DNA of 55,958 nucleotides from an alpha proteobacterium MED-G10 (GTDB taxonomy: Bacteria; Pseudomonadota; Alphaproteobacteria; Methylaequorales; Methylaequoraceae), in the NCBI GenBank assembly GCA_002457065.1, contig NTKR01000003.1:1-55958 (forward strand), read 5' to 3'. A model generated the notes under the pieces. That model was not told the origin of the DNA and searched no databases. It saw only the letters and a program-made list of their open reading frames with translations. The stretch's first letter is position 1, and every line of letters starts with the position of its first letter. Below, piece by piece: positions 1 through 55,958 of the stretch. A program made the position numbers and the translations under genes.

Positions 1-218
1 GTTTGATCAAATAAAAAATGAGTATTTAGTAATATTATTGGAAAAGTTTTGTCTATCTGAGAAATAATGTGCAGTAATATAGCAGATTCGGTGCCGAAGG
101 AACAAACATACGAAATTTTATCTCCAAAAATATCTAGAGATTTTTCCAAGATTTTTTCTGGTGTCATTGAACCAAACTCTAAGTTTAATTTATTAAGTCT
201 CTCCGTGCCTAAATCCAT
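1..218 (-). CDS. cysH: Phosphoadenylyl-/adenylyl-sulfate reductase, N-terminal part (runs off the left edge)
   Basis: Only the first 72 residues lie in the window. They match the N-terminus of the CysH family, which reduces PAPS or APS to sulfite with thioredoxin in assimilatory sulfate reduction. The nucleotide-binding motif is readable as SFGTESAILLH (about residues 40-50), followed by the NTHFLF segment typical of the family. The C-terminal cysteine motifs that would separate APS from PAPS reductase are outside the window. The ATG at 218 has no Shine-Dalgarno sequence, and a promoter places the transcript start almost on the ATG. The family call rests on a short fragment but the motif is clear. 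Confidence 0.8.
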   Translation of the reverse strand, partial: MDLGTERLNKLNLEFGSMTPEKILEKSLDIFGDKISYVCSFGTESAILLHIISQIDKTFPIILLNTHFLFDQ

Positions 219-224
219 AATGAC

Positions 225-253
225 AATAGAAAAGAAATATTAAGAAATGTCAA
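225..253 (-). promoter_or_regulatory. Predicted sigma-70-type promoter of cysH, leaderless
   Basis: On the minus strand a perfect TTGACA -35 box (253-248) is followed by a 17-nt spacer and a TCTATT -10 box (230-225, 4 of 6 consensus bases). Six bases then precede the A of the cysH ATG, so the predicted +1 coincides with the start codon. No ribosome binding site exists in that gap. This is inference from sequence only. Confidence 0.45.
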
Positions 254-331
254 TATATTATGTATTTTTTTATAATATACACAATTAATATGTATTTTTA
301 TTGTAATTAAAAGAATTATTAAATATTAATT

Positions 332-1399
332 ATGTACTTTATCGCTAATCATAAAAAAGCACTCTGGATTGGAATAAATATATTTATGGTAGCCTCTATG
401 GTTATTATAGGAGGAATAACTAGACTTACAAACTCTGGCCTCTCTATGACTGAATGGAGCCTGATCGGGGGAATAATGCCTCCATTAAACGAGCAGAGTT
501 GGAATATACTTTTCGAAAAATATAAAGTTACACCTGAATTCCAATTTAAAAATTATGATATGACACTTAACCAGTTCAAAAAAATTTTCTTCTGGGAATA
601 TTTACACAGAATTTGGGGAAGAATTATAGGTATTACTTTTTTTGTTCCTTTAATATTCCTCTGGATAAACAAGCAATTCTCATTTACTGAGAAGAGATAC
701 TTTGCACTTTTGACTTTAATCGGATGTTTTCAAGGGTTTATGGGATGGTTTATGGTTGAAAGTGGTTTAGTAGACAAACCAGATGTGAGTCATTTCAGAC
801 TTTCAGCTCATCTGACCACTGCTTTTTTAATCTACATATTACTTTTCTTTTGTTTTTGGAATTATTTAGGAAGACAAAGTCCTTTTGAGAGGTCAGTAAC
901 AAATCAAAAAATTAAAAAACATAGTAAAAGAATTATTATTTCAATCATTCTTTTAATAATTACAATTTCTTCAGGTGCATTTGTCTCAGGAACAAATGCG
1001 GGTTGGGCTTACAACAATTTTCCTTTGATGGGTGACAATTTCTTTCCACCTGTGATTATTGAAGGAACCAATCTTTCTATGGCAAACTTATTCAATGACA
1101 TTGGATTCATTCAGTTTTTTCATAGAGTATTAGCAACCTTGACCTTAATTACAATATTCATAACAGTATATAAAGGAGCTAGAGATGTAAATCTTACAAA
1201 GCTAAAAAGTTATTTTTATTTCCTAGGGATTTTTGTTATTTGCCAATATACACTTGGTGTAATTATTTTAAAACTTTACGTTCCCGTAGCGCTAGGGCTT
1301 TTTCATCAGCTAGGTTCATTAATTGTTTTAACAAATTTAATAATAATATTTGCAGAGATGAGAATCAGAGGGACAAGAATGCGTCCCTCCGTTCAATAG
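332..1399 (+). CDS. ctaA: Heme A synthase (CtaA/COX15)
   Basis: This integral membrane protein of 355 residues oxidises heme O to heme A for aa3-type cytochrome oxidase. It shows about eight hydrophobic segments in two related halves. The family's paired histidines are present at about H92 (WEYLHRIWGR), H160 (LSAHLTT), H264 (FFHRVLATL) and H325 (LFHQLGS). Length and the long loop between helices 1 and 2 fit the alphaproteobacterial/mitochondrial COX15 type rather than the shorter Bacillus type. It stands alone here and converges with the porin gene. Its last codons lie within a GC-rich inverted repeat (1368-1389). Confidence 0.95.
   Translation: MYFIANHKKALWIGINIFMVASMVIIGGITRLTNSGLSMTEWSLIGGIMPPLNEQSWNILFEKYKVTPEFQFKNYDMTLNQFKKIFFWEYLHRIWGRIIGITFFVPLIFLWINKQFSFTEKRYFALLTLIGCFQGFMGWFMVESGLVDKPDVSHFRLSAHLTTAFLIYILLFFCFWNYLGRQSPFERSVTNQKIKKHSKRIIISIILLIITISSGAFVSGTNAGWAYNNFPLMGDNFFPPVIIEGTNLSMANLFNDIGFIQFFHRVLATLTLITIFITVYKGARDVNLTKLKSYFYFLGIFVICQYTLGVIILKLYVPVALGLFHQLGSLIVLTNLIIIFAEMRIRGTRMRPSVQ
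1368..1389. terminator. Inverted repeat at the ctaA/porin convergence
   Basis: A perfect 7-bp stem (1368-1374 with 1383-1389, GAGGGAC/GTCCCTC, 8-nt loop) lies inside the last codons of ctaA and just beyond the stop of the convergent porin gene. No clear T-run follows on either strand, so intrinsic termination is uncertain. Placement between convergent genes suggests a 3'-end or processing structure. Confidence 0.35.
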
Positions 1400-1411
1400 T
1401 TACAATCAAAA

Positions 1412-2218
1412 TTAGAAGCTTGCTGAAACGTAACCAACTACGTGTTGTCCGCCAGCTGTAGTATCAGCATCAACACCAGAAGCTGCATATCCAGTAGTCG
1501 TTGTATACTCGATACCCCAATCTAACCCAAAGATTGACGTGGTTGTTCCAACTTTGTAATCGGTAAAACCATATCCAGTTGTAGAACTGTCCGTGTCAGA
1601 ATCAGTAAATCCTACACCACCGTACAATGTAAAAGGTGTTGAAGGAACAGGAATTTCCGCAGAAATATTATGATATGTATAATCATAATTGTTAGCAAAA
1701 CCTGTTGGAGAGTAACCGAAGTAGTAAGAAATCCCTAAATCGGCTGGTAAACCGGATATTCCTACAGAACCATACCACTCAAGAAATTCCATTCCTCTCG
1801 TTCCACTTCCACCAGTTCCATCCGTTCCGTCACTTTCCTGAGATGAAGCTCCAGGATAGTCATAATATAATATCCCGATATCATATGATAGATAATCTTC
1901 AAGAGCCGGTATTGCACCTGTAAACCCACCATAATAGTCTAGTTCCATGCCAAACCCATTAGTGTTTAAGTTAGCTGCCCAGGTTCCAACATAAGCATCA
2001 ATATATGAGTCTAAAAGAGTTACAGAGTAATCAAACCCACCTTGAATAGCCATTCCTCCTGTTTGCTCTTCACCTCTCCAGATATAGTTGGTATAATAAC
2101 TAACATTAGCTGATAACTCACCAAACGGCGGTTTATCAGGAAATTCGAAAGCGTTGACTTTGTCAACGAAAGTAAAAGGAGCAACCAAAGCTCCTACGAG
2201 TAAATATTTTTTGATCAT
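1412..2218 (-). CDS. TorF-family putative outer-membrane porin
   Basis: The protein has 268 residues with an N-terminal signal peptide (MIKKYLLVGA onward, cleavage near VNA). The mature part is rich in Gly, Tyr, Thr and Asp with alternating hydrophobic residues, ending in a C-terminal Phe (VGYVSASF) as expected for an outer-membrane beta-barrel. The segment YYTNYIWRGEEQT near the mature N-terminus is the hallmark of the TorF/Gcw-type putative porin family. The start at 2218 is preferred over upstream codons because AAGGGG lies at the right distance and the signal peptide begins there. The substrate is unknown. A repeated GCACAA motif lies in its leader. Confidence 0.85.
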   Translation of the reverse strand: MIKKYLLVGALVAPFTFVDKVNAFEFPDKPPFGELSANVSYYTNYIWRGEEQTGGMAIQGGFDYSVTLLDSYIDAYVGTWAANLNTNGFGMELDYYGGFTGAIPALEDYLSYDIGILYYDYPGASSQESDGTDGTGGSGTRGMEFLEWYGSVGISGLPADLGISYYFGYSPTGFANNYDYTYHNISAEIPVPSTPFTLYGGVGFTDSDTDSSTTGYGFTDYKVGTTTSIFGLDWGIEYTTTTGYAASGVDADTTAGGQHVVGYVSASF

Positions 2219-2237
2219 ATTAGAACCCCTTTCATAA

Positions 2238-2270
2238 TTGTGCCTAAAATTTGTGCAATATTTATTGTGC
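2238..2270 (-). repeat. Three spaced GCACAA direct repeats in the porin leader
   Basis: On the minus strand GCACAA occurs at 2270-2265, 2256-2251 and 2243-2238, that is at 13-14 nt spacing, immediately upstream of the porin ribosome binding site. Such phasing suggests an operator or an RNA-binding target, but no known factor is recognised. Confidence 0.3.
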
Positions 2271-2340
2271 ATAATATTTAATCATTGAGCTTAAATTATC
2301 CTAGAATTACAAGAGTTACAACAAAAAAATAAAAAATGTT

Positions 2341-2373
2341 ACAAATTTGTTGCGATTGTTGTATTTTTACAAC
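2341..2373 (+). promoter_or_regulatory. Possible CRP/FNR-type operator upstream of hpnB
   Basis: A perfect inverted repeat GTTGTA-N4-TACAAC (2358-2373) ends 14 nt before the hpnB ATG. It fits the TTG-N8-CAA half-site spacing of CRP/FNR-family regulators in alphaproteobacteria. A second perfect palindrome, ACAAATTTGT (2341-2350), lies just upstream. Position so close to the start codon would suit repression. Identity of the regulator is inference. Confidence 0.35.
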
Positions 2374-2387
2374 TTAATTAAAATGTG

Positions 2388-3560
2388 ATGCACGAAAGTT
2401 TTCAGTTAATATTATCCATTATCCCCTTTCTTATTTGGCTATATTTAATATTTCTGTATGCCAATAAAAATCTTCAATTTAATGGTCTTTTCTGGACTGG
2501 AAACATAATTTTGGAGAATCAAAAGACCAAAAATCCATTACCAGAGAAAAAAAAATCATTATGCATTATGGTTCCAGCAAGAAACGAAGAAAAATATATA
2601 AGTGAAACAATCAAGTCAATATTAACTCAGGATGTTAAAAAATTTGTTTTAATAGTTGATGATAATAGTACTGACAACACCACCGAGGAAGCATTGAGAA
2701 CATTTAAGAAAAATAAATTTTCTCAGTTTAAAATTATTAAGGCTTTGCGACTTCCTAAGGGTTGGAGTGGAAAGGTTTGGGCTTTAAAACAAGGGGTAGA
2801 TTGGGCGACCAAACAAAAATTTTCATATTTTCTTTTTATAGATTCCGATATTGTTTTAAAAAAAGATATAGTTAAGAGAACCTTAGAATATATGAACGAT
2901 AAAAAACTTACAATGATATCATTAATGGCGAAACTTAAGTGTCTATCTTTATGGGAATTCTTGTTAATTCCTTCATTTATCTATTTCTTTCAGAAATTGT
3001 ACCCTTTTAGCAAAGTAAATAACAATAAAGAAAAGCTTGCTGCAGCAGCTGGAGGATTTATTTTGTGTAAATCTTCAATATTTAAAAAAGAAAACATTTA
3101 TGAACAAATCAAAAATAAAGTAATAGATGATTGTAACTTGGCAAAAAAAATAAAGTCCCACGAGAGTAGTATCTGGTTGGGCTTAACAAGAATGGTGGAA
3201 AGCCAAAGAAATTATACAAAATTAGAGGAAATATGGAAAATGGTTTCAAGGACTGCATATGAACAATTGAATCATTCTATCCTTTTACTTGTAGTTTCAA
3301 TTTTTGGAATGATTATCATATATATCTTGCCTTTTATAAATTTATTAACTCAAAATAGCAGTAACTTGATAACCCTAAATTTTTTTACAATACTTTTGAT
3401 GACAATCTCATTTGTACCTACAGCAAGATTTTACAATTTAAGTCTCCCTTTTTATTTTTCACTACCTTTTTCAAGTTTGATTTATATGTTAATGACAATA
3501 AATTCGGCGTCTAATTACTATTTTAAAGATGGAAATATTTGGAAGGGAAGAAAGTATTAA
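2388..3560 (+). CDS. hpnB: Hopanoid-associated glycosyltransferase HpnB
   Basis: Family 2 glycosyltransferase of about 390 residues. The N-terminus is a membrane segment. The GT-A domain carries MVPARNEE and VDDNSTDNT (about residues 60-100), then DSDIVL as the DXD-type metal site. Three or more C-terminal hydrophobic segments anchor it. It is the first gene of the hopanoid operon, overlapping hpnC by 32 nt. The ATG at 2388 directly follows an in-frame GTG at 2385; I chose the ATG. HpnB is conserved in hopanoid loci but its exact acceptor is unsettled. Confidence 0.88.
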   Translation: MHESFQLILSIIPFLIWLYLIFLYANKNLQFNGLFWTGNIILENQKTKNPLPEKKKSLCIMVPARNEEKYISETIKSILTQDVKKFVLIVDDNSTDNTTEEALRTFKKNKFSQFKIIKALRLPKGWSGKVWALKQGVDWATKQKFSYFLFIDSDIVLKKDIVKRTLEYMNDKKLTMISLMAKLKCLSLWEFLLIPSFIYFFQKLYPFSKVNNNKEKLAAAAGGFILCKSSIFKKENIYEQIKNKVIDDCNLAKKIKSHESSIWLGLTRMVESQRNYTKLEEIWKMVSRTAYEQLNHSILLLVVSIFGMIIIYILPFINLLTQNSSNLITLNFFTILLMTISFVPTARFYNLSLPFYFSLPFSSLIYMLMTINSASNYYFKDGNIWKGRKY

Positions 3561-4416
3561 AAATAAGAAAAAACATATTCATAATGACATCAGTAAGTTT
3601 ATGTCTGGAAAATCTTATTCTGATGAAAATTTTCCAGTTGCATCTTTTTTAATGACAAAAAAAATTAGAAAAATAGTTAGAATTTTTTATTTTTTTGCAA
3701 GAATGGCTGATGATGTAGCGGATCATAAAACTTTAACAAAACATCAAAAAATAAAAATTTTAAAATCATTTGATAATGCAATCTTAAAAAATAAACAAAG
3801 TCATAACAAAGTTATTCAGGATATGATTTTAGAATTTAAAGGTCTTCCTTCCGGAAAAAAATATTCCAGAAATCTTTTAAAAGCTTTTTTGATGGATGCA
3901 TCTAATAAAAAATACATAAAGTGGAGTGATTTAGTTTACTACTGTAAGTACTCTGCGAACCCCGTAGGAAGATTTGTGATCGATGCGGTTAAAGAAAAAA
4001 ATAATCTTGAAAAAATTTATGAAGCTTCAGACAACTTATGTACTGCCTTGCAAATAATTAATCATATGCAAGATTGTAAAAAAGATTTGGAGGAACTTAA
4101 TAGAGTTTATATACCTGAATCCTTATTCAAGAAATATTCAATTAACAAATCAATCTTAAAAAAGAGCAGATCTATGGGAAATTTTGAGAAACTAAAAGTT
4201 GAAATAATTGAAAATGTTTTAATTTCTCTTAAAACGACTAAGAATGGATTATCCTTCATTCAATCTTGGAGATTGAGAAAAGAAACTTTAATAATTTTAA
4301 ATATTGCCAAAAGACTGTGTAATTTGCTAAAAAAAAGAGACCCTCTGAAAGAAAATATTAAATTATCGCGTATTGAGTTGATTTTTTGCTTCTTTAAAGG
4401 AATAATGTATGATTAG
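3529..4416 (+). CDS. hpnC: Squalene synthase HpnC (hydroxysqualene-forming partner)
   Basis: Trans-isoprenyl diphosphate synthase family, 295 residues. In the HpnCDE route HpnC converts presqualene diphosphate to hydroxysqualene. The first aspartate-rich motif is ADDVAD (about 60-65). SGKSYSDENFPV just before it is the typical HpnC N-terminal signature. The second motif region reads QDCKKDLEELNRVYIP. The N-terminal 24 residues encoded inside hpnB are weakly conserved, so translation might start later. Partners hpnD and hpnE follow in the same operon. Confidence 0.88.
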   Translation: MEIFGREESIKNKKKHIHNDISKFMSGKSYSDENFPVASFLMTKKIRKIVRIFYFFARMADDVADHKTLTKHQKIKILKSFDNAILKNKQSHNKVIQDMILEFKGLPSGKKYSRNLLKAFLMDASNKKYIKWSDLVYYCKYSANPVGRFVIDAVKEKNNLEKIYEASDNLCTALQIINHMQDCKKDLEELNRVYIPESLFKKYSINKSILKKSRSMGNFEKLKVEIIENVLISLKTTKNGLSFIQSWRLRKETLIILNIAKRLCNLLKKRDPLKENIKLSRIELIFCFFKGIMYD

Positions 4417-4454
4417 TTTAAACTAAAATACAGTGAAACAAAAAAAGTTTGAAA

Positions 4455-6377
4455 ATGAAAAAAAGTAACAACCTCCTTGATAAAGTAAAATACCCTAAAG
4501 ACCTAAGAAAACTTAATGATTCACAACTAAAAGTTGTATGTAAAGAGCTCAGAGATGAAGTGGTTGATGCAGTTTCTGTAACGGGAGGGCACCTCGGAGC
4601 AGGCCTAGGCGTTGTGGAATTGACTGTTGCAATTCATAGTGTCTTCAATACACCTAATGACAAACTGATCTGGGACGTTGGTCACCAATGCTATCCCCAT
4701 AAAGTAATTACCGGTAGAAGAGACAAAATTAGAACTATTAGACAACCAGGTGGATTATACGGTTTTACAAAAAGAGATGAAAGCGAGTATGATCCTTTCG
4801 GTGCGGCACATTCTTCAACTTCAATTTCTGCTGGACTAGGAATGGCAGTGGCACGAGACCTAAAAAAAGAAGATCATCAAGTTATTTGTGTTATTGGAGA
4901 TGGTGCAATAAGTGCAGGAATGGCTTACGAGGCGATGAATAACGCAGGTTCAATGAATGCAAGGTTAGTAGTAATATTAAACGATAACGATATGTCAATT
5001 GCACCACCAGTTGGAGCAATGAGTGCCTATCTATCAAGACTGTTATCAGGAAAAACATTCCAATCCGCCAGAAGCCTTGCTAAACATATGGCTAAGAAGT
5101 TTCCTAAAAGTTTCCAAAATATGGCAGCCAAGGCAGAAGAATATATGAGAGGAATGGTTACAGGAGGAACTTTATTTGAGGAACTTGGTTTTTTCTACCT
5201 AGGTCCAGTAGATGGACATAACCTCGACCATCTTCTACCAGTTTTAAGAAACCTCCAAAAATCGAAATGGGACGGTCCAGTTTTCTTGCATGTAGTAACC
5301 AAAAAAGGATACGGTTACGAACCTGCAGAAAAGTCAGAAGATAAATACCATGGCGTTAGTAAGTTTGACGTCATAACAGGAGAACAAGTAAAATCTTCAT
5401 CAAAAATTCCAAGTTATACAAAAGTTTTTGCAAACTCTCTAATTAAACATGCCAAAAAAGATAAAAGTATTGTTGCTGTAACTGCAGCGATGCCTTCAGG
5501 AACAGGGTTGGATCTATTTGAAAAAGAGTTTCCAAAAAGAACATTTGATGTGGGCATAGCTGAACAGCACGCAGTAACTTTTGCTGCAGGTATGGCTACA
5601 AGAGGAATGAAGCCATTCGCAGCTATTTACTCAACTTTCCTTCAAAGAGCATATGATCAAGTTGTACATGACGTTGCCATTCAATCACTTCCAGTTAGGT
5701 TTGCAATAGACAGAGCTGGTCAAGTTGGAGCTGATGGCGCAACACACGCTGGTTCTTTTGATTTAACATACCTTTGCACCTTACCAAACTTTATTGTTAT
5801 GGCTCCAAGTAGTGAAAACGAATTGTGCAATACTGTCGCAACATCTTTATTAATTAATGATAGGCCGTCTGCCTTTAGATATCCAAGAGGAGAAGGTATA
5901 GGTGAAAAGATAAATGATAAACCAGAAATTTGGGAGATTGGAAAGGGTAAAGTTATCAGAGAAGGAACTAAAGTTTGTGTTCTATCTCTAGGAACAAGGT
6001 TAAAAGATTCATTAATAGCCTCTGATGTTTTAGCATCATATGGTCTCTCCACCACAGTAGTAGATGCTAGATTCGCAAAACCAATAGATGAACTTCTCAT
6101 AACCCAACTTGCAAGAGACCACGAAGTTCTTATAACTGTCGAGGAGGGTTCAATCGGTGGTTTTTCTGCACAAGTAATGTCATTTCTCACAAAATCTGGG
6201 GCGCTAGATAAAGGTCTCAAATATAGACCAATTTTTTTTCCAGATGTTTTTATAAAACATGGTAAACCAGAAAAACAAAACTCAGAATGTGGAATCGATT
6301 CAGAAGGAATTATAAAAACAGCACTAGGGGCTTTGGGTATTGCAGCTCCAACTAAATTCTCTCTGGAGAGAGCCTAG
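4455..6377 (+). CDS. dxs: 1-deoxy-D-xylulose-5-phosphate synthase
   Basis: Thiamine-diphosphate enzyme of 640 residues that makes DXP from pyruvate and glyceraldehyde-3-phosphate, the entry step of the MEP isoprenoid pathway. Seen: [13 protein letters not shown] near the N-terminus, the ThDP motif [27 protein letters not shown], and the catalytic-glutamate segment [15 protein letters not shown]. Length matches full DXS. I chose the ATG at 4455 over an upstream TTG at 4449. Its place between hpnC and hpnD suggests precursor supply is co-expressed with squalene and hopene formation. Codon use looks more regular than in its operon neighbours, consistent with higher expression. Confidence 0.96.
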
Positions 6378-6398
6378 TTTAAGGAAATCCATTTTCAC

Positions 6399-7241
6399 TT
6401 GAGACATTTGGATGACAAATCAAAGATAGAGCAACTTGTAAAAGAATCTGGCTCGTCATTTTACTGGGGTATGAAACTCTTATCAAAACCAAAAAGAAGA
6501 GCTATGTTTTCATTATATGCTTTTTGTCGAGTAGTAGATGATATTGCTGATGATGAGAAGATTTCAAAAAAAAAGAAACAGATAAAACTAAATCTATGGA
6601 AAAGAAAAATAGACAATATTTTTAAAAAAAAAAAGTTTAATGATAGTTTATTAAGAGAACTAGAACATTCAATCAAACAGTTTAATTTAAACAAGAAAAA
6701 CTTTTATTCTATAATTGACGGAATGCTAATGGATGTCAAAACAGACATCCGATTTCCTAATGATAGAGTTTTTAAGTTATATTGTGAAAGAGTAGCTGTA
6801 GCTGTTGGGTATTTGTCTATAAAGATCTTTGGTATAAATCAATCAATTGGAGATAAATATGCTTACTCTCTCGGAATGGCCTTTCAAATTACAAACATTG
6901 TTAGAGATTTTTATGAAGATCTTGGTAATAAACGATGTTATCTACCATCCTCAAAATTGACAAAATATGGAATAAAAAAAAGCTTAAAAAACATTGATAA
7001 TAATCCCTGTATTCAAAACATTCTGCAGGAAATGCTAGAAGAAGCAAATAATGAGTTCGAGAAGTCAGACTTACTAAAGAAGAGTATTGATAAGAAAAAA
7101 ATCGTTGGATCCGAAATAATGAAACTTTTTTATAAAAGCATTCATAAAAAAATGTTTAAAAAAAAGATTAATTTTAAAAAAAAAGTTAGATTAAATATTT
7201 GGGATAAATTTTTAATATTCTTAAACTTTACATTTAGGTGA
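6399..7241 (+). CDS. hpnD: Presqualene diphosphate synthase HpnD
   Basis: Squalene/phytoene synthase family, 280 residues. It condenses two farnesyl diphosphates to presqualene diphosphate. The first Asp-rich motif is DDIADD (47-52), and the second is in IVRDFYEDLGNKRCYLP. It shares the fold with HpnC. The best start is TTG at 6399, with AAGGAA 12 nt upstream; no in-frame ATG is available before the conserved YWGMKLL region. The last third is unusually lysine-rich with many A-runs. Confidence 0.9.
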   Translation: MRHLDDKSKIEQLVKESGSSFYWGMKLLSKPKRRAMFSLYAFCRVVDDIADDEKISKKKKQIKLNLWKRKIDNIFKKKKFNDSLLRELEHSIKQFNLNKKNFYSIIDGMLMDVKTDIRFPNDRVFKLYCERVAVAVGYLSIKIFGINQSIGDKYAYSLGMAFQITNIVRDFYEDLGNKRCYLPSSKLTKYGIKKSLKNIDNNPCIQNILQEMLEEANNEFEKSDLLKKSIDKKKIVGSEIMKLFYKSIHKKMFKKKINFKKKVRLNIWDKFLIFLNFTFR

Positions 7242-7244
7242 AAT

Positions 7245-8471
7245 ATAAAAAAAAAAATTCATATAATAGGTGCAGGTCTAGCAGGTTTATCAGCAGCAGT
7301 TAGCGCAAAAAAACGAAATATAAATTATGAGCTTTATGAAGCATCGAAAAATGCTGGTGGAAGATGTCGTTCCTTTTTTGATAAGAAAATTGGCCTTGAA
7401 ATTGATAATGGAAATCATCTAGTGTTTTCTGCTAACAATAGTTTTTTTAACTTTTGTCAAACAGTTGGTTCTCTGAAGACCTTAAAAATACTTCCTTCCA
7501 ACTTAAACTTCTTTGACATAAAGAAAAAAGAAAAATGGGAGTTTGGTTTTGAAAAAAAAATTAAAGAGATTATAAATAACTATCCAATACCAAACACTTC
7601 TTTTTTTGATTATTTATCAGTTCTAAAATTTATTTTTGTTACAAGAAGAAGTACTGTTTTTGATCTTGTTGGGGATTCTAATATTTACAAAGAATTCTGG
7701 GAACCTCTAACATTGGCCGTAATGAATACTTCGCCAAAGTTTGCATCTGCACAAATACTCTCAAATGTTTTAAAAGTCACTTTTTTTAGAGGTAGAAAAC
7801 ATTGTTTAATTTACCAACCAAAAGAAAATTGGGGGAAAACGCTAATAGAACCAGCAATAAGTTTTATACAAAAAAAAAGGATAAATTTTAATGAATCATT
7901 AAAAAGAATTCACTTTAAGGATGGAAATATCTCGGAGTTGGTTTTCACTAAAAGAGTCATTAAAATTAAAAGCTCTGACAGAATTATATTTGCAATTCCG
8001 CCAACTAACTTAAACAAATTATTTCCCGAATTTAAACTTCCTTCTAATTATAATACAATCCTCAACGTACACTTTAAATTAAGCAAAAAAGATATCTATT
8101 TATTTGATAAAAAAATAATTGGATTTATAAATACAAAATCACATTGGATGTTCGTCAAAAATCAGTACATATCTATAACCATTAGTGATGCAAATAAGTT
8201 TAACTCAATGGATTCCAAAGAGATAGCAAACATAATATGGAAAGAAATGTGTGAATATGTTAAAAAAAAAATAAATTACAAAAGCTTCCAGATTGTTAGA
8301 GAGAAAAAAGCTACATATATTCAAAGCCCAAAAAACATAGAAATGATTACTAATTTTAAAAAAAAAAGATTTCCTTATGTTTTTGCAGGAGATTGGACCC
8401 AAAATAGGTTACCTTGCACAATCGAAGCATCAATTTTATCTGGAAAAAAAGCAATCGAAGATTTAGTATAA
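7245..8471 (+). CDS. hpnE: Hydroxysqualene dehydroxylase HpnE (start codon anomalous)
   Basis: FAD-dependent amine-oxidase-like protein of about 408 residues that reduces hydroxysqualene to squalene. The first conventional ATG in frame is at 7422, but the sequence before it clearly encodes the FAD-binding strand: IHIIGAGLAGLSAA with GxGxxG at about 9-14, then YEASKNAGGRCRSF. The frame opens after a TGA at 7239-7241 and holds no ATG, GTG or TTG before that motif. The first plausible codon is ATA at 7245. A GTG at 7238 would be in frame only if the run of 11 A (7247-7257) were one base shorter. The C-terminal FAD segment FAGDWTQNRLPCTIEASILSG's core (GDWTQ, TIEAS) is intact, so the gene is not decayed. 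Confidence 0.85.
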   Translation: MKKKIHIIGAGLAGLSAAVSAKKRNINYELYEASKNAGGRCRSFFDKKIGLEIDNGNHLVFSANNSFFNFCQTVGSLKTLKILPSNLNFFDIKKKEKWEFGFEKKIKEIINNYPIPNTSFFDYLSVLKFIFVTRRSTVFDLVGDSNIYKEFWEPLTLAVMNTSPKFASAQILSNVLKVTFFRGRKHCLIYQPKENWGKTLIEPAISFIQKKRINFNESLKRIHFKDGNISELVFTKRVIKIKSSDRIIFAIPPTNLNKLFPEFKLPSNYNTILNVHFKLSKKDIYLFDKKIIGFINTKSHWMFVKNQYISITISDANKFNSMDSKEIANIIWKEMCEYVKKKINYKSFQIVREKKATYIQSPKNIEMITNFKKKRFPYVFAGDWTQNRLPCTIEASILSGKKAIEDLV

Positions 8472-8477
8472 CAAAAA

Positions 8478-10391
8478 ATGAATATCCTTAAGAAAAAAAT
8501 TAATTCCCTTAATCACAAGCTAAAAGCAAAAGTGAAAGAACAAAATAAAAATAAACATAAGGAGGGATGCTTTGTTTACGAGTTAGAAGCGGATTCGACT
8601 ATTTCATCGGAATATATATTTCTCATGCATTTTATTGGTGAAATTGATATCCATCTTGAAGAGAAGATCAAAAACTATCTTTTATCAAAACAAAATAAAG
8701 ATGGAGGGTGGCCTCTTTTTTTTGATGGTGATTCTGACATAAGTGCTTCGGTAAAAGCCTACTATGCTTTGAAACTTTCTGGTTTAGATAAAAATCATAA
8801 ACAGATGAAACTAGCAAGAGATCTAATTCTTAAAAAGGGGGGGGCCGAAGAAAGCAATGTGTTTACTAAGATATCACTGGCAATTTTTGGTCAAATTTCT
8901 TGGAATGCCATCCCATATATGCCCATTGAAATAATTAAGTTTCCCAATTGGTTCCCGTTTAATATTTACAAAATTTCATACTGGTCAAGAACAGTTTTAA
9001 TCCCGCTTCTTATTATTATGAATAAAAAGCCCTTAGCTAACAATCCTAATGGAATTGATATTACTGAAATATTTGTAAACTCAAGGCGTTCAAGCTCGAA
9101 AATAAAGCCTGTAAAAAATTCAAAATATTCAAAGATATTCTTATATCTTGATAAAGTAATGAGAATTACATTTCCTTTGATTTTTTCAAATAAATTTAAA
9201 AAAAATTGTTCGGAGGACATTTATAGATGGATTTTAGAAAGATTAAATGGTGAAGACGGTCTTGGAGGGATCTTCCCTGCAATGGTTAATGCTCTCATAG
9301 CCTTAAGAATTGATGAAAAAAAGAGGTTTGAAAAGGAAATCGAGATTTGCAAAAAGTCGATTGATAACTTAATTGTTGAACAAAAAGAAACAGCATATTG
9401 TCAACCTTGTGTCTCTCCTATTTGGGATACCGGATGGATGGGACATGTTTTATTAGAGAAAGGTGATGAGGATGTTAGTGGGCTTGTAGATTGGTTCCTA
9501 AAAAAAGAGATAAAGATAAAAGGAGACTGGGCAATAAATAAAAAAAAAGAAGTTATTGGAGGTTGGGCATTCCAATTCAATAATGATTTTTACCCTGATG
9601 TAGATGATACAGCTTTAGTTGGTATGTTTTTAGATAGATATAATAGAAAAGTTAAAAAAAAGAAAATCTCAGATTGTTTAGAAAGAACTAGAAAGTGGAT
9701 TATATCAATGCAATCTAAAAATGGAGGATGGGGTGCGTTCGATATTGACAACAACAAAGACTATCTAAATGCAATTCCATTTGCAGATCACGGGGCTTTA
9801 CTTGACCCACCAACTGTAGATGTATCAGCCAGATGCTTAAGTTTTCTAATCCAACAAAATGACCAAAGGAATGATTTATCAATTAATAAAGGATTAAAAT
9901 ATATCTTATCTGAGCAGGAAAAAGATGGAAGTTGGTACGGGAGATGGGGAACAAATTATATTTATGGTACTTGGTCAACATTATCTGCACTAAATCTCTT
10001 GGAGTTCCCAGAAAAAAAAAAAGTGTTTTCAAAAGCGGTTAACTATTTAAAAAATATGCAAAGAGAAGATGGAGGGTGGGGTGAAGACGGAAAATCATAT
10101 TATGAGGGTTATGAAAGTATTTCAAAAAAAAGTACTCCATCTCAAACAGCTTGGGCTCTTATGGCATTAACCTCAGCTGGCCAACTGGATTCTAAGGAAG
10201 TAGAAAGAGGTGTTAACTACTTACTAGGAAATGATCTAAAATGGTCAGAAGACAATTTTACAGCAGTAGGTTTCCCAAAAGTTTTTTATTTAAAATATCA
10301 TGGTTATGCTCATTATTTTCCATTACTAACAATTTACAAAATAAAAAATTTATTAAATAAAAATTCTCCTGAACCAGTTTACGGTGTTTAA
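8478..10391 (+). CDS. shc: Squalene-hopene cyclase
   Basis: Class II triterpene cyclase of 637 residues (also called HpnF), which folds squalene into hopene or diplopterol. The proton-donating motif DVDDTA lies at residues 374-379, the same position as in the classic Alicyclobacillus enzyme. Repeated QW motifs are visible, for example QNKDGGWPLFF, QSKNGGWGAFD, QEKDGSWYGRWG and QREDGGWGED. The C-terminal FPKVFYLKYHGYAHYFPL segment is also typical. It sits between hpnE and hpnG; its stop overlaps the hpnG start. Confidence 0.97.
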   Translation: MNILKKKINSLNHKLKAKVKEQNKNKHKEGCFVYELEADSTISSEYIFLMHFIGEIDIHLEEKIKNYLLSKQNKDGGWPLFFDGDSDISASVKAYYALKLSGLDKNHKQMKLARDLILKKGGAEESNVFTKISLAIFGQISWNAIPYMPIEIIKFPNWFPFNIYKISYWSRTVLIPLLIIMNKKPLANNPNGIDITEIFVNSRRSSSKIKPVKNSKYSKIFLYLDKVMRITFPLIFSNKFKKNCSEDIYRWILERLNGEDGLGGIFPAMVNALIALRIDEKKRFEKEIEICKKSIDNLIVEQKETAYCQPCVSPIWDTGWMGHVLLEKGDEDVSGLVDWFLKKEIKIKGDWAINKKKEVIGGWAFQFNNDFYPDVDDTALVGMFLDRYNRKVKKKKISDCLERTRKWIISMQSKNGGWGAFDIDNNKDYLNAIPFADHGALLDPPTVDVSARCLSFLIQQNDQRNDLSINKGLKYILSEQEKDGSWYGRWGTNYIYGTWSTLSALNLLEFPEKKKVFSKAVNYLKNMQREDGGWGEDGKSYYEGYESISKKSTPSQTAWALMALTSAGQLDSKEVERGVNYLLGNDLKWSEDNFTAVGFPKVFYLKYHGYAHYFPLLTIYKIKNLLNKNSPEPVYGV

Positions 10392-11034
10392 AAAAAACAC
10401 AAAAATTGGTATTTTAGTTGGCTTAAGTAGAGAAAAAGAAAGCATACCTAAACATAAGAATATAATAATTGAAAGTGGTTATAGTTTTAAAGCATATTCA
10501 GCTACAAAAAAACTAATAAAGCAGAATGTAGATCTAATAGTAAATTTTGGATTTGCTGGTGCACTGACAAATAATTTAAAAAATTGTGATATTTTGATAC
10601 CAAAAGATATTTGTAACGAAAACTTTAGATTTAAAAAAAACTCAAATTTTCTTAGTGTCTATTTTAAAAAAAAATTTGATGAAAAAGTCAAAACTGGCAG
10701 TCTCCTGACCTCAAAAAAGATTTTAAAAAAGGTATCTAAAGATAAAAAAGTAAGTGCTGTGGATATGGAAGCTTATTATGCACAGAAGGCGGCATTAGAG
10801 GAAAAAGTCCCCTTTGTTTCTATAAAGGTGATTTTTGATGATAGTGATAACCCTATCCCAGAATTTATAATCAAATCTTTAAATTCTGATGGAAATGTCA
10901 GTTATGTTCGACTCTTTTTAGAGCTTGTAGCAAGACCATCTGATTTTTTCAAATTAATCAAAATAAATAAACTATATGGCAAATCAATTATAAAATTAGA
11001 AAAGGTTGCTAAGAAAGTTTTTTTAAATAACTAA
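10384..11034 (+). CDS. hpnG: Adenosylhopane nucleosidase HpnG
   Basis: Phosphorylase/nucleosidase superfamily protein of 216 residues. HpnG removes adenine from adenosylhopane to give ribosylhopane. Seen: IGILVGLSREKE at the N-terminus, LIVNFGFAGAL as the nucleoside-binding glycine segment, and VDMEAYY with the substrate-binding Glu. The GTG start at 10384 lies inside the shc stop region (8-nt overlap), implying coupled translation. It converges with hpnH, with the two stop codons overlapping. Confidence 0.85.
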   Translation: MFKKNTKIGILVGLSREKESIPKHKNIIIESGYSFKAYSATKKLIKQNVDLIVNFGFAGALTNNLKNCDILIPKDICNENFRFKKNSNFLSVYFKKKFDEKVKTGSLLTSKKILKKVSKDKKVSAVDMEAYYAQKAALEEKVPFVSIKVIFDDSDNPIPEFIIKSLNSDGNVSYVRLFLELVARPSDFFKLIKINKLYGKSIIKLEKVAKKVFLNN

Positions 11035-12152
11035 GCTTTTTCATTGTGAATTTGATTCAGCATTTTTTGTACATGAGTGTCGAAAACAAACTCTGGGTCT
11101 CTCGACTTGGATAAATCAATTTCTTCAGCCATAGCGCCTTCTGTCCTGGGGCCATTTATTGCCACATTAATGGCTTTGAGTGGACTTGAAAAAACATCTG
11201 TAACTGCTGATGCTTCATAACCGCAATGAGCCATACAATCAGAACACTTGTCATAATTTCCTGTTCCATATTTATCCCATTCAGTTGTATCCATTAATTC
11301 ATTAAATGAATCAACATAACCTTCACCAATTAAATAACATGGTTTTTGCCATCCAAAAATATTTCTGGTTGGATTCCCCCAAGGAGTACACTTGTATGAC
11401 TGATTACCTGCCAGGAAATCCAAGTAAAGACCAGAGTGACTAAAATCCCATTTTTTAAAGTTCTTGGATTTAAAAACGTTTCTAAAAAACTGCTTAGTAT
11501 TTGACCTTTTTATAAAATGTTGCTGGTCGGGCGCTCTTTCATATGCAAAACCTGGTGAAATAGTTATTCCATCAACTTTAAGCTCATCTGTAACGTAATC
11601 TAAAAAAACTTTAAGTGAGTCTTCCTCAACATTATCAAAAATCGTGCAGTTAATATTACATCTAAAACCCAACGACTTTGCTTTTTTAATTGCCGAAACA
11701 CACCTATCAAAAACTCCGTCCTGACAAACAGATTTATCATGTTCATCCCTCATACCATCCAAATGTACTGACCAGGTAAAATAAGGACTTGGTTTATAAT
11801 CTTCCATCTTTTTTTCCATCAATAAAGCATTAGTACACAAATACACAAACTTTTTTCTTTTTATAAGTTCTTCAACAATTATTGGCATTTCTTTATGAAT
11901 TAATGGCTCACCTCCAGGAATGGATATAATGGGTGCCCCACACTCCTCTGCAGCTTCGATACATTGATCTACAGATAATCTTTGATCGAGTATCTCCTTT
12001 GGGTAATCAATTTTACCGCATCCAGCACAAGCTAAATTACATCTGAACAATGGTTCAAGCATAAGAACCAAAGGATATTTTTCTTTACCTAGGAGCTTTT
12101 GTTTCATTATGTAAGCCCCAACTCTTATTTGCTGAATAATTGGAATTCCCAT
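11031..12152 (-). CDS. hpnH: Adenosyl-hopene transferase HpnH (radical SAM)
   Basis: Radical SAM enzyme of 373 residues that adds the 5'-deoxyadenosyl group to diploptene, the first step of C35 hopanoid synthesis. The cluster-binding cysteines are C38, C42 and C45 (CNLACAGC). It is followed by SIPGGEPLIH (GGE motif) and an HpnH-type C-terminal Cys-rich segment (KCSDCMAHCGYE). N-terminus MGIPIIQQIRVGAYI is characteristic of HpnH. It is the last gene of the leftward hpnA-ispH-hpnH unit. Confidence 0.95.
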   Translation of the reverse strand: MGIPIIQQIRVGAYIMKQKLLGKEKYPLVLMLEPLFRCNLACAGCGKIDYPKEILDQRLSVDQCIEAAEECGAPIISIPGGEPLIHKEMPIIVEELIKRKKFVYLCTNALLMEKKMEDYKPSPYFTWSVHLDGMRDEHDKSVCQDGVFDRCVSAIKKAKSLGFRCNINCTIFDNVEEDSLKVFLDYVTDELKVDGITISPGFAYERAPDQQHFIKRSNTKQFFRNVFKSKNFKKWDFSHSGLYLDFLAGNQSYKCTPWGNPTRNIFGWQKPCYLIGEGYVDSFNELMDTTEWDKYGTGNYDKCSDCMAHCGYEASAVTDVFSSPLKAINVAINGPRTEGAMAEEIDLSKSRDPEFVFDTHVQKMLNQIHNEKA

Positions 12153-12176
12153 AATTAAATATACCTAAATGTATAA

Positions 12177-13139
12177 TTAGTTTGCAATTTCATAATTAAT
12201 TAATTCTTTGGGTAGTTTGAAAACAACATTTTCTTCAATTCCAGATTGTTTCTCAATTTCAATATTACTGAAAGTTGAGATACGGTCAATTACTTCTCTT
12301 ACGAGTTCGTCTGGCGTTGAGGCTCCAGAAGTTATCCCAACTGATTTTGCGTTATCAAACCACTCCAATGACATATCGTCTGCAGTTTCAATAAGGTAAG
12401 TATTTACTCCGGACTCTGAACCAATATCTTTAAGTCTGTTCGAATTTGAACTGTTTCTAGCTCCAACAACCAAGACAAGATCAACATTCTTCACTAAGTC
12501 TCTAACTGCAGATTGTCTATTTTGTGTGGCGTAGCATATATCCTTTACATCCGGTCCTATAATATTGGGAAATCTATTTTGTAAAGCGTTAATAACATCT
12601 CTTGTATCATCTACGGAAAGTGTTGTCTGACTTACATAGGATAGTTTATCTGGGTTATTTACTTTTAGCTTCTTTACATCATCAGTATTGGAAACTAAAT
12701 AAACAGGACCGGATATCCTCCCCATTGTCCCTTCAACTTCAGGATGTCCTTCGTGTCCGATTAATATAACTTCAAAACCATCTTTAGAGTATCTTTGACC
12801 CTCTTTATGAACTTTTGCTACTAAAGGACATGTTGCATCCAGAACAGGCAGATTTCTAAAATTTGCAGTATCCTCGACCTTTTTTGCTACTCCGTGTGCA
12901 CTGAAAACAGTTACTGCACCTTCAGGTATTTGATCTAATTCCTTGACAAAAACAGCTCCCTTTGAACTTAGATTGTTTACTACTCTTTTATTATGAACAA
13001 TTTCGTGTCTTACATATACGGGTGGTCCATAAATTTTTAAGGCTCTTTCAACTATTTCTATGGCTCTCTCAACTCCCGCACAAAATCCTCTGGGTTGAGC
13101 CAAAATAATTCTAAGTTTGTTCTTATTTAAATTTTTCAT
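12177..13139 (-). CDS. ispH: 4-hydroxy-3-methylbut-2-enyl diphosphate reductase
   Basis: Last enzyme of the MEP pathway, 320 residues, making IPP and DMAPP with a [4Fe-4S] cluster. The three cluster cysteines are C20 ([11 protein letters not shown]), C104 ([12 protein letters not shown]) and C202 ([10 protein letters not shown]). Also seen are EIVHN and the SAHGV segment. Placing ispH in a hopanoid operon, together with dxs across the locus, links isoprenoid supply to hopanoid output. It lies 7 nt downstream of hpnA. Confidence 0.96.
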
Positions 13140-13146
13140 TTCATCT

Positions 13147-14142
13147 TCAATTTAAAAAATTTTCTACAGTCCAATTGACTGCATCTTTTATAGCACTTTT
13201 TACATTACGAGGTCTATAATGAAGTTTCTTTTTTGCCTTTTCTGATGAAAAGTACATTTTCCTCTTAGACATTTTCAAACCATCGACAGTTAGCGATGGG
13301 TCATTGTCATAAATATATTTTGCAAAGAATTCGTTTAGCTTTGCCAGTGGAAATAAATAATTAGGGTTAATTTTGAATCTTGATTTAGGAACTTTACCAT
13401 ATTCAGCGACACAATCTAAGAAATCCTTGAAACTCATATTTTCTCCCCCCAAAATGTACCTTTCACCAACTTTACCATATTTCATAGCAAGAAAATGACC
13501 CTCTGCTGCGTCATCAACATGAACAAAATTTAGCCCAGTATCAACATAAGCTGGTATTTTTTTCTTTAACATATCCAAGATTATCTTTCCTGTAGGTGTA
13601 GGTTTAATATCACCTGGACCAATTGGAGTTGACGGGTTAACAATTACAGCTTTTAAGTTTCTTTTATTTACGAAGTTTTTTACGATCTTCTCAGCAAGAT
13701 ACTTTGACTTTTTATAATCTCCTGTCATATCATTCAGACTTGATTCTGATTTTTCATCAGAAATCTCATCAATTTTTAAACCTATTGTTGCAACACTTGA
13801 TGTGTATATTAACTTTTTATTCAGCTCTAGAGATTTCATAGCAACATTTTCGGTTCCCAAGACATTTGATGCATAAATTTCAGTTTTCTTCCTAGCCCAT
13901 AATCTATAATCAGCTGCTACATGAAAAATCAAATCACTTTTTTCGAAAGGAAAATGCAAGGATTGGAAATCTCTTAAATCACCATAAAAAAAACTTATTC
14001 TGTCTTTTAAATTCTCAATATTTTTGATATCTGAGTTCCTTCGGATTAACGCATTCACTTTAAAGCCCTTTTTTAAAGCCAATTTTGTGATTGCAGAGCC
14101 CAGAAATCCATTGGCCCCAGTTACGAGAATTGTTTTTGACAT
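13147..14142 (-). CDS. hpnA: Hopanoid-associated sugar epimerase HpnA
   Basis: Extended short-chain dehydrogenase/reductase of 331 residues. The Rossmann motif is TGANGFLG (8-15). The active-site pair is in the segment [10 protein letters not shown] (YxxxK), with an upstream TSSVATIG serine strand. [16 protein letters not shown] is typical of the HpnA family. It is first in the leftward unit hpnA-ispH-hpnH. It is divergent from hpnM with 41 nt between starts, so promoters must be compact. The substrate is not firmly established in the family. Confidence 0.88.
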
Positions 14143-14183
14143 TTAAGTTTGTTGTTGTTTTAGTTAAGAGATATAAATTAACA

Positions 14184-14780
14184 ATGAAAAGTTCAATTTC
14201 CAGTTTTTTTTTTAAAAAAAGTAAACTTATCATCCTATTCTTAATCTCTATTTCTTTTTTTGGTTACTCAGTAAAGTCAGAAGAATCGGATATTCAAACA
14301 GTAAGCAAATTACAGGAAATGTTATTGGATATAAGTGCTAAAGAAAAGACAGTTTCTTTTGATAAAACAATTCAATCAATTACAAATTTATATGACACAA
14401 GAAAAATGATTAGAATGATAATAGGAGAGAAGTGGAAAAAAATTTCTGAGTCCAAAAAAGACGAGGTAACATTGTTATTCACAAAATATATTGCTCAAAA
14501 TTATATCAAACAATTCTCTAAATTTAATTCAATTAAATTCAATTCCAAAGGAACAAAAAAAATTGGAGAAAAATATATTCTTGTAAAATCAGTTTTAATA
14601 ATAAATAAAAAAGATAAAATTAAAATAAATTACCTTCTTATCAATAATAAAGGGTGGAGAATTTTTGATGTTCTTATTGATGGGACTGTCAGTGAAATTT
14701 CCACAAAAAAATCTGAGTTCAGCAAATATTTGCAAGATGGGGGCATTGACTTGCTTATTAAAGAGCTAAAAAAAAAATGA
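14184..14780 (+). CDS. hpnM: Periplasmic MlaC/HpnM-family phospholipid or hopanoid transport protein
   Basis: 198 residues with an N-terminal signal anchor (long hydrophobic run ILFLISISFFGYS) and the Ttg2D/MlaC fold signature: SFDKTIQSITNLYDTRKMIR and later GWRIFDVLIDG. MlaC proteins carry lipids across the periplasm; HpnM is the hopanoid-locus member. The start at 14184 is chosen because upstream codons overlap hpnA antisense and encode no signal peptide. It converges on fhcC with a 2-nt gap. Whether it carries hopanoids is inferred from location. Confidence 0.8.
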   Translation: MKSSISSFFFKKSKLIILFLISISFFGYSVKSEESDIQTVSKLQEMLLDISAKEKTVSFDKTIQSITNLYDTRKMIRMIIGEKWKKISESKKDEVTLLFTKYIAQNYIKQFSKFNSIKFNSKGTKKIGEKYILVKSVLIINKKDKIKINYLLINNKGWRIFDVLIDGTVSEISTKKSEFSKYLQDGGIDLLIKELKKK

Positions 14781-14782
14781 AA

Positions 14783-15601
14783 CTAACCTTTCTTTAGAAA
14801 TATCTCGCCTAACCCATTAGCATTTTTATCACCAAAATATCTAATAAATTTTTTTTTATCTGGAAGGGTAACTGAAAAATTACTTTTCATATGTGTAGCC
14901 AACAAATCAAGGAAGATGAAATTTATCACACCAGATTTTTCAAATCTTTTTCCAAATTTTCCGTTTGACATTAAAATTATTGTTCCGCGTTTCATAGATA
15001 TTCCAATGCTCTCAGCGAAACTCTTAAAGATCATTACTGTTCCTGAAATCATCTGAAAAGCACAGTATTTTCCAACATTTCCTCTAATAATTATAAGGCC
15101 TCTTCTCATATGCGCTGCAGCAAAACTTCCAACACTACCAGTTACTAAAATAGTTCCACCAGTCATTCCTGAACGGGTTCCTACAAATGCAGAACCTAAA
15201 AAATTTTGGACATTTTTTTTTACATGCACATATCCACCAAGCATTGAAGACCCCAAAAAATCTTCAGCGGAACCATTTATAATCAATTTGCCACTTCTCA
15301 TTTTAACAGCAGCGAAGGACCCTACGTCGGAATCAATTCTTAAGTGATCTTTTTCCCAGCCATATCCAATATAATTAAAAAATTTATTAGATCCTGAAAT
15401 AAAAACCTCATCGTAATCTAAATTATTTTTTTTTAAAATTATTGTAAAAATATCTTTAACTTTACATTTTTTATTTTTGTAAATAAGAGGAATATTTGTA
15501 ATTTTTTTTTCAGTTTTTTCTATTAAATTGATTGAACTTAAGTTCATCAAATTTAATTCGGCATCGATTGGTTTTTTTACTTTAAGTAAAATTTTATACA
15601 T
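14783..15601 (-). CDS. fhcC: Formyltransferase/hydrolase complex subunit C
   Basis: 272 residues, homologous to formylmethanofuran dehydrogenase subunit C. The centre is a right-handed beta-helix made of repeats like GSFAAVKMRSGKLIINGSA, FLGSSMLGGYVHVK and CAFQMISGTVMI (GxxG-type turns, also seen in the glutamate synthase C-terminal domain). In methylotrophs FhcABCD converts formyl-H4MPT to formate via methylofuran. The start overlaps the fhcD stop by 8 nt. Last gene of the leftward pcd-fhcB-fhcD-fhcC operon. Confidence 0.92.
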   Translation of the reverse strand: MYKILLKVKKPIDAELNLMNLSSINLIEKTEKKITNIPLIYKNKKCKVKDIFTIILKKNNLDYDEVFISGSNKFFNYIGYGWEKDHLRIDSDVGSFAAVKMRSGKLIINGSAEDFLGSSMLGGYVHVKKNVQNFLGSAFVGTRSGMTGGTILVTGSVGSFAAAHMRRGLIIIRGNVGKYCAFQMISGTVMIFKSFAESIGISMKRGTIILMSNGKFGKRFEKSGVINFIFLDLLATHMKSNFSVTLPDKKKFIRYFGDKNANGLGEIFLKKG

Positions 15602-16487
15602 CTAAAATCTCTCTAAGTTTAAAGTGATAGGGGCCTAGATTACCTCCATAATTTCCAGCTGATATAGAATGAATATTCTCATTATTTGTATCTAAAATTG
15701 TTTTAATTCCAATCTTCATTGCATTTTTTATATCAACTTCAGATATACCATCTATTACTATTTCTAAAACACAGCCAACCTCCTCATTAAGCTTAGATTT
15801 GACTAAACTTTTTAGACCAGGACAATATTCAAAATTTGTAGAGGCAATTAAATTCCTATATTTAGATCCAACTTTTGATCCGGATCTAACAATACCTCCT
15901 GGAAACGGAAGGATTACGTTTTTTAACTTATTTATTTGAATTACAGCTTTTTCTGTAACATCTAAAACAGACTCAATATCTTTGCCTAAAATTAAGAAGT
16001 TCCCTCCCCCGATTCCTTTGGTCTGATATGCAAATTCCTCACAAATAAATTCACCATCCATTACTGGAATTCTCCAGTATCTTTTGTCACCAACCTTTTT
16101 GGATATTTGGAATCCATCACCAAAATACCTAAGTGATTTTCCAAGACTAATTTTTTTATCTGATAGATTTCCTGAAAATAATGCTGATGTTGGTGAGGTC
16201 ATTACACATTGTCCTGCTCTGTTTAAAATTTGTTTAGCCAAATCTTTTTCAGACATAGAGAAAATTAAAATTGAAATTCCCGGCCTTCCATCAGGTGTTT
16301 CATTTTTTTCTAAATAAGATTCTATACCAGCCTCACAGCCACATGCTATTACTGAAGTGGCAAAACCTACAAAAGAGTTAGCTGCCTCCAAAGCCCATTT
16401 TTTTGTGTACGCAGTAATAACCAGCCTAGAAACTTTCATTGGAAAAGCCTCGGCAAATGTATTTTCAACAATTATTTCTTTTTTCAT
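15594..16487 (-). CDS. fhcD: Formylmethanofuran:H4MPT formyltransferase (Ftr), FhcD
   Basis: 297 residues. It transfers the formyl group between H4MPT and methylofuran. Start region IIVENTFAEAFPMK, the CGCEAGIE segment, TPDGRPG and the C-terminal SAGNYGGNLGPYHFKLREIL are all classic Ftr signatures. I chose the ATG at 16487, one base after the fhcB stop, rather than an earlier codon within fhcB. It directly follows fhcB, with no fhcA between. Confidence 0.95.
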   Translation of the reverse strand: MKKEIIVENTFAEAFPMKVSRLVITAYTKKWALEAANSFVGFATSVIACGCEAGIESYLEKNETPDGRPGISILIFSMSEKDLAKQILNRAGQCVMTSPTSALFSGNLSDKKISLGKSLRYFGDGFQISKKVGDKRYWRIPVMDGEFICEEFAYQTKGIGGGNFLILGKDIESVLDVTEKAVIQINKLKNVILPFPGGIVRSGSKVGSKYRNLIASTNFEYCPGLKSLVKSKLNEEVGCVLEIVIDGISEVDIKNAMKIGIKTILDTNNENIHSISAGNYGGNLGPYHFKLREILDV

Positions 16488-16488
16488 T

Positions 16489-17628
16489 CTAGTTTTTTTG
16501 AATTTCTTCAATCAACTCAATTGGTGATAGGTAATTTGAGTCAAAGTTTTTCTCTAGTTTTAATATTCCACCATTATCTGATCTTACAATAAGTCCGTTA
16601 GCATCAAATCCAGGGGTAGTAGTTGGTAAAAAAACATCAACTTTATTCTTTTCTACAAAATTAGGATGACCAATAAAAATATTATTTTTAAAAAAAAGAA
16701 GGTTAGGATTTGGTTCAAAATTTGATATGTAGATTTGAATATTTTTTATCTTTTTTTGTTTTTCTAATGAAATTGAATTAGGTTCATACAATGGGCCAAT
16801 TTCAGTAAAATTTATTGCATTTGGATATCCGGTTTTTGTAACGCACGCATTTACAAAACCTCCTGAATTATGCGAACCAAAAATATTAAAAATTTTAATT
16901 CTATTTTTCTTATTCACAAACTTTACAAAATCAAAAATTGAATGTGTTAACGCATAGTCTTTTTTTTTTATATTCGCTAAAACAACTGGAAATTTTGATT
17001 TGATGAATTTTGCTTTCAAATTGTTTAATTTTAAATCTTTTGAAGTGTTGTCTTCTAAAAGAAAACTCTTCAAATAATTAACTTGATCAATTATATCTGA
17101 ACATTTATCAATTTTCCTATCATTAAGAAAAAAAATCGTTTTTTCTTTTTTTTGTTTATTCCAATTAAGGTCTTTGAAAAAATAAGACGAAAAATCTTCT
17201 TGTCTGGCACCCACCACCAGAACAAAATCAGCTCTTTTTTTTAATTCATTGAATGACACAAAAGATCCTCCGTATTTTTGAAAGGCTGAAAAAAAAATAT
17301 TTAATTCGTCACTACACATATGATTTATTGATGCCCTGTACTTTTCAGCAAAATCAATGACCTTGTACATTGATTGCAAATCAGTACTAAATCCATCAAT
17401 GTGTATTGATTCCTCAAGTCTAATTATTTTTTTTACTTCCCGGAGTGCCTCATTATATGAAACTTTATTTCCTTTCACCAATGGGCTAGAATCAGATATG
17501 GATTGAAAAGATTTATTTCCTCCATCTTTATTTTCCATTGGCGCAAAACTGTATCCCTTACCCATTTTTATAAATGGAGTCAGCATTGAACAGTAAACAC
17601 AACTATCTTTATTTTTTTCTTTTAACAT
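16489..17628 (-). CDS. fhcB: Formyltransferase/hydrolase complex subunit B
   Basis: About 379 residues, homologous to formylmethanofuran dehydrogenase subunit B. The N-terminus carries a CVYC pair, then SSPLVKG and a molybdopterin-enzyme-like core (ADFVLVVGARQEDFS; FGSHNSGGFVNACVTKTGYP; VDVFLPTTTPGFDANG). In methylotrophic bacteria this subunit lost the metal and redox role of the archaeal protein. I start at ATG 17628, overlapping the dehydratase gene by 20 nt; TTG 17661 and ATG 17646 are alternatives. No Shine-Dalgarno is clear, so coupling to the upstream gene is likely. Confidence 0.88.
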   Translation of the reverse strand: MLKEKNKDSCVYCSMLTPFIKMGKGYSFAPMENKDGGNKSFQSISDSSPLVKGNKVSYNEALREVKKIIRLEESIHIDGFSTDLQSMYKVIDFAEKYRASINHMCSDELNIFFSAFQKYGGSFVSFNELKKRADFVLVVGARQEDFSSYFFKDLNWNKQKKEKTIFFLNDRKIDKCSDIIDQVNYLKSFLLEDNTSKDLKLNNLKAKFIKSKFPVVLANIKKKDYALTHSIFDFVKFVNKKNRIKIFNIFGSHNSGGFVNACVTKTGYPNAINFTEIGPLYEPNSISLEKQKKIKNIQIYISNFEPNPNLLFFKNNIFIGHPNFVEKNKVDVFLPTTTPGFDANGLIVRSDNGGILKLEKNFDSNYLSPIELIEEIQKN

Positions 17629-17986
17629 ATGCAAATCTTGGATCATCAGGAGTGCCTTCAAGACTTAACCCTTCTTCCACAGGGTTCCATAATATAAATT
17701 CATCAATCTTTTTTGCTAAGTCAAAATCAAGTTGAGTAATACCTTTTTTTGCATGGTTCATTAATTTTACCTCTACAAATGCATATGAAACCACCAAGTC
17801 TGGGTGATGCCAAGCTAGTTCAGCCAAGTGACCAATAGCATTAACAACCATTAGTGTGCTTTTCCAACTATGCGTTTTATAAGTTTTTCTAATCCATTTC
17901 CCGTCAAATGACCATTCAGAACCTGTGTTTCTTATCCATTCATTAATTTCCTCTTCGTTAAATATTTTTATTTCCTTAGCATTCAT
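17609..17986 (-). CDS. Pterin-4a-carbinolamine dehydratase family protein
   Basis: 125 residues. The family motif is WHHPDLVVSYAFVEVKLMNH (about residues 64-83) with the usual two adjacent His plus a later His. PCD-like genes are common in methylotroph H4MPT clusters, where they probably act on pterins during cofactor synthesis or recycling rather than on phenylalanine hydroxylase cofactor. First gene of the leftward fhc operon; divergent from the beta-RFAP synthase gene across 90 nt. Confidence 0.88.
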   Translation of the reverse strand: MNAKEIKIFNEEEINEWIRNTGSEWSFDGKWIRKTYKTHSWKSTLMVVNAIGHLAELAWHHPDLVVSYAFVEVKLMNHAKKGITQLDFDLAKKIDEFILWNPVEEGLSLEGTPDDPRFAYVKRKK

Positions 17987-18076
17987 TCAAATCTCCAAAA
18001 AAAATTATAAATTAATAAAATTAGAATTATAGTATAATCATATCTCAATAAAGATTTTTTTTTAATTTATATTGTT

Positions 18077-19045
18077 GTGAAAAAAATAATTAGAGTTACC
18101 AGCCCGGCCAGAATTCATTTAGGTTTTTTAGAAACCGATGAAAATTCTTTTAGGAAATTCGGGAGTTTAGGTTTAGCTATTTCAAATTTTGAAAATATTT
18201 TTAAAATCGAGAGCTCAACAAAAAATATTGTTGTTAGTGAGGATAGCAAGTTAAAAAAAGATATAATGCGAATCATAAAATTTTTTGAAAAATTTGAAAG
18301 AATAAAAAAATGTAAAATTACAGTCTTAAAAAAAATTCCTGCGCACATTGGACTTGGCTCAGGTACTCAACAAAATTTAACTGTAGGTCATCTTTTATCA
18401 GAATTTAATAACCTTAATTTATCAATTAGAAAAATTTCTGAATGGCTTAACAGAGGAAAAAGATCAGGAATCGGTGTTGAAACTTTTAAAAATGGAGGCT
18501 TTATAATTGATTCAGGAAAAAAATCAAAGGCATTACCTTTGACAATTTTTTCAACTAAGTGGCCTAAAGAATGGAAAATAATTTTAATTACCACATCAAA
18601 AAAAAAGGGGTTGTTTGGTAAAGACGAGAATAAGGTATTTAAGAATTTAAAAAAAAGTCGACAAAGTTACGTGGAGGAAAATTGTTATGCTACTTTGATG
18701 AAGATAATCCCAGGAATCCTTGAGAAAGATTTTTTTAATTTCTCTGCAGGAATACAAGTTGTACAGAATAATATGTCAAATTTTTTTTATGGATCTAAAG
18801 ATAAGTATGGAAATAACAATTTGACCCAAATTTTTCGTTTCTTAAAAATACGCAATTATCGCGGTTTTGGTCAATCGTCTTGGGGGCCAACGGGTTTTAT
18901 CTTTTGTGAAAGTAAAGAAAGTGGTGAGCTATTGCTTAAAGATATAAAAAAATTTATTGAATTAAAAAAAATTCAAGGTATTAATCTCCTATTGGTAGAT
19001 GGAAGGAATAAAGGTAAAACCAAAACTACAAGGATTGAGAAATGA
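18077..19045 (+). CDS. Beta-ribofuranosylaminobenzene 5'-phosphate synthase
   Basis: 322 residues, GHMP-kinase-like fold. The enzyme joins 4-aminobenzoate (or hydroxybenzoate in archaea) to PRPP with CO2 loss, the first committed step of H4MPT synthesis. Seen: SPARIHLGFLET at the N-terminus, SLGLAISN, and PAHIGLGSGTQQNL as the glycine-rich loop, with GFGQSSWGPTGF near the C-terminus. GTG start at 18077. It overlaps mtdB by 4 nt and leads the rightward mtdB-mch-fae operon. Confidence 0.93.
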   Translation: MKKIIRVTSPARIHLGFLETDENSFRKFGSLGLAISNFENIFKIESSTKNIVVSEDSKLKKDIMRIIKFFEKFERIKKCKITVLKKIPAHIGLGSGTQQNLTVGHLLSEFNNLNLSIRKISEWLNRGKRSGIGVETFKNGGFIIDSGKKSKALPLTIFSTKWPKEWKIILITTSKKKGLFGKDENKVFKNLKKSRQSYVEENCYATLMKIIPGILEKDFFNFSAGIQVVQNNMSNFFYGSKDKYGNNNLTQIFRFLKIRNYRGFGQSSWGPTGFIFCESKESGELLLKDIKKFIELKKIQGINLLLVDGRNKGKTKTTRIEK

Positions 19046-19938
19046 CAAAAAAAAATATTTTACATATGATTAGTCCACAGGATAATGTAAGCCCATTTGA
19101 TGTGAATATGGCATGCGACGCCGGATATGATTTAGTCATCCCTTACACCAATGTAAATTTGACTGATGTTAACTCTTTAGTTCAAGATGCTATTTTTTCA
19201 AGGTCAGTATCAAATGCTAAAAAGACAGGTGTTTTCATATGTGGAAAAGATGCTTCTTTAGCTCTTGATATGATGGATGCAGCCAAAAAAGCAATGGTTC
19301 CACCATTTGAGATTTCAGTTTTTCCAGACCCGGCAGGATCTTTTACTACAGCCGCTGCAATGGTAGCTTGCACTGAAAAAACTCTTAAAGAAAAATTTAA
19401 TACAAACTTTCAAGACAAAAATATTATAGTTTATGGAGGCAAAGGAATTGTTGGAGGTATTTCAGCAATAATGTGTGCTCAACAAGGCGCGAAATGCACA
19501 ATTGTCGGTTATGATGGAATTAGTAATGTTCAAAAAAAAGCAGAGGAATATAAATCCAGATATGATGTAGATATAATACCCGGAGATGGTTCAACAGATG
19601 AATTAAATACATCATTCCTTCCAAAAGCAGATATAATCTTTTGTGCTGCTAGAGCTGGCACCCAAGTAATAAGTTTAAATCAATTAAAAAATACTCAAAA
19701 TGTAAAAGTACTGGCAGATGTAAATGCCGTTCCTCCAGCGGGCTTAGAAGGAGTGGGTTTAAAAGATGATGACGTTCAACATGAATGTGGAGCTTATTCG
19801 ATTGGTCCCCTAACATCCGGAGACATTAAAGTTAAAACTCAATATAAAATGTTTGAAAAAATGTGTACAACCGATAAGCCATTATATTTAAATTTTGATG
19901 AAGCCTTAAAAACTTCAAGAGAGATCTTAGGCCTATAA
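19042..19938 (+). CDS. mtdB: NAD(P)-dependent methylene-tetrahydromethanopterin dehydrogenase
   Basis: 298 residues. It oxidises methylene-H4MPT to methenyl-H4MPT. N-terminal HMISPQDNVSPFDVNMACDAGYD and PDPAGSFTTAAAMVACTEK are typical of MtdA/MtdB, and the Rossmann motif VYGGKGIVGGISA is at about 131-143. The H4MPT context favours MtdB over MtdA. Its stop overlaps the ATA that begins the following ATP-grasp gene (ATAA at 19935-19938). Confidence 0.94.
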   Translation: MTKKNILHMISPQDNVSPFDVNMACDAGYDLVIPYTNVNLTDVNSLVQDAIFSRSVSNAKKTGVFICGKDASLALDMMDAAKKAMVPPFEISVFPDPAGSFTTAAAMVACTEKTLKEKFNTNFQDKNIIVYGGKGIVGGISAIMCAQQGAKCTIVGYDGISNVQKKAEEYKSRYDVDIIPGDGSTDELNTSFLPKADIIFCAARAGTQVISLNQLKNTQNVKVLADVNAVPPAGLEGVGLKDDDVQHECGAYSIGPLTSGDIKVKTQYKMFEKMCTTDKPLYLNFDEALKTSREILGL

Positions 19939-21005
19939 GAAAAGAAATCTTCATAGCAAGTAATTACTGCGAAGATCTTGCTAAGCTTTACTATGAAGCA
20001 AACTTTATTGTTAATGCTATAGTTGTTTATAATAGTCTCAATCTTAGAAAATATTGTAGAAGAGTTTTTATAGTTAAAGATTGTAGCTCAGAATCTTTAA
20101 AAAAAATTTTGTTAAAATTTAATCCAAAAAAAATCTCATTTTTATTAGGCTCAGGTTTCGCTGAAAAATTTGATGATCCAAACTTTTTTTGTAATAAATA
20201 CAATTTCGGAAATAGTATTGAAGTAAACAATACAATTAAAAGTAAAGATTTTTTTAAAATACTTAGAAAAAATAAAATTAATTTTCCACAAATTAGCTTT
20301 AAAAATCACAAAAAAAATTGGATTGTTAAAGGTCAAAAAAGCTATGGCTCGCTGAGTGTTAAAAAAATTAAGACATTAAATTATATTCTTAAGGAGAATG
20401 AGTATTCTCAGAGGTTTATGCAAGGTAAAGTTATTTCTGTACAATTTATCAGTGAAAATAAAAAAATAAAAATAATTTCAATTTGTGAGCAGATAAATCT
20501 GAAAGACGAGTATACTATCGATTATTTAGTTACTAAGGATATAACTAATACATACAAAAATAAGATCTTCAAGCTAATTGAAAAATTGACTTCAATTTTT
20601 GATCTAAATGGATTAAACAGTGTCGAATTGATATCAGAAAAAAAAAAGTATTTTCTAATTGAAATTAACTCAAGACCAGGATTAGGAATAAACATTGTAG
20701 GAAAATTAAACGGAGGTCCATTTTTTTCAAAAAAAAAAAAGGTTTTGAAAAAAAAAATTCTTGTAACTAAAATCATCTATGCAAATAAAAATCTAACTAT
20801 CAATCAAAGAATGATTAAATTTTTTAAAAAATTTTGTGATTCAAAAAAATTTTCTGAATTACCAAATTTAGGAGATATTATTAAGGTAAATCAACCTCTA
20901 TGCTTAATTCACATCAGCGCAGAAAATATAGAGCTATTAAAAAAAGAAATGTCAAACACTACGCAGTTAATTGAAAGAATCGAGAGTATGCAAAATGAAA
21001 AATAA
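19935..21005 (+). CDS. ATP-grasp protein of the H4MPT cluster (OrfY-type), non-canonical start
   Basis: The first ATG/GTG/TTG in frame is TTG at 20109. The 58 codons before it are open and encode a typical pre-ATP-grasp strand (KEIFIASNYCEDLAKLYYEA), so translation must begin near 19935. The only start-like codon there is ATA at 19935, overlapping the mtdB stop as ATAA. The full product would be about 356 residues. The ATP-grasp core shows WIVKGQKSYGS and IEINSRPGLGINI (metal-binding Glu/Asn). The same gene position, between mtdB and mch, is held by orfY in other methylotrophs; a ligase role in cofactor side-chain synthesis is inferred. Confidence 0.75.
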   Translation: MRKEIFIASNYCEDLAKLYYEANFIVNAIVVYNSLNLRKYCRRVFIVKDCSSESLKKILLKFNPKKISFLLGSGFAEKFDDPNFFCNKYNFGNSIEVNNTIKSKDFFKILRKNKINFPQISFKNHKKNWIVKGQKSYGSLSVKKIKTLNYILKENEYSQRFMQGKVISVQFISENKKIKIISICEQINLKDEYTIDYLVTKDITNTYKNKIFKLIEKLTSIFDLNGLNSVELISEKKKYFLIEINSRPGLGINIVGKLNGGPFFSKKKKVLKKKILVTKIIYANKNLTINQRMIKFFKKFCDSKKFSELPNLGDIIKVNQPLCLIHISAENIELLKKEMSNTTQLIERIESMQNEK

Positions 21006-21954
21006 GATTAGTATAAATGAAAAAGCAAATAAACTATTAGACTTCTTAGTTCAAGAAAAAGATAAGCTAGGAATTGAAGTGTTTAAGGGTCCGCTTGGTT
21101 GTAATATAATTGATGCTGGGGTTAGAACTAAAGGAAGTGTTGAAGCTGGTCTTATTGTTTCTGAGATTTGTCTTGGAGGACTTGGTAAAACAAACCTGCT
21201 GCCATATAACAATATTGAAATTTCAGCATATGCAATTAATGTGTATGCTGCAGAACCTGTCCTCTCTTGTCTTGGATCTCAATATGCAGGTTGGAGTCTC
21301 AGTTCTGGAGATTTTTTTTCCTTAGGTTCTGGACCAGTAAGATCAATTGCACAAAAAGAGGAAATATTTAAAGAACTTAAATATAAAGAAAAACCTCAAA
21401 ATACAATAGTTGTTTTGGAAGTTGAAAAATTTCCACCAGAAGCGATAGTAAAAAAGATTGCAGCTGATTGTAATCTTGAACCAGAAAAAATTTCTTTTAT
21501 CGTGACACCTACGATTTCCTTGTCTGGGAACATCCAAGTTGTTTCAAGAGTTCTTGAGGTAGCTATTCATAAAATTCACGAGTTAAGATTCCCTCTTGAA
21601 AGAATAGAACATGGATTAGGGTTTGCACCATTACCTCCAATTGCAAAAGACTTTATAACTGGGATGGGAAGAACAAATGATGCAATTATATACGGAGGTG
21701 TTGTTCAATTGATGATTCAAGGAAGTGATTCCGAACTTGAAGAATTAAGTAGAAAACTTCCTAGTAACTCCTCCAAAGATTATGGAAAACCATTCAAAGA
21801 AATTTTTAAAAATTATGAAATGGACTTTTACAAAATTGATGGGTCATTGTTTAGCCCAGCAGTTATAATCATAAATTCAGTTGATTCTGGAAAAACTTTT
21901 AGAGGTGGTAAGGTAAATGAAGAACTTATAAAAAAATCTTTTTTTGATGTATAA
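20995..21954 (+). CDS. mch: Methenyltetrahydromethanopterin cyclohydrolase
   Basis: 319 residues; hydrolyses methenyl-H4MPT to formyl-H4MPT. Seen: the N-terminal SINEKANKLLDFLV, GCNIIDAGVRTKGSVEAG, LGSGPVRSIA and IEHGLGFAPLPPIAKD with GRTNDAIIYGG, all conserved in Mch. The start at 20995 overlaps the preceding ATP-grasp stop by 11 nt; the C-terminus (FFDV) overlaps the next start. Sits between MtdB and Fhc/Ftr in the pathway. Confidence 0.96.
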   Translation: MKNKISINEKANKLLDFLVQEKDKLGIEVFKGPLGCNIIDAGVRTKGSVEAGLIVSEICLGGLGKTNLLPYNNIEISAYAINVYAAEPVLSCLGSQYAGWSLSSGDFFSLGSGPVRSIAQKEEIFKELKYKEKPQNTIVVLEVEKFPPEAIVKKIAADCNLEPEKISFIVTPTISLSGNIQVVSRVLEVAIHKIHELRFPLERIEHGLGFAPLPPIAKDFITGMGRTNDAIIYGGVVQLMIQGSDSELEELSRKLPSNSSKDYGKPFKEIFKNYEMDFYKIDGSLFSPAVIIINSVDSGKTFRGGKVNEELIKKSFFDV

Positions 21955-22822
21955 AATTGGAATTATCTCTGATGTTCATGACTGGCATACTGATCAGATA
22001 GAAAGTTCTTTAAAAAAAAGAAAATGTAAAATAACCCGAATTTTTTTTGAAGATTTGATTTTTAGTTTTAAAAAAAATCAAATTAATTTTTTCAACAATA
22101 AAAACCTTAATAAACTCGATGGAATTTGGGTAAGATTTATAAACTCTGGTTCAACTGAAGAGATAACCACAAAACTAACTATTCTCCATTTATTTACAGA
22201 GTATAAGATTTATGTTCATAATTCTGCCGACGTAATAGAAAAAACTGTTGATAAGGTTAGGTGTACAGGATTATTAAGAGTAAATGGTTTTCTAACTCCA
22301 GACACTTATGTATGGTTTGAAAAAAAAAAGACTTTTTTTCCAAAAGGGGTAAAAAAAATCTTAGTTAAGCCAATATTTGGTTCACAAGGTAAGAATATCT
22401 TTATGATAAATAAACCCGATGATCTTAAAAGAACAGAAATAACCGGGGGAGTGTTTTATGTTCAAGAGTTCATTAATTCTGAAAAAAAAAATATATATTC
22501 TGATATTAGAATTTTAGTAAGTAATCATAAAATTGTATCTGCTATGGAAAGAGAGTCTAGGCATTTTATTACCAATGTTTATCAAGGAGCTAAATGTAAA
22601 AAAATTTCAATCAATAAGAAGTTAAGAAGTCTGGCAAGTAAAATCTCTAAACAATTTAATCTTGGTTACGCTGGTATTGATATAAAAATTGATAAAGATA
22701 AGTTTAGTGTATTAGAAATTAATAGTGTTCCATCCTGGAAAGCTCTGCAAAAAATAGAGAAGATTAATATTTCGGAAGTTTTGGTTAATGATTTTTTAAA
22801 AAAAGTTAAGTGCAGAAAATAG
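21947..22822 (+). CDS. ATP-grasp ligase, RimK/MptN-like (Orf5-type)
   Basis: 291 residues. The fold is recognisable from ILVKPIFGSQGKNIFMI (ATP-binding lysine and glycine loop), VFYVQEFI, and GYAGIDIKIDK followed by VLEINSVPSWKALQ (metal-binding E-x-N). RimK-like enzymes add glutamate to cofactors; the methanogen homologue MptN adds glutamate to H4MPT. The order mch, this gene, CitG-like gene, fae matches other methylotroph H4MPT clusters. Glutamylation of bacterial H4MPT or methylofuran is inference. Start ATG 21947 rather than TTG 21944. Confidence 0.85.
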   Translation: MYKIGIISDVHDWHTDQIESSLKKRKCKITRIFFEDLIFSFKKNQINFFNNKNLNKLDGIWVRFINSGSTEEITTKLTILHLFTEYKIYVHNSADVIEKTVDKVRCTGLLRVNGFLTPDTYVWFEKKKTFFPKGVKKILVKPIFGSQGKNIFMINKPDDLKRTEITGGVFYVQEFINSEKKNIYSDIRILVSNHKIVSAMERESRHFITNVYQGAKCKKISINKKLRSLASKISKQFNLGYAGIDIKIDKDKFSVLEINSVPSWKALQKIEKINISEVLVNDFLKKVKCRK

Positions 22823-23646
22823 TTCAAAATTTGTATTACAAAGCCTGTTTTGAAGAACTGAGAGTTTTAAAACCGGGAAATCATAGTGTCTTTTCTAAAA
22901 TACTAGGAATGAATCATTTAAAATTTGAAAATGCAGCCAAAATTTCTGGTGAAATATTTTCGAATTGCAGCCTTGGCATTGGAGAAAAAATTTACAAAGC
23001 GTCTATCAAATGTTTCAATCAACTAGGTGGCAACTATAACTTGGGAATAATTTTATTATGTGCACCAATATTTCAAATCCCAAGAAATAAAATACACAAT
23101 TTTAAAGATGAATTAAAAAAAATTATAGGTGAGATTAACGAAGATCAAGGTGATTTAATTATTAAAGCAATAAATTATGTAAAACCAGCTGGAATTAATA
23201 ATTACCAAGGCCCGGGTGATGTAAAAAAAAAAACACAATTAAATTTCAGTAAAATTATGCATATAGGATCTAGATGGGATAGAATCTCAAAATGCTACTG
23301 CAACAGTTATAATGAAGTTCTAAATGAGGGATTGATACTCTTTGAATCTTCAAAAAAAAAACTAATTTATAAAGATGCAATTTTGCACTTGTACTTATAC
23401 TTTCTTGCCAAAGATAGAGACAGTAACATTTACAGAAAGTTTGGATCATCTACAGCAGATAAAATTATGTTTAAAGCAAGAAAATTGCAAAAAAAATTTA
23501 GGTCCACAAGAAAGTTTAAGAATGATTTAGAAAATTTTGATAAATACCTAAAGTATTTTCATTATAATCCAGGTACTTGTGCAGATTTAACTGTAACAAC
23601 CTTGCTAATAAGCAAAATAAGAGATATATTCAACTTTAAAATATAA
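22810..23646 (+). CDS. CitG-like triphosphoribosyl-dephospho-CoA synthase family protein (Orf7-type)
   Basis: 278 residues with the CitG/MdcB family pattern: a GN-H-S motif (LKPGNHSVFS), SLGIGEKIYKAS, GGNYNLGIILLCAPI (NxxLG loop) and a KFGSSTADKI stretch. Homologues sit beside fae in many methylotroph H4MPT clusters, where loss reduces H4MPT synthesis, so a ribosyl-phosphate transfer role is plausible. GTG start at 22810, overlapping the previous gene by 13 nt. Real citrate-lyase function is unlikely as no cit genes are nearby. Confidence 0.82.
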   Translation: MQKIVQNLYYKACFEELRVLKPGNHSVFSKILGMNHLKFENAAKISGEIFSNCSLGIGEKIYKASIKCFNQLGGNYNLGIILLCAPIFQIPRNKIHNFKDELKKIIGEINEDQGDLIIKAINYVKPAGINNYQGPGDVKKKTQLNFSKIMHIGSRWDRISKCYCNSYNEVLNEGLILFESSKKKLIYKDAILHLYLYFLAKDRDSNIYRKFGSSTADKIMFKARKLQKKFRSTRKFKNDLENFDKYLKYFHYNPGTCADLTVTTLLISKIRDIFNFKI

Positions 23647-23686
23647 AATGTTATATTTAGTATCATTTAACTAAAATGGAGGAAAA

Positions 23687-24196
23687 ATGGCTAAAATCAC
23701 AAAAATGCTCGTTGGCGAATCTCTAGTTGGAGATGGAAACGAAGTTGCTCATATTGACTTAATTATTGGTCCTCGAGGAACTCCTGCTGAAACAGCATTC
23801 GCTAATGCGCTAACTAATAACAAAGACGGCTTTACAGCACTACTAGCAGTTGTAGCGCCAAATCTTATGACTAAACCAGCAACTTGTATGTTTAATAAAG
23901 TTACCATAAAAGGAGCTAAACAAGCTGTACAAATGTTTGGTCCAGCACAACATGGAGTAGCAAAAGCTGTTATGGATTGCGTAGCAGAAGGAACAATCCC
24001 AGCAGATGAAGCTGAAAATCTTTTTATCTCAGTTGGTGTCTTCATTCACTGGTTAGCTGAAGATGATAAAAAAATTCAGGAATATAACTATCAAGCTACT
24101 AAAGAATCAATTGAAAGAGCTGTTTCTGGTGAACCAAAAGCTAATGATGTTGTTTCACAGAAAGACTCTGCAGAACATCCATTTGCAGCTAAGTGA
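23687..24196 (+). CDS. fae: Formaldehyde-activating enzyme
   Basis: 169 residues. It condenses formaldehyde with H4MPT to methylene-H4MPT. Sequence is close to consensus: [20 protein letters not shown] with the catalytic His at 22, [15 protein letters not shown], and [12 protein letters not shown] very strong ribosome site (TGGAGGAAAA) precedes the ATG, and codon choice is more ordered than in the surrounding genes, both fitting a highly expressed protein. A 22-codon ORF and an intrinsic terminator follow. Confidence 0.97.
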
Positions 24197-24208
24197 GACT
24201 CATCCAAC

Positions 24209-24277
24209 ATGAAGCCATCAGGGAATACTAAAGGTGGTGGATGGCTTTCAAGGTTGTTTTCATTCTTTAAAAGTTAG
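24209..24277 (+). CDS. Possible 22-residue peptide between fae and its terminator
   Basis: ATG at 24209 to TAG at 24277 encodes MKPSGNTKGGGWLSRLFSFF plus KS. The N-terminal half is Gly-rich and polar; the second half could form a short amphipathic helix (WLSRLFSFFK). It fills exactly the space between the fae stop and the terminator hairpin, so it would be on the fae mRNA. No strong Shine-Dalgarno is present, which lowers confidence; translation could be coupled to fae. No homologue is recognised. Confidence 0.35.
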   Translation: MKPSGNTKGGGWLSRLFSFFKS

Positions 24278-24313
24278 ATTCAAGGGGCCTCAATCGGTCC
24301 CTTGAATTTTTTT
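24278..24313 (+). terminator. Intrinsic terminator of the fae operon
   Basis: An 8-bp stem TTCAAGGG/CCCTTGAA (24279-24286 with 24299-24306), extendable inward through GCC/GGT, is followed directly by seven T (24307-24313). It ends the rightward operon and overlaps the stop of the convergent HisA-like gene. Confidence 0.85.
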
Positions 24314-24973
24314 GACCAACAACGACAACACTATTGCACCGTAAAACCCAAGTCTTTCAAGAGATCTAAGCTGATTCCAATATTTAACACCCCCAGCATA
24401 ATAAACATTATGTTTTTTTATCAAGCAACCTAGATTTTTTATGCAGTCGTAATCAATACCTCTACCACCTGTATTTTTTAAAAACATCAATATTAGATTC
24501 ATTCTGAAATTATATTTTTTTAACTTTTCAAGCCAGTTTCTTTCTCTACCGTTAAAATCAATCGATAAATAAAAGTTTCTTTTAAAATCGAAGTTATGTA
24601 AATTAAAATTCTTCAAACTCTCAGTTCCAAGTATGATTTTAAAATTCTTAACATTCTGATCATTTAACTTTTTAGTATATTTTTTTACGGAAATTGGATA
24701 GTCGAAACCGCAATCAATTAAAAAAACTAAACTTGGAAATTTTTTTAATAAATTAATAACAATTTTTAAATTTGAACCATTCTTTTGAATTGAATCTAAA
24801 TCTGCTATATATACTTTAGTAAGAGGAAAATTAATAAGAACTTTTTTTATGAAATTGCAAGGATTCTGATAGTCATATGATGAGCTTTTAAATGGTTTAT
24901 AATTTAACCTAAAGCCTGCATATGCTTTCACCATTATTCCTGCTTTTAAATCGATTGCTAAAATAACTTCCAT
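24290..24973 (-). CDS. HisA/HisF-family TIM-barrel protein of the H4MPT island
   Basis: 227 residues resembling HisA. The first catalytic Asp is kept at position 8 (AIDLKAGIMVKAYAG), a central Asp occurs in YLSIDFNGRE, and the phosphate-binding strands appear as NTGGRGIDYD and YYAGGVKYWNQL. HisA homologues without a his operon recur in methylotroph H4MPT/methylofuran clusters, so a cofactor-biosynthesis role is likely, but the reaction is not known to me. Its start lies only 8 nt from the divergent ATP-grasp gene. Confidence 0.75.
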   Translation of the reverse strand: MEVILAIDLKAGIMVKAYAGFRLNYKPFKSSSYDYQNPCNFIKKVLINFPLTKVYIADLDSIQKNGSNLKIVINLLKKFPSLVFLIDCGFDYPISVKKYTKKLNDQNVKNFKIILGTESLKNFNLHNFDFKRNFYLSIDFNGRERNWLEKLKKYNFRMNLILMFLKNTGGRGIDYDCIKNLGCLIKKHNVYYAGGVKYWNQLRSLERLGFYGAIVLSLLVKKIQGTD

Positions 24974-24981
24974 AAAAATTT

Positions 24982-25941
24982 ATGACAAATGATATTATAT
25001 TATATGAATATTTTACTGCTCAAAAGAAGTTAAAAAACAATGAAAAAAAAACGATTCTAAAAGAAGCAATTCAATTATCGAATTATATAGCTTTAAATTT
25101 AATTAAACACCCAAAAATCAAAGAACTTCATATAGTGAGAAACAAGAATATAGAAAAAATATTTAATAAGAAAATAATAAATCACGAAGTTTCAGAGCAT
25201 AACTCGATAAAAAATATTTTAAATAATTTTAAACCAGGGACTAGATTAATTCTAGTAGCTCCAGAAACTCAAATGATCAGTATAAACTTGCATAATCAAC
25301 TTAAAAAAAAATTTATTTTACTAAATTCAAGTTTAGAAAATATCAGAAGGTTTTCCTCAAAGTTAAAAGCTTATAGAAATTTAAAAAAAAAAAAAATCAG
25401 TGTAGTGAAAGTTGAAAAAAAAATAGACAATAAAAATATTTATATTTCTAAGCCAACTTTTGGTGCGGGATCTTTAGATATTAAAATACTCGAAAGCAAA
25501 AATTTAATTATGAAACCCAAAAACCGAGTAATACAAAAATTTCATCCTGGAAAAAAGGGAAGCTTTGTGATGCTGTGTTCAGAAAATAATTTTCAGGTAT
25601 TGTGCTGTAATGAGCAAATAGTAGATATTAATAAGAAAAAAATTTCACAGACGGGTTTAATAATGGGAGGATTAGAATCATATAGGAAAGAAATAGAAAA
25701 AATTGGTAGACAAATCTACGAAAACTTTTCAGGTCTTTTTGGATATATTGGTGTTGATATTTTATTGGAAGAAAATCAATGGAAAATAATTGAGATTAAC
25801 CCAAGATTTACGAGTTCTTTAATTGGTCTAGAGGAATCTTATGGAATAAATTCATTGCAAAAAATTTCAAAACTTTATTTAGAAAATAAACTTAATAGAA
25901 CAAAAAACAAGTTAATCAAAAAGTTTACGGTAAAGTTTTGA
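24982..25941 (+). CDS. ATP-grasp protein, MfnD-like
   Basis: 319 residues. N-terminal ILYEYFTAQ resembles the pre-ATP-grasp strand of tyramine-glutamate ligase MfnD and its bacterial relatives. The ATP-grasp core includes YISKPTFGAGSLDIK, VIQKFHPGKKGSFVML, and the metal-binding IIEINPRFTSSLIGLEE. In bacteria methylofuran contains tyrosine and a polyglutamate chain, so a glutamate-ligase function would fit. It overlaps the next gene by one base (TGATG). Confidence 0.75.
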   Translation: MTNDIILYEYFTAQKKLKNNEKKTILKEAIQLSNYIALNLIKHPKIKELHIVRNKNIEKIFNKKIINHEVSEHNSIKNILNNFKPGTRLILVAPETQMISINLHNQLKKKFILLNSSLENIRRFSSKLKAYRNLKKKKISVVKVEKKIDNKNIYISKPTFGAGSLDIKILESKNLIMKPKNRVIQKFHPGKKGSFVMLCSENNFQVLCCNEQIVDINKKKISQTGLIMGGLESYRKEIEKIGRQIYENFSGLFGYIGVDILLEENQWKIIEINPRFTSSLIGLEESYGINSLQKISKLYLENKLNRTKNKLIKKFTVKF

Positions 25942-26969
25942 TGAAGAAAGAAGTAAAATTTTTAGGAATTGATATTGGCGGCGCTCATATAAAGTTAATT
26001 GGGTTAAATGAAAAAAGATCAGTTTGCTTTGCAAATTACAGAAAATGTTATGTTTGGAAGGGTTTAAATAATTTAAAAAGAGAATTTAAGTATATTAATG
26101 ATCTGAATTTTGATAAAAGAATCATTTGCGGAATCACAATGACCGCTGAGTTGTGTGATATTTTTAAAAGTAGAAAAGTTGGTGCAAACCAAATATCAGA
26201 TCTATGTAAAACATTAAAATATAATTTTTTGTTTTATTCAAAACAAAAAAATACCTTTACTAGAGACGTCAAAGGTAATTACAAAAATATTATCTCTATG
26301 AACTGGCATGCAGTCGGGAGATATTTTTTGAGGTATTATAAAAATTTAATTATTATTGATTTTGGATCCACAACTACAGATTTCATTTGTATTAAAGATG
26401 GTATGATAAATAATGTAGGGGTTGATGACTTATCAAGACTTTCTGAGGGTGAATTAATTTATACTGGGGTTATGAGAACCCCTTTATTTAGTATTCAAAA
26501 TAAAATTAATTATAAAAATAGCATCTATCACATTATTCCTGAGTTATTTTCATCAACATCAGACCTGTACAGAGTGAATAATTTTATCAATAAAAACTTT
26601 GATGTAGATGATGAGGCTGATCATCAAGGCAAATCATTAACTAAAAGTTTAGTTAGAATTTCAAGATCTTTCGCAATTGACTATAAAAAAAAAAATCATA
26701 AAATTCTCTTAGATTTGGCAAATATTCTGATAAAAAAACAAATAAAAACGATCGAAGAAAATATTAAAATTTTAAAAGAGAAGAAAAATTATAAAAAAAA
26801 TGTACCTATTTTTTTTTCTGGGATTGGAAGATCAATCTTAATAAATATGTGTAAACAAAAAGAAAAACTAGAAATTAAAAGTTTAATAAATGCCAACAGT
26901 GAAAAGCTTGGCGAAATTTCTATCCAACATATGCCTGCTTATTGTGTTGCTCAATTAATAAGCGATTAA
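25941..26969 (+). CDS. H4MPT-linked C1-transfer protein, MfnF-like (hydantoinase/acetate-kinase fold)
   Basis: 342 residues. N-terminal LGIDIGGAHIKLIGL and internal IIDFGSTTTDFICI are nucleotide-type phosphate-binding loops of the ASKHA superfamily; GVMRTPL is family-specific. This family occurs in methanogens and methylotrophs; the methanogen member I recall as MfnF couples the furan unit to the glutamyl-tyramine unit of methanofuran. The assignment to MfnF is from memory and moderate. Its 3' end overlaps the convergent mfnB by 50 nt. Confidence 0.75.
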   Translation: MKKEVKFLGIDIGGAHIKLIGLNEKRSVCFANYRKCYVWKGLNNLKREFKYINDLNFDKRIICGITMTAELCDIFKSRKVGANQISDLCKTLKYNFLFYSKQKNTFTRDVKGNYKNIISMNWHAVGRYFLRYYKNLIIIDFGSTTTDFICIKDGMINNVGVDDLSRLSEGELIYTGVMRTPLFSIQNKINYKNSIYHIIPELFSSTSDLYRVNNFINKNFDVDDEADHQGKSLTKSLVRISRSFAIDYKKKNHKILLDLANILIKKQIKTIEENIKILKEKKNYKKNVPIFFSGIGRSILINMCKQKEKLEIKSLINANSEKLGEISIQHMPAYCVAQLISD

Positions 26970-27672
26970 AAATAGAGTATATATTTCTTGTTTTATTTTC
27001 TGAAATTAGAGAGCGGCGATCATTTTTTTCACAAACTGCTGAACGAAAGCCAATAACTTTTGCTCGAAGTTTTAATAGTTGAGGAATTTGTTTTGTTTTT
27101 AATTTTCCTGCAAGACCAACTGCAATATCTAAATCTCTTGATTTCTTTACAAATTTTGAGAGAAAATTTAAAGAACATTCTTGCATTAGGTCACCTTTTT
27201 TCTTTAAAAAAGTATCTAATAATAAAAAATTAAAATTTAATTCTTTTATTTTTCTTAAATTATTCTTTGTTATTCCTAGTAGGTTATGATCGTCAGCAAA
27301 TATAACTGGAACCAACTGAGTTTTAAAGTTTCTTTCTGAAATTTCTCTTAAGAGTTCAATCATTTCTGTTTCAGAATTTATAAAAACACCAAACTTGATA
27401 AAATCCAACCCGATACGGTCAAACAAAAACAAATTTTCAATGATTTTTTTTTTTTCTTTTATATCGCCAATCGTTGCAGACAAAAATTTTTGTTTTCCAA
27501 AGGTTTTGACCGCTTTATTAATCTGTCTAATATTCCAAGCCCCGAGTGATCCTTTTTTGGGATCTTTGAGATCAATAATATCCACAAAATCTAAGATATT
27601 TGCGGAAATCTCTTGGAGTGACATGAAACTAACCAGTATATTTGAACTTTTCTTTAATCTATTTGCTTTCAT
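26920..27672 (-). CDS. mfnB: (5-formylfuran-3-yl)methyl phosphate synthase, MfnB-like
   Basis: 250 residues, TIM-barrel DUF556 family. It makes the furan ring of methanofuran/methylofuran from two glyceraldehyde-3-phosphates. The diagnostic stretch DIIDLKDPKKGSLGA holds the likely catalytic Lys (K36), and a later VGLAGKLKTKQIPQLL carries the phosphate-binding loop. It overlaps the DUF447 gene by 14 nt upstream in the leftward operon and the MfnF-like gene by 50 nt at the 3' end. Confidence 0.88.
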   Translation of the reverse strand: MKANRLKKSSNILVSFMSLQEISANILDFVDIIDLKDPKKGSLGAWNIRQINKAVKTFGKQKFLSATIGDIKEKKKIIENLFLFDRIGLDFIKFGVFINSETEMIELLREISERNFKTQLVPVIFADDHNLLGITKNNLRKIKELNFNFLLLDTFLKKKGDLMQECSLNFLSKFVKKSRDLDIAVGLAGKLKTKQIPQLLKLRAKVIGFRSAVCEKNDRRSLISENKTRNIYSIFNRLLIEQHNKQAYVG

Positions 27673-28219
27673 TAATTTTACCTAATATAAAATTTTTTAT
27701 TTTTTCCCAACTTTTTTTTTCAAGATTGCCTGCTGTTTTTTCTACACCAATGGATAAATAATTAAGTTCATCCAAAATCTTTTTTTTTTTTAATAACTTT
27801 ACCCTTGATGCTAGGATACAAGCTTCTATGATTGCAGCCTTCGCCCTGTTGTGTCCATCATATTTTTTTTTCGAAACGCTTTTAACAACTTCACAAATAA
27901 AACTTGGTCTTACAGAATCTTCAATTATTTTTTTAACGACAACCTCATCATAGGATAAGGAGTTTTCTAAAAAAAAACCGTCAATGATTTGTGTCTTTTT
28001 TTTTTTAAAATTTTTTTTTCCTAAAATACAATTCACATAAAAACTCGCATCATCTATATAATTAATTACAGCACAATTATTATCCCTTAAATTTTGGAGG
28101 GTAATTGATGGAATATATGGAGAAATTATAACATCTTTACTTTTTTTTTTTATTCCAAATGGTGCAAAATTGACTTCACGTTTTTGGTTTATAGTTGACA
28201 CTATTGTTTCTAAAATCAT
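27659..28219 (-). CDS. DUF447 family protein
   Basis: 186 residues. Begins ILETIVSTINQKREVNFAPFGI, the typical DUF447 opening, followed by a flavin-reductase-like split-barrel pattern (SPYIPSITLQNLRDN, AVINYIDDASFYVNC). DUF447 genes are shared between methanogens and H4MPT-using bacteria, which ties them to C1 cofactor biochemistry; the reaction is unassigned. Overlaps both neighbours in the operon, so translation is probably coupled. Confidence 0.82.
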   Translation of the reverse strand: MILETIVSTINQKREVNFAPFGIKKKSKDVIISPYIPSITLQNLRDNNCAVINYIDDASFYVNCILGKKNFKKKKTQIIDGFFLENSLSYDEVVVKKIIEDSVRPSFICEVVKSVSKKKYDGHNRAKAAIIEACILASRVKLLKKKKILDELNYLSIGVEKTAGNLEKKSWEKIKNFILGKINESK

Positions 28220-29598
28220 CTTTTTTTTTGTGTTGTTTTCAATTCTGGTCTATTCATCAAATCTACTTTTTCTTCTTCAACTGCAACACCCCATTCTAAT
28301 TGATTATCTTGATCATAATTTTTTCCTAACTGATGAGCAATTTGGGCTCTAGCAAGTTCAACACCCAAATAAAATGCATGGCTAGTATCTCCCATTACAT
28401 CAATTTTATCGTAAAAATCATATGGGTCTTTTCCTTTTGCAGAAATTTCTTTATTAAAAACATTTACGCCTTCATCTGATAGTATAATTCTGTAGTTAGA
28501 ATCCTTAACCATTGATTTAATCTCTTCAACTTCTTTTTTTGACTTTCTCTTTGGCTTTCTCTCAGAAATACACAAAAGATCATTACTTACTCGAAAGGGA
28601 AGTCTTTGATTTTTTTTAGAGAAATGCATAATTTTTCTCGCTGCATCTGTCTCTTTAATTGAATTTTTGCAATGACCACTGACTTGAACAACTAGCACCG
28701 CATCAATAGAAAGTTCAGAAACCATTCCCATCATTATTGCATTAGCTCCTGAAGAGTCACAGTCTGTTAATTCTGTTAGATTACCAGTACCCATAAACAT
28801 TTTAATTCTTGGAAACTTCTTCCTTAATTTTATAAATCTTTCGACTGAGTCTACAAAACCATAGTGTATGGGATCAAGGATTGGATCAGCATAAAAGTTT
28901 CTTTTTTTATTTATTGATAATTCAACAATTTCTTCTAGGGACTTAAGATCACCTTGAGAATTTGGTATAAGTATAGGTGTAGCATTAATCTTATCTAAAA
29001 TATCAATATTTTTTTGATTAACACTTAAAATGTAGTCAGCTCCTGCTTTTGACCCTCTTATTAATTCTTCTGCATTGGCAGAATCAACAGACACCTCACA
29101 TCCAATAGACTTAACGGCTTTTATAGAGTCCTCAAGATGTTCAAATTTAGTGTCAGGCATACATCCTAGATCAATTACATTGGCACCATCTTTTTTGTAA
29201 GATTTAGCAATTTCTCTAATATCATTTGGCCTTAAAATAGCTGCATCAACAATTTCTGCAAAAATTTTACAATCATAATTTGTTAGTTTTTCTATTGGTT
29301 TTTTTACGCCAAAATAATCTGGGATATCAGAAACATCATCTGGACCTCTTTCAACTGGAACCTTAAAGAAATTTGATAATTTTTTTAGGGATCCTCTAAA
29401 CTTTCCTGGAACAATAATTCTGTCAAAATTTTGTTCACAATTTACTCTTCTCATTATAATACTTTCAGACATCAAAGCTGCGACATTAACCCCAATTTGA
29501 TTGATCTGATATTTAAATTCAGGTTTCATTGAATTTAGAATTCTTTCAAGTTGTCGTTCAGCTAGTTTACCTGTTATAAATAAGATTTTTTCAGACAT
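28216..29598 (-). CDS. Dihydropteroate synthase-like protein of the H4MPT cluster
   Basis: 460 residues. The central region carries a pterin-binding TIM barrel (ANVIDLGCMPDTKFEHLEDSIKAV; SVDSANAEEL; YADPILDPIHYGF; MGTGNLTELTDCDSSGANAIMMG). The family is the DHPS-related one found in methanogens and methylotrophs, where it is thought to join the pterin to beta-RFAP during H4MPT synthesis. It overlaps the flavoprotein gene by 25 nt. Precise reaction in bacteria is inference. Confidence 0.85.
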   Translation of the reverse strand: MSEKILFITGKLAERQLERILNSMKPEFKYQINQIGVNVAALMSESIIMRRVNCEQNFDRIIVPGKFRGSLKKLSNFFKVPVERGPDDVSDIPDYFGVKKPIEKLTNYDCKIFAEIVDAAILRPNDIREIAKSYKKDGANVIDLGCMPDTKFEHLEDSIKAVKSIGCEVSVDSANAEELIRGSKAGADYILSVNQKNIDILDKINATPILIPNSQGDLKSLEEIVELSINKKRNFYADPILDPIHYGFVDSVERFIKLRKKFPRIKMFMGTGNLTELTDCDSSGANAIMMGMVSELSIDAVLVVQVSGHCKNSIKETDAARKIMHFSKKNQRLPFRVSNDLLCISERKPKRKSKKEVEEIKSMVKDSNYRIILSDEGVNVFNKEISAKGKDPYDFYDKIDVMGDTSHAFYLGVELARAQIAHQLGKNYDQDNQLEWGVAVEEEKVDLMNRPELKTTQKKR

Positions 29599-30128
29599 TC
29601 TTTTCTTTCTAATATTTTTTCTTCTAATTCTTTAAAACTTAATACAGTTTCTGTATCAGAAAAACCCTTAAGTTTTTTTACATTTTCTAAATCAACTTTT
29701 CTAGGAAATACGTCAACATAACCACTAGGTGCCATTGTTTTAAGTTCAGGGGCTGTGTCACAAGGGAAATAAATACAATGTACTTTGCATTTTCCTGCTT
29801 GCGCAAAAATATTTGTAGCCAAAGAATCTGAAATTCCATACACACACTTAGCCACAGTGTTACTTGATGTTGGAGCCATAACTAGAGTATGGTATTCATC
29901 TTTGTAAAATTTTCCCACAGACACTGAACTTGCAGAATTATCTTTATAAATTTTTACTTTTGATGATATTTTATTGTTTTTTTTATACATTACCAATACT
30001 TCTTCTGCAGCTTTAGAAATGAAAACGTCTACATCTTCAAGTGTATGAATTAATTCAATACATTCGTTAAAAAAATGACCGGAGCCGGTTAACACCCAAG
30101 CCCATCTTCTGTTTTTGTTCTTTTTCAT
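29574..30128 (-). CDS. Flavoprotein of the AfpA/dihydromethanopterin reductase type
   Basis: 184 residues, flavodoxin-like HFCD fold: WAWVLTGSGHFFNECIE, VFISKAAEEVL, LVMAPTSSNTVAKCVYGISD (FMN-binding segment) and FPCDTAPELKTMAPSGY. Related proteins reduce dihydromethanopterin to H4MPT, the final step of cofactor synthesis. Located in the leftward cofactor operon between the MfnE-like kinase and the DHPS-like gene. The specific electron donor is not visible. Confidence 0.82.
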   Translation of the reverse strand: MKKNKNRRWAWVLTGSGHFFNECIELIHTLEDVDVFISKAAEEVLVMYKKNNKISSKVKIYKDNSASSVSVGKFYKDEYHTLVMAPTSSNTVAKCVYGISDSLATNIFAQAGKCKVHCIYFPCDTAPELKTMAPSGYVDVFPRKVDLENVKKLKGFSDTETVLSFKELEEKILERKECLKKSYL

Positions 30129-30724
30129 AAATCAACTGAATTAAAATTTAGCAATAAGTCGTCCAAACATTCTTGTCTTTCATAAAGTTCTAAAATTTCT
30201 GGTCCAATAATAAATATTTTTTTTTTTTCTTTTTTTAAATATTTTACAAAGTTTTGATCTAGAATATTCCTTTTTTGAAGTTCTTTAATTTTATATTTAT
30301 TTTTTAACCCTAGAGAAAGAGATTTTATATATATTAAACCCGAGGATGCAGTATTAGAGTATAACCAGGATGCAACTGAGTCTGATGTAGATTCCCAGTT
30401 TTTTTCAAACTCAATTTCATTTTTTAATTTTTTTGATGGCATCCATAAATTTTTTTCTCTGAAATTATCTAAATTAGCCGTTAAGTGCAAATTTGAATTC
30501 ATTGACTTAATAAGATACCCAAAAATTTCAGTTGCCTTCAAAGCCAGAAAATGACCTGTTTGTTCTGAAATATTATATTTTGATGCTTCTCTAACTGAGT
30601 CGGCAAAAATACCTCCACCAGGTACAATAACAAATTTTTCTCTAAAAAATGAACTAGTTAGTAGGACAAGTCTTTTTAAATTAGGGTTCTTTATCCAACT
30701 TCCACCTATTTTAATTATCCACAT
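30125..30724 (-). CDS. Amino-acid-kinase-family protein, MfnE-like
   Basis: 199 residues, shorter than most amino acid kinases. N-terminal IIKIGGSWIKNPNL and VIVPGGGIFADSVRE-type segment (FVIVPGGGIFADSVR) form the phosphate-binding loops. In methanogens MfnE phosphorylates the aminomethylfuran phosphate to the diphosphate used in methanofuran assembly; this gene sits with MfnB-, MfnD- and MfnF-like genes, which supports the same role. Overlaps the flavoprotein start by 4 nt. Confidence 0.78.
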   Translation of the reverse strand: MWIIKIGGSWIKNPNLKRLVLLTSSFFREKFVIVPGGGIFADSVREASKYNISEQTGHFLALKATEIFGYLIKSMNSNLHLTANLDNFREKNLWMPSKKLKNEIEFEKNWESTSDSVASWLYSNTASSGLIYIKSLSLGLKNKYKIKELQKRNILDQNFVKYLKKEKKKIFIIGPEILELYERQECLDDLLLNFNSVDL

Positions 30725-30733
30725 TAAAATTAG

Positions 30734-31225
30734 TTATTCTTGATGAAATGAATTTTGGTTTTTAAAAGAAGTTAAACTGTTTTGTTGATCTTTGGTTCTG
30801 AAGACCTCTATCCCAACGCTATCCGTTTCTTTAAATACATCAAGTTTCTCCAATGTAAGCTTGATTGAAAAGATACGATCATCCTTGAAACAAATAGCAA
30901 AGATCTCTTCACCCAATGTTTCTAAAAGTTCAATATGACCTTTTGAAATTAATTTTTTAATGTCATTTACTATGAATTCATAGGATACGAAATTTTCAAT
31001 TTTGTGATCTGTAAAAGAGATGTCATCGTTAACAATTATTTCTAAAGAAATAGAAACTTTTTGTTTTTTCTTTTTCTCAAAACTATGAATCCCAATCGAG
31101 GCATCTAAAGTCAGATTCTTCACCATAATTTTATATGTTTTTGGATGTTTATGATTATCACTTAGGTTAGATGGAACCCATGAGCCAGTTGAAATTACAG
31201 AAATATTCTTAAATTTATTTTTCAT
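30734..31225 (-). CDS. Dihydroneopterin aldolase family protein
   Basis: 163 residues. The FolB-like domain starts near residue 34: VKNLTLDASIGIHSFEKKKK, later HIELLETLGEEIFAIC and KLTLEKLDVF. It would act on the pterin branch of H4MPT synthesis. The first 33 residues are polar, not FolB-like, so the start may be the ATG at 31126. First gene of the leftward operon that ends with mfnB; divergent from an exported unknown protein. Confidence 0.82.
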   Translation of the reverse strand: MKNKFKNISVISTGSWVPSNLSDNHKHPKTYKIMVKNLTLDASIGIHSFEKKKKQKVSISLEIIVNDDISFTDHKIENFVSYEFIVNDIKKLISKGHIELLETLGEEIFAICFKDDRIFSIKLTLEKLDVFKETDSVGIEVFRTKDQQNSLTSFKNQNSFHQE

Positions 31226-31279
31226 AATTTTTGAATTGATAGTTGAAAATTTTAATATTTTAAACCATAAATATAACTT

Positions 31280-32107
31280 ATGATTTTAAATTATAAAATA
31301 CCAATTTTATTTAAAACTCTCTTTGTTATTCTTCTGGGTTTGTTTTTATCAGTTAATCATACCTACAGTCAAGATTCAATCGACATTGATAATGACTTTT
31401 CAAATGCTGAAAATGCAGAGGAGAAAAGAGTTAAATGGGGAACTGAAGAATTCAAACTTGAGTTGATTAAAGAAATGTCATCAGCAAACATTGCTCTTTT
31501 CATTGATGAGCACTTAGAATCAATAACAGAGCCCTCCAGGATTTACTACAAATTTACAAAAGAATCTACAAGAGAGGATAATTTTAAAGGAAATGTTGTA
31601 TTGAATATTGTTAAAATAGATGATGATATGTCGAAACATATTACATTCAGGTATTTAAAAGGTAGAAATAAAGTTAGATTTCCTCCTCAAATTGGTGCTA
31701 AAGGCAATCCAGTTTTTATGCTTTTTTTCGAGAGAGATGCAAGGGATATGCAAAGATTAACGGGTGGTAATGCTTTGTTTTTTAGAAGCAGAATAAGACA
31801 CTCTATCGCTGCAACTGACGTTGAAGATGTTGAATTTAAATTTAATGGTGAAATTTTCAACGGAAAAGAGATTTCATTTCAACCTTTCCAGAAAACAGAA
31901 CTTAAGAACAGAGTTTCAAGGTACAAAACAAAAAAATTTGTTGTTACACTCTCAAAAGAAATTCCCGGGTTCATATATAAAATTGAAACATACATAAAAG
32001 ATCTTGAGGATCCTGATGATATGGTTAAAGAAATTCTTATATTTCAGGGTCTTAGGACTAATAAGGAACTGAGAGAAAACTATAAAAAAAGAAAGGATAA
32101 TAGCTAA
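31280..32107 (+). CDS. Exported protein of unknown function
   Basis: 275 residues with a signal peptide (LFKTLFVILLGLFLSVNHTYS, cleavage near TYS-QD). The mature part is charged, mostly beta-like, and has no Cys. I recognise no domain. The stop is directly followed by the next gene (stop TAA then ATG), so both form one unit placed between the H4MPT island and the SoxYZ/xoxF genes. A role in periplasmic methanol oxidation is only guilt by association. Confidence 0.75.
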   Translation: MILNYKIPILFKTLFVILLGLFLSVNHTYSQDSIDIDNDFSNAENAEEKRVKWGTEEFKLELIKEMSSANIALFIDEHLESITEPSRIYYKFTKESTREDNFKGNVVLNIVKIDDDMSKHITFRYLKGRNKVRFPPQIGAKGNPVFMLFFERDARDMQRLTGGNALFFRSRIRHSIAATDVEDVEFKFNGEIFNGKEISFQPFQKTELKNRVSRYKTKKFVVTLSKEIPGFIYKIETYIKDLEDPDDMVKEILIFQGLRTNKELRENYKKRKDNS

Positions 32108-32443
32108 ATGAAAAATATACTTAAATTAATTTTTCTTGTACCACTACTTTTTTCCACACCCACAAAATCAAATGATTTTCCAACTAATGCAAGATCAGAG
32201 TTTGTATTTGCTTGTATGAGTTCAAATGCTTCTAATAGAGACTTTATGGCAAAATGTTCCTGTGCCATCGATGAAATTGCTAAAAGAATGACTTATAAAG
32301 AATACGCTCAGGCCGAGGCTATTGCTAGGCTACAATACGGAGCTAGTCCAAGGGAAGAAGCATATAAAAGTGTTGGTTTGTCTAAAAAGCATATGGATAA
32401 ATTATACCGAGCACAAGCTGCATCAGAGTTAGAATGCTTCTAA
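32108..32443 (+). CDS. Small exported cysteine-containing protein
   Basis: 111 residues: signal peptide (KLIFLVPLLFSTPTKS) and a compact mature domain with four cysteines (C36, C50, C52, C110). The pattern FVFACMSSN...CSCAIDEIA suggests disulfides or metal binding. Similar small proteins accompany quinoprotein dehydrogenase genes, but I cannot name a family. Converges with the SoxYZ-like gene with one base between stops. Confidence 0.72.
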   Translation: MKNILKLIFLVPLLFSTPTKSNDFPTNARSEFVFACMSSNASNRDFMAKCSCAIDEIAKRMTYKEYAQAEAIARLQYGASPREEAYKSVGLSKKHMDKLYRAQAASELECF

Positions 32444-32444
32444 T

Positions 32445-33266
32445 TTATTCTGAAGATGCAATGTTAGAAGATGAGAACTTTCCTGAAAACCTTTGGCCGT
32501 CACTGTCTTCAACCTCAACAACTAACGGTCCCCCTGAGTCACGATAATTAAAAATAAATGATGGATCTTCAGATAAGGATATATCAGGAGATGCCTCAAA
32601 GATAATTTCGTCATCTTGTTTAACTACCACTGAATTAACGAAATGTGCAGGAATTTCTGATCTTGTCAATTGATTAAACTGAAGGCCGGAAAAATTTGGG
32701 TGACTAATTAAAAACTCTGCTTGATTTAAACTATTCTTTTCTCCCGTCTTGATAAATTTCATCTTCATTTTACCTAATCTCGCCATAACTGAATCCATAT
32801 CTGCCAGACTAGGTGCAGAGCATCCACCCGCAGCTTTTACATAATTGGCAACCATATACTTTTTATTGTCATTCATTTCAGCAATAACCCTTACATATGT
32901 ATACTTATCTACACGAATTCGGGTCGTTAAACTGGCATTGCCCGTCTTTGTATTGAATTTAAACTTTGATACTACAGGAGAGGGATTTTCATCAACAATT
33001 AAAATTAAAGATTTAACATGTTTTTCAATTACTTGATCTTGTTTGAAGTTAATTGTGATTGGAACAATGGCGGCATCAAGAGCTCTGTAGGGAGTCTGAA
33101 GTGAAAAAAGTTTAGAACCATCAAGAATTGTTTCATCCTCATCATATAAGAGTTCTTTCAAATTTTCATTCCAAGTTATGGGTTCAGGTGGTTTATCCTT
33201 GGCCAAAACAACAAATCCTGCTGAAGTCAGAAGAAAAAATATAGAAATTAATCTCAAAATGTTCAT
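32445..33266 (-). CDS. Quinoprotein dehydrogenase-associated SoxYZ-like carrier protein
   Basis: 273 residues, signal peptide at the N-terminus (LRLISIFFLLTSAGFVVLA). A SoxY-like half ends with YVKAAGGCSAP, whose Cys (C149) corresponds to the carrier cysteine of SoxY, and a SoxZ-like half follows (SHPNFSGLQFNQ; VEDSDGQRFSGK). Such fused proteins are found next to PQQ alcohol dehydrogenases, not with sulfur oxidation. I start at ATG 33266 rather than GTG 33278. Divergent from xoxF. Confidence 0.85.
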   Translation of the reverse strand: MNILRLISIFFLLTSAGFVVLAKDKPPEPITWNENLKELLYDEDETILDGSKLFSLQTPYRALDAAIVPITINFKQDQVIEKHVKSLILIVDENPSPVVSKFKFNTKTGNASLTTRIRVDKYTYVRVIAEMNDNKKYMVANYVKAAGGCSAPSLADMDSVMARLGKMKMKFIKTGEKNSLNQAEFLISHPNFSGLQFNQLTRSEIPAHFVNSVVVKQDDEIIFEASPDISLSEDPSFIFNYRDSGGPLVVEVEDSDGQRFSGKFSSSNIASSE

Positions 33267-33434
33267 ATAATTTATCACATTACTTATGTTATATACTTAT
33301 ATATATAGCACTATTGATAAATCATATCCAGAACAAGAAAAAAAAAGGTTTTTAAAACATTGATTTTACTGCTTTTTTTTAATTTCTGAACAAATATTAA
33401 TTATTTTATTCATCTTATGTTCATTTATCAAATT

Positions 33435-33457
33435 TTATCCACAACTTTTTATCAACA
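33435..33457 (+). promoter_or_regulatory. DnaA-box-like pair
   Basis: A perfect TTATCCACA (33435-33443) is followed on the same strand by TTATCAACA (33449-33457), one mismatch from consensus, and preceded by a related TTATCAAAT (about 33425). They lie in a very AT-rich stretch. They could be DnaA sites, by chance or function; see findings. Confidence 0.35.
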
Positions 33458-33548
33458 GAAAATTTGCTGTAAGATATTGAATTTAATGTATTTTTTGAAA
33501 AAAAGATATTCATATCGCATTTCTGTTCATCTACCATTCATTTTTTTC

Positions 33549-33576
33549 TTGAATTAGAGGTATTCACTAATAATAT
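33549..33576 (+). promoter_or_regulatory. Predicted xoxF promoter
   Basis: TTGAAT (33549-33554), 16-nt spacer, TAATAT (33571-33576). Predicted transcript start is near 33583, giving a leader of about 100 nt before the xoxF ATG. Confidence 0.5.
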
Positions 33577-33597
33577 AACAATGGGAGGAAATCAAAT

Positions 33598-33652
33598 AAC
33601 CTAACAACTTCTTTGTTATGGTTTTGATTCCTACAAAACCGGGCATTTGCCC
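33598..33652 (+). promoter_or_regulatory. xoxF leader with overlapping hairpins
   Basis: Hairpin A pairs AACCTAACAA (33598-33607) with TTGTTATGGTT (33613-33623, one bulge). Hairpin B pairs GGTTTTG (33620-33626) with CAAAACC (33634-33640). They share 33620-33623 and cannot form together. A third stem GGGCA/TGCCC (33641-33652) follows at once. The xoxF ribosome site begins 19 nt further on. Confidence 0.45.
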
Positions 33653-33685
33653 ATAATATTAACCGTAATAAAGGAGAAATACTTT

Positions 33686-35518
33686 ATGAGTATTTTGAAA
33701 AAAAGCATCATTGCTTCAGCTGCTTTAGCTCTTCCTCTTGCAGTAAGTGCTAACTCTAAGTTGGAAAAAATGATGAAAGATCCAAGTCAATGGGTACAAC
33801 AGTCTGGCGATTACGCTGGTCACCGTTACTCTTCTTTGGATCAAATTAATAAAAGTAACGTTAGTAGCTTAAAAGTCGCTTGGACTTTTTCTACTGGTGT
33901 ACTTAGAGGTCACGAAGGTGGACCACTTGTAATTGGTGATACAATGTATGTACATACAGCTATCCCTAACATTGTGTACGCTTTAGATCTTAATGATAAC
34001 CAAAGAATCATTTGGAAATACAACCCTGTAAAAGGTGGTAAGTATCCAGGTGGTGAAACTATGGACAGAGTTATTTCAGTTATGTGCTGTGATAACGTAA
34101 ACCGTGGTGTTAACTACCATCCAAATGGCACAATCGTTCTACACGCTGCTGATACTTCAGTAATTGCATTAGACGCTAAAACTGGTAAAGAGAAGTGGAT
34201 TACAACAAATCTACACGCTGGTACTGGTAAATATGGTGTTTCTGCATCTACTGGTTCAGGTCAACCGTTCATCATCAAAGATACTGTAGGTGTTGGTTGT
34301 TCTGGCGCTGAATTTGGTGTTAGATGTAACTGGACAAGTTATGACATCAAAAACGGTAAGAAGCTTTGGAGAGCATACAGCATGGGTCCAGATAAGGATA
34401 TGCTTGTTGATCCAAACAAAACTACATCTATGTTAAAACCAATTGGTAAGGATTCTTCATTGAAAACTTGGCCTGGTGATGCATGGAAAATTGGTGGTGG
34501 TTCAATTTGGGGTTTCTACGGTTATGACTCTAAATTAAATACTTTGTACTACGGTACTGGTAACCCATCTACATGGAACCCAGTTGTTCGTCCTGGTGAC
34601 AACAAATGGTCTATGACTATCAACGCTCGTAACCCAGACAATGGTATGGCTAAATGGTTATATCAAATGACTCCATATGATGAGTGGGATTATGACGGAG
34701 TTAACGAGATGATTCTTGTTGACATGAAAGTCAAAGGTAAAAATCGTCAAGCACTTGTGCATTTCGACAGAAACGGTTTTGCTTATACAATGGATAGAGC
34801 TTCAGGCGAACTTTTAGTCGCTGAAAAGTACGATCCAGCTGTTAACTGGGCAACTCACGTTGATATGAAAACTGGTCGTCCACAAGTTGTTGACAGATAT
34901 TCAACTGCACACCAAGGTGAAGATGTTAACACAACTAACATCTGCCCAGCAGCTCTAGGTACAAAAGACCAACAGCCTGCTGCTTACGATAGACTATCTG
35001 GTTTATTCATGGTTCCAACAAACCACGTTTGTATGGATTATGAACCATTCAAGGTAGACTATGTAGCTGGTAACGCTTATGTTGGTGCTACATTATCAAT
35101 GTACCCAGCTCCAGGCGGAACTCACTTAGGTAACTTCATTGGATGGGATGCTGATAAAGGTAAGATCGTATGGTCTAACCCTGAGCCATTCTCTGTATGG
35201 AGTGGTGCTATGGCTACTGCTGGTGGTATTACTTTCTACGGTACGTTAGAAGGTTATGCTAAAGCTGTTGAAAGTAAAACTGGTAAAGAACTATTCTCGT
35301 TCAAAACACCATCTGGTATTATCGGTAACTTCATGTCTTACACTCACAAAGGTAAGCAATATGTTGGTATCCTATCAGGCGTTGGTGGATGGGCCGGAAT
35401 TGGTCTAGCTGCTGGTCTTACTGATCCAACTGCAGGTTTAGGTGCTGTGGGTGCATATTCTGCACTAGCAGATCATACTGCTCTTGGTGGTGTATTAACT
35501 GTCTTCGCTTTACCGTAG
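33686..35518 (+). CDS. xoxF: Lanthanide-dependent PQQ methanol dehydrogenase XoxF
   Basis: Periplasmic quinoprotein of 610 residues: signal peptide ending near AVSA, then an eight-bladed propeller. Key residues by position: adjacent cysteines C134-C135 that stack on PQQ, E209 (GAEFGVR), N293 (GTGNPSTWN), catalytic D335 and the extra D337 in WDYDGVN that marks lanthanide-type enzymes (calcium MxaF has Ala there). The E/N/D spacing equals that of MxaF. The start is ATG 33686, nine bases after AAGGAG, not an earlier codon. Codon choice is strongly biased (GGT, AAC, GCT), fitting very high expression. Own promoter, structured leader and terminator. Confidence 0.97.
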
Positions 35519-35544
35519 TGGTGAAACAGTAGATCGCTGAATTA

Positions 35545-35577
35545 AAAAAGCCCGGGTTTTTCTCGGGCTTTTTTTTT
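35545..35577 (+). terminator. Intrinsic terminator after xoxF
   Basis: AAAAAGCCCG, nine-base loop, CGGGC, then a run of nine T. It separates xoxF from xoxG, so the downstream genes need readthrough or their own promoter. Confidence 0.9.
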
Positions 35578-35667
35578 AAAAATTATAGAAAAATTAGTTG
35601 CATCTAGGGTGTAATTTACAATATAAATAATAATAATTTTTATAATGAATTTACTAGGATATTTAAT

Positions 35668-36285
35668 ATGAGGAAAATACAATTTAACGTCTTAACTTTA
35701 ACCCTGTTTTTAGCCGTTAGTTTCAGTGCTAAAGCTATCCCTACTCCCGAAGCTGTGGAACCAGCCTTTGATGACGATGATAACCCTACATACATTATTA
35801 AGTATGGTAAAGGTGACAGACTTAAGGAAGATGGGACCCCACTTAATTTAATTCAAATTAAATGTAAAGATCAAGCTGTAGATATGGTTTCGGATGATGA
35901 TCTTGAAGCGTGCAGAGCCGACGACAGTTTAGTAGAGATGCAATATGGTTGGATGGATTTTGCAACATATAAAGGTTGGAGAGCATATCATGCAGAATGT
36001 CATGTTTGTCACGGTCCAGACGCAATGGGTAGCACATATGCCCCATCACTGATGACTTCCATACAACAAGGTTTATCTTTTGATGATTGGTATGCTGTAA
36101 TTATGAACGGTAGAGGCGAAGCGGAAGGGGCTCAAAAAGGTAATGTAATGCCTGCTTTTGGAGCCAACACTAACGTTGCTCCGCACGTTGAAGATATGTA
36201 CAGATACGTAAAAGCAAGAGCTGATGGTAAGATTAGAAGAGGTGTAAGACTTCCTAAATTACCAAAATTCAAAGAAGTTGAATAA
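35668..36285 (+). CDS. xoxG: Cytochrome c XoxG, electron acceptor of XoxF
   Basis: 205 residues with a signal peptide (LTLTLFLAVSFSAKA). One heme site, CHVCH at C111, C114, H115, with the likely axial Met161 in GNVMPAFG. A long acidic N-terminal extension precedes the heme domain, as in methanol dehydrogenase cytochrome cL-type proteins. Position directly after xoxF and before xoxJ fits the conserved xoxFGJ set. A TATAAT at 35641-35646 may be its promoter element, and AGGAT serves as ribosome site. Confidence 0.92.
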   Translation: MRKIQFNVLTLTLFLAVSFSAKAIPTPEAVEPAFDDDDNPTYIIKYGKGDRLKEDGTPLNLIQIKCKDQAVDMVSDDDLEACRADDSLVEMQYGWMDFATYKGWRAYHAECHVCHGPDAMGSTYAPSLMTSIQQGLSFDDWYAVIMNGRGEAEGAQKGNVMPAFGANTNVAPHVEDMYRYVKARADGKIRRGVRLPKLPKFKEVE

Positions 36286-36291
36286 TCATAA

Positions 36292-37164
36292 ATGCACATT
36301 TATTTACTGATTCTAGCATTGGTTTTTAATATCCAAGCCAATGCTAGAGAATCAGCAATAGAAGCTGTTGATACACAAAATTTAAGAGTATGTGCCGATC
36401 CTTCTAACTTACCATTCTCAAATGAAAATGGTGAGGGATTTGAAAATGATATCGCTGAATTATTGGGTGAGAAACTCGGTATACCAGTAGTCTATGATTA
36501 TTTCCCTCAAGTCATAGGCTATGTTCGAAATACTTTAAACAAAAAAAAGTGTGACATAATAATTGGGATTACAGCTGGTAACGATTTAGTTCTAAACACT
36601 GTCCCTTACATGAGATGGTCCTATGGTATGTTGTTTCTCAAGGACAATGGTATTGAAGTTGACAGACCAAATCACCCCCAATTAGCTGAACTGAGTATTG
36701 GCGTTCAAGCAGGCACTCCCCCAACATTTGTTTTACAAAGATATAACTTAATGGGAAGAGTAAGACCCTACAATCTTACATTCGACCCTCGCAAAGCCGT
36801 TATAGGAGAATCAATGATTGAAGATTTAATTGATGGCCTAGTAGATATAGTCTTTATGTCGGGACCAATTGCGGTTTACTACCTCAAAAAAAAAGGATTT
36901 GATGAAAGTAAATACGAATTCATCCCCCTTGAAACAACAGACCAAGGCTGGGGTAGAATGGATTATTATACAACTATGGGAGTAAGAGATGGCGAAACTG
37001 ATTGGAAAAAAAAACTAAACAAGTTTATAAAAGAAAATCAAAAAGATATTGATAAAATACTAGCTAAACATAGCATTCCTACTTTAACCCTTAAACCAGG
37101 TAAAAGAAAAAAATTTGATAGCACCACTGATGCACTTATTAAAGGAAGAGCTCCCGTTAAATAA
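36292..37164 (+). CDS. xoxJ: XoxJ, quinoprotein dehydrogenase-associated periplasmic binding protein
   Basis: 290 residues with a signal peptide (YLLILALVFNIQANA). The mature protein is a family 3-type solute-binding fold: LRVCADPSNLPFSNENGEGFENDIAELLGEKLG is characteristic of this PQQ-linked subfamily, followed by CDIIIGITAGND. XoxJ/MxaJ proteins are thought to help activate or mature the dehydrogenase rather than import a nutrient. Starts 6 nt after xoxG. Confidence 0.92.
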   Translation: MHIYLLILALVFNIQANARESAIEAVDTQNLRVCADPSNLPFSNENGEGFENDIAELLGEKLGIPVVYDYFPQVIGYVRNTLNKKKCDIIIGITAGNDLVLNTVPYMRWSYGMLFLKDNGIEVDRPNHPQLAELSIGVQAGTPPTFVLQRYNLMGRVRPYNLTFDPRKAVIGESMIEDLIDGLVDIVFMSGPIAVYYLKKKGFDESKYEFIPLETTDQGWGRMDYYTTMGVRDGETDWKKKLNKFIKENQKDIDKILAKHSIPTLTLKPGKRKKFDSTTDALIKGRAPVK

Positions 37165-37253
37165 TAAACTTATTAATAGCTTAACACTAACAAACCTGAA
37201 TTTGTTAATACCTTTACTGTTTTATTTTTGGTAATTTAAAAAGGAGAATTAAT

Positions 37254-37277
37254 ATGCGAAGGCATCTTCTTAAGTAA
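37254..37277 (+). CDS. Possible 7-residue peptide (MRRHLLK) with strong ribosome site
   Basis: ATG CGA AGG CAT CTT CTT AAG TAA, preceded by AAGGAG at ideal distance (37241-37246, 7-nt gap). No larger ORF uses this ribosome site. A terminator hairpin follows 21 nt later. It may be a tiny peptide or leader, or a remnant of a deleted gene. No homologue is recognised. Confidence 0.35.
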   Translation: MRRHLLK

Positions 37278-37291
37278 CTGAAATGTTTTTA

Positions 37292-37328
37292 TAAAAAAAG
37301 CCCAGAAAAAATTCTGGGCTTAATTTTA
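37292..37328. terminator. Bidirectional terminator between xoxJ and pseudoazurin
   Basis: Perfect 8-bp stem AGCCCAGA/TCTGGGCT (37299-37306 with 37313-37320). On the minus strand it is followed by seven T, a good terminator for pseudoazurin; on the plus strand by TAATTTTA, a weaker one for the xoxGJ transcript. Confidence 0.8.
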
Positions 37329-37345
37329 CAATTTATGTGGTCATA

Positions 37346-37777
37346 TCAAATACTATCCAATAACTTATCTCTTTTTTTCTTGGATTTAGAACCAGTTAAT
37401 TTTTTAGACTTAATCGCGTTCATATTAGATGTATCTCCTCCAACAACAATTAAACCAATCATTCCCAATGCAGCATGTGGAGAGCATTGATAAAGGTATA
37501 TTCCGGGAACACTAAAGGTTATGGTTACTGGATCATTTAGTTTTGTTTTTTTTGGCATATCGTAACCGTCAGGACCAGCTAACATTTCAACATTATGTCC
37601 CTTATCAGTTGGAACCCACTCAATGGATTGGCCAGCATCTATTTTTACAAGTTCTTGGCTATAAACCATTCTTTTTTTGGTTTCTTTATTTTTATTTAAC
37701 ATTTTTATTGTAACATCTGCTGCGAATGCATTTGCTGAAAACATTACAAAGAGTAGAGTTAGAAAAATTTTTTTCAT
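37346..37777 (-). CDS. Pseudoazurin-type blue copper protein
   Basis: 143 residues: signal peptide MKKIFLTLLFVMFSANAFA, then a cupredoxin with all four type 1 copper ligands, H61, C98, H101 and M106 (C-x2-H-x4-M spacing of pseudoazurin). A lysine-rich tail follows VVGG. The start at 37777 is preferred to an upstream codon because AGGATG precedes it and the signal peptide begins there. It could carry electrons in the periplasm in parallel to XoxG. A Fur-type box lies at its promoter. Confidence 0.92.
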   Translation of the reverse strand: MKKIFLTLLFVMFSANAFAADVTIKMLNKNKETKKRMVYSQELVKIDAGQSIEWVPTDKGHNVEMLAGPDGYDMPKKTKLNDPVTITFSVPGIYLYQCSPHAALGMIGLIVVGGDTSNMNAIKSKKLTGSKSKKKRDKLLDSI

Positions 37778-37835
37778 TTTTACATCCTTTTTTTTATATT
37801 TTGTTAGTTGTATATCTGGGGATGAAATCAATGTT

Positions 37836-37873
37836 TGTCAACGATAATGATAGTGATAATGATTATCATTCTA
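37836..37873 (-). promoter_or_regulatory. Pseudoazurin promoter with Fur-type box
   Basis: On the minus strand 37873-37855 matches the classical 19-bp Fur consensus at 17 positions. Further GATAAT-type hexamers extend to 37843. A TTGACA -35 box (37841-37836) abuts it, so a bound repressor would cover the promoter. The -10 is less clear (GATATA/TATACA region). Confidence 0.6.
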
Positions 37874-37884
37874 AACAATTTAGG

Positions 37885-39030
37885 TTAGATTGGTGAATTA
37901 AACCTTACTCCATATCTTCTGTATATAAACTCAGGTGGAGCTCTTTTAGCTTCCTCAGCCGCCATTGAAAAAATTTCGTTATGGAGTGGAGATATAGAGC
38001 ATGCAGGGTCTGTATTCTTGGCGTCACCTGTTAATGCCATAGCTTGGCATCTGCAACCTCCCCAATCTATTTCTTTTCTATCACATGATTTGCAAGGATC
38101 TGGCATCCAGTCTGTTCCTCTGTATATGTTGAAAGCTTCAGAGTTTTCCCAAATCCACTTTAAACTCTTTTCTCGTACATTATCAAACTTAAGATGGGGA
38201 ATTGTTTCTGCAGCGTGACACGGTAAGACGTCTCCTTTTGGATTCATATTCAAAAATCTTCTTCCCCAACCACCCATACAATTTTTTGGATGTTTGGCAT
38301 AATAATCAGGTATTACGTAATCAATAACCAACTTCCCTTTCAAATCCACTCTTGCTTTCTCAACAATTTCTGTAGCGTGATCAAGCTGCTCAGGAGTTGG
38401 AATAAATGCGGCTCTATTTTTTAATGCCCATCCATAATATTGAACCTGGGCTATTTCAACTCTTTCAGCATCTAAATCCAAAGCCATCTGAATAAAATTT
38501 TCTAAATTGTCAATATTTTGTCTGTGGACAACACAATTACAAGTTAGAGGTAGTTCAACTTCTCTGACCCATTTTGCAACTTCAAGTTTTTTTGAATGAC
38601 CACCCTTAAAGCCTCCTATTCTATCTGCATTCTCATTGTCTGTATCCTGAAATGAAAGCTGTACATGTTCCAAACCAAGCGACTCTAGCTTCTTTAACCT
38701 ATCAAGATTGAGTAGCACACCTGATGTAATTAGATTAGTGTAAAGTCCTTGTTTATTACAATGCTCAATAATATCCTCTAAATCATGCCGAACGGTTGGC
38801 TCTCCGCCTGACAAATGAATTTGATGCATACCCATTTCAACCGCTTGATCTATTACCGATTTCCATTCGTCAGTTGTGAGTTCACCTGTTTTTTTCTCGA
38901 GTTGCACTGGATTTGAACAATATGGGCATTGCAAGGGACATCTATGTGACAATTCAGCTAAAAGAGCCAAAGGAGCTTGAATTCCATGCTCAGATGCTTT
39001 TTTTAAGTTTGTTTTTTTTACATCATCCAT
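37885..39030 (-). CDS. pqqE: PQQ biosynthesis radical SAM enzyme PqqE
   Basis: 381 residues. It forms the Glu-Tyr carbon-carbon crosslink in PqqA. Radical SAM cysteines C31, C35, C38 (CPLQCPYC), GGEPTVR, and a SPASM-type C-terminal cysteine array (CMGGWG, CHAAE, CKSCDRKEIDWGGCRCQA) are visible. The start overlaps pqqD by 8 nt with GAGGAAA ahead of it. Last gene of pqqABCDE. Confidence 0.97.
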   Translation of the reverse strand: MDDVKKTNLKKASEHGIQAPLALLAELSHRCPLQCPYCSNPVQLEKKTGELTTDEWKSVIDQAVEMGMHQIHLSGGEPTVRHDLEDIIEHCNKQGLYTNLITSGVLLNLDRLKKLESLGLEHVQLSFQDTDNENADRIGGFKGGHSKKLEVAKWVREVELPLTCNCVVHRQNIDNLENFIQMALDLDAERVEIAQVQYYGWALKNRAAFIPTPEQLDHATEIVEKARVDLKGKLVIDYVIPDYYAKHPKNCMGGWGRRFLNMNPKGDVLPCHAAETIPHLKFDNVREKSLKWIWENSEAFNIYRGTDWMPDPCKSCDRKEIDWGGCRCQAMALTGDAKNTDPACSISPLHNEIFSMAAEEAKRAPPEFIYRRYGVRFNSPI

Positions 39031-39319
39031 TTTTTTCCTCTATAAACCCCTTGTCTGATAAGTCTTGAAGCATCTCTTTTACATCAGAGATTATTGTTTC
39101 TTCGGGAGCATTAAATTTTTTACTTAATTCAGCAGAAATCTCCTTCACTTTTTTTTCTCCGTCAACCATTTTTAGAATCTCCACTGCAATTTGATCAAGG
39201 TTAACAAGCCTTTCAGGCGCAAGAATAACCCATTCATCTCGGGCCTTATTATGCCTGAATTTGACGTGTTTTGGAAATCTAGGAACAGTTTCATCTTCAA
39301 TCTTCAGTATATCTGTCAT
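39023..39319 (-). CDS. pqqD: PQQ peptide chaperone PqqD
   Basis: 98 residues from ATG 39319, chosen because AGAGGA precedes it and the PqqD domain begins there (VPRFPKHVKFRHNKARDEWV, LNLDQIAVEIL-like LVNLDQIAVEIL). It binds PqqA and presents it to PqqE. It overlaps the pqqC stop by 23 nt. Ends with a helical DVKEMLQDLSDKGFI segment typical of the family. Confidence 0.95.
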   Translation of the reverse strand: MTDILKIEDETVPRFPKHVKFRHNKARDEWVILAPERLVNLDQIAVEILKMVDGEKKVKEISAELSKKFNAPEETIISDVKEMLQDLSDKGFIEEKNG

Positions 39320-40079
39320 TAAAATCCTCTGGCATAAAAGCGCCTGGTGGCACATGCCCATTAATGTATGCATGATAAAGTGCATCTTGTTGTACCCACA
39401 AGACATCAGTTTTAAATTTTAATGCGTTACACACAGATTCTTGCTCAATTCTAGTCTTTGCATTATTAACGGCGTAATCTAAAACAAAGTCGGCGTCATC
39501 AGTAGCCTGATCAACTCGTTTCTTAAAATATGCCATCGTAATATCATTCACAAAATCGTAATTTTCAAGCATACCTGATATTCTTTCTTTATGAATTTTA
39601 GGTGCAAAAAGTTCTGTTAAAGATGAAGTTATTCCTTCAAGAAGAGATTTTTGCTGTACGAAATTCACATATGCGTCAACAGCAAATTTCGTAGCAGGTA
39701 ATATCCCTTCCGTTGATTTCACATAATCTCTATCCAAACCTAAACCGTCAGTTAATCTGTACCACCTTTCTATACCACCCTCGTCATGTTTTCTTCCATC
39801 ATGGTCCAGAATCCTTTTAATCCATACTCGCCTTAGCTCTGGATTCTTTATTCTTGACATTAATGCAGAATCTTTTATTGAAATGTTAATCTGATAATAG
39901 TATCTGTTTAAGGCCCAAGCCTGAACCTGTCCTTTATTTAGCTTACCAGAGTGAAGTAGGTGATGAAATTTACAGTTATCGTGATATCTTTCTTTTCCAA
40001 TATCCCGCAACTTTTGAATAAACTCTGTTTTAGACATAGGGTCTATTTCTGAATTTGTTTTTAAAGCTAAGTTTTTCAT
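39297..40079 (-). CDS. pqqC: Pyrroloquinoline-quinone synthase PqqC
   Basis: 260 residues. Cofactor-less oxidase carrying out the final ring closure and eight-electron oxidation. Conserved helices with the active-site His residues are visible: RYHDNCKFHHLLHSG, ALNRYYYQ, DHDGRKHDEGGIERW. GGAG precedes the ATG at 40079, which overlaps the pqqB stop (ATGA). An internal ATG at 40037 is an alternative start. Confidence 0.96.
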   Translation of the reverse strand: MKNLALKTNSEIDPMSKTEFIQKLRDIGKERYHDNCKFHHLLHSGKLNKGQVQAWALNRYYYQINISIKDSALMSRIKNPELRRVWIKRILDHDGRKHDEGGIERWYRLTDGLGLDRDYVKSTEGILPATKFAVDAYVNFVQQKSLLEGITSSLTELFAPKIHKERISGMLENYDFVNDITMAYFKKRVDQATDDADFVLDYAVNNAKTRIEQESVCNALKFKTDVLWVQQDALYHAYINGHVPPGAFMPEDFNDRYTED

Positions 40080-41008
40080 AATTTAATCTCCATTCCATCA
40101 TAACTCACTTCCCAACCATTTTCTTCAACAATTTTTCTCTCATCTGAGGTAGATAATAAAATTGGGTTGGTAGTATTAATATGAATAAATATTTTTTTTT
40201 TTACATTAAGGTTTTTAAAAGCCTCCATTGACCCATCCGGACCAGAATTGTTCATATGTCCCATTCGTTGTCCAGTTTTCTCTCCTACTTTACTTGATGC
40301 CATTTCATCATTTTTCCACAACGTTCCATCAAATAAAACTAACTCCGAATTTTCAATCCTTTTTGATAACTCTTCAGTCATTTTTGCGCAAGCGGGAATG
40401 TAAAAGAAAGATTCATCGGTATCTTTTGATGATATTTTAAGTCCAATTGTATCACCCTCTTGAGTTCCGAAGTTTTCTCCTTTGCTTTCGTCCTCTAACC
40501 ATAAGGCAATTTTACCAGGGACTTCAAACGCTTCAACCATTATTCCCGAACCTTTCCCTTCTTTGTTAGTCAATTCAAAAGAATTGTTCATTTTCATTTC
40601 TCTTCTATCAACATATTCTGGGTTAAGAACGTTAAATATTGAATTATCTTTTAAAACGTTATGTACTCTGGAATGGGCATAAACTGATAAATTTTGTCTT
40701 TCTCTAAGAGTTAAAAGTCCAGCAACATGATCAACGTCACCATTTGTCAAGACCACACCACTGATTGGACTATGACGCAAACCCTTTTGAGGATGCATCT
40801 GTTCATTATTTAAAATTTGAGAACCCAAGTCAGGTGAAGCATTAAACAAAAACCATTCGTCGTCATTAGCAGTAACGACTATTGATGATTGTGTTCTCGG
40901 AGAAGTACCAGCCACCCTTCCTCTAACGGCTTTGCTAACATCACTGTTACAATTCCATTGAGGAGAACCACCACCTGCTGCTGAACCTAAAATAAGAACC
41001 TTTAACAC
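40076..41008 (-). CDS. pqqB: PQQ biosynthesis metallo-hydrolase/oxygenase PqqB
   Basis: 310 residues, metallo-beta-lactamase fold. VLILGSAAGGGSPQWNC is the classic PqqB N-terminus; NGDVDHVAGLLTLRE contains the metal-binding Asp/His motif, and GHMNNSGPDGS and HINTTNPIL occur later. PqqB hydroxylates the crosslinked di-amino-acid. GTG start. A strong hairpin lies between it and pqqA. Confidence 0.95.
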   Translation of the reverse strand: MLKVLILGSAAGGGSPQWNCNSDVSKAVRGRVAGTSPRTQSSIVVTANDDEWFLFNASPDLGSQILNNEQMHPQKGLRHSPISGVVLTNGDVDHVAGLLTLRERQNLSVYAHSRVHNVLKDNSIFNVLNPEYVDRREMKMNNSFELTNKEGKGSGIMVEAFEVPGKIALWLEDESKGENFGTQEGDTIGLKISSKDTDESFFYIPACAKMTEELSKRIENSELVLFDGTLWKNDEMASSKVGEKTGQRMGHMNNSGPDGSMEAFKNLNVKKKIFIHINTTNPILLSTSDERKIVEENGWEVSYDGMEIKL

Positions 41009-41045
41009 AAACTCAATCCCAATAATTCAAAATTTATTTAAAACT

Positions 41046-41083
41046 TAAAAAATGCCCCTCAAGGCTAATTAGTCTTAAGGGGC
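41046..41083 (-). terminator. Hairpin terminator/attenuator between pqqA and pqqB
   Basis: A 10-bp stem (41054-41063 with 41074-41083, one G-T pair) is followed on the minus strand by ATTTTTT. It sits between pqqA and pqqBCDE, so pqqA would be made in excess over the enzymes, as known for pqq operons. Confidence 0.85.
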
Positions 41084-41101
41084 TTTTGCTTATGCTAAAA
41101 A

Positions 41102-41179
41102 TTACTTCTCAGCGCAAGCGTAAGAATTGATTTCAAGACCTACAGAGATCTCTGAAATCATTGGTTTAGTCCAAGCCAT
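41102..41179 (-). CDS. pqqA: PQQ precursor peptide PqqA
   Basis: A 25-residue peptide, MAWTKPMISEISVGLEINSY then ACAEK. It contains the required E-x3-Y pair: Glu16 and Tyr20 in EINSY are the residues crosslinked by PqqE to build PQQ. CAAGGAGTAAATT is an ideal ribosome site. Length and the MxWTKP start are typical. It opens the pqqABCDE cluster. Confidence 0.97.
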   Translation of the reverse strand: MAWTKPMISEISVGLEINSYACAEK

Positions 41180-41208
41180 AATTTACTCCTTGTTATAGTT
41201 TGGATTAT

Positions 41209-41305
41209 GTTCACCTAAGATGAACGCACTATAAATATAGTGATTAAAAGTTAAGGAATCCTGATTTAACTATTCATTTAAGATTCATATTTAGAACAGT
41301 TCTAA
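41209..41305 (-). promoter_or_regulatory. pqqA upstream region with three inverted repeats
   Basis: Three repeats precede pqqA: GTTCA-N7-TGAAC (41209-41225) in the leader, CACTATA-N2-TATAGTG (41227-41242), which contains -10-like TATATT/TATAGT, and the near-perfect palindrome TTAGAAC-A-GTTCTAA (41291-41305), which abuts the stop of the upstream gene. Operators or 3'-end structures are both possible. Confidence 0.4.
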
Positions 41306-41950
41306 TTATTTCAAATAAGACATAATTTTTCTTGATTGATAGCCTAATCTCTGCGTGTTAAACACTGGTTCTTCGCATATAAATTCTGTAAGTTTCGTCC
41401 TTTGGTCAAAAACCTTTGTATTCCACTCTAGCTGCGAACTAGCGTCAACATACCTCTTATCCTTTTGATTTACTTTTTCTTTCCTTAACTTTCTTATTTG
41501 TTTTGAGGCACTTCCAATTGCTTTTCTCAATGATTCTTGTCTATCAACAAATTTAATAATACCTACATATTGTCTACTCCTTCTATCCTTTGCTTTTTGA
41601 TATAAACCAGCAAACAAAAACGTCATTTTTTCATCTCTATCACCTTTTTTTAAAATGCCAAAGTAAGTATATTTTTTTGCAAACTCTTCAATTAACTCTA
41701 TTCCCTTTTCTTCTTCTAAAACTGGGTCGGCTAACTGATTAACGTATTCGATAACAGTATCATCTTTCCACCAATCTTTGATTGCTTTGTCAATCGGTGG
41801 ACCTTGCCATATTGAACTTAAATTAAGCTTGGGGTTGTAGACTTGATCACACGGCCATTTTTTAGGTGGCTTTTCAGGCGGAGCTGACTCAACCGTAAAG
41901 GAAAAAAAAACTAGACCTAAGAATATTAAAAATTTTTTTTTGAATAACAT
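41306..41950 (-). CDS. Exported protein of unknown function linked to PQQ ABC cluster
   Basis: 214 residues: signal peptide (FLIFLGLVFFSFTVESA), then a Pro/Lys-rich stretch and WPCDQVYNPKLNLSSIW, followed by a mostly helical, charged domain. Two cysteines (in WPCDQ and FICEEP) could form a disulfide. Same strand and tight spacing with the cupredoxin-like and ABC genes, so it is probably the last gene of that operon. I recognise no named domain. Confidence 0.75.
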   Translation of the reverse strand: MLFKKKFLIFLGLVFFSFTVESAPPEKPPKKWPCDQVYNPKLNLSSIWQGPPIDKAIKDWWKDDTVIEYVNQLADPVLEEEKGIELIEEFAKKYTYFGILKKGDRDEKMTFLFAGLYQKAKDRRSRQYVGIIKFVDRQESLRKAIGSASKQIRKLRKEKVNQKDKRYVDASSQLEWNTKVFDQRTKLTEFICEEPVFNTQRLGYQSRKIMSYLK

Positions 41951-41972
41951 AAAACCTCCTAAAATTAACTAT

Positions 41973-42392
41973 TTATTTTACTATAAATTGTCCAAACATC
42001 CCTTTCTCTCTTAAGCCTTCAATTTCGAACTCATAATTACCCGGCCTAATTGGGACAAATTGAATTTCTATTTCTCCTTCTCTTTCAAATTCTATTTCAT
42101 TCAAAATAGAAGTGTCAATCTCAATACCTTCAACCTCAATTTTTCTAATCCACACATTTCTGAAAAAATCTTCGGCTTCAAATTCGTATTCTTTAAAACC
42201 CATACTTGAAATTTCTAGTCTGTATGCCTTTCCAGTTTCAAGTTCAAAACTTTTTTGCGACATCTCATAATCACTTTTATCCGATCCAAGCTTAAGTTCC
42301 AATTTTTTTGCTCTAATAGCTAGGTCACCTTTTGCAAAAGTAAAAGAGTTAGACAATAAAATAACAATTGTTAAAAAAATATTTAAGATCAT
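41973..42392 (-). CDS. Exported cupredoxin-like protein lacking copper ligands
   Basis: 139 residues with a signal peptide (ILNIFLTIVILLSNSFTFA). The beta pattern FELETGKAYRLEIS...EYEFEAEDFFRN...GEIEIQFVPIRPGNYEFEI resembles cupredoxin domains, but no Cys or His is present in the mature protein, so type 1 copper cannot bind. It overlaps the permease gene by 4 nt. A structural or adaptor role in the PQQ-linked ABC system is inferred. Confidence 0.72.
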   Translation of the reverse strand: MILNIFLTIVILLSNSFTFAKGDLAIRAKKLELKLGSDKSDYEMSQKSFELETGKAYRLEISSMGFKEYEFEAEDFFRNVWIRKIEVEGIEIDTSILNEIEFEREGEIEIQFVPIRPGNYEFEIEGLREKGMFGQFIVK

Positions 42393-43192
42393 TTTCCACC
42401 TTTCTTTTGCAAGTTTCCCCTTGAGGGATCATAACCCATTATGGATAAAAATAAAAATATTAAGGTGAATATAATTATTCCCGCACTATATTCAAAATTA
42501 ATCTGAGAATATAATGAAAATCTTATTGATTCAACCGCATAAGTAAAGGGGTTGTAAAAGCAAACCAAGTATAACCATTCACTTGTCTCCTCTATTTTCC
42601 AAAGAGGATAGAGTGCAGAAGAAGCGAAAAACATTGGAAATATAACAAAATTCATCACACCTGCAAAATTTTCTAATTGTTTAATCGCAGACGATAAGAA
42701 CATACCCAGAGCACCTAACATTAAACCCGAAATTATCAAAGCAGGCAGTATTGTAAAATATCCTGAGACTGGGGGAATTATATCCCAAAAAGACGCAATT
42801 AATAGAAAAGCATAAACCTGCAATATTGAAACAAAGACACCTGCAAATAATTTTGAACACAACAAAAACCATCTTGGGATAGGGCTCACTAGCATTGTTT
42901 TCATACTTCCCATTTCTCTGTCATATACCATAGATAGAGAGCTTTGCATTCCATTAAAAAGTTGAATCATAGCTATTAAGCCTGGGGCTATGTAGACTTC
43001 ATAAGGAATGTATGTTTCATATGGAGGTATAATAGCAACGCCAAGTACCGATCTGAAACCTGCTGCAAATATTCCAAGCCAAACCAAAGGCCTTACTAAT
43101 GCTGAAAAAAATCTTTCTTTTTGATGAATAAATCTTAATGCTTCTCTTAAGACAATCCCCTTAAAACATCTTATGTATACAACTAAATTCAT
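42389..43192 (-). CDS. ABC-2 type permease of the PQQ alcohol-oxidation cluster (PedC-type)
   Basis: 267 residues, about six membrane segments. GLIAMIQLFNGMQSSLSMVYDREMGSMKTMLVSPIPR is the conserved cytoplasmic coupling helix of ABC-2 permeases. It follows the ATPase gene by 2 nt, so the two form one transporter. Related genes occur with PQQ alcohol dehydrogenases in Pseudomonas (ped genes) and methylotrophs. ABC-2 architecture usually means export; the cargo is unknown. Confidence 0.88.
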   Translation of the reverse strand: MNLVVYIRCFKGIVLREALRFIHQKERFFSALVRPLVWLGIFAAGFRSVLGVAIIPPYETYIPYEVYIAPGLIAMIQLFNGMQSSLSMVYDREMGSMKTMLVSPIPRWFLLCSKLFAGVFVSILQVYAFLLIASFWDIIPPVSGYFTILPALIISGLMLGALGMFLSSAIKQLENFAGVMNFVIFPMFFASSALYPLWKIEETSEWLYLVCFYNPFTYAVESIRFSLYSQINFEYSAGIIIFTLIFLFLSIMGYDPSRGNLQKKGGK

Positions 43193-43194
43193 AA

Positions 43195-43920
43195 CTAAAT
43201 ACCAACAATTTTATTGAAAGCCTCTCTTATATTTTTTTTTTTTGTTTTCTTTACGATAGTGGCTACACCACCAGATTCCAAAACTTTTCCCTTATGTATT
43301 ATAACTACTTTTTCGCCTTTATCAATTTCATCAATTAGGTGAGTGGCCCATAAAACTGCAAGCTCTCCTTTTTTACAAAGAGATTTAACATGTTTCAAAA
43401 TCATTTGTCTTGATCCAATATCTAATCCTACAGTTGGTTCATCTAAAAGTAATAGTTTTGGTTTGTGAATCAGTGATCTTGCTATTTCAACTCTTCTTCT
43501 TTGGCCTCCAGAAAGAGATCTAACTTTATTTTTTAATTTATCACTCAAATTGATTCTATTTATCTCATCTTTGATTCTGGTATTTGCTACTGCTTTACTA
43601 ATGCCGTGTAACGATGAGTGATAGTGCAAATTTTCTTCAACACTTAAGTCTAGATCCAAAGTGGGTTGTTGAAAAACTACACCAATATTTTTTAATGCAT
43701 CAGAAGATTGGTCTCTAACGTCAAAGTTATGAATTTTTATCGAACCAGAGTTGTTGTTGTATAGACGAGTAATAAGGGAATATAGTGTTGTTTTTCCCGC
43801 ACCATTTAAACCTAATAAAACAGTAAAGTCTCCGGGACTAATCTTCAGGCTTACATCATCCAATGCTGTGAAATCTCCAAATTTGTGAGATACATTATTT
43901 ATATCCAGTGCAACGGTCAT
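43195..43920 (-). CDS. ABC transporter ATPase, PQQ-dependent alcohol oxidation-associated
   Basis: 241 residues. Walker A GLNGAGKTT (37-45), signature LSGGQRRRVEIARSL, Walker B LLLLDEPTVGLD, and the switch His in WATHLIDE. Pairs with the ABC-2 permease downstream. The whole set propeller-ATPase-permease-cupredoxin is a known companion of PQQ alcohol dehydrogenases. Confidence 0.93.
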   Translation of the reverse strand: MTVALDINNVSHKFGDFTALDDVSLKISPGDFTVLLGLNGAGKTTLYSLITRLYNNNSGSIKIHNFDVRDQSSDALKNIGVVFQQPTLDLDLSVEENLHYHSSLHGISKAVANTRIKDEINRINLSDKLKNKVRSLSGGQRRRVEIARSLIHKPKLLLLDEPTVGLDIGSRQMILKHVKSLCKKGELAVLWATHLIDEIDKGEKVVIIHKGKVLESGGVATIVKKTKKKNIREAFNKIVGI

Positions 43921-43945
43921 TATGTTTAATTAATGCCAAAAATTA

Positions 43946-44908
43946 TTAGTTTGGACTTATAACAACACCCCAAGGAAACCTTCCAACTTTAACAGACTTT
44001 TCGACCTTAAGTTTATTTACATTAATGATTGATACGTCATTACTAACACCATTAGTGCTTAATAAAGTTTTTTGATCAGGTGTGAATGCGAGTTGCCAGA
44101 CTCTCTGACCAACTAATAAGTATTTGATAACTTTTTTAGTTTTTGAGTCAACGACCGCTATCCTGTTAGCGGGACCCAATGCTATAAAGGTATATTTTCC
44201 ATCTTTTGTATGCCTTACGCCAACTGGTTGGATGCTCTCCTCATTAACTCCAGGAATTTCAAAACCTATCGTGTGAGTCACTTCTTTTGAGTCTGGGCTG
44301 ATAACTTTAACAGTACCTCCAATCTCTGCTGAAATCCAAACCTCTTTATCATCTGGAGTGAACATCGCTACCCTTGGTCTAGCATCAACTAACACATTTT
44401 CGGTAATTTCGAGTGTTTCTGTATCAATGAAATGTGCCATATTAGTGGTTTCTGAAGTGTTAACCAAAATTTTTCCGTTACCAGTCAATCCCATTCCTTC
44501 TGGTTCAACACCCACTGGAATATCATCGACTATCATCTTATCAACCATATCTACGACTGTCACCATAGCGTCGTCTTCATTTGCGATATAAAGAGTATCG
44601 TCTTCAGGTGATAAAATAAAAAGTTCAGGGTCCGGTCCGGAAGGTAAATAATATTTCAATTTCATTGTTTCAGCATCTCTTACCTCGACTCTATCATCGT
44701 CTGATACACAGATTAGAACCAGTTTACCATCTTTGGACATTATTATGCCTCTGGGTCTTTGCCCAACCTTAACTGTTTTAACGACTTTTTTTTTGTTTAT
44801 GTCTATAACACTTACCGTGTTATCCTTTTCATTGGTTATATAAGCGAGATTTGCTTTTGTTTTTGAAAAGGTAAAAAATAAAATAGCTATGATTAAAAAA
44901 TTTTTCAT
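43946..44908 (-). CDS. PQQ-associated YVTN-type beta-propeller protein
   Basis: 320 residues with a signal peptide. Seven or so repeats of about 40 residues, such as NTVSVIDINKKKVVKTVKVGQRPRGI, DDRVEVRDAETMKLKYYLPSG and NDVSIINVNKLKVEKSVKVGRFPWG. Homologues accompany this ABC transporter in PQQ alcohol-oxidation clusters. Function unknown; likely periplasmic. The GQRPRG and GRFPWG turns mark blade ends. Confidence 0.88.
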   Translation of the reverse strand: MKNFLIIAILFFTFSKTKANLAYITNEKDNTVSVIDINKKKVVKTVKVGQRPRGIIMSKDGKLVLICVSDDDRVEVRDAETMKLKYYLPSGPDPELFILSPEDDTLYIANEDDAMVTVVDMVDKMIVDDIPVGVEPEGMGLTGNGKILVNTSETTNMAHFIDTETLEITENVLVDARPRVAMFTPDDKEVWISAEIGGTVKVISPDSKEVTHTIGFEIPGVNEESIQPVGVRHTKDGKYTFIALGPANRIAVVDSKTKKVIKYLLVGQRVWQLAFTPDQKTLLSTNGVSNDVSIINVNKLKVEKSVKVGRFPWGVVISPN

Positions 44909-44929
44909 ATTTACAATGTATTAAAAATT

Positions 44930-46198
44930 TTAAAATTTACAAGAAGATTCCGGCTGATCTTTTCCTAAAGTATCTAGTTCACTTACTGGATGAATATAAC
45001 CATCTTGAGGCGAAACAGATACCATAGATCTTGGGGCAGCCAATAAAACAGGTTGTCTTAGCTGACCATTCCAAGACCTAAATGAAACTTTTACACCTTT
45101 ATAAGCACCTAAACCAAATTTTTCGCTTAATAAGTATTTTTGAACTTCATTTACATCATTAGAATTTGTTCTTGTAACTGATTCACCGATTGCTCTTACT
45201 GCTGTCCAAGAGTGATAATCAACCTCTGTCATCCATCTTCCACTTTCTCTTCTAAACCTATTTTGCATTTGAGTTGCTCCCCACTGTTCGTGCGTGCGAT
45301 GCCAAGAATTTGGTTTCAACCCTTGTGTACCAGCAATTGGTCTAGGGTCCCATGTTCTGTATGCAAGATATTCACCAAACTCACCAGCTTCATCAGCAAC
45401 GATTAGTACATCGTATTTAGAACCCTTTGTAAAAATCGGCACTTCTTTTCCTGCTGTTCTTCTTAGATCCGCAGAGAAATCCCATATTTTCTCTTCCTTG
45501 ATCTTAACATTAAATTTCTTAGCAGAATTTTTCAATGCAGTAGAGTACATTTGGTCATTTTTTTTTGGACCTGTTACTAAAAACCATTTTTTCCATTTTT
45601 TTTTCACCAAATACTGGGTGAGAGCGTCAGAAAGAATAGAATAGCTTGGTGGTATGTGAAAAAAATTTTCTTTACAGTTTTCGTTTCTTAGAGAATCATT
45701 TTTTGCTCTAGTATTAAATACTAAGACATCATCAATGCCTGGTATTTTCATTAACGATAATAATTCATCTTCATTTAAATCTACAACAAAATACTTCTTG
45801 CCATCTTTTAAAAGTTTTTCGAATTCTGCCTCTAAATTTTCTTCTAACAGAACTCTATAAAATTGAACTTTATAATCATGACCTAAAAACCTTCCGGTCG
45901 TTAAGTTGTCTTCAATTGCCAGCTTGACTCCGTAAAAGCCCTCATCATCTAAAATCGGATCTAAGTTAGATAATACAGCTGGAACTTCTCTTTCTTTTGA
46001 TAAAAAAACTATTTCGGTAGTTATGGTGATTTCTTTTTGGAAAGTTTTTTTGCCTCTCTTCTCAATTCTTTTTTTTCTTTCTAAATCAAGTTTCTTTCTC
46101 TCCTCCAATTGTTTTATTGAGAGCTCTCGTGATTCAACGTTTTGTGAATGAATAAGTACAAATGAAAAAAATATATATAAAAAAAACTTTAATCTCAT
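44930..46198 (-). CDS. PQQ-associated ABC substrate-binding-like protein
   Basis: 422 residues with a signal peptide (LKFFLYIFFSFVLIHSQN). After a charged helical stretch it has a branched-chain amino-acid-receptor-like fold (IEDNLTTGRFLGHDY; WFLVTGPKKNDQMY; VLIVADEAGEFGEYL; TWDPRPIAGTQGL). The WHRTHEQWGATQMQNRF segment is typical of the PQQ-associated binding-protein family. First gene of the leftward operon. Paired oddly with an ABC-2 permease, so it may be a sensor or receptor. Confidence 0.88.
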   Translation of the reverse strand: MRLKFFLYIFFSFVLIHSQNVESRELSIKQLEERKKLDLERKKRIEKRGKKTFQKEITITTEIVFLSKEREVPAVLSNLDPILDDEGFYGVKLAIEDNLTTGRFLGHDYKVQFYRVLLEENLEAEFEKLLKDGKKYFVVDLNEDELLSLMKIPGIDDVLVFNTRAKNDSLRNENCKENFFHIPPSYSILSDALTQYLVKKKWKKWFLVTGPKKNDQMYSTALKNSAKKFNVKIKEEKIWDFSADLRRTAGKEVPIFTKGSKYDVLIVADEAGEFGEYLAYRTWDPRPIAGTQGLKPNSWHRTHEQWGATQMQNRFRRESGRWMTEVDYHSWTAVRAIGESVTRTNSNDVNEVQKYLLSEKFGLGAYKGVKVSFRSWNGQLRQPVLLAAPRSMVSVSPQDGYIHPVSELDTLGKDQPESSCKF

Positions 46199-46256
46199 AG
46201 CCTTTACCTTTATTACTATAAATAAATTTTACAAAATGTTAACCTAAAACATTCAA

Positions 46257-47459
46257 ATGAAAAATAAAAAAGTTACAACTAATTTAATTCGTGGCGGTTT
46301 CAAAAGAACAAACTTTTCAGAAACTAGTGAACCTCTTTTCTTAACATCAGGTTTTGTATACGAAACGGCTGAAGAGGCAGAAAAAAGTTTTAAAGAGGAA
46401 AAAAACAGATTTATGTACTCAAGGTTCGGCAACCCAACTGTAGATATTTTTGAAAAAAGAATGGCTAAACTTGAAGGAGCCGAATCTTGTTGGGCAACCT
46501 CCTCTGGAATGTCAGCTTTATTTACCATTCTGATGTCTACACTTAAAAAAGGAGACAGAGTAGTTTCAGGTAGGGCTCTTTTTGGAAGTTGTCATTATAT
46601 ATTGACAGAAATCTTACCTAAATTTGGTATTGAAGTAAAATTAGTAGATGGAACTAGTGTTAAGCAATGGGAATTAGCACTTAAGAAAAAAACTAAAATA
46701 GTATTCTTTGAGACACCATCAAACCCCTGCTTAGAAATTGTTGACATAGAAAAAGTTTCTAGGCTAGCACATAAAGCTGGAGCTAAAGTTGTTGTTGATA
46801 ATGTTTTTGCCACTCCAATATTACAAAAACCACTTGAACTAAATGCAGACATTGTAATGTATTCAGCAACCAAACACTTAGATGGACAGGGTCGTGTTCT
46901 GGGCGGTGCAATATTAGGTAATAAAGAATTTTGTAAAGAGATTGTTAAGCCTTTTATAAGAAATACCGGTCCATCAATTAGTCCATTTAATGCTTGGGTT
47001 TTACTTAAAGGCTTAGAAACCCTAGACCTAAGAGTTGAAAAACAAACTAAAAATACAAAAGAGATCTTCCAATTTTTGGAAGGTAACAAACATATAAAAA
47101 AAATCTATTACCCATTTGACAAAAATTCAAAACAATTCGAGCTAGCAAAAAAACAAATGATTGATGGCGGGACTGTTATTAGCTTCGAGTTAAATTCAAA
47201 AAAAAAAGATGACAAGAAAGTCTCTTTCAAGTTTTTAAATAATTTAAGTTTAATAGACATTTCAAATAATTTAGGTGACTCAAAAACTCTTATAACTCAT
47301 CCCTACACTACTACACATCACAGATTATCAGAAAGTGATAAGAAGAAGTTAAAAATTACTAAAAACTTGATTAGACTTTCAGTTGGATTAGAGGAAGTTA
47401 GTGATATAATCAACGACATAGATTTAGCTTTAAAAAAAACATTTAAAAATGATAAATAA
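46257..47459 (+). CDS. metZ: O-succinylhomoserine sulfhydrylase
   Basis: 400 residues, Cys/Met metabolism PLP enzyme. Makes homocysteine directly from O-succinylhomoserine and sulfide. Seen: YSRFGNPTVDIFEKRMAKLEG, VVDNVFATPILQKPLELNAD, and the PLP-lysine segment YSATKHLDGQGRVLGGAIL. The GQGR after the lysine is typical for MetZ. It overlaps apaG by 11 nt, a common alphaproteobacterial pairing. I see no SAM riboswitch in the 58 nt upstream. Confidence 0.94.
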   Translation: MKNKKVTTNLIRGGFKRTNFSETSEPLFLTSGFVYETAEEAEKSFKEEKNRFMYSRFGNPTVDIFEKRMAKLEGAESCWATSSGMSALFTILMSTLKKGDRVVSGRALFGSCHYILTEILPKFGIEVKLVDGTSVKQWELALKKKTKIVFFETPSNPCLEIVDIEKVSRLAHKAGAKVVVDNVFATPILQKPLELNADIVMYSATKHLDGQGRVLGGAILGNKEFCKEIVKPFIRNTGPSISPFNAWVLLKGLETLDLRVEKQTKNTKEIFQFLEGNKHIKKIYYPFDKNSKQFELAKKQMIDGGTVISFELNSKKKDDKKVSFKFLNNLSLIDISNNLGDSKTLITHPYTTTHHRLSESDKKKLKITKNLIRLSVGLEEVSDIINDIDLALKKTFKNDK

Positions 47460-47835
47460 AAAAAAAATCTCAGTTCTAGTCGAACCTATTTATTTAGAGG
47501 ATCACTCAGATCCGTCTGAAGACGCGTATTTATGGGCCTATAAAGTAAAAATTAAAAACAATAGCAAAGAGAGTATAAAACTTCTCAGTAGACATTGGAA
47601 AATTTTTGATTCTAATGGTAACCATAGAGAAGTCAAAGGTATGGGTGTTGTAGGTGAACAACCTATAATTCAGCCTGGTGACGAGTTTGAATATACTAGT
47701 GGCACTCCATTAAAAACAAGTTCAGGTTTGATGCATGGAAGTTATCAAATGCAAGATTTTAAGGGAAGAATGTTTGAAGTTTTAATCCCTCCATTTTCTT
47801 TAGATATACCTGATAAGAAAAAAAAATTAAATTAA
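47449..47835 (+). CDS. apaG: ApaG domain protein
   Basis: 128 residues, full length for the family. PIYLEDHSDPSEDAYLWAYKVKIKNNS, LLSRHWKIFDSNG, VVGEQPIIQPGDEFEYTSG and MHGSYQM are the ApaG signatures (fibronectin-like beta sandwich). Role is unclear; linked to cobalt and magnesium handling in Salmonella. Overlaps metZ. Confidence 0.95.
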   Translation: MINKKKISVLVEPIYLEDHSDPSEDAYLWAYKVKIKNNSKESIKLLSRHWKIFDSNGNHREVKGMGVVGEQPIIQPGDEFEYTSGTPLKTSSGLMHGSYQMQDFKGRMFEVLIPPFSLDIPDKKKKLN

Positions 47836-47839
47836 TTTT

Positions 47840-49288
47840 ATGGATAATTTAAAGTCTTCTCTGTTTGTTATTGGAAACTTATTAGTTTTCTTTTCCATTT
47901 ATTCACTCATTCCTGGAACCCTTGATTACTATTTAGGGGGGGCTGACTGGGTTGTTTTTTTTGTAATTTCAATAGTGTGTCTTTTTACGGGATTAAATAT
48001 ATCTTTTACTTTCAAGAACAAAAATAAAGATGTTGAGGTTTTATCTGCCTTTTTACTAACTCTTATATCTTGGTTGATTCTTACATTTATTGGCTCTATA
48101 CCCTTTTTTTTAGGAAGTCCAAACCTGTCTTTTATAAATGCTTTTTTTGAATCAATGTCCGGTTTGACGACTACTGGAGCAACAGTAATAAAAGATCTTG
48201 ATAATACTTCAAAATCTATCCTTCTTTGGCGAGCAATGCTTCAGTGGCTAGGTGGGATAGGTATAATTGTAATTGCAATTGCAATTTTCCCAATTTTGAA
48301 AATTGGAGGAATGCAACTCTTCCAAACTGAATTTAGTTCCAAGGAGGAGAAAGTATTACCAAGGACCACACAAATAGCCGCAGCTATTGGATTAATTTAT
48401 TTTTCATTAACTATAATGTGCTCATTCTTTTTGTATTCAAGCGGCTTAGATATCTTTGATAGCCTGGCTCACGGAATGACGATAATTGCCACAGGCGGGT
48501 TTTCAACTAAAAATATGTCTATAGGTCATTTTGATTCAATTTATACAGAAATAGTGACGATCGTTTTTATGCTAATTTCAGCACTACCTTTCATTTTAAT
48601 TTTTTACTCACTGAAAAATAATTTTGTGGATTTATTTAAAAACTCTCAGGTGCAATTCTTCTTGTTACTGGTGTCTTTAATTACTTTAATTGTTATGTTT
48701 TGGCTTACAAAGTTTTACGAAGTTGATTACTTACAAGCTTTAAGAATATCCTCATTTGCAGTAATTTCAATTGCCACTGGGAGCGGATTTAGTACTTATG
48801 ATTTTAGTGAATGGGGTACTTTTACTACATTACTTTTTTTATTTTTAATGCTTATAGGTGGTTGTTCTGGGTCTTCAAGCTGTGGGTTAAAAATATTTAG
48901 GATTCAAATATTATTGAAGTCATCATTTACATTGATAAAGAAAATAATTCAGCCAAGGGGGGTTTTTATCCCCACATACAACTCAAATGAAATAAATGAA
49001 GAAATTCTTAACTCTGTTACAGGATATTTTTTTCTTTATCTCCTAATATTTGGAGGACTCACTCTAATTCTATCCTTTGATGGACAAGATGTACTAACAG
49101 CTCTTTCTGGTGCGGCGGCAGCGCTAGCAAATGTTGGGCCCGGTCTGAATGAGATTATTGGACCAGCAAACAACTATTTTGAAATTACTACTTTCTCAAA
49201 GTTTTTCCTGTGTATTGGTATGTTAGTTGGAAGACTTGAGTTATTTCCGATTTTGATTCTTCTTTCGCCTCAATTGTGGAAAAGATAA
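47840..49288 (+). CDS. trkH: Trk potassium uptake protein TrkH
   Basis: 482 residues, about ten membrane segments. Potassium-selectivity loops visible: SMSGLTTTGATVI, TIIATGGFSTKN, SIATGSGFSTYD and AALANVGPGL. Long enough to be complete. Needs a TrkA partner, which is not in this window. Stop lies one base from the convergent argF stop. Confidence 0.95.
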   Translation: MDNLKSSLFVIGNLLVFFSIYSLIPGTLDYYLGGADWVVFFVISIVCLFTGLNISFTFKNKNKDVEVLSAFLLTLISWLILTFIGSIPFFLGSPNLSFINAFFESMSGLTTTGATVIKDLDNTSKSILLWRAMLQWLGGIGIIVIAIAIFPILKIGGMQLFQTEFSSKEEKVLPRTTQIAAAIGLIYFSLTIMCSFFLYSSGLDIFDSLAHGMTIIATGGFSTKNMSIGHFDSIYTEIVTIVFMLISALPFILIFYSLKNNFVDLFKNSQVQFFLLLVSLITLIVMFWLTKFYEVDYLQALRISSFAVISIATGSGFSTYDFSEWGTFTTLLFLFLMLIGGCSGSSSCGLKIFRIQILLKSSFTLIKKIIQPRGVFIPTYNSNEINEEILNSVTGYFFLYLLIFGGLTLILSFDGQDVLTALSGAAAALANVGPGLNEIIGPANNYFEITTFSKFFLCIGMLVGRLELFPILILLSPQLWKR

Positions 49289-49289
49289 A

Positions 49290-50192
49290 TTAGATTTGTC
49301 TTAAACACCAAAGTAAAATTGCTTGATGCGCATAAAGTCGATTTTCTGCCTCGTCCCATACCAAAGAATCTTTCCCATCAATAACATCATCTGTAATTTC
49401 TTGTCCTCTATGGGCTGGAAGACAATGCAAAACCTTGGTTTGCTTTTTAGTTTTTTTCAAAAGACCGTGATTAATTTGAAACTTTTTAAATTTTTGAATC
49501 ACATTTTTTTTTTTCATCATTCCCATCGATTCCCAAGTATCTGTTATTAGAACATCTGCCCCTAAAACAGCTTTATCTGGATTGTCAAAAAATACAACTT
49601 TATCTTTATTGATTTTACTTATATTATTTTTTTGTGGGAAGAAGTTCTTTGGACAGGAAATATGTAAATTAAAATCATAATGTAGACAGGCCTGTATCCA
49701 TGAATTACATACATTATTCCCATCACCAACCCAGCAAAGCTTAAGTTCTTTTAAGCTTTTAAAATTTTCTTCAAGAGTCATTAGATCAGCTATAATCTGG
49801 CAGGGGTGACTTTGATTTGTCAATCCATTAATTATTGGGACGTCAGAAAATTCAGCAATTTCGTAGAGCTTCTTTTGATCAGATCCCCTGTACATAATAA
49901 TATCAACGTACCTACTTAGAACTTTAATAGTATCGTTTAGCGATTCCCCTCTTGCAAGTTGTGTATCATTTTGATCAAGGACAACTACATCTCCATTAAT
50001 CTTTTTCATTCCTACTTCAAAGGAAACCCTAGTTCTGGTTGAAGGTTTCTCAAAAATCATTGCAAGGGTTTTTTTTTTCTTTAGGCTAATTTTTCCATAT
50101 TTTTTTTTTAATATATGACTCTTTGCCATTATTGAATGAATATCTTTTGTGTTAATTTGATCCAAATTTAAGAAGTGTCTAATGTCTTTCAT
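49290..50192 (-). CDS. argF: Ornithine carbamoyltransferase
   Basis: 300 residues from ATG 50192, picked because GGAG precedes it and the conserved MKDIRHFLNLDQI begins there; earlier codons overlap argD. Carbamoyl phosphate site STRTR, MYRGSDQK, NGLTNQSHPCQIIADLMT and the ornithine/catalytic HCLPAHRG are all present. Arginine biosynthesis. Overlaps the argD stop by 14 nt. Confidence 0.96.
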   Translation of the reverse strand: MKDIRHFLNLDQINTKDIHSIMAKSHILKKKYGKISLKKKKTLAMIFEKPSTRTRVSFEVGMKKINGDVVVLDQNDTQLARGESLNDTIKVLSRYVDIIMYRGSDQKKLYEIAEFSDVPIINGLTNQSHPCQIIADLMTLEENFKSLKELKLCWVGDGNNVCNSWIQACLHYDFNLHISCPKNFFPQKNNISKINKDKVVFFDNPDKAVLGADVLITDTWESMGMMKKKNVIQKFKKFQINHGLLKKTKKQTKVLHCLPAHRGQEITDDVIDGKDSLVWDEAENRLYAHQAILLWCLRQI

Positions 50193-51354
50193 TAATTTCT
50201 CCAAAAGCTTTATCAATTTTGATGATTGCTTCATCAACATGTTTCTTCTCAAGAATTAGTGGAGGAAGCATTCTGATTACATTCTGACCGGCCTTTACAA
50301 CCAAAATTTTCTGATTAATAAGTTCTTTAATTAAAATTTCATTTTTTTCAATAGCTTCAATCCCTAGCATTAAACCTTTTCCTCTTATTCCTTTAACAAG
50401 TTTTGGAAATTTTTTTATTATCTTCTCTAATATCTGATTTTTCAAATATTCTCCAACCTCGATGACGTTATCTAAAAATTCTTTACTTAAGATATGGTCT
50501 AGTACAGATGAAGCCACTGCCATTGAAAGTGGATTCCCTCCAAAAGTTGAGCCATGAGAACCTGGTGTCATTGCATTTGCTACTTTTTTTTCCATTAGGC
50601 AGGCACCGAGTGGGAACCCGCCACCAATACCTTTTGCAATTGGAACTATATCTGGTTTTATTTTCGCCCATTCAAATGCAAACAGTTTGCCGGTTCTCCC
50701 AATACCACATTGCACTTCGTCAAGAATTAACAGAATTTTTTTTTCATTACAAAGTTTCCTTAACCCTTGCAAACATTCTACTGGGAGAGGTCTTATTCCT
50801 CCTTCACCCAATATAGTTTCAACCATTATAGCAGCTGTATTAGAATTAATTGCCTTTTCTAAAGCTGAATGATCACCAAAAGGGACTTGATCGAACCCAT
50901 CAACACGTGGCTCGAATCCTTGAGTATGATCTGGATTATTTGCAGCAAATAATGATGCTATAGTTCGTCCGTGAAATGCGCCTTCAAACGTAATAATTCT
51001 ATTTTTTTTTTTTTCTCCTTTTTCAAAAAAGAACTTTCTTGCAGCCTTTATGCTTGTTTCAGTTGCCTCTGAGCCTGAATTACAAAAAAAGACACTTGAA
51101 GCAAAAGAATTCTTTACAATTTTATCAGCAACCTTTTTTTGATTTGTAATTTTAAATAAATTAGAGCAATGCCAAATTTTTTCTGCCTGAACCTTAAGAG
51201 CATTGATCAAAACTGGGTGACTATGACCTAAACTTGTGACACCAATTCCACTGGTAAAATCTAAATATCTTGTACCATCGGAAGAATAAATATAAACTCC
51301 ATCTCCGTGATCCACCTCAATGTCAATTGGATTATAGACTCCTAAAATACTCAT
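50179..51354 (-). CDS. argD: Acetylornithine aminotransferase
   Basis: 391 residues, class III PLP aminotransferase. Seen: YLDFTSGIGVTSLGHSHP, CNSGSEATETSIKAAR, FHGRTIASL, ILDEVQCGIGRTG and the PLP lysine in PIAKGIGGGFPLGA. May also serve as succinyldiaminopimelate aminotransferase. Operon argD-argF is typical of alphaproteobacteria. Confidence 0.95.
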   Translation of the reverse strand: MSILGVYNPIDIEVDHGDGVYIYSSDGTRYLDFTSGIGVTSLGHSHPVLINALKVQAEKIWHCSNLFKITNQKKVADKIVKNSFASSVFFCNSGSEATETSIKAARKFFFEKGEKKKNRIITFEGAFHGRTIASLFAANNPDHTQGFEPRVDGFDQVPFGDHSALEKAINSNTAAIMVETILGEGGIRPLPVECLQGLRKLCNEKKILLILDEVQCGIGRTGKLFAFEWAKIKPDIVPIAKGIGGGFPLGACLMEKKVANAMTPGSHGSTFGGNPLSMAVASSVLDHILSKEFLDNVIEVGEYLKNQILEKIIKKFPKLVKGIRGKGLMLGIEAIEKNEILIKELINQKILVVKAGQNVIRMLPPLILEKKHVDEAIIKIDKAFGEINERH

Positions 51355-51357
51355 ATG

Positions 51358-52146
51358 CTAATTACGAAGGCCGTAACCTTTCTTAAAAATATATATAGTT
51401 AATATTAAAAAAATAAGATTTGCCATAGCTAAAATAAAAATTCCTAAAGAAATATTACTATCACTGACTCCTACAAAACCATATCTAAATCCATCAATAA
51501 TATAAAAAAATGGATTCAAATATGCAAAAAACCTCCAATCCTCTGGAAGTCTCTCTATTGAATAAAATGTACCCGATAAAAATGTCAATGGTAATATTAT
51601 AAAGTTAGTTACCGAAGCCATATGATCAAATTTTTTTGCCCAAATTCCGCATAAAATTCCCAACAAGGATAATAGAAGTGAAGAGAATAATGCAAAGTAT
51701 ATGATTATAAACAAATTAGTTATTTGAATTGGTACGATAAGATAGATGACTATCGATACGGACAATCCTACAAGTAAACCACGGGTAACTCCTCCAAGAG
51801 AATAGGAAAAAGTTAACTCATATTCTGATAAAGGTGGCATCAAAACATCCACTATATTTCCTTGAACTTTTGATATTAATATAGATGAAGAGGTATTGGC
51901 AAAAGCATTTTGCATAATTGACATACAAACTAAGCCTGGAGCTAAAAACTGAGAAAATGTAAAACTTTCAGTGCTGAGATAACTCCTATCAACCGAAATT
52001 GTAAAAATTATATAAAATAAAAGCGTTGTAATTGCTGGTGCAAGAACTGTTTGAGCAAAAACATTCAGAAAACGTCTGACCTCCTTAGAATAAAGAGTAT
52101 AAAACCCTATCCAATTAAACCCTTTAAAACTTTTAACTTTATTCAT
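51358..52146 (-). CDS. ABC-2 type transporter permease without adjacent ATPase
   Basis: 262 residues, six predicted membrane segments; FLAPGLVCMSIMQNAFANTSSSILISKVQGNIVDVLMPPLSEYE is the conserved ABC-2 coupling region. It lies 3 nt upstream of argD on the same strand. No ATPase gene is next to it, so it must use one encoded elsewhere. Cargo unknown; similar proteins are found in polysaccharide or drug export. Confidence 0.88.
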   Translation of the reverse strand: MNKVKSFKGFNWIGFYTLYSKEVRRFLNVFAQTVLAPAITTLLFYIIFTISVDRSYLSTESFTFSQFLAPGLVCMSIMQNAFANTSSSILISKVQGNIVDVLMPPLSEYELTFSYSLGGVTRGLLVGLSVSIVIYLIVPIQITNLFIIIYFALFSSLLLSLLGILCGIWAKKFDHMASVTNFIILPLTFLSGTFYSIERLPEDWRFFAYLNPFFYIIDGFRYGFVGVSDSNISLGIFILAMANLIFLILTIYIFKKGYGLRN

Positions 52147-52197
52147 ACCGCTAACAAATAGGTTTGATTATAAATTTTATTAATATTTAATATATTT

Positions 52198-52725
52198 ATG
52201 ATTTCAAAATATTTTGAAAAATATTGCTCATTTTATCTCTCAAAATATTGGGTTAATCAAAAAAAATTTGAGAATATATTAAAATCAAAAATCACTAAAG
52301 ACTTTTTCCAAAAAAAAATTTCTTTTGAAGAAAAAGAATCATACTTAAATGAAATAAAGATTGTTTTAGATTTCTATTCAGAACAAGGCTTTTTTGATGA
52401 GGAAAAGTTAATTCAAATTAAGATTGACAATTTAAGGCAAAGAGGATTTTCATTTAAAAAAATGAGAATGTATCTCAAAAAAAACTTTTTCAACGAAAAT
52501 CTCATTAATGAGCAACTACATTTACTTGAAAATAAAGATGAAATTCAAAATGAACTTATAAAAAAATATTTATCAAAAAGTGGTCTTTCCAGGGAAATTG
52601 AGATAAACATTAATAAAAAGGAATACATACAAAAGATATTAAGAAAATTATTTCAACAAGGTTTTGAATATAACGAATGTATAAAATACTTAAAAGAAAC
52701 ATATAACCTTCATGATTACAACTAG
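52198..52725 (+). CDS. recX: RecX-like regulatory protein
   Basis: 175 residues, almost all helical, with three RecX-like three-helix repeats: YLSKYWVNQKKFENILKSKI, LDFYSEQGFFDEEKLIQIKIDNLRQRGFSFKKMRMYL, and LRKLFQQGFEYNECIKYLKE. RecX modulates RecA. The family match is pattern-based and the protein is lysine-rich, so certainty is moderate. Overlaps mscS by 14 nt. Confidence 0.7.
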   Translation: MISKYFEKYCSFYLSKYWVNQKKFENILKSKITKDFFQKKISFEEKESYLNEIKIVLDFYSEQGFFDEEKLIQIKIDNLRQRGFSFKKMRMYLKKNFFNENLINEQLHLLENKDEIQNELIKKYLSKSGLSREIEININKKEYIQKILRKLFQQGFEYNECIKYLKETYNLHDYN

Positions 52726-53797
52726 TTCAATTTTAGAAACAATAAATGAGATTAAAAGTATAGAAGTTTTCGGAATAAATGCTTTTAACTTAATTCTTTT
52801 CATTTTTGTTTTTTTTACAATATTTTTTTGTAGGAGCTTAATTAAAAATTTTATTAGAAAAAAAATTAAATTTTTTTTTAGAAATACTGGCAGTGATAAC
52901 TTTATAAAAATTGTCGACAGACCTCTGAATTTCTTAATTTTTTCTGTAGCTTTTTTTTGCTCAACTTCCTTTTTGTCAGAGTCCGAACTAATTAGAAAAT
53001 TCACAGATAAAATTAATTCATCCTTTTTTACAGTTGTTGTATTTTGGTTTATTGGTTTAAGTATTCAACCACTCTTTTTAAAAATTAAGAATATTGAGAC
53101 TGTATTAACCAAGGATTTATTAGAATGGATTATTAATGCCATAAAAGTAGTTCTATTTATATTAGGTCTATCAGCTGTGCTTGAAATTTGGGGAATTAAA
53201 GTAGCTCCAATCATAGCCGGTTTGGGTCTTTTTGGTGTTGCTGTTGCACTAGGTGCTCAGGATCTTTTTAAAAATTTAATTTCTGGTGTTCTAGTTTTAA
53301 TAGAAAAAAGATTTAAAAAAGGTGACGTAATTATTATTGAAGGTGTAATTGAGGGTGTTGTTGAAAAGATTGGATTTCGGTCAACAGCAATAAGAAAGTT
53401 TGATAAGTCCCTTTGTTATATCCCCAATAACCAATTTGCAGAGAATGCTGTAACTAATATTTCTGAGACTTCAAATCGTAGAATCAATTGGTTGATAGGC
53501 CTTGAGTACAAAACAACAACTAAACAGCTTAAAACGATATGCAGAGACATTGAAGAATTAATTAGCAATAATAAAGAGGATTTTTTTGTCACTCCCAAAA
53601 CTCCCGTGATAGTCAAAATCAATGAATTTGCTGCAAGTTCAATAGATATTCTCGTGAGATGTTTTGCAAACACAAGTGATTATGAAGAATTTGTCAATAC
53701 AAAAGATAAACTTGCTATAGGAATTAAAGAAATTGTTGAAAGAAGAAAATGTTCATTCGCATTCCCATCTCAATCTTTATATATTGAAAAATCTTAA
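52712..53797 (+). CDS. MscS-family mechanosensitive channel
   Basis: 361 residues. Several N-terminal membrane helices, then the pore helix IIAGLGLFGVAVALGAQDLFKNLISG, followed by the beta domain KRFKKGDVIIIEGVIEGVVEKIGFRSTAIRKFD and NNQFAENAVTNISETSNRR. Releases solutes on hypo-osmotic shock. Complete and typical. Confidence 0.93.
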   Translation: MITTSSILETINEIKSIEVFGINAFNLILFIFVFFTIFFCRSLIKNFIRKKIKFFFRNTGSDNFIKIVDRPLNFLIFSVAFFCSTSFLSESELIRKFTDKINSSFFTVVVFWFIGLSIQPLFLKIKNIETVLTKDLLEWIINAIKVVLFILGLSAVLEIWGIKVAPIIAGLGLFGVAVALGAQDLFKNLISGVLVLIEKRFKKGDVIIIEGVIEGVVEKIGFRSTAIRKFDKSLCYIPNNQFAENAVTNISETSNRRINWLIGLEYKTTTKQLKTICRDIEELISNNKEDFFVTPKTPVIVKINEFAASSIDILVRCFANTSDYEEFVNTKDKLAIGIKEIVERRKCSFAFPSQSLYIEKS

Positions 53798-53806
53798 GCT
53801 ATTGAA

Positions 53807-54832
53807 TTAAAAACTCATTAGCTTTTTATCAAATGCAGCCCAAACTCCATTTTTACCATCCCAACTTCCTTGAGTTGCCACTTTAGAGTACTCGGTTGCT
53901 CTTGCTTCAAAAAAATTAGCGTGTTCAACACCATTAAGAATTTCTCTCAACCAAGGTAAAGGATGTTCCTTTATTTGATAAATAGGATCAAGGTTAAGTT
54001 GTTTTAATCTCCAGTCTGCAATATATCTTATGTAACTCTTTATATCTTCTGGTTCCATACCTTCAACTGGGCCCAACTCAAAAGCCAAATCAATAAACTT
54101 ATCTTCGAGCCCAACAACTGTTTCACAACACTCATTTATTTCTTTTTTTAGTTTTGATGAAAAAGTTTTTGTTTCTTTGACGAACTCATGAAACAATTTA
54201 ATCATTCCTTCGCAATGGAGAGATTCGTCTCGCACAGACCAAGAAATTATCTGTCCCATTCCTCGCATTTTATTGTGTCTTGGAAAATTAAGTAACATTG
54301 CAAAACTTGCAAATAGCTGTAGGCCCTCCGTAAAAGCTCCAAACATCGCCAAGGTTTTTGCAACCTCATGAGGTGAATCAACAGTGAATTCTTGCATGTA
54401 GTCGTGTTTATCTGACATTTCCTTATATTTTAAAAAAGACGAGAATTCAGAATCTGGCATTCCTATTGTTTCCAAAAGCAGAGCATAGGCTGCTATATGG
54501 ACTGTTTCCATATTTGAGAAAGCTGCCATCATCATTTTTATTTCTGTTGGTTTGAATACTCTGGAATATTTTTCCATATAATTATCATTGACCTCAACAT
54601 CTGACTGAGTGAAAAATCTGAAGATTTGTGTTAGGAGATTCCTTTCATTATCGTTAAGCTTTACCACCCAGTCCTTACAATCCTCGCCAAGCGGAACTTC
54701 TTCAGGCATCCAATGTATCTGCTGTTGTCTTTTCCAAAAATCATAGGCCCAAGGATACCTAAAAGGCTTATAAGAATGTGAAGGTGTTAGAAGCCCTGCT
54801 TTTGATTTTATTCTTTCATTAAAACTGTCCAT
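53807..54832 (-). CDS. nrdB: Ribonucleotide reductase class I, beta subunit
   Basis: 341 residues. Carries the diiron/tyrosyl radical site: E109 and H112 in NMETVHIAAYALL, with Tyr116 as the likely radical site, and further ligands in the later EGLQLFASF and RDESLHCEG helices (Glu and His). Makes dNTPs together with NrdA, just upstream in the operon (15-nt gap). Ends with a short C-terminal tail that docks to NrdA. Confidence 0.94.
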   Translation of the reverse strand: MDSFNERIKSKAGLLTPSHSYKPFRYPWAYDFWKRQQQIHWMPEEVPLGEDCKDWVVKLNDNERNLLTQIFRFFTQSDVEVNDNYMEKYSRVFKPTEIKMMMAAFSNMETVHIAAYALLLETIGMPDSEFSSFLKYKEMSDKHDYMQEFTVDSPHEVAKTLAMFGAFTEGLQLFASFAMLLNFPRHNKMRGMGQIISWSVRDESLHCEGMIKLFHEFVKETKTFSSKLKKEINECCETVVGLEDKFIDLAFELGPVEGMEPEDIKSYIRYIADWRLKQLNLDPIYQIKEHPLPWLREILNGVEHANFFEARATEYSKVATQGSWDGKNGVWAAFDKKLMSF

Positions 54833-54847
54833 TTTTTTCCTTTCATT

Positions 54848-55958
54848 TTATTGACACGATAAGCATTCTTCGTAGTCGGTTTTTGAGTCTGAAATGTTTT
54901 TTTCTGGCCAATTTTTTGTATTATCAGCTTCAACTCCGGCATAACTTGCCCTCTGAATTGACTTTGATCTGCAATAGTACAAACTTTTAATACCTAATTC
55001 CCATGCTTTCCAATGAAGCATCATTAGATCCCATTTATCTATATCTGCAGACAAGTAGAGATTTATTGATTGACTTTGGCAGATAAATGGAGTTCTATCT
55101 GCGGCCATCTCAATTATCCAGCGCTGATCTATTTCAAATGCAGTTTTGAAACACTTTTTCTCATCCTCAGATAATTCTTTAAGGTGTGAAATTGATCCAT
55201 CATTCTCTATAATGCTTTGCCAGGTTTTTTCGTTATTAATATTTTTTTCTTCTAAGATTCTTTCTAAGTATTTATTCTTAACTGTAAAGGAACCAGACAA
55301 AGTTTTATGTGTATAAATATTTGCTGGGATTGGTTCAACACAAGCACTTGTTCCTCCACATATAATACTAATTGATGCAGTTGGAGCTATTGCAAGTTTG
55401 TGGCTAAATCTTGCTTTGACATCCATCTCATCAGCATCTGGGCAAGCTCCTTTTTCAATAGCTAGAATCACTGAGGCTTTGTCTGCCTCTTGTTTTAAAT
55501 GTCTGAAAAATTTTGTATTCCAACTTTTGGCAAGAGCACTTTCAAAAGGAATTCCTTTTTTTTGTAAAAAACTATGAAAACCCATTGCTCCTAAACCGAC
55601 TGATCTTTCTCTTTTAGCAGAATAAACCGCATTCTTCATTGATTCAGGTGCATTTTCTATGAAATCTTCAAGTACATTATCAAGAAATCTCATTACGTCT
55701 TGAATGAAATTTGTATCGGTTGACCATTCATCCCATTTTTCTAGGTTTACAGAAGACAAACAGCATACAGCAGTTCTTTCTTTTCCAAGGTGATCTAAGC
55801 CGGTGTGAAGCATTATCTCGCTACATAAATTTGAAGTTTTAACTTTCAAACCCTTACTTTTCTGATGTTTAGCCATATTTTTATTTACAGTATCAATAAA
55901 TACTAAATATGGTTCTCCTGTTTGCATCCTGGTCTCGAGTATTTTTTGCCATAAATCT
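54848..55958 (-). CDS. nrdA: Ribonucleotide reductase class I, alpha subunit, C-terminal part (runs off the right edge)
   Basis: The reading frame is open to the window edge. About 369 residues are visible. NLCSEIMLHTG holds the catalytic Asn-Cys-Glu trio; TASISIICGGTSACVEPIPANIY and the C-terminal CLSCQ redox pair are present. A methionine within the sequence at 55927 is not the start, because the upstream LWQKILETR segment is conserved. The N-terminal ATP-cone half is outside the window. Confidence 0.95.
   Translation of the reverse strand, partial: DLWQKILETRMQTGEPYLVFIDTVNKNMAKHQKSKGLKVKTSNLCSEIMLHTGLDHLGKERTAVCCLSSVNLEKWDEWSTDTNFIQDVMRFLDNVLEDFIENAPESMKNAVYSAKRERSVGLGAMGFHSFLQKKGIPFESALAKSWNTKFFRHLKQEADKASVILAIEKGACPDADEMDVKARFSHKLAIAPTASISIICGGTSACVEPIPANIYTHKTLSGSFTVKNKYLERILEEKNINNEKTWQSIIENDGSISHLKELSEDEKKCFKTAFEIDQRWIIEMAADRTPFICQSQSINLYLSADIDKWDLMMLHWKAWELGIKSLYYCRSKSIQRASYAGVEADNTKNWPEKNISDSKTDYEECLSCQ

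Follow-up and report, generated by a model that had tools for sequence, protein, structure and literature searches.

The window, i.e., the whole stretch of 55,958 nucleotides analysed here, carries a normal Fhc operon that lacks fhcA at its canonical place, and the same is true throughout its family of marine alphaproteobacteria, which matches TMED127/Methylaequorales. An intact fhcA is found on another contig in the genome of this methanol-using bacterium of the open ocean. Comparison of the FhcA, FhcD and FhcC trees makes it rather likely that this is more than a relocation, and that an operonic clade I fhcA was lost and an unlinked clade II FhcA took over.

The fhcB-fhcD-fhcC Operon

The genes fhcB (16489..17628, 379 amino acids), fhcD (Ftr, the formyltransferase subunit; 15594..16487, 297 amino acids) and fhcC (14783..15601, 272 amino acids) are lined up in tandem on the minus strand of the window. 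Subunit identities were assigned with NCBIfam profiles and their curated cut-offs. FhcD (TIGR03119, 409 bits, cut-off 292.6) and FhcC (TIGR03122, 199 bits, cut-off 130.65) scored above these values, and the divergent FhcB subunit scored below (TIGR03129, 74 bits, E = 7.6e-21, cut-off 327.8); among solved structures, its sole match was FwdB (5t5i_B), at E up to 1e-5. Upstream of fhcB there is a pterin-4a-carbinolamine dehydratase (PCD)-like gene (17609..17986, minus strand), whose best NCBIfam match, NF002017, was slightly below its cut-off (73.8 bits, cut-off 80). This gene is the canonical start of the operon and the same neighbour is present in other alphaproteobacteria, in which the canonical order is PCD-fhcB-fhcA-fhcD-fhcC (e.g., loci L085, L086, L088, L093, L141, L147, and L159).

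The original prediction described fhcB and fhcD as one base apart and followed by fhcC, with no FhcA-like ORF in the 56 kb. Both the junction letters (...AAC TAG a ATG AAA...) and the coordinates agree with that description: a single base (16488..16488, minus strand) separates the TAG stop from the ATG, and it constitutes the closed fhcA slot. The overlap between fhcD and fhcC is 8 bases. Likewise, no FhcA-sized amidohydrolase was present among the ORFs of the 56-kb window.

Within the family, identity to the FhcB of the window was 34–42%, vs. 59–83% for FhcA, indicating a fast-evolving FhcB. In two genomes, fhcB is split into two overlapping ORFs (G001, L062:9611-10793; G009, L067:5476-6628), which reflects either an error in sequencing or decay.

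An Intact fhcA on Another Contig

The assembly to which the window belongs (G000; 0.99 Mb in 42 contigs, 77.9% complete, listed contamination 0) was searched in all six frames, which revealed a 546-residue ORF at G000:C1:67128-68741, on a contig other than that of the window. It matched TIGR03121 over its full length (positions 2–554 of 556) with 637 bits, the cut-off being 392.75, and it was the sole strong FhcA match in the whole genome. One of the two options originally left open, that fhcA sits elsewhere, was thus the right one. All four FhcABCD subunits are therefore encoded in the genome, B, D, and C in the window and A on contig C1, FhcB being below its curated cut-off.

The best solved relative of this FhcA was 6s6y_A (455 bits), from the complex of Methylorubrum extorquens (PDB 6s6y). 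When aligned with 6s6y and with archaeal FwdA, the FhcA rows of the family keep the motifs that serve the dinuclear metal site in this fold, namely HxH, Lys, His, and Asp (TTDHPNG). The system resembles the M. extorquens FhcABCD in its four encoded subunits, in the FhcA metal-site motifs and in its best solved match, but it differs in the lack of linkage between fhcA and fhcBDC and in the strong divergence of FhcB.

Judging from these sequences, the FhcA encoded beside folE would complete the complex in trans with FhcB, FhcC, and FhcD. FhcD would move the formyl group from formyl-H4MPT to methylofuran, and FhcA would hydrolyse the resulting formyl-methylofuran to formate. The chemistry would then be unchanged, and the arrangement would represent a variation on the known Fhc system, not a new pathway. 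The finding of fhcA closes an apparent gap in the formaldehyde oxidation of TMED127.

Separation of fhcA from fhcBDC Across the Family

A search of the genome and its relatives with an FhcA profile, and a comparison of the fhc order among related genomes, had been proposed together with the original prediction. With G000 counted, fhcA was found in 21 of the 24 family genomes and fhcD in 18, one of them partial. Wherever both genes were present (16 of 16 genomes), they were on separate contigs, and contig-end arithmetic gave minimum distances between them of ~118 kb (G004), ~130 kb (G005), and ~165 kb (G006). The order in the family is PCD-fhcB-fhcD-fhcC, compared with the fhcA placed between fhcB and fhcD in other alphaproteobacteria. 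In a class sample, fhcA was within 1.4 kb of fhcD in 15 of the 16 other alphaproteobacteria with both genes, the remaining one (G296) having them divided between short contigs, and most named Rhizobiales loci read PCD-fhcB-fhcA-fhcD-fhcC. An fhcA in the operon between fhcB and fhcD, which is a usual trait and not an essential one, was not found in the family.

At its own locus, fhcA points away from folE in all family genomes whose contig extends that far; folE is mostly followed by hisI, and an RND efflux system is usually found on the opposite side. In G000 a folE-like ORF starts just upstream of fhcA in the opposite direction and is truncated by the contig end, and the complete folE of the relatives corresponds to Pfam GTP_cyclohydroI. 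Given this divergent orientation and the distance from fhcBDC, fhcA must be transcribed separately.

The gaps between fhcB and fhcD in the family range from 0 to ~20 bases, which rules out a remnant of fhcA between them. Thus, fhcA is missing exactly from its canonical slot, and this is a conserved gene dislocation. A second, operonic FhcA was not found in the family; the sole second FhcA match (G019, contig C37), at the edge of its contig, is nearly a copy of the TMED13-type gene (95–97%). A search for Zur-like boxes near the family fhcA gave one single-mismatch match in one of seven AT-rich loci, which is not evidence for such boxes.

The operon is further dispersed in genus g9 (G011 and G018), in which fhcDC, fhcB, and fhcA are on three contigs. 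Its loci L069 (G011:C5) and L075 (G018:C1) contain fhcDC without fhcB-PCD, and ETF-QO-like and TPR-like genes precede fhcD. On its separate contig, the fhcB of G011 is near mch.

With respect to the lineage, the fhcA locus is common to the records MED715, MED657, and TMED13. According to a 2025 paper (PMC12542740), MED715 and MED657 are named TMED127 members and TMED13 is listed as a genus of the TMED127 order; the same source describes a hopanoid-H4MPT-xoxF-PQQ "methylotrophy island" for TMED127/Methylaequorales and reports that the xoxF5 with the highest transcription in oligotrophic surface seawater comes from this order. The ORFs of the window match this hopanoid/H4MPT/xoxF/PQQ island. The match of the family to TMED127/Methylaequorales has the locus and the island as its basis, not a formal classification; the genome fits the order in its grouping with named TMED127 genomes, its small size and the island. 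The content of the window is like that of the published island, but the off-island fhcA is absent from the main text of PMC12542740, in which a term search gave no mention of fhc genes. Nor did the open-licence literature, supplements not included, yield any account of an fhcA outside the operon in TMED127. It must be noted that searches confined to the "methylotrophy island" miss this gene.

Phylogeny of FhcA, FhcD, and FhcC

The trees compare FhcA, FhcD, and FhcC, the FhcB subunit being too diverged for inclusion. FhcA trees were built from 75 rows in a quick version and from 45 rows in a careful one, and the sets were re-extracted more strictly, given that iterated FhcB, FhcC, and FhcD profiles had mislabelled some wrong-frame ORFs in GC-rich genomes. 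The FhcA trees part clade I, which is operonic in gammaproteobacteria such as Methylophaga and in many alphaproteobacteria, from a group (clade II) comprising the family, Rhizobiales, Sedimenticola-type sequences and the solitary FhcA of gammaproteobacteria. When the tree was rooted on two archaeal FwdA, clade II including the family was monophyletic (98), in rows that are AT-rich and composition biased and with a long family stem (0.6). The family shows the clade II state in 11 of 12 columns diagnostic of the clades. At five of these 11 columns (68, 187, 189, 215, and 266) the clade II state is derived, because the clade I residue is the one present in the two archaeal FwdA.

A different picture was obtained with the other subunits. 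FhcD joins the family with six marine-type alphaproteobacterial rows of families f23, f59, and f130 (99/95), and so does the tree of FhcD plus FhcC (100/98). These marine alphaproteobacteria share with the family the order PCD-fhcB-x-fhcD-fhcC as well as the closest FhcD and FhcD plus FhcC, but their fhcA is of clade I and is placed between fhcB and fhcD. Constraining the family FhcA to group with them was rejected (delta lnL 107, p = 4e-41). Joining the family with the whole of clade I was not rejected when the archaeal outgroup was left out (p = 0.57) and was rejected with archaeal FwdA included (p = 0.0009); the groups compared in these tests were partly defined after the first trees had been seen. 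The FhcA of the family is clade II and not the clade I type found in the operons of its closest FhcD and FhcC relatives.

A third type of operonic FhcA, very long-branched (stem 1.37), was observed in some alphaproteobacteria (L084, L082, and L087), and in G081 it co-occurs with a second fhc operon.

Origin of the Unlinked fhcA

The original prediction held that an intact fhcA elsewhere would reduce the case to a simple relocation. The first half of this reasoning stands, since fhcA is not missing, while the second does not agree with the trees, which indicate an FhcA clade other than that of the original operon. In a plain relocation, a Rhizobiales-like ancestral operon with a clade II fhcA would have had this same gene moved beside folE, with no exchange between lineages. 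We consider this unlikely, although it is the likeliest of the alternatives: clade II FhcA is also found in Rhizobiales/Methylobacterium-type operons, the family is itself alphaproteobacterial, and a grouping of family and Rhizobiales was rejected for FhcD at p = 0.042 only. However, the FhcD and FhcD plus FhcC trees place the family with marine alphaproteobacteria that carry clade I, and for FhcD plus FhcC the Rhizobiales grouping was rejected, again moderately, at p = 0.011. In addition, at eight FhcD columns separating the six marine rows from Rhizobiales, the family majority agrees with the former in six and with Rhizobiales in none, and the family FhcA is closer to the Sedimenticola-type (51.4% identity) and solitary gammaproteobacterial sequences (49.7%) than to those of Rhizobiales (47.2%).

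Discordant trees alone are silent on which gene moved. Accordingly, the reverse could be proposed, with the family keeping an old clade II FhcA and either its fhcBDC, or the fhcA of the marine alphaproteobacteria, having been exchanged. This is improbable, as fhcB, fhcD, and fhcC keep their canonical order, their neighbours and the closed slot, and fhcA is the displaced gene. It is more improbable still that the contig with fhcA is a binning contaminant in a genome truly without the gene. The assembly is indeed fragmented and incomplete, but its FhcA shares 83% identity with the one in a genome of the same genus, the nearest relatives of this FhcA are all family members, and fhcA is found beside folE again and again in the family, with no contamination listed. 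Finally, a true absence of FhcA, with FhcBDC serving another pathway or working with another amidohydrolase, as the original prediction had entertained, draws on nothing beyond the absence within the 56-kb window and can be dismissed, given the intact canonical fhcA with its metal-site motifs in this genome, its occurrence in most of the family, and the formaldehyde oxidation to formate through the H4MPT pathway that PMC12542740 infers for the TMED127 order.

Replacement of the operonic fhcA is the explanation we favour with reasonable confidence, and with no higher one because the Rhizobiales alternative was rejected only moderately. Most likely, an ancestor already had, or gained, a solitary clade II fhcA besides the operonic one, as Methylophaga still does; the clade I gene of the operon would then have been lost without a remnant, the solitary copy taking over. 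On good, not final, evidence, the subunit was probably replaced by a copy from another lineage. Lineages may thus be able to exchange a single subunit of a C1 complex made of four, the other three staying together.

Clade II FhcA Outside the Family

Outside Rhizobiales, clade II FhcA was never adjacent to fhcD among the genomes examined. Several genomes of Methylophaga and one MAG of a Methylococcus sp. contain two FhcA genes, one of each clade type, the FhcA adjacent to fhcD scoring ~765–810 bits vs. ~635–660 bits for the solitary one. The latter resembles that of the family in being clade II and away from fhcD. These genomes differ in having retained the operonic clade I fhcA and in that the solitary gene is often next to a COG0523 GTPase, whereas the family has the solitary FhcA only, beside folE.

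In five Methylophaga-type loci the solitary FhcA is directly next to a CobW/COG0523 GTPase, and in another it is within ~1.1 kb of one. Across Methylophaga and the Methylococcus MAG, the loci with such neighbours are L123:8986-10014 and L121:8107-9998, and also L124, L126, L129, and L130. DUF3299 is found near the solitary FhcA in Methylophaga, and in the Methylococcus MAG the gene comes after those for CobW and DUF1826 proteins, with a TonB receptor also there. Clusters of COG0523 and DUF1826 under the control of Zur are described in the literature on zinc homeostasis (PMC2770081). In Methylophaga and the Methylococcus MAG, the second, solitary gene possibly encodes a metal-starvation FhcA, and its position near metal-homeostasis genes is hereby brought to attention. 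A broader reading, which we regard as speculative, is that clade II FhcA is mobile and independently regulated, with links in part to the metal-homeostasis loci of gammaproteobacteria, and that it ousted the subunit encoded in the operon from a methylotroph order abundant in the open ocean. The product would be a hybrid Fhc complex with altered metal economy or regulation; equally tentative is its proposed composition, in which an FhcA of clade II would join an FhcBCD with closest relatives that work with clade I FhcA.

In Sedimenticola-type genomes, clade II is the only type of FhcA; in three of them one contig holds both genes, and ~15–16 kb separate fhcA from fhcD. In the Sedimenticola-type loci L198, L202, and L204, fhcA is paired with fhcB, and the FhcA and FhcD trees are discordant there too.
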